Origin: Steroidobacteraceae bacterium
GTDB lineage: Bacteria; Pseudomonadota; Gammaproteobacteria; Steroidobacterales; Steroidobacteraceae
Reading direction: 5' to 3'
NCBI GenBank assembly: GCA_019683695.1
Contig: JADGHX010000021.1
Span: 1 to 41,510, forward strand
Length of the DNA stretch: 41,510 nt
Each line of letters begins with the position of its first letter. The first letter of the stretch is position 1. The position numbers and the translations under genes are program-made. Positions 1 to 41,510 of this stretch are shown piece after piece. The notes under the pieces were generated by a model. It did not search any database. It was not told the origin of the DNA and worked only from the letters and a program-made list of their open reading frames with translations.

Positions 1-274
1 ACCACACCCCCCCCCCCCCCTCCCCCGCCCGGCGGCCGGGCCGGCCCCCGCCCCCCCCCGGGCCGCGTCCGTCGGAATCTCTCGGTTCGCCACCGAATGC
101 CGGGCTCGCCCAAACGCCTGCCGCCCGTTCGGAACGCAACGCCTTCCGTCTCGAGCACGAGCGCGAACCGCGAGCAGTCGGCTCTTTCAGGCGCCGGGAG
201 CGTGTCTCGCCGCTGCTGGCCCACGTCGCGGGTTGAGTTTCCGGGGTGAGCCGACTGCGTGACGGCCCCGCTGA
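1..274. other. contig end, no gene seen
   Basis: The first 60 or so bases are almost pure C with some G, including runs of more than ten C, unlike the rest of the window. This looks like a sequencing or assembly end artefact. Bases 61-274 have normal composition for the genome, but I found no credible reading frame, RNA gene or terminator there. The stretch lies downstream of the kinase gene that ends at 275. Confidence 0.6.
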
Positions 275-1606
275 TCAAGCGGCAGTGGGCTGGGCGCTGC
301 GTGCCTCGCGGGTCGCTGCGAGCGCCTCGATCAAAGCCTCTGCGCTCTCGAAGCGCTCGTCGCGGGACTTGGCGAGCAGCCGGTCCAGCAGACGCTGATG
401 GTGCGCATGGCGCTCGGGCAGGCGCGGCACCGGCGCATTCACGTGCCCCTGCAGGATCTCGATGGCCGAGCTGCCGCTGAACGGCTTCTTGCCGGTGAGC
501 ATCTCGTAGAAGATCACGCCGAGGCTGTACAGGTCGGTGCGCGCGTCGAGCGATTCACCGAGTGCCTGCTCCGGGCTCATGTAGTACGGCGACCCGCGCA
601 GCACGCCAGTACGCGTGCTCTGCAAGCCACCCTCGAGATTGCGGGCGAGGCCGAAGTCGATGAGCGCCACGTCGTCGTCTTCGCGGAGCATGACGTTCGG
701 CGGCTTCAGATCACGATGCAGAATGCCTGCGTGGTGCACAACGCGCAGCGCGGCGGCGATGTTCTCCAGGAACCGAAGCGCTTCGCTCTCCGTGAGCCCG
801 TGGTGCATGCGGGCTTTCAGATCGCCGCGGGGGAAATATTCCATCGCCAGATATTCGCGGCCGTCGTGCACGCCGTAGTCGTGCAGCTCGACAACGGCGG
901 GGTGGCGAAGCCCCGCAATCACCTTGTATTCGCGCGCGAGAAGCTGCGCGGCGCCGGAATCGTCGTTTTCCTGGAGACTCACTTTCAGCGCCACGTCCCG
1001 CCCCAGGGCGTCGCTCGTGGCGAGGTACACGACGGCCTTCTCGGATTCGCCGATCGTCGAGCGGATGGTGTAGCCCGGGATGAGGTCCGCAGGCGGTGCC
1101 GGTTTGGCGGGAGGCTCGTTCGCGAGCGGGACCCGTGGCTGCTCCCCGCTTTGGGCGAGTTTCGCCAGGCGCCGCGACGCACGGCGTTCCACGCGTCTCA
1201 GGGCCAGCCGGACGGACGTCTTCAGTCGTTCCGGCGTGAGCAGGCGCTTGGGCAGGTAATCCACGGCGCCGAGCTGCATCGCGCGCACCGCCGTGAGCTC
1301 GTTTCCTTCCTCCGCGATAATCAGCACGGCCGGGAACGCCGGCCGCGCACGAAAGGCACGCAGCAGTGCGATGCCCTCAGCATTGGGGTCGTCCGGATGC
1401 TCGCCGAACCGGGACGTGAGAAGAATGAGCTCGCAGTCGTTGTAGGTGAGACCTTCGCTCGCGCGCTCGAACTCATCGTACGCCAGCACGGTGAGATTCG
1501 AATCGGAGTACACGATGCTCAGATGATGGCGAAGCCATTCGGCATACCGCGCATCGCGGTCCACAATGACCAGACGGGCCTGCATGAACGCGCGACTCAC
1601 GCTCAC
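275..1606 (-). CDS. receiver-domain Ser/Thr protein kinase
   Basis: A 443-residue soluble protein with an N-terminal response-regulator receiver fold (about 10-140), a Pro/Ala-rich linker (about 150-175) and a Hanks-type Ser/Thr kinase domain (about 178-430). The kinase looks active: Lys208 in VALKV, catalytic loop HRDLKPPN (Asp299, Asn304), DFG at 317-319 and SPE at 344-346. The glycine loop is loose (IGESEKAVVY). The receiver keeps acidic residues VDRD and Lys120, but the phospho-acceptor position carries Thr64 (ELILLTSRFG), so it is probably not phosphorylated in the usual way. The GTG at 1606 overlaps the stop of the upstream TonB-domain gene by a few bases, implying translational coupling; an ATG at 1585 (residue 8, just before RLVIVD) is a possible alternative. 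There is no transmembrane segment, unlike most PknB-type kinases. Its substrate is unknown; the co-transcribed neighbour is the obvious candidate. Confidence 0.9.
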   Translation of the reverse strand: MSVSRAFMQARLVIVDRDARYAEWLRHHLSIVYSDSNLTVLAYDEFERASEGLTYNDCELILLTSRFGEHPDDPNAEGIALLRAFRARPAFPAVLIIAEEGNELTAVRAMQLGAVDYLPKRLLTPERLKTSVRLALRRVERRASRRLAKLAQSGEQPRVPLANEPPAKPAPPADLIPGYTIRSTIGESEKAVVYLATSDALGRDVALKVSLQENDDSGAAQLLAREYKVIAGLRHPAVVELHDYGVHDGREYLAMEYFPRGDLKARMHHGLTESEALRFLENIAAALRVVHHAGILHRDLKPPNVMLREDDDVALIDFGLARNLEGGLQSTRTGVLRGSPYYMSPEQALGESLDARTDLYSLGVIFYEMLTGKKPFSGSSAIEILQGHVNAPVPRLPERHAHHQRLLDRLLAKSRDERFESAEALIEALAATREARSAQPTAA

Positions 1607-3582
1607 TGCTCCATTGAAAAACGAATGCGCACGCGTGCGCGTTGCTCCACCGTGCGACCGTCACGCCGTACGGGTTCGTAGCGCCACCTGCGAACCGAAG
1701 CCAGGGCCGCCGCTTCGAACACACCGGCGGGCTCGGCACTCACCACAGTGATATCTCCCACGGAACCGTCGGGCCGGACTGTGAAGTCCACCTCAACCCA
1801 GCCAGTCAGCCCCCGCTCCCGCGCGCTTGCAGGGTACTCCGGCTCGACATAACGCGTCCGGTTGAGGGTGGCCGCACTGACGACCTCGCTGGCCCGCTGC
1901 GCGAGCTCCTGTGCCTTCAGGATTTCCTGCTCGATGGCCGCCGTGCCGGACGCGTCCGCGCCGATGCTGCGCGCCTCCGTCATCCACCGCCGCGCAGCCT
2001 CCAGATCCTGCTTGCGCAAGGCACCTCGCGCCTCTTCCAGCAGTCGGGCCGCCAGCGCCTGGCGCGCGAGCTGAGTGGACGGATGGTTCGCCTCTGTCTG
2101 TGTCAGCTGCGTGAGATAGTACTTGGCGCTGTCGTTCGCGGGCTCGACGAGCTGCCCCCGCGTGAGTCTCTGATTGAAGGCTTGCGAGAGGCGCGCCATG
2201 GATTCGGCGCGCGTCGCAATCCGCAGCCGCTCGACATCGCGCGTGAGGGCAGTGATGTCCTCACTCGCAACGCCAGACTCCCGGGCGATCTCGATCCAGC
2301 GGTCCGCCTCGTTCGCGTTGCCGGCGGAAATGGCGGCACGCGTTTCCGACACGATGCGATCCGCGAGCTGACGTTGCGCCCGGCGCACATTGCTGTCGTT
2401 TGGCGCAATCGCGCGCGCGGACTCGATGAAGAATCGCGCATTGTCCTGCGCGGGCTCGACCAGCGCGCCGCGCCTGAGACGGTCATTCGCGCGATCCAGG
2501 AAGTCCTGCACGCGATCGTCGAGATTCTGCTGTTCGATGCGGTTGCGCGCCTCGGAAATGGAGACGGAGCTGCCGCCGAGATTCGCGCGATCCAGCACAG
2601 CGATGGCTTCGTCCACCCGACCGCGCTCGGCGGCCTGACGAGCCTGCGCGAGCACCATCCGCTCGCGCTCCTTGCCGATGCGCGTCGTGAGAAACGCGAC
2701 GCGCACGTGGTCCGGCTGAATGCTTCGGGCAATGTCCGTGAGGCGAACGGCATCGTCCATGCGATCCTCGAGCAGCGCCTGTTCGGCGCTCGTGAGCAGG
2801 CGATCCATCACGCGCTCGATGCCGATCGCCGGACGGGGGTCTTCGCTGTTGCGGCTTGCGGCCTGCCGGTACAGGTCCACTGCGTTCTCGCCCGGCGGCG
2901 AGGTGAGTGCGCCGCTGTTCAGCGCCGCATCGGCCCGGGCCAGCAGCGACTCGAATTCGGGATCCTGGCTTGCCGCACTGACAGGAAGTTGCGAAGCGCC
3001 AGGTGCAGCGGCGGCGGGCGTTTCCGCAGCCTCCTGCCCACGGGAGGCAAACCAGATGGCGATCAGCGCAGCAATCAGTCCGCCGAATGCGGCCCCTAAA
3101 AACACCACACGCTTGTTCGAACCTTGCGCTCCAGCCCAGGCGGGCTTGCGAAGATTTGTGGCGGTGGCTTCGATGATTTCCGCGTGCTCGACTCCGTGCC
3201 GGCGCCACGCTGCATTGATGAACAGCCGCACGCGCTGTTCGGACACCGGCTTGTGCAGAAATCGATACACGGTTCCATTCGTGACCTGCGCGGCGAGTGC
3301 GGACTGATCGTCGATCGTGCCGGCAACGATGAGTACCAGATCGGGGAACTGCGTTTTCAGACGTTGCGTGAGCTCAGCGATGCCGGTCGTCACGCACGCG
3401 GTGTCGAGCACGGCGACGCCAGCATGGTGCTCGAGCAGGTGCCCCGCGAGATCCGCCTCAGCACTCACCGTCGAGATCTCATGGTCGGTGGCAACTGCGC
3501 GGAGAGTGTTCAGCAGCTCCTCGTCTTCCGTCAGCACGACGAGACTTTCGGGCTCTTCCACCATAAGCGGGTTGGCGTTCAT
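1603..3582 (-). CDS. receiver / membrane / repeat / TonB-domain protein
   Basis: A 659-residue protein with unusual architecture. Residues 10-130 form a receiver-like domain with the expected acidic pair (Glu19/Asp20), phospho-acceptor Asp60 (VAVLD), Thr89 and Lys111 (HKP). One transmembrane helix lies at about 158-179. Then come Ala/Arg-rich helical repeats; three units of about 75 residues (about 215-285, 363-436, 465-540) share the pattern RG-x-LVEPA/P followed later by an EA-x-RW-x3-AR motif. The C-terminus (570-659) is a TonB C-terminal domain with YPASARERGLTG and RRWRYEP. The receiver would be cytoplasmic and the TonB domain periplasmic. I chose the ATG at 3582 because the receiver begins just after it; a longer frame reaches 3780 but would run into the divergent gene. 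It is the first gene of a pair with the kinase. A conformational or load-bearing signalling role is an inference. Confidence 0.82.
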   Translation of the reverse strand: MNANPLMVEEPESLVVLTEDEELLNTLRAVATDHEISTVSAEADLAGHLLEHHAGVAVLDTACVTTGIAELTQRLKTQFPDLVLIVAGTIDDQSALAAQVTNGTVYRFLHKPVSEQRVRLFINAAWRRHGVEHAEIIEATATNLRKPAWAGAQGSNKRVVFLGAAFGGLIAALIAIWFASRGQEAAETPAAAAPGASQLPVSAASQDPEFESLLARADAALNSGALTSPPGENAVDLYRQAASRNSEDPRPAIGIERVMDRLLTSAEQALLEDRMDDAVRLTDIARSIQPDHVRVAFLTTRIGKERERMVLAQARQAAERGRVDEAIAVLDRANLGGSSVSISEARNRIEQQNLDDRVQDFLDRANDRLRRGALVEPAQDNARFFIESARAIAPNDSNVRRAQRQLADRIVSETRAAISAGNANEADRWIEIARESGVASEDITALTRDVERLRIATRAESMARLSQAFNQRLTRGQLVEPANDSAKYYLTQLTQTEANHPSTQLARQALAARLLEEARGALRKQDLEAARRWMTEARSIGADASGTAAIEQEILKAQELAQRASEVVSAATLNRTRYVEPEYPASARERGLTGWVEVDFTVRPDGSVGDITVVSAEPAGVFEAAALASVRRWRYEPVRRDGRTVEQRARVRIRFSMEQ

Positions 3583-3688
3583 GGCAGCGACACCGTGCAA
3601 GTCTTCAGCATGCGCCCGCTTCTGCGTGCTCCCGGATGGCTCTGCCGACCCGGAGCCGGACTGCCGCGCCTGGCGCTGATTGCCGACA

Positions 3689-3704
3689 CTGTCGCGCACG
3701 ACAG
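3689..3704. promoter_or_regulatory. 16-bp inverted repeat in a divergent intergenic region
   Basis: CTGTCG, four bases, CGACAG: a perfect 6-bp inverted repeat between the divergent TonB-domain gene (starts 3582) and the EEP-family gene (starts 3751). Position and symmetry would suit an operator, but no -35/-10 pair is obvious nearby and a chance palindrome is possible. Confidence 0.25.
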
Positions 3705-3750
3705 CGGGTTTCTGTGAAACTGCTGATCCGGTGACGGACCGAAGGCAGCA

Positions 3751-4779
3751 ATGGAAGTGAGCGGCTCTCTGGCAGAGCACGGTGCCGACAACGAGTCTGA
3801 TGCACCGCAGGAGCGCGCGGCGCGCACACGGCTGATCGTGGGCGCGCTCGCGATATTAACGTTCTCGCTGCTCGCGGCCACGCTCCTGTCCATGATGGCA
3901 AGCCGCTGGTGGTTGGGCGACCTCGCCGTGCACTTCCCGTTGCAGTATGTCGCACTTGCACTCATTGCCTTCCTCGTTTTCGTGGGCCTGCGTCGGCCTG
4001 TGTTGGCAGCCCTTGCGCTGGGCATTGCCTTGGTGGATGCGTTGAGCGCTGCGCCGGTCCTCGCCACGCGCCCCCCTCCAGAGCCGCGGCTGGTGACGCA
4101 GACTGTGGAACCCCCCATTCGCCTGCGCATGGTGGCGATCAATGTGCTCTATCGCAACCGTGAGCACGCACAGGTGGGCGAATTCCTCCGCAGAGAGCGC
4201 CCCGACGTCGTCGCGCTCATGGAGATGAACGACCGCTGGCGTCGCGCCCTTGCAACCGTGGCCAGGGAGTATCCGTATCGATACGAGACGAAGGGCTCCA
4301 CCGGGCGCGGCGTCAGCCTGTGGTCTCGTGTGCCGCTCAGGGACGCGGGCATTCTGAACGTGGAGGCACACCGCGAGCCAGCCATTCGGGCAACCCTGAT
4401 GGTGGCGAACCGCCCTCTGCGGCTCTTTGCCGTGCATGCGAGCTGGCCGATGGCACCGTCCAGCGCAGCGCTGCGTAATCGGCAGCTCGCGCTGCTCGCC
4501 CGCGAGGCGCGTGCGACGCAGGGCATGCCGCTCGTGGTGATCGGTGACCTGAACATCTCGCCCTTCTCGCCGCACTTCCAGCGCCTGCTGAAGGACAGCC
4601 GCCTGCGTTCGGCGGCCGAAGGATTCGGCTGGCAGCCGACCTGGCCCACGTACCTGCTGCCGGCGGGCATCCAGATCGACCATGCGCTCATCACCCCGAC
4701 TCTGCGCGTGCGGGCCTTCCGGCGGGGCCCGTTCACGGGATCGGATCATCGCCCGATCGTGCTGGACCTCGCGTTGTAG
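3751..4779 (+). CDS. membrane-anchored endonuclease/exonuclease/phosphatase family protein
   Basis: A 342-residue protein with about three hydrophobic helices in the first 105 residues (about 28-50, 62-80, 83-104), then an endonuclease/exonuclease/phosphatase domain (about 124-342). The metal-dependent active-site motifs are in order: Asn131 (AINVLY), Glu158 (LMEMN), Asp266 and Asn268 (GDLNISPFS), Asp310/His311 (IDHAL) and the terminal Ser-Asp-His at 331-333 (GSDHRPI). Family members hydrolyse phosphodiester or phosphomonoester bonds in nucleic acids, sphingolipids or inositides; the substrate cannot be told from sequence. The arrangement resembles E. coli YafD-type proteins, with the catalytic domain probably periplasmic. 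The ATG is preceded by GAAGGCA at good spacing. The next gene follows after about 90 bp on the same strand. Confidence 0.9.
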   Translation: MEVSGSLAEHGADNESDAPQERAARTRLIVGALAILTFSLLAATLLSMMASRWWLGDLAVHFPLQYVALALIAFLVFVGLRRPVLAALALGIALVDALSAAPVLATRPPPEPRLVTQTVEPPIRLRMVAINVLYRNREHAQVGEFLRRERPDVVALMEMNDRWRRALATVAREYPYRYETKGSTGRGVSLWSRVPLRDAGILNVEAHREPAIRATLMVANRPLRLFAVHASWPMAPSSAALRNRQLALLAREARATQGMPLVVIGDLNISPFSPHFQRLLKDSRLRSAAEGFGWQPTWPTYLLPAGIQIDHALITPTLRVRAFRRGPFTGSDHRPIVLDLAL

Positions 4780-4872
4780 CCACGCTTGCGCGGTAGGCGT
4801 GCGCTCTCAACTTGCGCAGCCGGGGCGGTATGCTTGCCGGAACCGGGCATTCCTCGGGGAGTCTCACCCGCC

Positions 4873-5871
4873 ATGACTCGATCGCGATTGCGCTTGCCTT
4901 CACTGCGCGTTCTGACCTTGCTGCTGGCGGTTGCCGGCGCGCTGCTCGGGCCCGTTGCGGCCAGTGCGGCGGACAAGCCCAATAGCGCACAGCGGCGTGC
5001 TGTTGAGCAATACCTCGATGCGGTCGCCACCGGGAGCCCGGATGCGGTGGCGTATGCGATTCACCCTGCGGAACTTGAGGCGCTGCGTACGACGATTCTC
5101 ACCAAGCTGCGGGAGGAGGCGGGCCGCGGTGAGAGCCTGTTGCGCAGCCGACTCTTCGGGCGCGGCCGATCGCTCGGCGAACTGGAGCGGCTGACGCCCA
5201 TCGACTTCTACTCGGCGCTCGCCAGCAGGCTCTATCTCTTCGGCCGGAATTATCGGGACGCGGATTGGCTGGCGGCCATTCCGGACCGCGACGGCGTCGT
5301 GCAGGTGGTGCTGCGAGGCAAGCCCGCGAAGGAGCGTGGCACCGTGGACGTGCTCGGCGACGTGGAGGTGGTGAACGTCGTTTCCATCCGCCCGTATGGC
5401 AAGGACTGGAAGGCGACGATCCCCTCAGAGATCAAGGCGCAGATCGACGACCTCGCGAACTCCCGGCGCAGCATTTACGCCGGCCTGCCGCCGCCCGGCG
5501 GAGCGTCGGGCCCGTCGCGCCCGGGCACCGGTTCGAAGGAAGCCAGCATTCCGCCGGGTATCACCGAGCTGCTCAATGCCGCCGACAAGGCGCTGGCGGT
5601 GCCGAGTTGCGAGGACTACTACCGCAAGTACATGAGCCCGAACTTCCGCAAGGTCACCTCGAAGCAGGCCATGGACGACCTGATCGAGACCTGCATGAGC
5701 AGCCTCGGCACGCGGGAGATGCTCGCGGCCACGGTGCGCATCGTGAAAGACCTCGTGCCGAAGCTCGAGTACGAGGGCCGGCGCGCGGTGTACGACCTGA
5801 GCGGTCAGGGGCTGCCCTTCGACCGGTTCGTCCTCGAGCAGGTGGACAAGAAGTGGTACATCGCGGAGTAA
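4873..5871 (+). CDS. exported protein of unknown function
   Basis: A 332-residue protein I do not recognise. It opens with a convincing signal peptide (Arg-rich start, hydrophobic core 12-27, probable cleavage after ASA at about 33). The mature part appears to have two halves joined by a Gly/Pro/Ser linker at about 205-228. Each half starts with an amphipathic helix plus an acidic/small-residue stretch and ends in strands, and the C-terminus FVLEQVDKKWYIAE is the kind of ending seen in NTF2-like/SnoaL folds; this resemblance is only an impression. The start is the ATG at 4873, preceded by GGGGAG and beginning the signal peptide; a longer frame to 4786 would bury it. It may be co-transcribed with the EEP-family gene upstream. 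Confidence 0.8.
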   Translation: MTRSRLRLPSLRVLTLLLAVAGALLGPVAASAADKPNSAQRRAVEQYLDAVATGSPDAVAYAIHPAELEALRTTILTKLREEAGRGESLLRSRLFGRGRSLGELERLTPIDFYSALASRLYLFGRNYRDADWLAAIPDRDGVVQVVLRGKPAKERGTVDVLGDVEVVNVVSIRPYGKDWKATIPSEIKAQIDDLANSRRSIYAGLPPPGGASGPSRPGTGSKEASIPPGITELLNAADKALAVPSCEDYYRKYMSPNFRKVTSKQAMDDLIETCMSSLGTREMLAATVRIVKDLVPKLEYEGRRAVYDLSGQGLPFDRFVLEQVDKKWYIAE

Positions 5872-5878
5872 CGGGCTC

Positions 5879-5973
5879 TTCCACGTCGAGATCCGTGCCG
5901 TGATGCTGAGCCGCTCATCGCGCGCGGAGAGCAGCACGTTGGCGAGGACGGGCATGATCTGCCGGTGCCCGAC
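5879..5973 (-). pseudogene. dnaN: short frameshifted fragment of dnaN (DNA polymerase III beta clamp)
   Basis: Read on the minus strand, this gap encodes about 32 residues matching the region near residues 20-50 of beta clamps: VGHRQIMPVLANVLL, SARDERLSITA, then TDLDVE. The conserved pattern is R-Q-x-M/L-P-V/I-L-A-N-V-L, then LSITATDLDVE. A one-base deletion near 5896 separates ITA from TDLDVE. No more of the clamp is visible on either side: downstream the sequence runs at once into the end of the exported-protein gene, and upstream it fades before gspB. There is no start codon context. It is a remnant, not a gene. The match is by eye but long and ordered enough to be unlikely by chance. Confidence 0.7.
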
Positions 5974-5990
5974 CCCGCACGGTTCGCCCG

Positions 5991-6857
5991 TCAATCGCGG
6001 TACATGACGAACTGCGAGCCCTTGTAGGAGAGGATCGCACCGTCTGCCGTAATCGACTCAACCTTGACGCCATCCGGAAGGGACTCGCCTTCGTTGAGGC
6101 GCTTCATGTTCACCATCACGAAGCGCTTCGTCGGATCCGCGGCGTACACGTGCAGGTCCATGCGCAGGGGCGGCAGACTGATGCGCGTGGCAGCTTCGTC
6201 GTATGTGGGGAGTCCGCTGAGCGTGCCTCGGCGCGCGTACACGTGTTCCGCATTGTTTGAGGGCCGCTCCGGCTCGATGGCGGGCGCGTAGTCGTCCGGA
6301 TTCACCTCTTCGGCGGCAGGCTGAGGCGCGTAGGCCGGTGCAGCCGAAGACCCTGCGCCCTGCTGCTGGAATCCCGGAGACGCGGGTGCAGGCACATGGC
6401 CCGCGTACGGTGCTGCGCCGGGACCGCCTGCAACCTGGGGTTGTGTACCCATCTGAGGCCACGCGGGCGGCGGCGCCTGCATGGGCTGCGGCATGGCGTA
6501 GTAACCCTGAGCGCCCGGCATCTGTACCGGGGTGCCCGTCTGCGGCGGCATTGCGTACTGTGGAGCCGGCGCTGCGTAGATCGGCTGAGCGGGAGTCGGT
6601 GCGGGTTGTGTCGCGGGGGCGGGCCGCTGGGCAGGCTGCGGCGCGGACTGCTCGTGAGTGGTGCTTGCAACCGCGGGCCGCTTCATCATGAGCCAGCTGA
6701 TCACGGCGAGATTCACGACCAGCAGCGCGCCAAGCGCCACAGCCCAGGTGGGCAGTCGTGTGCGCGGCGGCGCCACTCGCACTTCGAACAACGCCGGCCC
6801 GCTCTGCCGCTGGCGGTCGTTCTCGGATTTCTTCAGGGCATCCAGAATGAATGACAT
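5991..6857 (-). CDS. gspB: type II secretion assembly protein GspB
   Basis: A 288-residue bitopic inner-membrane protein. The short cytoplasmic N-terminus has the family signature MSFILDALKKSENDRQR, followed by a transmembrane helix at about 36-58, a long Pro/Ala/Gln-rich periplasmic linker (about 60-195) and a C-terminal GspB/PulB domain (about 205-286, ending in KGSQFVMYRD). GspB works with the ATPase GspA to insert or assemble the GspD secretin of the type II secretion system, probably by remodelling peptidoglycan. It starts three bases after the stop of gspA, so the two are one transcription unit. The rest of the type II machinery is not in this window. Confidence 0.92.
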   Translation of the reverse strand: MSFILDALKKSENDRQRQSGPALFEVRVAPPRTRLPTWAVALGALLVVNLAVISWLMMKRPAVASTTHEQSAPQPAQRPAPATQPAPTPAQPIYAAPAPQYAMPPQTGTPVQMPGAQGYYAMPQPMQAPPPAWPQMGTQPQVAGGPGAAPYAGHVPAPASPGFQQQGAGSSAAPAYAPQPAAEEVNPDDYAPAIEPERPSNNAEHVYARRGTLSGLPTYDEAATRISLPPLRMDLHVYAADPTKRFVMVNMKRLNEGESLPDGVKVESITADGAILSYKGSQFVMYRD

Positions 6858-6860
6858 GGT

Positions 6861-8546
6861 TCAGCTGCCGTGGCCAGGGTCGCTCTGCAGAAGCGGGGAT
6901 CCGGGCGATGCGATGGCACTGGCGAGCACGATCTGCGTCTGCACGCCCGCGATGCCATCCACGGTCAGGCGGTTCCGCCGCTGAAACTCCTTCACGAGCC
7001 GGGTCAACTCGTCATCGAACACATCGCTCACCGTCGTGGTCGGCGTGACGCCGCTCAGGCGCTGAAGGCTTTCACGGAGCCAACGCACCTCTGCGCCGCG
7101 CATGCCGGCGGACAAGGGCCTCACCTGCTGCGTGCCGGGGCGCCAGAGCATGACGAAGTCCCCGAGCCAATAGCGTGAGAGCTCTGCGATGCTCACCTGT
7201 CGCTTCTCGCCGCCGAGGGCGACGTGCGCATGCTCGTCTCCGAGATTTGTGAGCACGACCTGATGCGGATTCCCCTCGTCATCGCTCAGCATCAGGATCG
7301 CCGGACGGTTGTATTGCCGGAGCTGCCCGAACGAGCCCCGCTGCATGAGGCACTCGAGGCCGTGAGCCGCAGCTTGCGTGCACGGGTCTTCGCTGCCCGC
7401 CACATACTGCGCGCCCCACATGCCGAAGAGTTTCGCGAACGCCTGATCGGGTACCGTTTCCGAGGCATATCGAGCGAGCAGCTCGCCCAGCGCGATCGCC
7501 TTCTTGCCGAGCGCTGAAGCGCCCGCATCGGGTCCGTGCCCAGCCTCTGCCGAAGCGCTCCCGGATTCGCGCTCAGCGGGTGCATCGATGGCGGTGCTCG
7601 GGTTTGCGGCGCTCGCATGCGCAACCGAAGAGGAGTTGCTCCATGGCGCGAACTGCCAGATCAGGATGCCGGTTGCGATGAGAACCGCCGCACCCGCTGC
7701 TGCCGCCGCCCACGCGAACCATGCTGGCGCGAACTGGCGCCCGAAGACTTCGGTCGCGGCCTGACGCACCAGGCTCGCGCCCACGCGATGCCGGTCCTGC
7801 GTATAGGCACCGAGCAGCGCGCGATCCGCAATCACGTTGATCACGCGGGGCACGCCGCCGGAGAGTCTGAAAATCTCTGTGAGGGCCGGCTGCGTGAAGA
7901 TGTCTGTGGTGGCCCCTGCCACGCGCAGGCGGTGGCGCACATACGCAGCCGTTTCAGTGGAGGAGAGCGGGTCCAGGTGATAGCGGCCGGTGATACGCTG
8001 GGCGAGCTGGCGCAGCTCGTTGCGATCCAGCAGCTCACGTAGCTCAGGCTGGCCGATCAGGATGATCTGCAGCAGCTTCTGGGTGTTCGTCTCGAGATTC
8101 GTGAGCAGGCGGACCTGCTCGAGCACTTCCGGCGACAGGTTCTGCGCCTCATCCACCACCAGCACGATGCGCCGGCCACTGGCGTGGGCCTTCAGCAGGT
8201 AATCGTTGAGGATGTCCACCAGGTCCTTGAGGCTGCGCTCGGCGGAATCCGGTACCCCGATGCCGAGCTCCTCGCAGATGGTGAGCAGGAACTCCGGAGG
8301 CGTCATCCGTGGGTTGAGGATGAGCGCGATTTCCGCGTTCTTCGGCGTCTGGGCGAGGAGGGAGCGGATGGTGGTCGTCTTGCCGGTGCCCACTTCCCCC
8401 GTGAGCTGCACGAAGCCGCCGGCTTCATTGATGCCGTACAGCAGGTGAGCGAGAGCTTCGGCGTGGCGCTCGCTCAGGTAGAGGTACCGCGGATCGGGCG
8501 TGATCGCGAACGGCTTTTCGTTCAGGCCGAAAAACGAGAGATACAT
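6861..8546 (-). CDS. gspA: type II secretion ATPase GspA (ExeA family)
   Basis: A 561-residue protein starting MYLSFFGLNEKPF, the usual ExeA/GspA opening, which is why I chose the ATG at 8546 over upstream in-frame starts. Domains: AAA+ ATPase (about 1-270) with Walker A TGEVGTGKTT (49-58) and Walker B VLVVDEAQ (128-135); a transmembrane helix at about 276-298; a periplasmic part ending in a peptidoglycan-binding domain (about 470-545, with GAEVRWLRESLQRL and VDGIAGVQTQ). GspA hydrolyses ATP in the cytoplasm and, with GspB, helps place the secretin through the cell wall. gspB follows three bases later. The start lacks a strong ribosome-binding site. Confidence 0.93.
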   Translation of the reverse strand: MYLSFFGLNEKPFAITPDPRYLYLSERHAEALAHLLYGINEAGGFVQLTGEVGTGKTTTIRSLLAQTPKNAEIALILNPRMTPPEFLLTICEELGIGVPDSAERSLKDLVDILNDYLLKAHASGRRIVLVVDEAQNLSPEVLEQVRLLTNLETNTQKLLQIILIGQPELRELLDRNELRQLAQRITGRYHLDPLSSTETAAYVRHRLRVAGATTDIFTQPALTEIFRLSGGVPRVINVIADRALLGAYTQDRHRVGASLVRQAATEVFGRQFAPAWFAWAAAAAGAAVLIATGILIWQFAPWSNSSSVAHASAANPSTAIDAPAERESGSASAEAGHGPDAGASALGKKAIALGELLARYASETVPDQAFAKLFGMWGAQYVAGSEDPCTQAAAHGLECLMQRGSFGQLRQYNRPAILMLSDDEGNPHQVVLTNLGDEHAHVALGGEKRQVSIAELSRYWLGDFVMLWRPGTQQVRPLSAGMRGAEVRWLRESLQRLSGVTPTTTVSDVFDDELTRLVKEFQRRNRLTVDGIAGVQTQIVLASAIASPGSPLLQSDPGHGS

Positions 8547-8766
8547 GCTGAGTGTCGTGGAACCGGGCCTGTCCGACTGGGGGGCGAGTATTGCACGGGA
8601 GCACGTTGGGCGCATTTCGCGCGACAAAGTTCGACGCTCGGGGTGTGTGTGAACGGCGACTGGGCTCGCAACGGGCTTGCGCATCCTCGGGCGGGCTGCA
8701 CGAGCGGGCAGCGGGCCTGCGCCCACGCACAGCGTCTGAGGCAGGCTCGAACGCGGGGAGCGCGGG

Positions 8767-9951
8767 TCAGTCCGCGAGATCTTCGAGGTTGCCGGCGCGC
8801 GTCAGGGCCCGGGCACCGAACTTCTGGCGGATGGCGTCGAGCGTGCCATCCAGCGCCGAGGCCGCACGGGGCGGGCCGGACCGGAACAGGTCCAGCTGAT
8901 CCGCATCGCTCAGATGGGTGACGCCCACCCCGAGCAGGCGGATGCGTACCCCTGGGTTACCGGCGAGCCAGAGCGCGAGGAGCTCCCGGGCGACGCTGCC
9001 GAGCGCACGCGTGTCGTTCGTGGGCGGGGAAATCCGCCGCTGACGGGTGAAGGTGGTGAAATCGTGGCGTCGGATCTTCACGGTCACACAGCCCGCCACC
9101 AACGCTTTCCTGCGCAACCGGGCGCACGCGAGGTCCGCCAGCCGGGCGAGCTCGGACTGCAAGCGTGCCGGGTCCGCGATATCCGTGCTGAAGGTGTCTT
9201 CGGCGCTGATGGACTTCTCTTCGAGATCCGCCACGACCGGGCGATCATCGATACCGGAAGCGCGCTCGCGCACCCGATGCGTGTAGCGGCCGAAAACGGG
9301 CCACAGCACCGCATCCGGCGCACGCCGCAGCTCGGCGAACGTGTGAATGCCGAGCTCCTCCACCCTGGCGCCGGTCTTCCGTCCGAGGCCCGGCAGGCGC
9401 CGCACGGAGAGCGGATCGAGAATCGCACGCGTGGTCTCCGGGGTCACGACCGTGAGTCCATCGGGCTTGTTCAGATCCGAGGCGATCTTCGCGACGAGCT
9501 TGTTGTGTGCCACACCCACCGAGGCGGTGAGATGCGTCGCCTGCCAGATGCGCGCCTTGATGGCGCGCGCGATGTGGACGGCGTCCCCGTGCAGCGCCTG
9601 ACTCGCTGTCACGTCCAGAAAGGCCTCATCGAGCGAGAGCCCTTCGACCACGGGCGTGAACTCACGGAAGATCGAGAAGATCTGCGCCGAGATGCTCTGG
9701 TAGTGCTGCATGCGAGGCGTGATGCAGACCGCATGCGGGCACAGGCGTAGCGCTGTGGACATGGGCATTGCCGAGTGCACACCGAACTTGCGCACCTCGT
9801 AGCTGGCGGCAGCCACCACGCCGCGACCGGCGGTCCCACCGACAATCACGGGTTTGCCCTTCAGTGTCGGATCGTCGCGCTGCTCGATGGACGCATAGAA
9901 CGCGTCCATGTCCACGTGAAGAATCGCGCGTGCAGGCCCGGTGGATCGCAT
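8767..9951 (-). CDS. dinB: DNA polymerase IV
   Basis: A 394-residue Y-family translesion polymerase. The catalytic carboxylates are present: Asp14 in HVDMDAFYASIE, and Asp108/Glu109 in SLDEAFLDV. Tyr19 sits at the expected steric-gate position. The fingers motif (GVVAAASYEVRKFGVHSAMPM), the SVGVAHNKLVAKIASDLNKP block and the helix-hairpin-helix (LPGLGRKTGARVEELG) follow, then the little-finger domain. A probable beta-clamp-binding motif QLDLF lies about 35 residues before the C-terminus rather than at its very end. The role is error-prone synthesis past DNA damage. I see no clear LexA box upstream. It lies upstream of gspA in the same direction with a 220-bp gap, so they are probably not one operon. 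Confidence 0.95.
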   Translation of the reverse strand: MRSTGPARAILHVDMDAFYASIEQRDDPTLKGKPVIVGGTAGRGVVAAASYEVRKFGVHSAMPMSTALRLCPHAVCITPRMQHYQSISAQIFSIFREFTPVVEGLSLDEAFLDVTASQALHGDAVHIARAIKARIWQATHLTASVGVAHNKLVAKIASDLNKPDGLTVVTPETTRAILDPLSVRRLPGLGRKTGARVEELGIHTFAELRRAPDAVLWPVFGRYTHRVRERASGIDDRPVVADLEEKSISAEDTFSTDIADPARLQSELARLADLACARLRRKALVAGCVTVKIRRHDFTTFTRQRRISPPTNDTRALGSVARELLALWLAGNPGVRIRLLGVGVTHLSDADQLDLFRSGPPRAASALDGTLDAIRQKFGARALTRAGNLEDLAD

Positions 9952-10093
9952 GGCTCTGATTCTCGCGGGCCGACCGCCGCGGCGCCATCGTGATCGCGAG
10001 CGACGGAAGAGGCGGGCCGATGGCAGCGACGTGAAACGCAGAACCGGCGAAGGCTCGAGCGAGCTGCGCCGCTCTGCTGCGCCGGGGGTGTCA

Positions 10094-10123
10094 CAGCCGG
10101 AATAGACCGGCCTTTGCCGGCTG
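10094..10123 (-). terminator. possible hairpin downstream of the DUF4399 gene
   Basis: An inverted repeat CAGCCGG ... CCGGCTG (10094-10100 with 10117-10123) lies about 65 bp past the stop of the DUF4399 gene. No T-tract follows in that direction, so it is at best a weak or Rho-assisted end. Confidence 0.25.
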
Positions 10124-10185
10124 CGACGAGGCTGTGGGGAAGAGCGGCCCTGCGATCAGGTCCCGCAGAGCCGCCGAAATCGCGG

Positions 10186-10608
10186 CTACTTCTTGACCGT
10201 GATCGTGATCTTCTTCGACACCACCGGCGGGTTGTGCGGCGTGTGGTTCTGGTCCCCGAGCACCAGCTGCAGCGTGTGCTTGCCGGGCGGCAGGTCGACC
10301 GTCGTTTCGGTCTGGCCCTTGCCGAAGTGGCGGATGTGATCCGTCGTCGGCAGCGGCGCGTTCAGGTCGGACGGCACGTCGGTGTCGATGAGCAGATGAT
10401 GGTGGCCCGTGTTCTCGAACTTCACACCGGCAGGCGCCACGCCCATGCCCTTCAGGCCGAACTGAACCGTGACAGGACCCTTCACCGTTGCGCCATCCTT
10501 CGGCGTGATGAAGTACACCTCGGCGCCGGGCGGTGAAGGTGTACGCTCCTGCGCATGAACGGCGGCGGCAGCAGCAAGGGCGATCGCGGCGACGGCAAGT
10601 GCACGCAT
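10186..10608 (-). CDS. periplasmic DUF4399-family protein
   Basis: A 140-residue exported protein: signal peptide with an Ala-rich core (1-20, cleavage near VHA-QE), then a beta-rich domain with VYFITPKDGATVKGPVTVQFGLKGMGVAPAG, the GHHHLLID block (His cluster) and LPPGKHTLQLVLGD, which I recognise as DUF4399. The biochemical function is unknown; the His cluster would suit metal binding, but that is speculation. The ATG at 10608 follows a strong AAGGAG site. It stands alone, between dinB and fadE. Confidence 0.85.
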   Translation of the reverse strand: MRALAVAAIALAAAAAVHAQERTPSPPGAEVYFITPKDGATVKGPVTVQFGLKGMGVAPAGVKFENTGHHHLLIDTDVPSDLNAPLPTTDHIRHFGKGQTETTVDLPPGKHTLQLVLGDQNHTPHNPPVVSKKITITVKK

Positions 10609-10750
10609 GGATTCTCCTTCCAAAATCGTGAGCGACGCGGCCACGCAGGAGCCGCGCCTTCAGCTTAGCGAGCTTCGGCGCCCGGGGCCACGGCGGCCCC
10701 CGATTCGCTCACACTGTGATCAGTCTTGCCGGATCGCCGCTTCCGGGCCT

Positions 10751-13303
10751 TCAGGCGACGTGCACGCTGGAAACGCTCGCGGCGTCGGCAGCAGCGGCCG
10801 GTTGTGCCTGCATGCCGATCTCGTGAGGGGCGAAGTCGTCGACGTTGACGATCTCCATCACCTTGCGATCGTACTCGCGCAGGGCGGCGGCTTCGGTTTC
10901 GGAAACAATGCCGAGCGCGAGCGCCTGCTGGATTTGCCCCGGAAGGTCGAGCGCGGTCACCTTTCCGGTCTTCACGCCCTCGACGCGGATGCGCTTCTCG
11001 ATCGGTTCCGCGGTCTGGGACAGCACGAGGGCTTCCTGCAGCAATCCAAGCGGGTTCGTCGGCTCGAGAGTTTTGTAGATGTAACTGCAGATGCGCTCGC
11101 GAGACTCTGTGGGATTGCTGACCAGCTCAGCAACCTGACGACTCAGGCGATCCGCTGGCGCGGAATACACGAGGCCGCGCGGCATGATGAGCATGCGCAT
11201 CACGCCCGCGAGGAACCGGTTCGGAAAGTTGCGCAGAAAACTGTGCAACTGTTCCTGCGCTGTGTAGAGCAGGTTCCGGCACGCCCACTCGACCACCGGC
11301 AGGTCGGCTTCGGGCCGTCCCTGATTCTCGTGATGCTTGAGCACCATGGAGGCCAGGTACATGCACGAGAGCACGTCACCGAGGCGCGCGGAGAGGTTTT
11401 CCTTCTTCTTGAGATAGCCGCCGAGCGTGAGCATCGCCACGTCCACCGCGAATGCGAAGGACGCGCTGAACCGCACGATGTGCTGGTAGTAGCGCGCGAT
11501 AGGCCCGGAGACCGGCACCTTCGTGAACCGCGCGTGCGTGAGCGCCATGATCAACGAGCGCACCGCGTTCGAAATGGTGAACCCGATGTGCCCGAAGAGC
11601 GCGCGGTCGAACTCGTCCACGCCCTTTGCGCGATCCGGATTGCGCGCGGCCGTCATCTCGCGCAGCACGAACGGATGGCAGCGCACGGCACCCTGGCCGA
11701 AGATGATCAGATTCCGCGTGAGGATGTTCGCGCCCTCGACCGTGATCGCAATCGGCACGGACTCGTATCCGCGGCCGAGATAGTTGCGCGGCCCGAGGCA
11801 GATGCCCTTGCCCCCGTGCACGTCCATCGCGTCGTTGGCGACGACGCGGCCCATTTCGGTGACGTGATACTTGAGCATCGCCGAGGGCACGGAAGGCTTT
11901 TCGCCACCATCGATTGCTCCGGCGGTCACCGACCGCGCGGCATCCATCGTGTACGTGAGGCCCACCATGCGGGCGATCACGCTCTCCACGCCTTCGAAGC
12001 GCCCGACAGGCATGTTGAACTGCCGGCGGATACGGGCATATGCGCCCGTGGCCCACGTCGCCGCCTTGGCTCCACCGGTTGCGCTCGACGGCAGCGAGAT
12101 GCAGCGGCCCACCGAGAGCTGCTCGACGAGCATCCGCCAGCCCTGGCCGACCATCTTCGGCCCGCCGATGACGAAGTCGAGCGGCACGAACACGTCGCGG
12201 CCCTGGATCGGCCCGTTCTGGAAGGGAATGTTGATCGGAAAATGCCGGCGCCCGATCGTGATGCCCGGCGTGTTGCGCGGAATCAGCGCGCAGGTGATGC
12301 CGATGTCCGTCTTGTCCCCGAGGAGATGGTCCGGATCGAAAAGCCGGAACGCGAGGCCGATGACGGTGGCGATCGGCGCGAGCGTGATGTAGCGCTTCGA
12401 GAAGTTCAGCCGGATGCCGATGACCTCCTTGCCCTGCCACTGGCCCCTGCAGATCACGCCTGTATCGGGAATGGAGGCGGCATCGGACCCTGCGCGCGGG
12501 CCGGTGAGCGCGAAGCAGGGGACTTCCTCGCCGCGCGCGAGCCGCGGCAGGTAGTAGTTCTTCTGCTCCTCGGTGCCGTAATGGTTCAGCAGCTCCGCGG
12601 GCCCGAGCGAATTCGGCACGGCCACAGTGGAAGACGCCGTGACGCTGCGGCTCGCGATCTTCGTGAGCACGCACGAGTGTGCGTACGCCGAGAATTCGAG
12701 GCCGCCGTACTTCTTCGGAATGATCATCGCGAAGAAGCCCTTCGATTTCAGGAAATCCCACACCTGCGGCGGCATGTCCCCGCGCTTGTGGGTGATGTCC
12801 CAGTCATCGAGCATCCGGCAGAGCTCTTCACACGGGCCATCGAGGAAGGCCTGCTCTTCCGGCGAGAGCTTCGGCGGCTTGGCGGACAGCAGCTTGCTCC
12901 AGCGTGGCGCACCCGTGAACAGCTCGCCATCCCACCACACGGTACCCGCCTCGAGCGCTTCGCGCTCGGTCTGCGACATGGCCGGCAGCAGCTTGAGGTA
13001 GGCCTTCATGAAAGGCCGCGTGATGAGCGCCTTGCGCAAGGGCCTCACGTTGAGCAACCAGAGCGCACCCAGCAACACCCACAGAAATCCCTTCCAGATT
13101 CCGGCGGGGGCGCTGTCTGCTCCGAGCAGCGTGTAGGCCGCGAGAAGAACCGTGAACGTTGCGGTGAAGGTGAGGAGCGGGAGTCGTTTGTAGGCGAGGA
13201 ACAGTATCGCGGCGATGAGCAGCAACGTGATCACGCCGCCGACCTGCGTTACGGCATACGCTGCCGCCACGACCAGAAGGATGGAAACGACGGCGCCCAG
13301 CAT
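10751..13303 (-). CDS. fadE: membrane-anchored acyl-CoA dehydrogenase FadE
   Basis: An 850-residue protein, slightly longer than E. coli FadE (about 814). Residues 1-85 hold two to three hydrophobic helices, then an acyl-CoA dehydrogenase core: the helical N-terminal domain (IIPKKYGGLEFS), the substrate/FAD block CFALTGPRAGSDAAS, the beta domain and the C-terminal helical domain with HGGKGICLGPRNYLGRGYE, ending in the FadE-specific extension (residues about 600-850). It performs the FAD-dependent alpha-beta dehydrogenation of acyl-CoA, the first step of fatty-acid beta-oxidation, at the inner membrane. The ATG at 13303 has AGGAG upstream and starts the first helix; a longer frame to 13444 is not needed. 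It lies downstream of mdh with a strong hairpin between, so it is probably transcribed separately. Confidence 0.95.
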   Translation of the reverse strand: MLGAVVSILLVVAAAYAVTQVGGVITLLLIAAILFLAYKRLPLLTFTATFTVLLAAYTLLGADSAPAGIWKGFLWVLLGALWLLNVRPLRKALITRPFMKAYLKLLPAMSQTEREALEAGTVWWDGELFTGAPRWSKLLSAKPPKLSPEEQAFLDGPCEELCRMLDDWDITHKRGDMPPQVWDFLKSKGFFAMIIPKKYGGLEFSAYAHSCVLTKIASRSVTASSTVAVPNSLGPAELLNHYGTEEQKNYYLPRLARGEEVPCFALTGPRAGSDAASIPDTGVICRGQWQGKEVIGIRLNFSKRYITLAPIATVIGLAFRLFDPDHLLGDKTDIGITCALIPRNTPGITIGRRHFPINIPFQNGPIQGRDVFVPLDFVIGGPKMVGQGWRMLVEQLSVGRCISLPSSATGGAKAATWATGAYARIRRQFNMPVGRFEGVESVIARMVGLTYTMDAARSVTAGAIDGGEKPSVPSAMLKYHVTEMGRVVANDAMDVHGGKGICLGPRNYLGRGYESVPIAITVEGANILTRNLIIFGQGAVRCHPFVLREMTAARNPDRAKGVDEFDRALFGHIGFTISNAVRSLIMALTHARFTKVPVSGPIARYYQHIVRFSASFAFAVDVAMLTLGGYLKKKENLSARLGDVLSCMYLASMVLKHHENQGRPEADLPVVEWACRNLLYTAQEQLHSFLRNFPNRFLAGVMRMLIMPRGLVYSAPADRLSRQVAELVSNPTESRERICSYIYKTLEPTNPLGLLQEALVLSQTAEPIEKRIRVEGVKTGKVTALDLPGQIQQALALGIVSETEAAALREYDRKVMEIVNVDDFAPHEIGMQAQPAAAADAASVSSVHVA

Positions 13304-13416
13304 GGCAACTCCTGTCTGCGGAATCGGCTGAAAGACGAAGCCACTATAGCCGCGGTGGGTGGGAATGGCATCGCTACGGCCGTCAGACGCGCCCCCGGGC
13401 GCATGCCGGCCACCCG

Positions 13417-13459
13417 CTGAAGTGCCCGCCCGTGCCGGCGGCACGGACGGGCGCTTCAG
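13417..13459 (-). terminator. long GC-rich hairpin after mdh
   Basis: A nearly perfect inverted repeat with arms of about 20 bp (13417-13436 with 13440-13459; one mismatch and one G-T pair), about 50 bp past the mdh stop. It would form a very stable RNA hairpin but no T-tract follows, so it is either a Rho-assisted terminator or a 3'-end stabiliser of the mdh message. Confidence 0.55.
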
Positions 13460-13507
13460 GCGAAGGCGGGATGTCGGGGGGATCGCTGCGGGCGATCTCC
13501 CGGAACG

Positions 13508-14488
13508 TCAGCCCAGAAGGGATTTGACGCCGTCGCGCTCCTCGCGCAGCTCGGCGTCCGTGGCATCCATGCGCTTGCGGCTGAATTCGCTGATGGAAAG
13601 GCCCTGCACGATCTCGTAATCGCCGTTCTTGCAGACGACGGGGTACGAGTAGATGACGCCTTCCTTGATGCCGTAGCTGCCGTCGGAGGGCACCGCCATG
13701 CTCGTCCAGTCACCTTCCGGCGTGCCGAGCACCCAGTCCCGCACGTGATCGATGGCCGCGGAGGCTGCCGATGCCGCGGAGGACTGCCCGCGCGCCTTGA
13801 TGATGGCGGCCCCGCGCTGCTGGACGACCGGAATGAAGGTGTCCTCGACCCATTTCTGATCCACGAGAGTGGGCGCGGGCTTTCCGTTCACCGTCGCGTG
13901 GGTGATGTCCGGGTACTGCGTGGAGGAGTGATTGCCCCAGATCGTCATGCGGCGGATGGCGCTGACGTGAGTGCCCGTTTTCTCGGCGAGCTGCGACAGC
14001 GCGCGGTTGTGATCGAGTCGCGTCATCGCTGTGAAGTTGCGCGGATTCAGGTCCCTGGCATTCGCACGCGCGATGAGCGCATTCGTGTTCGCGGGGTTGC
14101 CGACGACCAGGATCTTCGCGTTGCGATCGGCGACTTCGTTGAGCGCCTTGCCCTGCGCGGAAAAGATCTGCGCATTCGCGAGCAGCAGATCCTTGCGCTC
14201 CATGCCCGGGCCGCGCGGGCGCGCGCCGACGAGCAGGGCCACCTGCACATCGCGAAAGGCCACTTTCGCATCGTCCGTCGCGACGATCTTGTTCAGGGTC
14301 GGAAACGCGCAGTCGTTCAGCTCCATGACCACGCCCTGCAGGGCGGCGAGCGCGGGGGTGATCTCGAGCAGGTGAAGGTTCACCGGCTGATCCGGGCCGA
14401 GCATCTGGCCCGAGGCTACGCGAAAGGCGAGGGCATAACCGATCTGACCGGCCGCACCGGTGATCGCGACGTTCACGGGTTGCTTCAT
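13508..14488 (-). CDS. mdh: malate dehydrogenase
   Basis: A 326-residue NAD-dependent malate dehydrogenase of the longer, cytosolic-type class. Evidence: Rossmann opening [45 protein letters not shown], the Arg-rich mobile loop ([15 protein letters not shown]), [28 protein letters not shown] and the catalytic His in [12 protein letters not shown]. It interconverts malate and oxaloacetate in the TCA cycle. The start ATG is preceded by GGAG. The length is normal and all key residues are present. Confidence 0.97.
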
Positions 14489-14536
14489 CGAGGCGCTCCG
14501 ACGGGAAAGCCCGCAATTCTAGCAGGGTGAAGATGC

Positions 14537-14593
14537 GCCCCCGCCGGGGCTTCGCCCGCGCGTCCAGGGCCTGCCGGCGAGCGCACCGGCAGG
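14537..14593 (-). terminator. two GC hairpins between the anti-sigma gene and mdh
   Basis: GCCCC-CGCC-GGGGC (14537-14550) and CCTGCCGG ... CCGGCAGG (14570-14593) lie in the 130-bp gap after the anti-sigma-like gene and before mdh. They could end transcription of the sigma/anti-sigma unit or shape the mdh leader. No T-tract is present in the minus direction. Confidence 0.35.
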
Positions 14594-14621
14594 TCGTTTC
14601 ATATTCGGGTCCGGCCCCTGG

Positions 14622-15443
14622 TTAGCGGGTGGGCGGATGTTCGCCGGCCATGGCGGGACCGCCGGCGTCGCCGGGGAAAGCCTGGCGGTAGGCGGCCATC
14701 TCGCGCTCCGCCTCGGCGAGGCGCCCTTCGGCTCGCAAGCGTTCGATTCTCTGCAGCCAGGCTCGGGGGTCCTTCCGCTTGGCGGTTTGCACCCCGGTTT
14801 CACCCGCCGCCGGCGCGGCGGTGCTACTCGCGTCCTTCAAATTCGCGGTGACACTCGCGTTGGCCGCCTCGGCCGTTGCCGTCAGCGCGCCAGGCTCGAA
14901 CGCCTGCACGCCAGGCTCAATGTGCACCGGACGCACGGCGATTGAAGTGGTGTGCGGAACGTGCGCGACCGGCGGACTGTCGACCTCAACTCTCAACGCT
15001 CCCGTGCGTGCAAGCGTCGGAAGATCTTCGCGCCCCATTGCCGTAAGCCGCCGATCCTGCGGACTCTTCAACACCGTTGCTTCGGGCGCGACTGATGCCG
15101 CGCGCTCTGAAGGCTGCCGGGGCGCGAAATCCCGTGCTTCGGCCACGAGCGGCGCAGGGGAAGCTGCGCGTTCAGCTCGTCCCCCGCCATTGCGCACTAC
15201 GCTCGTGACCACACCGAGTACCACGAGAAGCGAAGCGGCGAGCGACGCAGGGACCCACCAGCGCGCACGTTGCCGGCGAGGTGCCGCTGGCGGCGATTCG
15301 AGCGCCTGCCGCGCTTGCTCGAGGATCCGGCGATCGAGCTCCGGCGAAGGTTCACTGTGATCGCGGGCCGCAAGCTTCCGGTACAGCGAAGCGCGCCGCG
15401 CGAGGAACTCCTGCAGCTCGTGTTCAGTCCCCGTGCCAGTCAT
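14622..15443 (-). CDS. probable membrane anti-sigma factor lacking a zinc finger
   Basis: A 273-residue single-span protein. The cytoplasmic N-terminus (1-60) contains LYRKLAARDHSEPSPELDRRILEQAR, one transmembrane helix spans about 62-83, a low-complexity Ala/Pro/Thr-rich periplasmic stretch follows, and a C-terminal helix motif WLQRIERLRAEGRLAEAEREMAAYRQAFP closes it. From memory, this pair of motifs recurs in proteins that follow ECF sigma genes in xanthomonad-type genomes. It has no Cys/His zinc site. Its start overlaps the sigma-factor stop by 4 bp (ATGA), which strongly suggests it is the sigma factor's regulator. The function is inferred from context. Confidence 0.75.
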   Translation of the reverse strand: MTGTGTEHELQEFLARRASLYRKLAARDHSEPSPELDRRILEQARQALESPPAAPRRQRARWWVPASLAASLLVVLGVVTSVVRNGGGRAERAASPAPLVAEARDFAPRQPSERAASVAPEATVLKSPQDRRLTAMGREDLPTLARTGALRVEVDSPPVAHVPHTTSIAVRPVHIEPGVQAFEPGALTATAEAANASVTANLKDASSTAAPAAGETGVQTAKRKDPRAWLQRIERLRAEGRLAEAEREMAAYRQAFPGDAGGPAMAGEHPPTR

Positions 15444-16171
15444 GTCTCAGGCTCCTCAACTGCGGCGGCCACCGATGCGCGCTCGGGTCCGGGTCGTTGG
15501 GCCGACATCGCCGCCCGCAGCTTGGCCAGCGCATACCGCAGGCGGCTCTTGGCCGTTTCCATGCTCACGCCGCAGATCTCCCCGATTTCGTGCAACGACA
15601 AACCCGATTCCTCGTACAGCAGGAAGGTGTCTCGCTGTTCCGCGGGCAACGCTGCCAGGGCCGAGCGGTATCGCGCGAACGTTTCGGCGTGCTCGGCGCG
15701 CGCATCCGGCAAGTCGGCCGCGGGTGCCGGAAGCGTGTTTTCCAGACTCAGATCGTCGGTCATCAAGCTTGTGCGATCACCACGTCCCGTGCGCCGGCAG
15801 TGATCAATAAAGCAGTTGTGCGCGATTCGATACAGGAAGGTGCTGAACTTCGCGCGTGGCTCGTAGCGGGCGCGGCTCGCGATCACCTTGCCCCACACTT
15901 CCTGGAAGAGGTCATTCGCGACCTCGGGATCTCGCGTGTGACGCGCGAGATAGCGATACAACGCAGTCCGATGACGGCGATAAAGCATCTCGAAGGCGGG
16001 CATGTCGCCGGCCGCGTAGCGCACCATGAGCTCGCCGTCTTCCACTTCGGTCATCGGTAGGACTCTACGCGCGGCGACCGGGCGTCGGAACCGCGTAGGC
16101 GCACGCTCCGCGCCCTTGCACCCCATCTCGGGAGGCACCTCTTCCGCCTCCGCACACAGCGATGAATTCAT
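15440..16171 (-). CDS. ECF-type RNA polymerase sigma factor
   Basis: A sigma-70 family protein of 243 residues as drawn. Region 2: MLYRRHRTALYRYLARH, DLFQEVWGKVI and FSTFLYRIAHNCFIDHCRR; region 4: ALAALPAEQRDTFLLYEESG with the helix-turn-helix SLHEIGEICGVSMETAKSRLR. It would redirect RNA polymerase to a small regulon. The start is uncertain: the first ATG (16171) gives a 39-residue Arg/Pro-rich extension after a GAGGGTGGG stretch, whereas ATG at 16054 (MTEVEDGEL) starts directly at region 2 and matches usual family length. It is coupled by a 4-bp overlap to the anti-sigma-like gene and divergent from the GntR operon. Confidence 0.88.
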   Translation of the reverse strand: MNSSLCAEAEEVPPEMGCKGAERAPTRFRRPVAARRVLPMTEVEDGELMVRYAAGDMPAFEMLYRRHRTALYRYLARHTRDPEVANDLFQEVWGKVIASRARYEPRAKFSTFLYRIAHNCFIDHCRRTGRGDRTSLMTDDLSLENTLPAPAADLPDARAEHAETFARYRSALAALPAEQRDTFLLYEESGLSLHEIGEICGVSMETAKSRLRYALAKLRAAMSAQRPGPERASVAAAVEEPET

Positions 16172-16292
16172 CGACCCACCCTCGTCAGGGACGTGCTGAA
16201 ACGGGCGTGAGCCGGCAATCGGGTGATTCGGGGCTGTCTGGCGGGCCCGCCGGGTGGGGAAGGGCCCTCCGGCAGCGGCACGCTGATGTGGC

Positions 16293-16322
16293 TTGACACT
16301 CGTCTAGTGATGTAGTTATATA
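16293..16322 (+). promoter_or_regulatory. sigma-70-type promoter of the GntR/ABC operon
   Basis: A perfect -35 TTGACA (16293-16298) and a -10 TATATA (16317-16322) with an 18-bp spacer; TTATAT at 16316 would give 17. This is the best housekeeping promoter in the window and is AT-rich against its surroundings. It points at the 66-residue membrane peptide gene at 16382. Confidence 0.8.
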
Positions 16323-16330
16323 TAACACCA
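16311..16330. promoter_or_regulatory. palindromic operator overlapping the -10
   Basis: The core GTTATATATAAC (16315-16326) is a perfect 12-bp palindrome, and flanking TG (16311-16312) and CA (16329-16330) extend the symmetry to 20 bp with two unmatched bases on each side. It covers the -10 element, an ideal place for repression. The GntR-type regulator encoded 300 bp downstream in the same operon is the likely binder, giving autoregulation as is common for YtrA-like repressors. Binding is inferred. Confidence 0.6.
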
Positions 16331-16381
16331 AGACGAGCGGTTCGCGGGGTCGTGAACCGACGCAGCTGAGGAGAGCACGTC

Positions 16382-16582
16382 ATGAACACCTTCGAGCATG
16401 CCGGTTTGAGAGTGGCAGCCTGCAGTGTCGTTGCGGTCGCGATCACGCTGGCTTTGAGCTGGACCTTCGTCGAATCGACCGCGGTCGTGCGCAACTATGC
16501 GGTGCCTGGCCAGGTGCTGGCGGCTGCTGACGCGAGTCCCACCCTGCTGGCGAAGGCCGGGTCCACTGGTCTGCTACAGTAG
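16382..16582 (+). CDS. small membrane protein, first gene of the GntR/ABC operon
   Basis: A 66-residue protein with one hydrophobic helix (about 9-28: LRVAACSVVAVAITLALSWT). It has a strong ribosome-binding site, GAGGAG (16368-16373) eight bases before the ATG, and lies directly downstream of a near-consensus promoter. The GntR gene begins 38 bp after its stop, so it is probably the first cistron. I do not recognise a named family. It may assist or sense for the ABC exporter, but this is inference from position. Confidence 0.65.
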   Translation: MNTFEHAGLRVAACSVVAVAITLALSWTFVESTAVVRNYAVPGQVLAAADASPTLLAKAGSTGLLQ

Positions 16583-16620
16583 TTGGCTAACAGCCTGCAA
16601 CGGGGCGCAGCGGAGCATTC

Positions 16621-17031
16621 ATGGACCCACAGTGGGACGACAGCCTGCCGATCTACCGGCAACTGCGCGACCGGGTGGTGGCCATGATCCTCGAGGGCGC
16701 GCTGAAGGAAGGCGATCCGTTGCCGTCGGTGCGCAGCGTCGCGGCTGAGTTCAGGCTGAATCCCCTGACCGTCCTGAAGGGTTACCAGCAGCTCGTCGAC
16801 GAGCGGCTCGTCGAGAAACGCCGTGGCCGGGGGATGTTCGTGAGCGAGGGTGCGCGCAAGGCGCTCTTGAAAGACGAGCGGGCGCGCTTCCTCGAAGAGG
16901 AGTGGCCACGGGTGTACGCCACCATCCAGCGCCTCGGACTTTCCGCTGCAGAGCTGCTTCGCAACGGCGCACCACCGCCCGCAACTCCGTGGCCCTCCAC
17001 GCCAGGACAAGAACATGACGACGGTAATTGA
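16621..17031 (+). CDS. GntR-family transcriptional regulator, YtrA type
   Basis: A 136-residue repressor: winged helix-turn-helix (about 8-75) with SLPIYRQLRDRVVAMILEGALKEGDPLPSVRSVAAEFRLN-type GntR pattern and the wing RRGRGMFVSEGA, then a short C-terminal helical tail (about 78-136) with no ligand-binding domain, which is the YtrA subfamily layout. Such regulators usually sit with ABC transporters and repress their own operon, relieved by cell-envelope-active compounds. GGAG precedes the ATG. It overlaps the ATPase gene by 17 bp. The likely operator is the palindrome at 16311-16330. Confidence 0.9.
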   Translation: MDPQWDDSLPIYRQLRDRVVAMILEGALKEGDPLPSVRSVAAEFRLNPLTVLKGYQQLVDERLVEKRRGRGMFVSEGARKALLKDERARFLEEEWPRVYATIQRLGLSAAELLRNGAPPPATPWPSTPGQEHDDGN

Positions 17032-17872
17032 GGCCCGCGGCCTCTCGAAGTCCTATCGTCGAACCCGCGCGCTCGATCGGGTGAGCTTTGCGATACAGGC
17101 GGGCCGCATCGTCGGACTCATCGGTCCGAATGGGGCCGGCAAGACCACCGCGCTCAAGGCCATCCTGGGTCTCACACCCTTCGAGGGCCAGCTGTCCGTC
17201 CTCGGAAAGGACCCTTACCGCGAGCGCGATGCGCTGATGCAGGACGTGTGCTTCATCGCCGACGTCGCCGTGCTTCCCAAATGGCTGCGCGTGAGCCAGG
17301 CGCTGGAGTTCGTGGCTGGCGTTCACCCGAAGTTCGAACGCGCGCGTGCGGAGGAATTCCTGCGCAACACGGACATCCGCATGCAGAGCCGCGTACGCGA
17401 GCTCTCCAAGGGCATGGTCACCCAGCTGCATCTGGCATTGATCCTCGCCATCGATGCCCGCCTGCTCGTGCTCGATGAGCCGACACTCGGGCTCGATCTG
17501 CTTTATCGCAGGCAGTTCTACGACACCCTCCTGAATGACTATTTCGACAAGGAGCGGACGATTCTCCTCACCACTCATCAGGTCGAGGAAGTCGAGCATC
17601 TGCTCACGGACGTGATCTTCATCAATCACGGCCACATTGCGCTCGACTCGCCCGTGGAGGGCATCGCCGAGCGGTACGTGCAGCTCACGGTGCGCGCCGA
17701 TCAGGCAAGCCGTGCGCGCGAGCTGAAGCCCTTCTACGAGCGCGAAGTCTTCGGCCGGGTCGCGATGTTCTTCGAAGGCCGCTCCGCCGCGGAGCTCGAG
17801 GCGCTGGGCGAGATTCGCACGCCCTCCATCGCCGATCTGTTCGTCGCGAAAATGCAGGGAGTGCCCGCATGA
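17015..17872 (+). CDS. ABC transporter ATP-binding protein
   Basis: A 285-residue ATPase. Walker A GPNGAGKTT (37-45), Walker B LLVLDEPTLGLD and the H-loop TTHQVEEVEHL are intact. The ABC signature reads ELSKGM instead of LSGGQ, a variant seen in YtrB/CcmA-like exporter ATPases. The C-terminal 60 residues form an extra domain of the kind found in exporter ATPases of this type. It would power the permease encoded next, whose start overlaps its stop by 4 bp (ATGA). The substrate is unknown; YtrA-linked exporters are often tied to antibiotic or membrane stress. Confidence 0.92.
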   Translation: MTTVIEARGLSKSYRRTRALDRVSFAIQAGRIVGLIGPNGAGKTTALKAILGLTPFEGQLSVLGKDPYRERDALMQDVCFIADVAVLPKWLRVSQALEFVAGVHPKFERARAEEFLRNTDIRMQSRVRELSKGMVTQLHLALILAIDARLLVLDEPTLGLDLLYRRQFYDTLLNDYFDKERTILLTTHQVEEVEHLLTDVIFINHGHIALDSPVEGIAERYVQLTVRADQASRARELKPFYEREVFGRVAMFFEGRSAAELEALGEIRTPSIADLFVAKMQGVPA

Positions 17873-18711
17873 ACACGCTGCCCACCCTGATCCGCCGCGA
17901 ATTCTGGGAACACCGCGTTCTGTGGATGGTGCCCGCAGCGGTTGCCGCATGCTATCTGCTGTTCGCCATTCTCGCGGGCAGCATGATGCCGGCGGAGATG
18001 CGCGCTGCACGCATGTCGTCTGCAGGAGAATCGCAGGCGCTCTTTGTTGGCGTGCAGATGGTGCTCATCGGCTTTCTGTACGTGCTCGTTTCGACCGTCC
18101 TGTTCTTCTATCTCGCGGACTGCTTGTATGCGGAGCGGAGGGACCGGAGCATCCTCTTCTGGAAGTCCATGCCGGTCTCGGATTCCGCGACGGTGCTTTC
18201 GAAGCTGCTCGTCGCGCTGATCGTGACACCGATCGGCGTTCTGCTCCTGTCCATGGTCGTCAACGCCCTGGCTTTCGTGATCTTCTACGTACGCCTGCAC
18301 AACAGCGGGTTTGTGCGCTGGGACACTGCCACGTGGTTCCGCCTTTACGGAACGCTGTTCCTCAACGTGCTCGTGCTGGCGCTGTGGTATGCGCCGATCG
18401 CCGCGTACCAGTTGCTGGTTTCGGCGTGGGCACGCAGCGCCGTGTTCGTCTGGACGATTCTGCCGCCGCTGCTGCTCGCGCTGGGCGAAAAGCTCATGTT
18501 CGATTCCTGGGACATCGGCCAGTTCCTGCTCTACAGGCTCAGTGCGGGGATGGGCGGGGGCCCTGACGCGCTGACCGGCGTCGATCATCTCCTGGCGCAG
18601 ATCAGCCTTCTCGGGCGACTGCGCCAGCCGGACCTGTGGGGCGGAGTGGCCGTGGCAGCGGCATTCGCCTACTCGGCCATCCGCATCCGGCGTTACCGCG
18701 ACGACACCTGA
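17869..18711 (+). CDS. ABC transporter permease
   Basis: A 280-residue membrane protein with about six hydrophobic helices (near 18-38, 60-82, 108-132, 160-182, 193-212 and a weaker one near the C-terminus at 255-272). It has the ABC-2/YtrC-like arrangement of a soluble N-terminal start (MNTLPTLIRREFWEHR) and a periplasmic loop after helix 1. It pairs with the preceding ATPase gene through a 4-bp overlap and is the last gene of the operon. Confidence 0.88.
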   Translation: MNTLPTLIRREFWEHRVLWMVPAAVAACYLLFAILAGSMMPAEMRAARMSSAGESQALFVGVQMVLIGFLYVLVSTVLFFYLADCLYAERRDRSILFWKSMPVSDSATVLSKLLVALIVTPIGVLLLSMVVNALAFVIFYVRLHNSGFVRWDTATWFRLYGTLFLNVLVLALWYAPIAAYQLLVSAWARSAVFVWTILPPLLLALGEKLMFDSWDIGQFLLYRLSAGMGGGPDALTGVDHLLAQISLLGRLRQPDLWGGVAVAAAFAYSAIRIRRYRDDT

Positions 18712-18854
18712 TCGGGCCCCGCGCCTCGTGCCGACCGTGCGCGGCACCGGCGGTGATAGGGCGCATCGATCGAGCTGATTGATCCACGCCATTGGCCGTA
18801 AGGTACGTTCGTGGGGGAAAATCATCCCGGCGAGAGTTTTGCTGCGGAGGTTCC

Positions 18855-19337
18855 ATGTTCGACACGAAGATCGATCTCTCGGTCGGCATCCGGGAAAAGG
18901 TGACCCGGTTCCTGAACGAACGGCTGGCGGACGCCATTGATCTCGGCGCGCAGACGAAACATGCGCACTGGAACGTGAAGGGCCCCCAGTTCATTGCGCT
19001 TCACGAGCTCTTCGACAAGATCGCCGAGAACGTGGAGGACCACATCGACGAGATTGCCGAGCGCATCACGGCCCTCGGTGGCACGGCCTACGGCACCCTG
19101 GCGGCCGCTGCGCGCAACACGACGCTGAAGCCGTATCCGGAGGACATCGTCGAGGGGCTGGCGCACGTCGAGGCCCTGTCGGCGGCACTCGCCGCCTTCG
19201 GCAAGAAGGTGCGTGAAGGCATCGCCCAGACCGCGGAATGGGGTGATGCGGACACGTCGGATCTTCTCACCGACATTTCGCGCGACGTGGACAAGTACCT
19301 GTGGTTCCTCGAAGCCCATCTGCAGTCGAAGCGTTAG
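18855..19337 (+). CDS. dps: Dps-family DNA-binding ferritin
   Basis: A 160-residue Dps/miniferritin. The dinuclear ferroxidase residues at the dimer interface are visible: His38 (KHAHWNVKG), His50 and Asp54 (LHELFD), Asp65 and Glu69 (DHIDEIAER). It stores iron using hydrogen peroxide and protects DNA in stress and stationary phase. The ATG at 18855 follows GCGGAGG; a longer frame from 18792 would include the ribosome-binding site. The N-terminus is short with few Lys, so DNA binding may be weak. The mla-type permease gene starts four bases after its stop. Confidence 0.95.
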   Translation: MFDTKIDLSVGIREKVTRFLNERLADAIDLGAQTKHAHWNVKGPQFIALHELFDKIAENVEDHIDEIAERITALGGTAYGTLAAAARNTTLKPYPEDIVEGLAHVEALSAALAAFGKKVREGIAQTAEWGDADTSDLLTDISRDVDKYLWFLEAHLQSKR

Positions 19338-19341
19338 TCGC

Positions 19342-20460
19342 TTGACGGAGCACCTGACTACGCGGCGAACGGGGGACGCGCTGCAGCTCGATCTGCGTGG
19401 CGAGTGGCGTGTCGAGGGTCTCGCCGCGATCGATTCCGAGCTGAAGCGGATTGACCTCGCGGGCGTTCGCCACCTGACCCTCCGCACACACCAGGTCACC
19501 GTCCTGGACCTCTCGGCTGCGTGGCGTCTGCGTGAGTTCCTCCAGCGACTGCGCCAACTCGATGTGCAGGTGACATTCGAGGGCGGGGCGGAGCCGGAGC
19601 AGCTGCGCGTCATCGACAAATCCCTCGCGCGCTCTCCCTATCGTGCGCCGGAGGAGGAAACCGCGGTCGAGCCCGTTGAGGCTCTCGGGCGTCACGTCGT
19701 GCGCACGTGGCGTGAGATGGTCGAGGGTCTCGACTTCCTCGGGCGTGTGCTCGTGACCTTCGTCCGCGCGCTCGCAAGCGTGCGGCGGCTGCGGCCGATC
19801 TCCGTCGCCCGGCATGTGTGGGATACGGGCGTTACGGCCATCCCCATCGTATCGCTCATTGCGTTCCTCATCAGCGTCATCATCGCGTACATGAGTGCGC
19901 AACAGCTTGCCGCCTTCGGCGCCGAGATCTTCGTGGTGGATCTCGTCACCATCGGCGTGCTGCGCGAGCTCGGCGTGCTGCTCACCGCCATCATCGTGGC
20001 CGGTCGCTCGGGGAGCGCGTTCGCGGCCGAGATCGGCGCGATGCAGCTCAACGAGGAAGTCGATGCGCTGAAGGCCACTGGCGTGGACCCGTTCGAGGTA
20101 CTGGTCGTGCCCCGGGTGGTCGGCCTGGTCATCTCGTTGCCGCTGCTCACCATCATTGCCGATGGCATCGGCCTCGCAGGCGGCGCACTGCTGTGCCGAT
20201 ATCTTCTCGACATGCCGTTCACGCAGTACCTGGAGCGCGTGGACGACGCGATTTCCCCCACCACCTTCTGGGTGGGCGTGCTGAAAGCTCCGGTGTTTGC
20301 CATGCTGATCGCCATGGCCGGCGTGTTTCGCGGCATGCAGGTGCGGGATTCCTCACGCGAGCTCGGTCGGCTCACCACCGTGGCGGTCGTGCAATCCATC
20401 TTCCTCGTGATTCTCGCGGACGCCCTGTTCGCGGTGCTCTTCATGGAGCTCGACATCTGA
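19342..20460 (+). CDS. STAS-MlaE fusion permease of an Mla-type lipid ABC transporter
   Basis: A 372-residue protein with an N-terminal STAS-like domain (about 10-95; LDLRGEWRVEGLAAIDSEL and LDLSAAWRLREFL) joined to an MlaE permease domain (about 130-372; five or six helices with the family loop VAGRSGSAFAAEIGAMQLNEEVDALKATG). The STAS part stands in for a separate MlaB. The start is unclear: no ATG or GTG precedes the STAS fold in frame, so I use the TTG at 19342, four bases after the dps stop; no clear ribosome-binding site is present, so translation may be coupled to dps. The family moves phospholipids between inner and outer membranes. It overlaps the ATPase gene by one base (TGATG). Confidence 0.85.
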   Translation: MTEHLTTRRTGDALQLDLRGEWRVEGLAAIDSELKRIDLAGVRHLTLRTHQVTVLDLSAAWRLREFLQRLRQLDVQVTFEGGAEPEQLRVIDKSLARSPYRAPEEETAVEPVEALGRHVVRTWREMVEGLDFLGRVLVTFVRALASVRRLRPISVARHVWDTGVTAIPIVSLIAFLISVIIAYMSAQQLAAFGAEIFVVDLVTIGVLRELGVLLTAIIVAGRSGSAFAAEIGAMQLNEEVDALKATGVDPFEVLVVPRVVGLVISLPLLTIIADGIGLAGGALLCRYLLDMPFTQYLERVDDAISPTTFWVGVLKAPVFAMLIAMAGVFRGMQVRDSSRELGRLTTVAVVQSIFLVILADALFAVLFMELDI

Positions 20461-21233
20461 TGGACGCGCCCCGGCCGATCGTCGAGGTGCGCGGCATCGT
20501 GAACCGCTTCGGCTCACAGGTCGTCCACGATGGCCTGGACATGGAGGTGCGGCCCAACGAAGTGTTCGGCATCGTCGGCGGCTCGGGCTCCGGCAAGTCC
20601 GTGCTGCTGCGGACGATTCTCGGGCTGCGCCGCCCCCAGGCCGGCACGGTGCGCCTCGACGGACGGGACATCAGCCAGCTCTCCGAGCAGGAGCTGCGAC
20701 ACGTGAAAGCCGGGTACGGGGTCACGTTCCAGCAGGGCGCGCTCTTCACCTCGCTCACGGTGCTGCAGAACGTGCAGCTGCCCATGATCGAGCATTTGCG
20801 GCTGCCGGCCTCCGTGCGCGATGAGCTCGCGATGCTCAAGGTACGGCTGGTGGGGCTACCCCCCGAGGCCGCGCAGAAGTACCCCAGCCAGCTCTCCGGG
20901 GGCATGGTGAAGCGGGCGGCGCTCGCGCGGGCGCTGGCGCTCGACCCCCGCCTGCTGTTCCTCGATGAGCCGACGTCGGGCCTCGATCCGATCAGCGCTG
21001 CAGCTTTTGACGAGCTGCTGATGGAGCTGCAAAGTCAGCTGAAGCTCACCGTCGTCATGATTACCCACGATCTGGACACGATCTTCCGTACCTGCAATCG
21101 TGTAGGCGTGATCGTGGACAAGAAAATGGAAAGTGACACGCTGGATGGCATCGTTCGCCACCAGCACCCCTGGATACAGGCGTATTTCCACGGCGAGCGC
21201 GCAAGAGCGCGATTGGGTGCCCATGGAACGTGA
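20460..21233 (+). CDS. Mla-type ABC transporter ATP-binding protein (MlaF-like)
   Basis: A 257-residue ATPase: Walker A GGSGSGKS, Q-loop TFQQGALFTSLTV, signature QLSGGMVKRAALARAL, Walker B LLFLDEPTSGLDP and H-loop ITHDLDT. The LSGGM signature and the DEPTSGLDPI block are typical of MlaF. It drives phospholipid movement through the MlaE-like permease. The ATG shares an A with the upstream stop (TGATG), and its own stop lies 11 bp inside the MCE gene, so all are tightly coupled. Confidence 0.94.
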   Translation: MDAPRPIVEVRGIVNRFGSQVVHDGLDMEVRPNEVFGIVGGSGSGKSVLLRTILGLRRPQAGTVRLDGRDISQLSEQELRHVKAGYGVTFQQGALFTSLTVLQNVQLPMIEHLRLPASVRDELAMLKVRLVGLPPEAAQKYPSQLSGGMVKRAALARALALDPRLLFLDEPTSGLDPISAAAFDELLMELQSQLKLTVVMITHDLDTIFRTCNRVGVIVDKKMESDTLDGIVRHQHPWIQAYFHGERARARLGAHGT

Positions 21234-22158
21234 AGCCAACTACGCCGCGGTCGGCGCATTCGTGTTGCTGGTCGTGGTCATGGGCGTGATGTTCGTGTAC
21301 TGGTACTCGGACGCGCGCGATCATCGCGATTACCAGCGCTACGAGGTGTACTTCGATGGCAGCGTCGCCGGCCTCGAGCGCGGCGCGCCGGTGCGCTATC
21401 TGGGCGTGGATGTGGGCCGCGTGTACGACATGCGCGTCGACCCTCGGAACCCGAGCCGGGTGCAGGTGCTGGTGGATATCGATTCGTCGGCGCCCATTTC
21501 CGCGAAGACGGTGGCCGAGCTCTCGCTGCAGGGCGTGACCGGGCTGCTCTACATGGATCTCATTCAGGACACCGGAACGCGTCGGTTGAACTCCGCCGTG
21601 CCGAGCGAGAAGTACCCCGTGATCCGTTCGGCGCGCTCGAGCTTCGATGTGCTGCTCGCCTCTCTGCCGGATGTGGTCGCACTCGCGAGCGATGTGGCGG
21701 AGCGGGCGTCCCGCATGCTGAGCGATGAGAATATCGCCGCGGTGACGAACGCTCTGGCCAACATCGACAAGGCCACCGCCGACCTCCCCGAAACCATGCA
21801 GGACCTGCGTTCGCTCGTCGCGGATTTGCGTGCAGCCACGAATGAAGTGCGTACCGTGGCGCGCACCGCGAACGACGTGGTCGGCGCGGCGGGCCCGGAG
21901 CTCGTCACCGCCATGCGGCGCGTACGCACCGTGGCAGACAATCTCTCCGCGGCCAGCGAACGTCTGAACCAGCTCGTCGAGGAGAACCGGCAGGATGTGC
22001 GCTCGTTCACGCGCGAAGGCCTGCCGGAACTGGAGCGCTTCCTGCGCGAGGGGCGCGCGGCCGCACGGGAAATCCGTGCCCTCTCGCGTACGCTGCGGGA
22101 GGATCCTTCGCAGCTTCTCTACCAGCAGCCCCAGAGGGGCGTGGAAATACCGCGATGA
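21223..22158 (+). CDS. MCE/MlaD-family lipid-binding protein
   Basis: A 311-residue protein with one N-terminal transmembrane helix (about 8-27, start MEREANYAAVGAFVLLVVV), a single MCE domain (about 35-115; VYFDGSVAGLERGAPVRYLG, VGRVYDM and LSLQGVTGLLYMDL) and a long helical C-terminal part (about 170-300) with heptad-like repeats. It is longer than E. coli MlaD (183), resembling the larger single-MCE proteins whose helices may form a hydrophobic channel. It would bind phospholipid in the periplasm and connect to the permease. It overlaps the lipoprotein gene by 4 bp (ATGA). Confidence 0.93.
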   Translation: MEREANYAAVGAFVLLVVVMGVMFVYWYSDARDHRDYQRYEVYFDGSVAGLERGAPVRYLGVDVGRVYDMRVDPRNPSRVQVLVDIDSSAPISAKTVAELSLQGVTGLLYMDLIQDTGTRRLNSAVPSEKYPVIRSARSSFDVLLASLPDVVALASDVAERASRMLSDENIAAVTNALANIDKATADLPETMQDLRSLVADLRAATNEVRTVARTANDVVGAAGPELVTAMRRVRTVADNLSAASERLNQLVEENRQDVRSFTREGLPELERFLREGRAAAREIRALSRTLREDPSQLLYQQPQRGVEIPR

Positions 22159-22811
22159 TGCGCTTCGCTCCGATTGTCATTCTGCTGTTCGTTGCGGGCT
22201 GCACGATCCTGCAAAGCAACGCGCCGCCCCAGCAGATCTACTATCTGCGCGCGACCGGGCAGGAGAGCACCAGCGGCTCGGCACAGCCGCTTGCCTCGCA
22301 GCCGACGCACTCATCTGACGGCATCGCGCCGTTGCCGAGCATCCTCGTCTCGCGGCCCACCGCCGATCCGGGGCTCGGCTCCGAGCTCATCATGCTGGTC
22401 CGTTCCGACAACCGGCTCGACTATTTCGCGGCGAGTCGCTGGGCGGCGGATCTTCCGGAAGTCGTGGAGACGCTGGCGATCGACACGCTGCGTGAAAGTG
22501 GCCATTGGAGCGCCGTGCACGAAGCGCCGAGCCCCTATCTGGCGGACTATCTGCTCGACATCAACATCCGCCGCTTCGAGGCGGACTACACCGCCGCGAC
22601 CAATGGCGTTCCACGCGTGAATGTGGTGCTGGACTGCACCGTGGCCCATCGCCGCGGGCGCGACGTGATCACGACGTTCGTTGCCGAATCCGCCGTGCAG
22701 GCCACCGAGAATCGCCTCGCCGCCGTCGTTGCGGCGTTTCAGCAGGCCGCGAATGAGGCGCTTGCCATCGTGGCGAAGCGGAGTGCCGAAGCGGCGCGTT
22801 CGTCCGGCTGA
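22155..22811 (+). CDS. ABC-type transport auxiliary lipoprotein (PqiC-like)
   Basis: A 218-residue lipoprotein: signal peptide with lipobox FVAGC (Cys16), then an ABC_trans_aux domain with YYLRA near the start, the ILVSRP block, LIMLVRSDNRLDYFAASRWAADLPEVVE and a C-terminal helix. Such lipoproteins sit at the outer membrane and receive or hand over lipids in Pqi/Mla-type systems. It is the last gene of the four-gene transporter unit, converging on the PLD-like gene 31 bp away. Confidence 0.92.
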   Translation: MMRFAPIVILLFVAGCTILQSNAPPQQIYYLRATGQESTSGSAQPLASQPTHSSDGIAPLPSILVSRPTADPGLGSELIMLVRSDNRLDYFAASRWAADLPEVVETLAIDTLRESGHWSAVHEAPSPYLADYLLDINIRRFEADYTAATNGVPRVNVVLDCTVAHRRGRDVITTFVAESAVQATENRLAAVVAAFQQAANEALAIVAKRSAEAARSSG

Positions 22812-22846
22812 CGCTGCCTGGCGCGGTGCGCGGGTTCGCGCGTCAG
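22808..22846. terminator. hairpin spanning two convergent stops
   Basis: CTGACGC (22808-22814) and GCGTCAG (22840-22846) form an inverted repeat whose arms include the stop codons of both convergent genes. The 25-base loop region is itself GC-rich. No T-tract; possibly a weak bidirectional end. Confidence 0.25.
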
Positions 22847-24402
22847 AACGTGGACAGACCTGTGCCTTCCATCACACGCGAAAGCCAGTACCGCAGCTGG
22901 GAAGGGTCCGCATACACGCCGTAATCGGCGGTGTACTCCACACCGAGCGCCGCACGGTTTTCCCACAGCATGTCGAAATACGACAGCACCTGTGCGCCAA
23001 TCTCCGAATTGCGGGCCGCTTCGATCGCAACGTTCGCTTCCAGGTTGTAGTCGCCGATGTTTCTGCGCGTGAGGTTTGCGGAGCCGAGCGTCAGCCACAC
23101 GCGGTCAGTGCCGTGCACGACAACGAGCTTGGTATGGAACTGCTCACCATGCGTGCGATACCAGCGCACGCGCACCGCGCCGTCGCTTGCGGAAACCAGC
23201 TCGCTTGCGACCTGGCGATTCGGGACGCCGGACTTCTCGTGACCGAACGCGTCCTTGTTCGGGTCGAGGATGAGACGGATGTTCACCCCGCGCCGGCTCG
23301 CTGCCAGCAAGGACTCGATGATCCGGCGCTCGGAGATGTAGAACATCGCGATATCGATGGAGTCGCCACGCACGGTCGAGTCGATGCGTTCGAGCAACGC
23401 GCTGCGGATTGCACCTTCGGTGAGGATCTGTGTTCGAACGTAGTCGCCGCTCAGCAAGAGGGTCGAATCAGGCGGCGGCGCTTCCGGAACCCGTTCCGTC
23501 GCAATCACACCCTCCCAGCCTGAGAAGCGCGCCAGCGCGAACTCGCTCTCGAGCAAGGGCGCGAGAGAGGGCCCGGAGATCTTCGCGGCCACGTTCGAGT
23601 GCGCGCTGCTCGCATCGTGCGGATTCGCGGATGCGATCACGCCTACGAGCTGCCCCCGGCCGTCGTCACCGATAATGACTTTGCGATGGTTGGCCTTGAA
23701 ATTGATTAGGCGCGCCCATGAGCCGAACGACACTGGCGCAGCGTCTTGCTGAAACGGATGCGGCAACCAACCCTCGCCCGAGTCCCCCGAGTTCCACCAC
23801 GCGAGAGTCAGCCGCCATAGCGCAGAGTAGATGAAGTTGGAGTCGCGCAGCCGGTTCAGATCCGTGACGACAACATCGACGCCGGCGGCGCGTAGCATTT
23901 CGAGATCGTCCGACGGAGCGCCGCCGTAGACGTCGTTGATCGGATCGGTGATGAACAGCACGCGCAGATCCGGATGCTGCCGCCGCTGTTCGATCAGAGC
24001 GTCCCGCAGCTCGCTGGAGAGCGCGCGCGTCGGCGCCGCGGAGCCTGTGGATCCGCCGTGGTCGTTGAACAGGAAAAAGTCCAGCACGATAAAGCGGCGC
24101 GCCGAGCGGATGATCGACAACACCTCGTCGAAGATCGCCTGGCTCATCACGCGGCGGCCGTAAGCATCGGCCGCGGTCACATCCGCGATGAATGTGACCT
24201 GCGAGGCGGGTACCTCACGCCACTCGCTCTGCACGTGCGTTCCCGGCGGCAGCTCCTTGTGCGTGTGCCACCACGCCGTGCCGCCCCACACCGCGAGCAC
24301 GGCCAGCAGGATGACGCGACGCAACCTTCGGCGTGGCCGCACCCGGACCGCATGTGCATGGGCATCGGCCGTGATATTCGGCAGGGTGGAGGGCGCGGAC
24401 AT
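22843..24402 (-). CDS. phospholipase D-like protein
   Basis: A 519-residue protein: a basic N-terminus and one transmembrane helix (about 29-45), then two PLD repeats. The first HKD motif is canonical: His239, Lys241, Asp246 (NHRKVIIGDDG). The second reads HTKLVVVHGTD (His423, Lys425), with His430 where Asp is expected, followed by the usual GSANLTRRN. Family members include cardiolipin synthases, phospholipases and endonucleases; the long N-terminal anchor and periplasmic orientation suggest a lipid substrate, but I cannot decide. The adjacent lipid-transport operon is suggestive only. The ribosome-binding site before 24402 is poor, so the start is tentative. Confidence 0.85.
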   Translation of the reverse strand: MSAPSTLPNITADAHAHAVRVRPRRRLRRVILLAVLAVWGGTAWWHTHKELPPGTHVQSEWREVPASQVTFIADVTAADAYGRRVMSQAIFDEVLSIIRSARRFIVLDFFLFNDHGGSTGSAAPTRALSSELRDALIEQRRQHPDLRVLFITDPINDVYGGAPSDDLEMLRAAGVDVVVTDLNRLRDSNFIYSALWRLTLAWWNSGDSGEGWLPHPFQQDAAPVSFGSWARLINFKANHRKVIIGDDGRGQLVGVIASANPHDASSAHSNVAAKISGPSLAPLLESEFALARFSGWEGVIATERVPEAPPPDSTLLLSGDYVRTQILTEGAIRSALLERIDSTVRGDSIDIAMFYISERRIIESLLAASRRGVNIRLILDPNKDAFGHEKSGVPNRQVASELVSASDGAVRVRWYRTHGEQFHTKLVVVHGTDRVWLTLGSANLTRRNIGDYNLEANVAIEAARNSEIGAQVLSYFDMLWENRAALGVEYTADYGVYADPSQLRYWLSRVMEGTGLSTF

Positions 24403-24453
24403 CGACGGTCTCGAACGGTGCCTGCCGCTTCCGTGTCGGGCTCGTCCGATGGG

Positions 24454-26946
24454 TTACGCCGAGCGGCTGCTCACGGACTCGGAGCCGCCGGCGAGCTGGT
24501 GGGCGAAGGGCGGCGTGCCGTTGGCCTGCCGCGCCAGCAGCGCCAGCAACTCCTCGATCGTGCAGGGCTCACCAAACAGCCTGCCCTGCGCGTAATGGCA
24601 GTTGTGCCGGCGGAGGAATTCGAGATGGCGCTGCGATTCCACTCCTTCCGCGACCACGTCCATGCCGAGGCTGCGCCCCATGTCGATGATCGTGCGCACG
24701 ATGGTGGCATCGCCTGCGTCCTCGCTCACGTCGCGCACGAAGGACTGGTCGATCTTGAGTGTGCCGATGGGGAACTGCTGAAGGGCCGAGAGTGAGGAAT
24801 ACCCGGTGCCGAAGTCGTCGATCGAGAGATGCAGCCCCATGGCGTACAGCTCATCCAGTAGCCGCACGGTGCGCTTCGCATCGGCCATGAGCGTGGTTTC
24901 CGTGATCTCGAGCTCGAACGACGTCGGCGACACGCCGTGTTTGCGGAACACGGACCGGCAGCGCAGGATGAAACTCGCCTGGCGCAGCTGCTTGAGCGAC
25001 AGGTTCAGCGAGATGCGCCCGGGATCGCCCACCTCGGTCTGCATGTGCCGGTAGTCGAGGCACACGCGATTCAGCACCCATTCGCCGATGTCCAGGATGA
25101 GGTTGGTCTCTTCCGCGAGCGGAATGAACTGCGCCGGCGGAATGTCCCCGTGGCCCGGCAGGCGCCAGCGCAGCAGCGCCTCCGCGCCGATGATGCGGCC
25201 GGAGCGCAGATCCACCTTGGGCTGATAGCGGATGACGAGCTCGTCCCGCTCCAGTGCCCGCCGCAGCTTGCTCTTCAGCATGAGCCGCTCGACCGCGGCC
25301 GCGTTCATCTCCGGTGAGTAGAACGCGAACGTGTTGCCGCCGTTCTGCTTGGAGTAGTACATGGCCGCGTCGGCGTTGCGGATGAGGTCGATGACGTTTT
25401 CCGCATCCCTTGGGCAGAACGCGATGCCGATGCTGGCCGTGAGAAACACCTCGTGCTGGTTCAGCTGGAATGCCCGGCTCACGTCCTGCAGGATCGAGCG
25501 GGCAAGATGCGCAATCGGCCCGCGGTTGTCGGACTCCGACGGCAGGCCATCCACGAACAGCGCGAACTCGTCGCCGGCCAGCCGACCGATGATCGTGTCC
25601 TTCGGCAGCGCGCGCGTGAGCCGCTCCGCCAGCACTTCGAGCACGCGGTCCCCGGAGCCGTGCCCGAACGTGTCGTTCACTTCCTTGAAGCGATCCATGT
25701 CCAGGTACAGCAGCGCCACGGACTGGCCGCTGCGCAGCCCGCGCGCGATGGCCTGCTGCAGCAGGTGGTGGAACTGCATGCGGTTCGGCACCTTGGTGAG
25801 TGCGTCGTACCGCGCGAGATAGCGAATGCGGCGCTCAGCGCGCTTGCGGTCCGTGATGTTGCGGGCAACGAAGATGTTGCCCTGGAACTGTGGATCGTCA
25901 CTCGCAATCTGCGACCCCGTGAGGGACACCGGAATCGTCTGGGCATTGCGCGTGCGGACCACGGTTTCGCGAGTTTCCTGCGCGGCCTGCAGCAGATCGA
26001 AATCTTCCCGCTCGCGCTCCTCGAGAATGGCGGCGATGGTGCGGCCGAGCAGCTCCTCCTCTGCATATCCCAGGAGCTTGCAGGCGGCGGCGTTCGCCGT
26101 CTTGATGACGCCATCCGGCGAGGTGACGAATACAGCGTCCGTCATGCTGTTGAGGACGCTGGTCATGTAGTTCTTGTTGATGGTGGTCTGGCGCAGCTTG
26201 CCGCGCATGCGCTCGAGCGCCTGCTGCAGCTCGCCGAGCTCGTCCTTGCGTTCGGTGTCGACGGGCCGTGTGTAGTCGCCCTGCCCGATGCGATCGACGC
26301 TCCGGATGAGCGAGCCGATCGGCAGCTCGATGTTCCGGGCGCCACGCCACGCGAAGGCGGCAGCCACGAGGCTGCCGATCAACCCGAGGATGCCGGCAAC
26401 GAACAGGGCCCCCTGCAGATTCCCGCGAATTGCCGCACTCATGCGGTCGACGATCGGGGCGTGCTCCCGTGCGCCGGCGGGACGCACGGTGACCCGTGCC
26501 TCACCCAACGTGCGAGGCGTGACCGTACCCGGGAAGGTTTCCGCCATGGTGCGCACGGGCGCAACGGCTGCGACCTGCTGCGTCTCCGGCGTGGCCTGCG
26601 TCGGCGCGCGCCAGTCGTACAGCACATCGCCGGAGGCGTTGCGAATTGTGAGAGAGGCGAGCGTCGCATCGTCCGTGAACGGCTGCATGCGACGGGCGAG
26701 CGCCTCACGCTCCTTGGCCGCCATGGCCACCGCAGCGCTTTCCGCTACATGCCGGGCAATCGCTTGCGCGCGCGCCCGAAGCTCGGGGGCCAGGCGCGCG
26801 TCGGACTCGCTCTGCGCAACGGCAGCGAGGCGCTGCGAGTCCGCACGGCTCTGCCAGGCGAGCAGAGCCATGACGGCCAGCGTCGCGAGCAGCCCGGCGA
26901 CGAGCGCGGCGCTGACATATTTGAGCTTCAGACTGACGGTATTCAC
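24454..26946 (-). CDS. membrane HAMP-PAS-GGDEF-EAL c-di-GMP protein
   Basis: About 830 residues. Order: transmembrane helix (about 8-30), periplasmic sensor (about 32-170), second helix (about 172-195), HAMP (195-250), PAS (about 260-370; SVLNSMTDAVFVTSPDGVIK), GGDEF (about 385-550) and EAL (560-815). The EAL domain looks active as a c-di-GMP phosphodiesterase: EALLRW, LNLS, DDFGTGYSSL and AEGVES are intact. The GGDEF signature is AGDEF, a variant that can be active or regulatory. The GTG at 26946 (VNTVSLKLKYV) directly precedes the first helix; another GTG at 27021 adds 25 residues. The input signal is unknown. Confidence 0.92.
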   Translation of the reverse strand: MNTVSLKLKYVSAALVAGLLATLAVMALLAWQSRADSQRLAAVAQSESDARLAPELRARAQAIARHVAESAAVAMAAKEREALARRMQPFTDDATLASLTIRNASGDVLYDWRAPTQATPETQQVAAVAPVRTMAETFPGTVTPRTLGEARVTVRPAGAREHAPIVDRMSAAIRGNLQGALFVAGILGLIGSLVAAAFAWRGARNIELPIGSLIRSVDRIGQGDYTRPVDTERKDELGELQQALERMRGKLRQTTINKNYMTSVLNSMTDAVFVTSPDGVIKTANAAACKLLGYAEEELLGRTIAAILEEREREDFDLLQAAQETRETVVRTRNAQTIPVSLTGSQIASDDPQFQGNIFVARNITDRKRAERRIRYLARYDALTKVPNRMQFHHLLQQAIARGLRSGQSVALLYLDMDRFKEVNDTFGHGSGDRVLEVLAERLTRALPKDTIIGRLAGDEFALFVDGLPSESDNRGPIAHLARSILQDVSRAFQLNQHEVFLTASIGIAFCPRDAENVIDLIRNADAAMYYSKQNGGNTFAFYSPEMNAAAVERLMLKSKLRRALERDELVIRYQPKVDLRSGRIIGAEALLRWRLPGHGDIPPAQFIPLAEETNLILDIGEWVLNRVCLDYRHMQTEVGDPGRISLNLSLKQLRQASFILRCRSVFRKHGVSPTSFELEITETTLMADAKRTVRLLDELYAMGLHLSIDDFGTGYSSLSALQQFPIGTLKIDQSFVRDVSEDAGDATIVRTIIDMGRSLGMDVVAEGVESQRHLEFLRRHNCHYAQGRLFGEPCTIEELLALLARQANGTPPFAHQLAGGSESVSSRSA

Positions 26947-27076
26947 GTGTACGCCGGGCGTGGACCGGCGATCCCCTGGGATTTCGCGGGATACTACCCC
27001 CGCCTTGCCGCCTTCGGCCACCCGATTAACGGGCCACTTTTCCCGATCCGGGGCGATGACATTGTGGAATCCGAGC

Positions 27077-27094
27077 GATTCTCCCCCGAGAATC
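27077..27094. promoter_or_regulatory. perfect inverted repeat in the M15 peptidase leader
   Basis: GATTCTC, CCCC, GAGAATC: 7-bp arms around four C, 12 bp before the ATG of the M15 peptidase gene. It could be an operator or an RNA hairpin that affects initiation; it occupies the place where a ribosome-binding site would be, and no purine-rich site is evident besides its own GAGAA arm. Confidence 0.4.
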
Positions 27095-27106
27095 CGGGTT
27101 CATCCG

Positions 27107-27814
27107 ATGAGCGCATCTGCTGTCCATTCGCCGGCTTCATTCACGTCGCTCGAACTGACGGGTCGGGCGACAACTCACGTGCGCGAGGCGCCGGCGCTCG
27201 GCACGCGCCTGCACGCGGAAGCCATCGGGCCGGTGCTCGAGCTGCGCGAGGCCGCTCGCGCGGACGGCATCGATCTCGTCGTTGTTTCAGGTTTCCGCGA
27301 TTTCGTGCGTCAGAGTGCCATCTGGAACGGCAAGTTCCGTGGCGAGCGCCCCCTGCTCGACCGGCAGGGGCGGCCGCTGGATGCGGCGGCCCTCGACGAA
27401 GCGGCGCGAGTGGAGGCGATCCTCCTCTGGTCCGCGTTGCCGGGCGCGAGCCGGCACCACTGGGGCACCGACTTCGACGTGATCGACAGGGCCGCCGTTC
27501 CGGACGATTACCGCCCGCAGCTCACGGTCGAGGAGTTCACGGGCAGCGGGCCGTTCGCCAGACTCAATGACTGGCTCGCCGTGCACCTGAAGCGATTCGG
27601 GTTCTTTCGCCCGTACATCACGGATCGCGGCGGTGTGCATCCCGAGCCGTGGCACGTGAGCTATGCACCCCTGGCGACCCGCGCATTGGAACAGCTCTCG
27701 CTGGATGTGCTGCACGAAGCCGTTGAACAAGGTGATCTGCTGGGGCGGGACCACATCCTCGCGAGGCTTCCCGAGATCCACGCACGATACGTCATGGCGA
27801 TCGACCCCGCGTGA
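27107..27814 (+). CDS. M15-family D-Ala-D-Ala carboxypeptidase (VanY-like)
   Basis: A 235-residue peptidase. Zinc and catalytic motifs of M15: VVSGFRDFVRQ, SRHHWGTDFDV (His and Asp ligands) and EPWHVSY (catalytic Glu and third ligand His). Such enzymes trim the terminal D-Ala from peptidoglycan precursors or cross-links, using zinc. I see no signal peptide from the ATG at 27107, so export is uncertain; an earlier in-frame start is possible but would run through the leader hairpin. It is divergent from the GGDEF-EAL gene and convergent with the HD-domain gene. Confidence 0.88.
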   Translation: MSASAVHSPASFTSLELTGRATTHVREAPALGTRLHAEAIGPVLELREAARADGIDLVVVSGFRDFVRQSAIWNGKFRGERPLLDRQGRPLDAAALDEAARVEAILLWSALPGASRHHWGTDFDVIDRAAVPDDYRPQLTVEEFTGSGPFARLNDWLAVHLKRFGFFRPYITDRGGVHPEPWHVSYAPLATRALEQLSLDVLHEAVEQGDLLGRDHILARLPEIHARYVMAIDPA

Positions 27815-27823
27815 CGGATCGCC

Positions 27824-27841
27824 CGGCGCGCGAGCGCGCCG
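27824..27841. terminator. hairpin between convergent genes
   Basis: CGGCGCG-CGAG-CGCGCCG forms a compact GC stem (27824-27830 with 27835-27841) in the 30-bp gap between the convergent M15 and HD-domain genes. No T-tract on either side; probably a shared weak or Rho-assisted end. Confidence 0.4.
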
Positions 27842-27844
27842 AGG

Positions 27845-28876
27845 TCAGCCGCGGTTCGACCAGGCCTTCTTGATGTAGCCGAGCATCAGGCCGCGCACGT
27901 TGGCCATGGGATCGGGCACGGCGGCAAAGATGGGAGGATTCCGGCGCAACAGCCGCCAGTTCTCACTGCGCAGGATCTGGCGCAGATAGTCGACGTTGCG
28001 GTCGATGGCTTCCATGTACGGATTGTGGCCACCGAAGAGGATCTCGAGATACCGGTACGCCCCGCCAAACTCGCCGTCGAGGCGCTTCGCACGCACCTCC
28101 GCCACGAACTCCGGAGTCTGACGCAGCAGGTCGAGACCCGACGCGTACTTCACCTGTCTGCCGCCATTTGCCGCGAGCGGCAGCGCCACACCACCGAGCA
28201 CGAATTCGGCGTACAGCCGGTCGCGGCACTTTTCGAGATAACACCGATCGGACATCTGCGCGATCATGTCCGCCGTGCCGAGAAGATGCCCCAGCTTCTT
28301 GTCGCGTGGGTCCGTCACCTGGATCTGCGAGAGCGGAATCTCGTAACCGGTGTAATGAACGATCTGCGTCGCCACCGGCACCCAATGCGCGAAGCGCGTG
28401 TTGGGCAGATATTCCGCAAGGAAGCGCGCGCCGCGGGACACGTGCGTGCGTGTGAACTCGGCACCATTACGTGAGGCTTCGTCCGCGCCCACGCGGCGCA
28501 GATAACCCACATCGTGAAACAGCGCGACGATGAGCCCGACGACCGCGCGCTCCGCGCCGAACTGCTCTTCCGTCGACACCTGTCGCTCGTAGCCTGCGAG
28601 CAGGCGTGCGAGTGCAAGCGTGATATCCAGTGTGTGCTGACGGTCGTGGTACACGGTGTCCACGCCGAAGTAGCCGGGGAATCGGCCGGCGAACACCTGA
28701 TCGAAATGATCGAACGCGCTCGCGAGATCGGCGAGCGGAGCCTGCGGCCACGTGGCGCGAACGAGCTCCTCGACTGCAGCATGCACTGCCTCTGTCGAGC
28801 TCACCTGTACCGTGTTCGTGACGTCGTAATCGTTGCGCCGCGCGCTGGTCATGTTGTTGTGCTCGATGCGCGACAA
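27845..28876 (-). CDS. HD-domain metal-dependent phosphohydrolase
   Basis: A 343-residue soluble protein. HD-superfamily residues are visible: His81 (YHDRQHTLDITLA), the His121-Asp122 pair (ALFHDVGYLRR), His145 (TRTHVSRGARFL) and a distal Asp (GTADMIAQMSD). This spacing is of the general HD type, closest to HDc/cyclic-nucleotide phosphodiesterase-like proteins, without the HD-GYP motif. The substrate is unknown. The lead Met at 28876 and another at 28852 (residue 9) are both possible starts; neither has a strong ribosome-binding site. Downstream it converges on the M15 gene. Confidence 0.82.
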   Translation of the reverse strand: MSRIEHNNMTSARRNDYDVTNTVQVSSTEAVHAAVEELVRATWPQAPLADLASAFDHFDQVFAGRFPGYFGVDTVYHDRQHTLDITLALARLLAGYERQVSTEEQFGAERAVVGLIVALFHDVGYLRRVGADEASRNGAEFTRTHVSRGARFLAEYLPNTRFAHWVPVATQIVHYTGYEIPLSQIQVTDPRDKKLGHLLGTADMIAQMSDRCYLEKCRDRLYAEFVLGGVALPLAANGGRQVKYASGLDLLRQTPEFVAEVRAKRLDGEFGGAYRYLEILFGGHNPYMEAIDRNVDYLRQILRSENWRLLRRNPPIFAAVPDPMANVRGLMLGYIKKAWSNRG

Positions 28877-29360
28877 ATCAAACCGGAAACCGCACGCCTT
28901 CCCTCCGCTGCGCGCGGCAGTCTAGGTTACGCCTCCCCTCGGCCACCAGCGAAGCCGCGCACAGTTTTTGTGAAAAGCATCGGACTGAGTCGCGCCGAAT
29001 TGCGCCCACATGGTCCGGGCCTCAACGCAGTGACGCACCTGCAAACGGAAGGTGCGATGCTCGTGATACGGACTATGTAAAGCGCAAAGAAGAACGGAAG
29101 CATGGAACGGGCGATCTCAACTGCCGTTCCGAGCCGCACGAACCGATGCGCGATCGCCTTCCTGCTGAGCGCTAGTCTTCTCCGGCCGCGAAGATAGCCA
29201 GGCGCTCGCGGTCTACCCACGCGCTGGAACGTCAGCAAACCAGAGGTTCACGCCCTTGGCGCGGTCGATCGGGCAGACCTGCGCTAAGTCCTCACGCACC
29301 GGGAACAAGGTTGTTGCAGCCGCAACCTGCACGCTCAGGCTTGCGCTGCAACCCACGTCG
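28877..29360. other. 484-bp gap with no recognised gene, mixed composition
   Basis: This is the longest internal gap. Stretches near 28960-28980 and 29070-29110 are clearly less GC-rich than the surroundings. On the minus strand an open frame covers 28927-29238 (103 codons), with a hydrophobic patch MLPFFFALYIV, and another ends at 29213 with KGVNLWFADVPARG. Neither has a good ribosome-binding site or a family I know. It may be a decayed insertion or dispersed repeat. No tRNA or clear terminator is visible. Confidence 0.5.
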
Positions 29361-30017
29361 TCAGTAGATGCGCAGACCGCCGTACTTCGCGCGGATGCGC
29401 CGATCGAGCACGCGCCAGCCGAGGCCGAAGCCGATTGCGAGTGCGATGAGTGCTGCAACGCCGGTCCATAACCAGCTCGGGCGCGCTGTCAGCTGCAAGC
29501 GAGGGCCGAAGAGCGGCGGGCGCGAGGTCACCGGCGGCTCTGCCGGTGCCGAGCCGCTGTGGGCAAGCGGCTGTGCGCTTAGATCGGGCAGGGTGCCATC
29601 CGTAGCCGCGGCGACACCGGATTCGCGAGGCGCGCTCCGAGCCCGCGCAGTCGCTGCGGCGACTTCGCGACGCGCAGCCGCAAGCGCGGCTTCCAGTTCC
29701 GCCTTCTCACGACGAACGCGCTCGAGCTCCTCATTGCGCGCGTTGAGCTGTTGCTGCAAAGGCAAAGCCGGTGAGAGGTACGACGCCTTGACCCAGCCTT
29801 CCTCACCGGACGCGAGGCGCACCTTCGCCTGGTCATCCTGCCGTTCGAGCAGCTCGACCCGGTCGCCGCTCATGATCTGCCCGATGCGCTCGCCCGAGCC
29901 GTCCGGCTGCGCATTGACGCTCACGATGAGCTGCTCGATGACGTAAAGCGTCTCCGCAGTCGCTGCGGGAGCTGCGCACAGGAGTGCGACCGCGATGATC
30001 CAGACTCGCGTGCTCAA
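29361..30017 (-). CDS. TIGR04211-type SH3-domain protein
   Basis: A 218-residue protein: signal peptide (1-21), bacterial SH3 domain (about 22-85; ETLYVIEQLIVSVNAQPDG and GDRVELLERQDDQAKVRLASGEEGWVKASYL), a coiled-coil (about 88-125), a Ser/Pro-rich linker and a C-terminal transmembrane helix (about 183-203) ending in RIRAKYGGLRIY. The layout and C-terminal signature match the TIGR04211 (YgiM-like) family. It probably tethers something to the cell wall at the inner membrane; the role is unknown. It overlaps the prlC stop by 4 bp and is transcribed after it. Confidence 0.9.
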   Translation of the reverse strand: MSTRVWIIAVALLCAAPAATAETLYVIEQLIVSVNAQPDGSGERIGQIMSGDRVELLERQDDQAKVRLASGEEGWVKASYLSPALPLQQQLNARNEELERVRREKAELEAALAAARREVAAATARARSAPRESGVAAATDGTLPDLSAQPLAHSGSAPAEPPVTSRPPLFGPRLQLTARPSWLWTGVAALIALAIGFGLGWRVLDRRIRAKYGGLRIY

Positions 30018-32050
30018 GCCGTTTCGCCGCTCGCGCCAGTGATACCGTGCTGTCGCAGCAGCGCCGTCACGTCGGGACGACGGCCGCGAAACTCGACGAA
30101 TGCATCCAGCGGATCCCGGCTCCCGCCACGCGCGAGGATCGAATCCAGAAAGCGCCGGGCCGTGGCGCTATCGAACACGCCGGTTTCCTCGAATGCCGCG
30201 AACGCATCCGCCGCCAGCACCTCCGCCCACTTGTAGCTGTAGTACCCCGCTGCGTAACCGCCGGCGAAGATGTGACCGAAGCTGTGCGCAAAGCGGTTCC
30301 AGGCCGGTACTGGCACGACAGCAACCTCGCGCCGCACCTCATCGAGGATCTGAGCCACGCGACCGCCGCGCGCCGGGTCGTACTCCGCGTGGATGCGGAA
30401 GTCGAAGAGCGCGAACTCGAGCTGGCGCATCATCTGCAGGCCCGCGTGGAAGCTCCGCGTGGCCATGAGTTGGGCCTGCATGTCCGCCGGCAGCGATGCA
30501 CCCGTCTGCACGTGCCGGGAGATTTGCTGCAGCACTTCCGGATGCCACGCGTAGTTCTCGAGGAACTGGCTGGGCAGCTCCACAGCATCCCACGCCACGC
30601 CATTGATGCCGGCGAGGCTCGGGTAATCCACGCGCGTGAGCAGGTGATGCAGCCCGTGCCCGAACTCGTGAAACAGTGTGACCACGTCGTCATGCGTGAG
30701 CAGCGCCGGGTGGTCGCCGTTCGGCGGCAGAAAGTTGCACACGAGGTACGCCACAGGTGAGGCCGCGCCCGAGCGCAGCCGTTTGCGGCCGACGCACTCA
30801 TCCATCCACGCGCCGCTGCGCTTGTTCGGACGCGCATAAGCGTCGAGATAGAAACTGCCGACATGCGACCCGGAAGAGGATTCGATGTCGAAGAAGCGCA
30901 CATCGGGGTGCCACACCGGCACACCCGAGCGCTCCTTGATACGAACATCGAAGAGCCGCTCGGCCGTCTGGAACAGGCCTGACAGCACGCGCGGCAGGGG
31001 AAAGTAGGGCCGCAGCTCTTCCTGCGAGATCGAGTAGAGGTTGCGCTGCATGCGCTCGGCATAGAACGGCACGTCCCACGCTTCGAGCCGGCGGCCCGCG
31101 AAGGCTTCGAGCTCGCCGAACTCCTTCTCCGCGGCGCCGCGAGCCGAGCGCGCAAGCTCGCGCAGGAACTGCAGCACTTCATCCACTGTGTGCGCCATGC
31201 GCGTGGCCAGCGCGTACTCAGCGTAGTTCGAGAACTCCAGCAGCTGCGCGGCCTCGTGCCGCAGGCGCAGGATGCTTTCCATCACCTCTGTGTTGTCCCA
31301 ACGGCCCGCGTGCGGGCCCTGGTCCGAAGCGCGCGTGGTCCATGCCTCATACACGGCACGACGCAACGGTTCGTGCTCGGCATCCGTGACGACTGCAATG
31401 TAGGTGGGCTGATCGAGCGTGAGCAGCCAGCCATCGAGATTCTTTTCCTGCGCGCGCTGACGCGCCTGCTCGATGAGGCTCTCGTTCAGGCCGCGGAGAT
31501 GGTCACGATCCGTGACGTGGTGCGTCCAGGCGTTCGTGGCATCGAGCACGTTTTCCTCGAAGCGCGCCTGCAGCTGCGTGAGCTCCAGCATCACGGCCTT
31601 GAAGCGGCGCTTGCGCTCGGCATCGAGCCCGACGCCGGCCAGGCGGAAGTCCCGCAGCGCATGCTCCACGACCCGCCGCTCCACGGGCCCGAGCGCCGGC
31701 CCCTCGTGCTTTGCAATTCCCTCGTATGCGCGGTAAAGCGGCTCGCTCTGCTGCAGATCGGTGTGATAGGCGGAAAGCAGCGGCAGACAGGCGTTGTAGC
31801 TCGCGCGCAGGGATTCCGAGTTGAGCACCGCGTTCAGGTGGCTGACCGGCGACCAGACGCGGGAGATGTGGTGCTGCAAATCCTCCAGCGGCTCGACCAC
31901 CGCCGCGAACGTCGGCTCCTGCACGGCGGCCAGTTCGTTGATGCGCGCACGGCTTTCGCTGAGCACCGCCCGGATGGCGGGCTCCACGTGCTCCGGGCGG
32001 ATGCGTGCAAACGCCGGCAGCGGGGTGTGCGCGAGCAGTGGGTTGTCCAT
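30014..32050 (-). CDS. prlC: oligopeptidase A (M3 metallopeptidase)
   Basis: A 678-residue cytoplasmic zinc peptidase, close to the E. coli enzyme's 680. The HEFGH motif (461-465, with [14 protein letters not shown]) gives the zinc ligands and catalytic Glu, and the third ligand lies in the conserved block [19 protein letters not shown]. The C-terminus has [24 protein letters not shown], typical of M3 enzymes. It degrades signal peptides and other short peptides. It is divergent from gorA with 59 bp between starts, and followed by the SH3-domain gene with a 4-bp overlap. Confidence 0.96.
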
Positions 32051-32109
32051 GGAGCCTCAACCTCGCAAGGGAGCCGCATTCTAATCACTCCTGCAGCCCG
32101 CCATGTACC

Positions 32110-33498
32110 ATGGCGGCTCGTGGCAAACGTCTGGCGGGGCTCGAGGTGGCGAACGAGTACGATCTGGCCGTGATCGGCGGTGGGAGTGGCGGACTGGCGT
32201 GCGCGCGGCGCGCGGCCGAGTACGGGGCGCGGGTGGTGCTCGTCGAGTCCGGCCGGCTTGGCGGCACCTGCGTGAACGTGGGCTGCGTGCCGAAGAAGGT
32301 CATGTGGAATGCCTCGCAGATCGCCGAAGCGCTCATGGACGCACCCGATTACGGCTTCCGCGTGCAGCTCGACGGGCACGACTGGCTCGCCCTGAAAAAC
32401 CGGCGCGACGCCTACATTGCCCGCCTGAATGACATCTACGAGCGCAACCTCGCGAACAGCAAGGTGGAGCTCGTCCGGGGATACGCGCGGCTCACCGGGC
32501 CGCGCAGCCTCGAGACGGGCGGCCGCACGATCCACGCGCGGCATATCGTCATCGCGACCGGCGGACGGCCGACGGTGCCCGCCGTGCCGGGGTCCGAGCT
32601 CGGCATCACCTCGGATGATTTCTTCGAGCTCACGGCCCAGCCGCGCCGCGTCGTCATCGTGGGAAGCGGCTATGTGTCCGTCGAGCTGGGCGGTGTGTTC
32701 GCCGCGCTTGGCTCGGCCGTCACGATCGTCATCCGCGGCGAATCGGTTTTGAAACACTTCGACAGCATGCTCGGCACGGCCTGCATGCGGGCGATGCGTG
32801 AAGCGGGTGTGCAGTTCGTGACGAACACCTGGCCCGAGGCGCTCGAGGTGGGCGCGAACGGTGCGCTGGAGCTGGTGCTGGCGGGCGGGCGGCGTCTGCC
32901 GGAGGCGGACTGCGTGCTGTGGGCCATCGGCCGCACGCCCTGCGTGGAGGACATCGGGCTCGAGGCCGCCGGCGTGAAGCTCAATGCTTACGGGTACATC
33001 GAGACGGACCCGTATCAGGCCACGAACGTCGAGGGCATCTATGCGATCGGCGATGTCACCGGCCGTGCGCAGCTCACGCCGGTTGCCATTGCGGCGGGGC
33101 GCCGGCTGAGCGATCGCCTGTTCGGTAACCAGCCGGGGCGTCGGCTCGATTACGAGAACATCCCCACGGTGATCTTCAGCCATCCGCCGATCGGCACCGT
33201 CGGGCTGACGGAAGCCGCGGCCCGGGACTACTTCGGCGATGAGAACGTGAAGGTCTACACCTCCGGCTTCGTGCCGATGTACCACTCCGTCACGTCCCGG
33301 AAGGTTCGCTGCGAGATGAAGCTCGTCACCACCGGCCCCGAGCAGCGCGTCGTCGGCGTGCACGTGATCGGCGAAGGCGCGGACGAGATGCTCCAGGGTT
33401 TCGCGGTCGCCGTGCGCATGGGTGCCACGAAGCGGGACTTCGATGACACGGTCGCGATACATCCCACGAGCGCGGAAGAGCTCGTGACCATGCGCTGA
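32110..33498 (+). CDS. gorA: glutathione reductase
   Basis: A 462-residue flavoprotein disulfide reductase. FAD-binding GGGSGGLA near the N-terminus, redox pair Cys54/Cys59 in [16 protein letters not shown](P)-binding [11 protein letters not shown], second FAD motif YAIGDVTG and the C-terminal catalytic IHPTSAEE. The [12 protein letters not shown] form favours glutathione reductase over lipoamide dehydrogenase. It keeps glutathione reduced with NADPH. Starts at ATG 32110 or GTG 32146 ([13 protein letters not shown]) are both possible; the ribosome-binding site before either is modest. Confidence 0.95.
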
Positions 33499-33543
33499 AG
33501 GTGCAAGCCGGGCGCGCCCGCCTGGGTCGGCAAGGAGCGTCGG

Positions 33544-34389
33544 CTAGGGGCTGTTCACAACAAGGCGCTCCTGAAGCGCCGCAAGCACCGGAGCGGTCTG
33601 CGGTCTGACGCCGCGCCAGAGGTGGAACGACTCCGCGGCTTGTTCCACCAGCATGCCCCACCCCTGCACGGCGCGCGCGCACCCGTGCTCCTGCGCCCAT
33701 TTGAGGAAGGGCGTTGCGTTGCGGCTGTAGGCCATGTCGTAGCACACCGTGCCCGCGCCAATGACGCTCGGCGGGATGGCCGGCAGCTCGCCGCTCAGGC
33801 TGGCGGATGTGGCGTTGATCACCAGATCGTAGGGGTCGCCGCCGATGTCACCGAACCCGCCGCCGCGAATCGGCCCGAGATCCGCGAAATCCGCGACGAG
33901 GCTTGCCGCCCGCTCGGGCGTGCGGTTTGCCACGACCAGCTCCGCCGGCTGCAGTACCAAAAGCGGAGCCAGTACCCCGCGGGTGGCGCCGCCGGCGCCC
34001 ACGAGGAGCACGCGACGCCGCCGCACGTCGATGCCGAGGTTGTCCCGCAGATCGTGGACCAGCCCGGCGCCATCCGTGTTGTCCCCGAGCAGGCGGTTGT
34101 CCCGCTCGAGGGCGAGCGTGTTCACGGCCCCGGCCCGCTGCGCGCGGGGCGTGAGCTCGTTGGCGAGCTCGGCCGCGGCGACCTTGTGCGGAACCGTTAC
34201 GTTCAATCCGCGGCCGCCCCGCGAAAAAAAATCGAGCACGTAATTGCGGAAATCGGCGGGAGCGACGTCATGCAGGCGGTAGAGGACCGCTTCCCCGGTC
34301 TGGCGTGCGAACAGGCCGTGGATGAAGGGCGACCAGCTGTGCGCGACCGGGTGGCCGATCACGCCGTATTGATCGGGCTCGGCGTTCAT
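33544..34389 (-). CDS. aroE: shikimate dehydrogenase
   Basis: A 281-residue enzyme: shikimate-binding SWSPFIHG and NVTVPHK (catalytic Lys), TDGAGLVHDL, NADP-binding LLVGAGGATRG and VVANRTPERA, and C-terminal GWGMLVEQAAESFHLWRG. It reduces 3-dehydroshikimate to shikimate with NADPH in the aromatic amino-acid pathway. The ATG at 34389 starts MNAEPDQYGVIGHP as expected for the family; a longer frame to 34473 would overlap the divergent sigma-factor gene. It converges on gorA with a 45-bp gap. Confidence 0.96.
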   Translation of the reverse strand: MNAEPDQYGVIGHPVAHSWSPFIHGLFARQTGEAVLYRLHDVAPADFRNYVLDFFSRGGRGLNVTVPHKVAAAELANELTPRAQRAGAVNTLALERDNRLLGDNTDGAGLVHDLRDNLGIDVRRRRVLLVGAGGATRGVLAPLLVLQPAELVVANRTPERAASLVADFADLGPIRGGGFGDIGGDPYDLVINATSASLSGELPAIPPSVIGAGTVCYDMAYSRNATPFLKWAQEHGCARAVQGWGMLVEQAAESFHLWRGVRPQTAPVLAALQERLVVNSP

Positions 34390-34460
34390 GGAGCGGTGTC
34401 GGGGTCCTGCAAAAGCGCGGGGTTCATGGCAATGTGGACCGGAAGAGGCCGGTCTTATAC

Positions 34461-35012
34461 ATGAACCCATCACGCCCTGACGAGAGCGGAGAGCGCCTGG
34501 AAGATGCCTTCGGCCGACTCCTCGAGTCGTTGCGTCCGGATCTCCTGCGCTTCGCCTACTGGCTCGCCCGCGATCGGTCGGTTGCCGAGGATGTCGTGCA
34601 GGAGGCCATGCTTCGAGCGTGGCGGGCGCGTCAGGAACTCAAGGATGCAGCGGCCGCAAGGCACTGGATGCTCACGATCGTCCGCCGCGAGCATGCGCGC
34701 CTTTATGAGCGCAAGCGGCTCGCTACCGTGGATCTGAGCGACATCATCGAGCGGGAAGACGCGGCGCTCGCCCGCAGTGGCGATGGCGAGTTGCTCGATC
34801 TGCGCCGTGCGATCCTGCGGCTGCCGGATGAGTATCGCGAGCCACTGGTGATGCAGGTCCTCGGTGGGTACTCCACTGCCGAGATTGCAAAGGAAATGAA
34901 TTTGTCCATGCCCGCCGTGCTCACGCGTCTGTTTCGCGCCCGGAATCGGCTGCGCGACATCTACGGCGTGACGGTGGATGCAGAGTGTGATGCCGAGGGA
35001 AAAGCGTCATGA
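34461..35012 (+). CDS. ECF-type RNA polymerase sigma factor
   Basis: A 183-residue sigma-70 family protein of normal ECF length. Region 2: RLLESLRPDLLRFAYWLARD and AEDVVQEAMLRAWRAR; region 4: LPDEYREPLVMQVLGG with the helix-turn-helix STAEIAKEMNLSMPAVLTRLFRARNRL. The ATG at 34461 follows GGAAGAGG at a long spacing of about 12. It overlaps the zinc-finger anti-sigma gene by 4 bp (ATGA), so the pair is coupled and probably autoregulated. It is divergent from aroE. Confidence 0.92.
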   Translation: MNPSRPDESGERLEDAFGRLLESLRPDLLRFAYWLARDRSVAEDVVQEAMLRAWRARQELKDAAAARHWMLTIVRREHARLYERKRLATVDLSDIIEREDAALARSGDGELLDLRRAILRLPDEYREPLVMQVLGGYSTAEIAKEMNLSMPAVLTRLFRARNRLRDIYGVTVDAECDAEGKAS

Positions 35013-35776
35013 ATTGCACTGATGCGCAGGTCGCGATCGGTGCCGAACCGCACTCGATGACTCCGGAGCTCGGGGAGCATCTGCGCACGTGTGCCGCCTG
35101 CGCGGAATACCGGCGAGAGATGATCGAGCTCGACGACAGGATCCTGCGCGCCCTGCGGCTCGCTCCCGCGTCACTGAAGTCCGACGTGAACGGCCGTCCG
35201 GCCGTGCGTTTGGTTTCTGACGCGCAACCGGCCGAAAACGTCGAGCCCGGAGGGGTCGTGCAGCCGCCCCGCGAATCCCGCCACGCGGGAAATGGGCAGC
35301 GCTCCTGGGCATTGGCGGCGAGTGTGGTGTTCGCCGTTGCCGTCATGGCTGTGCTTTGGGCTGCATTGCCGCGGAACACGCTCGCAGCGGATATCGTCGC
35401 TCACGTGGTGAGTGAGCCCTTGCCGTGGCCTGGAGCCGAGTCGCCGGTGTCCGCGTCGTCCCTTGCCGCCATCATGAAGCGTTCGGGGCTGCGGCTGGAC
35501 CCCATCGATCAGGACGTGTTGTATGCCCAGACGTGCTTTCTTCGCGGGCGCCTGGTGCCTCACTTTGTCGTGCAGACGGACCAGGGCCTCGTCACGGTCG
35601 TGATCATGCCGAATGAGGAGGTCACGACGCCGCAGCATCTTTCCGAAGGCGGTTACGAAGCCGTGTTGTATCCGCACGGAGAGCGCGGCAGCGTCGCGGT
35701 GCTGGGCCGCTCACGAGCCGAAGTGGATAGCGAAGCGCGCTACATCGCGAGTGCCGTTCACTTCACCGGCCAATGA
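35009..35776 (+). CDS. membrane zinc-finger anti-sigma factor (DUF3379-like)
   Basis: A 255-residue single-span protein. The N-terminus carries a probable zinc anti-sigma site: Cys3, His24, Cys28 and Cys31 (EHLRTCAACAEY). One transmembrane helix lies at about 99-119, then a periplasmic domain (about 120-255) with LDPIDQDVLYAQTCFLRGRLVPHFVVQT and VVIMPNEEV, which I associate with DUF3379 proteins encoded beside ECF sigma factors. It would hold the sigma factor at the membrane until a signal arrives. The 4-bp overlap with the sigma gene supports this. Confidence 0.86.
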   Translation: MNCTDAQVAIGAEPHSMTPELGEHLRTCAACAEYRREMIELDDRILRALRLAPASLKSDVNGRPAVRLVSDAQPAENVEPGGVVQPPRESRHAGNGQRSWALAASVVFAVAVMAVLWAALPRNTLAADIVAHVVSEPLPWPGAESPVSASSLAAIMKRSGLRLDPIDQDVLYAQTCFLRGRLVPHFVVQTDQGLVTVVIMPNEEVTTPQHLSEGGYEAVLYPHGERGSVAVLGRSRAEVDSEARYIASAVHFTGQ

Positions 35777-35831
35777 GCCGGTCGCCTGAGTTCCTTTCCG
35801 GGAAGTCGCCTTCGTTCGCGCAGCACAGGGC

Positions 35832-35867
35832 AGGGGTCTTTGCCGGCTGCAAACGCTGAGGACCCCT
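35832..35867. terminator. nested hairpin after the anti-sigma gene
   Basis: AGGGGTC (35832-35838) pairs with GACCCCT (35861-35867), and inside it TTTGC pairs with GCAAA around a CGGCT loop, leaving a 7-base bulge. It lies about 55 bp past the anti-sigma stop and would suit transcription ending, though no T-tract follows. Confidence 0.4.
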
Positions 35868-35894
35868 CACCCAAGGCGAAGCTCGTCATCATCG

Positions 35895-35918
35895 AGAGTC
35901 TGCGTGCCTGCGGACTCT
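35895..35918 (-). terminator. hairpin just after rlmJ
   Basis: AGAGTCTGC (35895-35903) pairs with GCGGACTCT (35910-35918; one G-T pair) around a six-base loop, 10 bp past the rlmJ stop on the minus strand. No T-tract. Confidence 0.4.
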
Positions 35919-35928
35919 GCCGAGCCGC

Positions 35929-36786
35929 TCACGTCTTCCGCGGGACGATCACGCGAACGCTTTCACCGCCGGCGCCCGTCCCATCGAGCGCCGCTCTCAG
36001 CTCCGGCATCCACACCTGCATTCGCTCGGCGATCTGAAACGGCGGGTTCGCGATGGCCAGGCCCGAGCCGTTGAGGCCGACGCGCGAGTCACGCGGGAAG
36101 ACCCATAGCTCGCTGAACAGCAGCTCCCGGTTCACGGCGCGTGCAAATGCGTTCGTCCAGGCCGCAACGTCACGCTCGCTCTTGATGGGGTACCACACGC
36201 ACACGACACCGCTTTCGAAGCGGCGCAAGGCTTCGAGCGTGGCCTCGGTCGCCCGTTCGAAATCGCGCCGGGTTTCCTCGTACGGCGGGTCGATGAATGT
36301 GAGGCCGCGCCGCTCCTTCGGTGGGAGGTGAGCACGCAGGCGCTCGAACCCATCGCCTCGCTCCACTCGCACGCCGCCGCCCTTGCCGAGGGCGAGCTCG
36401 AGCGCGCGCGCCTCCGCGGGCTGGATCTCGATGGCGACACCACGATCCTGCGGCCGCAGCTCGCGCGCGGCGAGCAACGGTGAACCGGGATAGGCCCGTC
36501 GATCGTGGCGCACTTTCCGGAACGTGGTGACGGCCTCTAGATAGGAACGCAGTTCCTCCGCGTGCAGCGGAGCGTGGATGATGCGCTCGATACCGCTTTC
36601 CGCCTCGTGAGCCGGTGCGTCTGTAACGCTCGATGCCGGATGCGTATACGAGCCGCTGCCGGCATGCGTCTCGAGATACAGGAAACCCTTGTCCTTGCGC
36701 TTCAGCGCGGCGAGCAGCGCAAGCAGCGTCACGTGCTTGTGCACATCCGCAAAGTTGCCGGCGTGGTAGCTGTGGCGATACTTCAC
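35929..36786 (-). CDS. rlmJ: 23S rRNA (adenine-2030-N6)-methyltransferase
   Basis: A 285-residue SAM-dependent methyltransferase (E. coli RlmJ 280). Family opening KYRHSYHAGNFADVHKH, SAM-binding THAGSGSY, the catalytic IDPPYE motif and the tail GLNGSGLAIANPPFQI. It methylates A2030 of 23S rRNA. I place the start at the GTG at 36786, which gives exactly the family N-terminus; a longer frame to 36909 adds 41 unrelated residues. The ribosome-binding site is weak. Confidence 0.95.
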   Translation of the reverse strand: MKYRHSYHAGNFADVHKHVTLLALLAALKRKDKGFLYLETHAGSGSYTHPASSVTDAPAHEAESGIERIIHAPLHAEELRSYLEAVTTFRKVRHDRRAYPGSPLLAARELRPQDRGVAIEIQPAEARALELALGKGGGVRVERGDGFERLRAHLPPKERRGLTFIDPPYEETRRDFERATEATLEALRRFESGVVCVWYPIKSERDVAAWTNAFARAVNRELLFSELWVFPRDSRVGLNGSGLAIANPPFQIAERMQVWMPELRAALDGTGAGGESVRVIVPRKT

Positions 36787-37003
36787 TGTACGATCGTTCC
36801 GGAGCCCGTTTGACCCAGCGGGTGCGTAGCTGGCGTTTAGCGACGCGCATCGTAATGGATTCGCGAACATTGGCCGGTGGACATTGGCCCGCAAATATCC
36901 TTCGGGCACGGCTCAGGTCCTTCCTGACGGATGCTGTGCCCGAGCGGTGCTGAAGGTCTCGATGGGCCGCGAAGACGTGAATCGCGCAGCCGGAGGAGGG
37001 GAC

Positions 37004-37486
37004 ATGCGCAGCGGTTTGACATTCATTGCGCTCTCACTGATGGTGGCCGTGGCCTGTTCACAGCCTGCAGAGCCGCCAACGCGAGGAGAGCCCTCCGTGC
37101 GTACGCCACCGCCTGAGTCTAGCGATCCGAAAACGGCGCAGGGGAGTGCCCGGCAGGGCAATGAGCCCGCCGACGCGCCCGGCGAAGTGCCCGCAGATGT
37201 GATTGCGCGCCTGCGCACCGATCTCGCTGCACATGCAGGCGCAGAGGCCTCGACCGCAAGAGTTGTGAGCGCGGAAGCGGTCACGTGGCACGACGGAAGC
37301 CTCGGCTGTGGCGAGCCGGGCCGCTTCTACACGCAGGCGCTCGTGCCCGGGTACCGCGTCGTATTCGAGGCCGGTGGACGCACGTACGCCTATCACGCGG
37401 CCCGGAAAGGTCACTTCGTTCTGTGCCGGAAACCGTCTGGCCCGATCTCGCGAGACAAGGGACCGATCTCGCGCCAGCTCCGCTGA
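37004..37486 (+). CDS. small lipoprotein of unknown function
   Basis: A 160-residue lipoprotein. Signal peptide with lipobox VAVAC (Cys18), a Pro/Ser/Glu-rich linker (about 20-60), then a compact domain with TWHDGSLGCGEPGRFYTQALVPGYRV and FVLCRKP, holding a Cys pair (WHDGSLGC and FVLC) likely to form a disulfide. Similar short proteins with this WxDGSLGC motif occur widely in gammaproteobacteria from memory, but I know no function. The ribosome-binding site GGAGGAGGGG is the strongest in the window. It ends just before the strong terminator at 37511. Confidence 0.82.
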   Translation: MRSGLTFIALSLMVAVACSQPAEPPTRGEPSVRTPPPESSDPKTAQGSARQGNEPADAPGEVPADVIARLRTDLAAHAGAEASTARVVSAEAVTWHDGSLGCGEPGRFYTQALVPGYRVVFEAGGRTYAYHAARKGHFVLCRKPSGPISRDKGPISRQLR

Positions 37487-37504
37487 CGACGAGGGTGCGA
37501 ACAA

Positions 37505-37548
37505 GAAAAAGGGCCCGGAAGCGCAAGCTTCCGGGCCCGTTCCTTTTC
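37505..37548. terminator. strong bidirectional intrinsic terminator
   Basis: GGGCCCGGAAGC (37511-37522), loop GCAA, GCTTCCGGGCCC (37527-37538): a perfect 12-bp stem. On the plus side it is followed by GTTCCTTTTC, and on the minus side the preceding AAGAAAAA gives a T-tract. It serves both the lipoprotein gene (+) and the subtilase gene (-). Confidence 0.93.
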
Positions 37549-37564
37549 TGGCGCGGTCGCCGGC

Positions 37565-40500
37565 TTACCGGCCGAGCTTGCGCACCGTGATCCGCTCCGA
37601 TTCCTGCTTCGCGTCCCGATACATCAGCAGGAAGCCGGTCTGCGACGGCGAAGCGTTGGCGTTCGCCGGCACGTCATCCACCGTCACGAGCACGGGCCGC
37701 AGGGGCGGAATGCCGTTGGACGGCAGATCCGACATCACGTACTTCGGCTTGCCCGGTGTGTGCACCATGCCCACCACCTCATCCGTGAGGAAGCCGCTGA
37801 AGTAGTTGTCGAACGCAAGCACGTCGAATGCGATCTGCGTATCCGGCGAGATGCCGAGCAGAGCCATCGGCACGGAGTAGATGATGTTGCCGGAATCCAG
37901 ATCCGCATCCGCGAAGAACGCCTGCGGGAGAAGCACGCCGGCGTTCAGGTCGACGATTCGCACAACGGTCTGGCCCGTGAGATCGAATCCACCGTTCTCG
38001 GCGTTGAACAGCGCGTAGTCCGCTGTCTGATCGCCGTTGGTATCGATGTAGATGTCGAACTCCGCCGGGTAGGCCGGGTGCGCCCGCCGACCATACGTGC
38101 TGATGGCGAACTGGATCGAATCACCCGTCGTGCGCACGCCGACGGAGTCGATGTCCACCACCGCGAAGTCATCACCGTCCTGCGGGAGCTGCGCTTTCGG
38201 GATGCGCGGGCTCGTGCCCGTGAGGGCGAACGCATCCACGCGGCCCGTGTGCACCCGGCTGAAGTTGAAGAGCCCGAGCAGGCCCGGCAACTTGCCGAGG
38301 AGCTTCACGTCATCGTTCAGCGCACGCACAGCGGCGGACTTGTGGGGCAGCACCTGCCAGGCGAGGTGAATCTTGTCCCGCGAGTCCTCGAGGGTGACGT
38401 AGCCGTCGTACTCCACCGTTTGCAGCAGCGAGCCGGTGCCGCCGAGTGCGCCACCATTCAGCTGCCACACCGGGAGTCTCGCCGGATCGATCGTCATCAC
38501 GACATCGAACGATGCCGTGCCGCGCGGCCCCACCACCACCTTCTTCGGCACGTTCAGCTTCACGGCGCCGTTCTGCCGGTCGTTGTTGTAGCGGTAGGTG
38601 TAGCCGACGTTGTAGACGCGCGCCTGGTTGCTGTAGTTGCGCACGGCGACACGGCGCTTCAGCACCGTGACCTCGGAGACGGAATGGAACCCGAACGAGA
38701 GGCTCCCCGTCTTCAGGGCCGAGTCCCACGCCGCCGTGCGACTCGCCAGTGCCGCATCGACACGCAATTCGCCGCCGCCGATGCGCGTGATCGGCGCCAG
38801 CACGCCCGGAAGCGCGGCGTCGTTGATGAAGATTTCCGTCTCGGCGGTGTTCATCAGCAGCGACTTGATTTCCGCCGGCGAGCGGTCGGGGTAGGCCTCG
38901 AGCAGCAACGCCGCCGCGCCCGCCACCATCGGTGAGGCACCCGAGGTGCCGCCGAACGGCGTCTCGCCATCACCCGTGCCCACTTCCGCAGACACCGACG
39001 CGCCCGGCGCGCCGATGTCTGGCTTGATGGTGTTGTAGCTGTAGCTGGGCCCGCGAGACGACGTGCTCGCCATGCTGTTGATGAGCGGCAGGAAGAAGTC
39101 GTTCGTGTAGGTGACATTCACCGTCGTGCCGCCGGCGAGCTCGCCCTTGATGGCATCCGCCAGCACCTTCTGGATGACGAGCGTCGGCTTGCACGTGCCC
39201 GCCGGAACGTTCAGACACTCCGGGCCGCTCGAGAAGGTGACGGCATCTCCTTCGGCAACGAGACCGATGAGGACGCCAGCGGCGCCCGCATCGCTCGCTC
39301 CGCGCACCTTTTCACTGATGTTGCAGCTACCGCGATCGATCAGCGCGATCTTGCCGGCGAGCCCTGCGGGCAGTGTGTCGCCGAGCGTGGTGACGCATCC
39401 GCGCCCTGCGAAGATGACATCGCCGGTGACATCGCCTTCTTCCGGCAGTGGCGCCCAGTCGATCGTGGCCGTGTTGCCGTAGGTGCCCGCGATGGCCGCC
39501 GGTGAATTGACTACAAGCGGAATGGCGACCGCGCTTGCGACCTGTGTCTGCGCCACCGAAATGACCTCAGGCGTCGTGGACGGAGAACCCACGACGTGCG
39601 GCCGATCTCCGCTGTTGCCGGCGGATGTCACGACCACGATGCCGGCACGCACGGCGGCGGCAGCACTGGCGCTGATAGCGTCTTCACGCTGGCCGTACGC
39701 CTGGCCGATGGACATGTTGATGATGTCGACGGCATCGTCGATGGAGCCGTCGCCGTTTGGGTCCGCCGCGTACTCGATGCCCTGGAGCATCGCGTTGCCG
39801 TTGCACGAGGTGGAGACGGCGCTGCACACCTTGATGGAGATGAACTTCACATCCGGCGCGACGCCGACGTGCTCGCCATCCAGACTCTTGCCGCCGATGA
39901 TGTCCGCCACGTGCGTGCCGTGGCCCTGGAAGTCGATCGGATCGTCATCCACCGCCACGGGGCCGTTCGGCCAGGCCTCACCGACGAAATCGATGCCGTC
40001 GATCACCTTCTCCGTCGGGAACAGGCCGTCGCGCGAGGCGTTCCTCGCATCGCCGGGCCCGGTGCCATACGCGGCCTCGTAAGCGGCAACGGTTCCTGGT
40101 CCGCCGAAATTGCGGTGGGTGTAGTCGATGCCCGAGTCGAGCACGGCAACGACGATGCCCTTGCCCGTGAGCCCCGCGGCCTGCACGGCCGCTGCACCCA
40201 CCTGGCCCACCGTTTCACTGAGCTCGATCTGGTAATTCCCCAAACGGCTGATGGTGTGCACGCCGGGGAGCGATGCCACCTGCGGCAGCTTGCTCGCATC
40301 GATGCTCACGATTGCGCCGTTGTACACCACGCGCAGACGCGCAATTTCCTGGCCGCCGAGTGCGCGGATCTTGTTCATGACTTCCGCCTGCTTGCTGCGC
40401 AAGCTGGCGGAGTAGCTCATCTGCTGCGCGCGGTTCAGCCTTGCCGCACCTCGCTTGGCGTTTTCCCCCACCATGCTCAGCAACGGAGCATCCTTGAACT

Positions 40501-40693
40501 GCACGATGACTTGTACCGTGCCCGTTGCACCTTCGAGAGACTCGTCGATCTTGCGAATGGCGCTGCTGATCGGTTCAACGGGACCGGCAACGCGCAGCGG
40601 ATTCGACAAGCCTTTCGAAGATGCCGGAGCAGGCGCGGTCAACGCGGCTCCCAGGAGCATCGATCCCAGGAACGCGGGAATGGACGGTTTCAT
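37565..40693 (-). CDS. secreted subtilisin-like serine protease with PA domain
   Basis: A 1042-residue S8 protease: signal peptide (1-25), I9-like propeptide (about 55-160), S8 catalytic domain (about 165-620) with Asp186 (VAVLDSGID), His258 (GHGTHVAD), oxyanion Asn360 (SAGNSG) and Ser584 (GTSGASPMVAG). A protease-associated domain is inserted at about 390-530. The residue after the catalytic Ser is Gly where Met is usual. Calcium-type loops appear at 311-320 (DPNGDGSIDD) and in the C-terminal part (DTNGDQTAD). The last 400 residues are beta-rich, with no S-layer or LPXTG signal; secretion through type II is plausible given gspAB. The ATG at 40693 follows GGGGAG. Confidence 0.93.
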   Translation of the reverse strand: MKPSIPAFLGSMLLGAALTAPAPASSKGLSNPLRVAGPVEPISSAIRKIDESLEGATGTVQVIVQFKDAPLLSMVGENAKRGAARLNRAQQMSYSASLRSKQAEVMNKIRALGGQEIARLRVVYNGAIVSIDASKLPQVASLPGVHTISRLGNYQIELSETVGQVGAAAVQAAGLTGKGIVVAVLDSGIDYTHRNFGGPGTVAAYEAAYGTGPGDARNASRDGLFPTEKVIDGIDFVGEAWPNGPVAVDDDPIDFQGHGTHVADIIGGKSLDGEHVGVAPDVKFISIKVCSAVSTSCNGNAMLQGIEYAADPNGDGSIDDAVDIINMSIGQAYGQREDAISASAAAAVRAGIVVVTSAGNSGDRPHVVGSPSTTPEVISVAQTQVASAVAIPLVVNSPAAIAGTYGNTATIDWAPLPEEGDVTGDVIFAGRGCVTTLGDTLPAGLAGKIALIDRGSCNISEKVRGASDAGAAGVLIGLVAEGDAVTFSSGPECLNVPAGTCKPTLVIQKVLADAIKGELAGGTTVNVTYTNDFFLPLINSMASTSSRGPSYSYNTIKPDIGAPGASVSAEVGTGDGETPFGGTSGASPMVAGAAALLLEAYPDRSPAEIKSLLMNTAETEIFINDAALPGVLAPITRIGGGELRVDAALASRTAAWDSALKTGSLSFGFHSVSEVTVLKRRVAVRNYSNQARVYNVGYTYRYNNDRQNGAVKLNVPKKVVVGPRGTASFDVVMTIDPARLPVWQLNGGALGGTGSLLQTVEYDGYVTLEDSRDKIHLAWQVLPHKSAAVRALNDDVKLLGKLPGLLGLFNFSRVHTGRVDAFALTGTSPRIPKAQLPQDGDDFAVVDIDSVGVRTTGDSIQFAISTYGRRAHPAYPAEFDIYIDTNGDQTADYALFNAENGGFDLTGQTVVRIVDLNAGVLLPQAFFADADLDSGNIIYSVPMALLGISPDTQIAFDVLAFDNYFSGFLTDEVVGMVHTPGKPKYVMSDLPSNGIPPLRPVLVTVDDVPANANASPSQTGFLLMYRDAKQESERITVRKLGR

Positions 40694-41190
40694 CCTGCGA
40701 ATCTCCCCAATTTGTTCGTTCGTGTTGGCCTTCCGAAGCCACACCCGGTGCGCGCCTTGCGGTGTGCGTCGGGCTGCTGCAGTCCGGTGAGTTTGTTACG
40801 GGGAGCCGTCACGCGGTGACGCACGGCGTGTTATCGCTACGTGACTCGATTCCCCGGGACGAACCGCCTGTCTGCAGTTTTGAATTGCTTCTTGGCGTGT
40901 GCGGGAAGCTACTCCCGCGCGGCGGGCAATTCAACGTAATCGAATGCAGCGCGAGCGCGCGCCACCGAGTCACCCTCGTGGCTGAACATAATTCGATGCG
41001 GGGTCATGCCTGTGACAGGCAAGAGTGAATGGAGCTCGTGAAGATGATGAGACAAAGAGACAAGTCCGCATCCGTCACGAGCGACCAAGCGCTTCACAGG
41101 CGGTGAGGTGTCACAGGCGATGGATGGTGCGGTCGACCGGCGCGTCGGATCCGCACCGCGTCGGATCGCAAACACGACGCGTTCACGTGA
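40694..41190. other. subtilase leader and unassigned region
   Basis: Upstream of the subtilase gene. It contains a symmetrical element at 40805-40827 but no clear -35/-10. A minus-strand frame (40909-41307, 132 codons) runs through here; it has no good ribosome-binding site and I do not credit it. The short repeat GCGTCGGATC occurs twice (41145-41168). I see no other gene. Confidence 0.45.
40805..40827. promoter_or_regulatory. inverted repeat upstream of the subtilase gene
   Basis: GTCAC-GCG-GTGAC (40808-40820) lies within a wider GCCGT ... ACGGC symmetry, about 110 bp upstream of the subtilase start. This is a reasonable operator candidate for that gene, without further support. Confidence 0.35.
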
Positions 41191-41194
41191 TCTG

Positions 41195-41430
41195 CGGCGC
41201 AGGGTCGGGCGGCAGAAATGAAACCTCTGGCCTGCGGTATTCGACTCGTGCCCGAAGAATCGTTTGAGCGGGGCATGCACAGGCTGGCCCCCCTTGCTCG
41301 CATGCAAGGCAGGGCACGTCGCAGAGATCCGCGCCGCCCTGACGCACGGCGCAGGGTCAGCCGAGAGGAATCAAAGCTCTGTCCTGCGGTGTTCGGCTTG
41401 TGCCCGAAGAATCGTGCGGCGGGGATGCAC
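41195..41430. repeat. two degenerate direct repeats of about 85 bp
   Basis: Copies at 41195-41280 and 41347-41430, about 150 bp apart and roughly four-fifths identical by eye. Both begin CGGCGCAGGGTC, share CCTGCGGT and the identical block GTGCCCGAAGAATCGT, and end in ATGCAC. No gene or transposase is attached. A repeat placed at a contig end suggests a dispersed family that stopped assembly. Confidence 0.7.
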
Positions 41431-41435
41431 GAGAG

Positions 41436-41510
41436 TGGCGGGGGGGCGCGCCCCCCGGGGCGCCCCCCCCCCCCGTTTGTAGCGAAACTAGCCCCCCCCC
41501 AATAGCCCGG
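41436..41510. other. low-complexity contig end
   Basis: Runs of G and C (seven to twelve in a row) dominate the last 75 bases. This mirrors the left end and looks like sequencing or assembly error rather than biology. Confidence 0.6.

Follow-up and report, generated by a model that had tools for sequence, protein, structure and literature searches.

Dispersed intergenic fragments of the dnaN side of the replication origin in a Steroidobacteraceae genome

Main finding

The minus strand of positions 5880-5974 of the window (the whole stretch of DNA analysed, 41,510 nucleotides) is a copy of nucleotides 60-155 (codons ~20-52) of the genome's own dnaN, and is one of about 60 origin-side pieces in this genome. 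The pieces trace to a single donor zone of ~5 kb with the order yidC/yidD-rnpA-rpmH-dnaA-[oriC]-dnaN-recF. We propose, at even odds, that they are some 60 copy-paste templated insertions of origin-side DNA captured at double-strand breaks, mediated by Ku/LigD or by microhomology.

A partial copy of dnaN between convergent genes

The first-pass annotation had described a scrap of the clamp gene on the minus strand, near residues 20-50, with one base lost near 5896 and the rest of dnaN missing. The alignment to the donor (G000:C129:44098-44193) bears this out, with 92.7% identity over 96 columns and E = 1.1e-32 in the search of the whole genome with the dnaN region. One donor base is lost at about position 5900, and the remainder of dnaN is absent from this locus, where only nt 60-155 lie between the convergent genes. 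The insert fills 95 of the 119 bp separating the convergent stop codons at 5871 and 5991. The features of this window and the intact donor gene are the following.

4786-5871, plus strand: gene on the left, encoding 361 aa without a Pfam match; its stop lies 8 bp before the insert
5880-5974, minus strand: dnaN-derived insert, copy of dnaN nt 60-155, one base deleted
5991-6857, minus strand: convergent gene on the right, encoding type II secretion system protein B (GspB, PF16537); its stop codon is found 16 bp past the insert
29134-29186, minus strand: second dnaN-derived insert, dnaN nt ~243-301 (donor C129:44281-44339), 81% identity, between two minus-strand genes
G000:C129:44039-45136: intact dnaN, encoding 365 aa and all three Pfam clamp domains

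An Rfam search of window positions 5500-6300 gave no RNA family match. An exact 21-bp match at 10679-10699 was taken as chance (E 0.005). The window also holds short local direct repeats, 83-84% identical (41195-41280/41347-41430 and 17451-17498/20941-20988). The search of the same genome and of other loci that the first-pass annotation had called for returned an intact dnaN on another contig, confirming the segment as a duplication scrap of it, and dozens of sister scraps genome-wide.

Number of pieces and their donor zone

Besides the insert at 5880-5974, about 60 further pieces were found, 26-230 bp long and 74-100% identical to the donor. Our local tabulation comprises 76 alignments to C129:41.0-45.4 kb with a median length of 88.5 bp; 63 of them have E ≤ 1.2e-6, the E-values referring to a sub-sample of the genome and not to the whole. 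About five more pieces, beyond these 76, derive from recF. The counts obtained with separate queries are lower bounds, each search having scored only 40 candidates: at least 22 genome places for a 151-bp stretch, at least 43 for the dnaN region, at least 9 for dnaA (besides dnaA proper), at least 4 for the rnpA/yidD/yidC side and at least 7, some of them weak, for recF. A nearly random sample of 243 kb, from which contig C205 was left out because it had been picked for its matches, contained one piece, a density consistent with a few dozen in the whole genome. The assembly consists of 312 contigs, with a completeness of 97.65% and 1.54% contamination.

The use of the donor zone is uneven and reveals a hotspot. 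Depth reaches its maximum of 24 at dnaN nt 60-110 (C129 44101-44150), is still 15-16 at 44.25-44.35 kb (nt 210-310) and falls to ~4 by 44.6 kb (nt 600). It is 0-2 past the first ~600 bp of dnaN and across dnaA, rnpA, yidD and recF, and zero from 43,749 to 44,045, an interval that spans the gap between dnaA and dnaN. This gap contains an AT-rich stretch that adjoins dnaN and four sites resembling DnaA boxes, one a perfect match and three with a single mismatch, where the background expectation is 0.02 per 260 bp; relatives have 1-4 DnaA boxes in the equivalent stretch. On the strength of these motifs and of the comparable sites in relatives, the gap is very probably oriC. Its zero depth could be due to a barrier, to additional origin pieces being selected against or to a more rapid change of the donor. 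The peak is one-sided, with much greater depth over dnaN than over dnaA, a pattern not expected from a simple symmetric effect of the origin.

A control region of 3.7 kb used as query returned zero pieces genome-wide. An all-against-all comparison of 672 kb revealed no other single donor gene with short dispersed copies at ≥78% identity, the remaining matches being only separate repeat families and ordinary paralogues. At least three dispersed families of intergenic type, 80-430 bp, partly tandem, with several members at contig ends, are unrelated to the origin zone.

Repeat family: C75:7223-7507, C90:5623-6022 and 16142-16863, C280:3323-3529
Repeat family: C100:6624-6800, C214:86-738, C281:276-735, C74:17467-17969
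Repeat family: C115:650-751, C205:76885-77154, C235:2889-3132

The contig C20 (5,026 bp) carries exact 99-bp inverted copies at its ends (1-99 and 4928-5026), and the same sequence occurs once at the end of C295 (6064-6161); these are possibly an assembly effect or the terminal repeats of an element. Elsewhere in the genome, L091:10871-10968 (G000:C281:50871-50968) matches the anti-hemB RNA RF02837, a family described from Burkholderia, above the gathering score.

Insertion sites and joins

According to a simple home-made gene caller, the sites for which both neighbours are known comprise 28 convergent, 26 tandem and 8 divergent gaps, and only two short weak matches fall inside genes. The edges of the pieces are sharp. 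Their ends vary, with a mild clustering (P ~0.015-0.02) that remains unexplained, and no consistent target-site duplication was found among the 22 pieces of ≥90% identity that were inspected. In six composite inserts, two donor pieces abut with an overlap of 1-5 bp. This number is too small to rule out chance, and some of the pieces are individually weak.

C70: dnaN and inverted dnaN
C166: dnaN and inverted dnaN
C288: dnaA and inverted dnaN
C16: two dnaN pieces
C176 and C270: composites of weak pieces

One site could be compared with its counterpart in relatives, all of them distant. The gene gyrB and a putative plsC (acyltransferase-like, named from its sequence) are adjacent here and in relatives. 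The gap between them measures 383 bp in this genome, with a dnaN piece of 231 bp, and 119 bp and 7 bp in two relatives (L104 and L108, respectively), neither of which has the piece. Judged from these gaps, the insertion site is empty in both. In a further relative (L111) the gap is 1,020 bp long and unrelated.

Decay and independence of the copies

Mismatches between the pieces and dnaN are spread almost evenly over the three codon positions (8.7/10.8/13.2%), unlike those of the true dnaN genes of relatives (13.8/5.2/49.7%), which indicates that the pieces decay without selection. In none of the 295 overlapping pairs of fragments is the distance between the two smaller than the distances of both from the donor, and the summed pair distances amount to 82% of the expectation for a perfect star. 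A few pairs share states. Part of the shared states, such as the A found at position 44314 in 15 of 15 pieces, fits an origin from earlier donor alleles, and some that fall at codon positions 1-2 would allow for a small amount of secondary copying. Where relatives differ, the pieces hold the dnaN states of their own lineage. On this comparative evidence, they are largely independent copies of the chromosomal dnaN that differ in age. Decay without selection, the absence of mutually closer pairs and the lineage-specific states thus imply that copying was repeated and spread over time.

Restriction to one lineage

When dnaN of this genome was searched against relatives of the same family, only their own dnaN and one 29-bp match were recovered. 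This is a weak test because dnaN diverges between genomes, so further searches of relatives used dnaN of the respective genome and a profile of the family. Seven relatives queried with the start of their own dnaN yielded that gene and no more than a single weak, short match besides it. A nucleotide profile covering dnaN nt 8-160 recovers most of the known hotspot pieces of this genome. Among 396 genomes of the order, it gave at least 7 matches here and at most 3 in any of the other 395 (mostly one, a few with two, one with three and some with none). This survey used strict filters and scored only 7 candidates per genome, such that weak cases may be missed, and the comparison set has no genome of the same genus. 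Within these bounds, the searches show the scraps to be restricted to this genome among those tested.

Other duplications near dnaN were seen in relatives. In L109:14959-15322 (VBMV01000087.1), a 235-bp copy (90%) of sequence lying ~350-560 bp upstream of that genome's dnaN abuts a copy of the sequence just after dnaN, ~4 kb downstream of the gene, forming a local origin-side composite. In L106:5449-8758 and L141:11747-13932, the stretch immediately downstream of dnaN recurs several times over a few kb.

Discussion

Under the proposed mechanism, short DNA (median ~90 bp) would arise beside the origin, mostly from the first ~350-600 bp of dnaN past the DnaA-box and AT-rich region. End joining, mediated by Ku/LigD or by microhomology, would capture these pieces at double-strand breaks of the chromosome and leave dnaN intact, and the inserts would persist only where they are harmless, between genes, decaying neutrally afterwards. 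Nascent or abortive origin-proximal DNA as the substrate, break repair as the event and Ku/LigD as the agent are all inferred; neither breaks nor nascent strands were observed, nor any dependence on the enzymes. Support for break capture comes from sequence comparison, without experiment and without a genome of the same species that shows an insertion event. More tentatively, and with the balance somewhat against it, the inserts may be fossil traces of replication that was aborted or reinitiated. In that case, short DNA from the dnaN side of oriC would be made often enough to serve as the main break filler, and the inserts would map where newborn strands start and how far they reach. Ku and LigD are enzymes able to join unrelated ends, and this genome encodes both, as in bacterial non-homologous end joining. 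There are three Ku genes, one beside a LigD of 937 aa and the others forming a tandem pair.

G000:C291:13482-17199 (L237:3483-7200): Ku-LigD gene pair
G000:C302:23934-25815 (L236:6935-8816): tandem Ku pair

These enzymes cannot alone explain the restriction to one lineage, since they are present in many genomes without such scraps.

Two other sources of the pieces are not excluded. A recurrent cut or fragile site around dnaN codon 30, made by a nuclease, a self-targeting defence or a restriction-like activity, could free them, the origin being merely a neighbour. We consider this unlikely but worth retaining: the depth peak lies within dnaN (44.10-44.15 kb) and drops on both sides, the starts and ends of pieces cluster mildly, and pieces of dnaA are much less common than those of dnaN, but hairpin and cruciform analysis of the hotspot found nothing unusual (fold z-scores of -0.4 and -1.3), and both the second shoulder at ~44.3 kb and the thin tail reaching 3 kb away fit a single cut poorly. 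Templating by RNA is somewhat less probable still. In this scenario a reverse transcriptase, such as one of the group II intron-like kind, would copy pieces of dnaN, dnaA, rnpA and recF transcripts into DNA at breaks, where they would be joined in. The start of the hotspot no more than 10 bp from the dnaN start codon and the lack of pieces from the dnaA-dnaN gap are what a dnaN transcript would predict as template, and no tabulated piece obviously crosses a gene boundary. However, abundant RNAs should then dominate, and no fragments of rRNA or other abundant RNA passed the gathering thresholds in 270 kb that included several fragment-rich contigs; nor did the control genes yield any piece. Moreover, the donor tail tracks map position to either side of the origin and takes in rnpA and yidD, which have the opposite orientation.

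The first-pass annotation had left a choice between an old recombination event, a mobile element that captured the sequence and a dispersed repeat with clamp sequence in it. The data fit copies made repeatedly and independently from the donor locus. The idea that a small mobile or self-spreading repeat (MITE- or REP-like) acquired dnaN sequence and then copied itself is largely refuted and keeps only a very small probability: there is no unit with fixed ends, and the copies did not descend from one another. The dispersal of dozens of copies over intergenic gaps, many of them convergent, does recall REP and MITE families, and a few fragment pairs share states. Against this, the ends vary over hundreds of bases, covering different parts of dnaN, dnaA, rnpA, yidD and recF; common terminal repeats and consistent target duplications are lacking; and the closest relative of a fragment is not another fragment. 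Least credible of all is a function as decoys or regulators, with clamp-gene pieces kept by selection, for example as antisense RNA to dnaN. The concentration on one part of the gene would suit such a role, but the pieces occur in both orientations with variable ends and a nearly flat decay over codon positions.

Most work on templated insertions concerns yeast and human cells. In rad27 and dna2 mutants of yeast they form at double-strand breaks, with a median of 88 bp in rad27; complex ones are often inverted, join two pieces of one locus and show microhomology, and their donors lie at replication-vulnerable sites (PMC11724301). The pieces described here resemble them in being short copy-paste segments (median ~89 bp) with the donor kept, in the sharp edges, in the two-piece and often inverted inserts, and in the concentration of donors at sites vulnerable during replication. 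They differ in being bacterial, natural and accumulated over evolution, in drawing on one ~5 kb zone beside the origin and not on many fragile loci, and in that no break was observed. With REP/BIME and MITE repeats they have in common that they are dispersed, short, intergenic and common between convergent genes, but they lack fixed ends, a common unit and copy-to-copy spread, and their source is a living essential gene. In a limited search of open papers, we found no bacterial case described of serial capture of host DNA from beside the origin, and nothing relevant on dispersed dnaN fragments.

For annotation, the clamp-like fragments of this genome are a warning, as they are not genes. They also show one way in which pieces of an essential gene come to make up bacterial intergenic DNA. 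If break capture is the true explanation, this would be a natural bacterial form of templated insertion that draws on a remarkably narrow zone next to the chromosomal origin, and the plain genome sequence would read out which DNA is free for capture during the initiation of replication.
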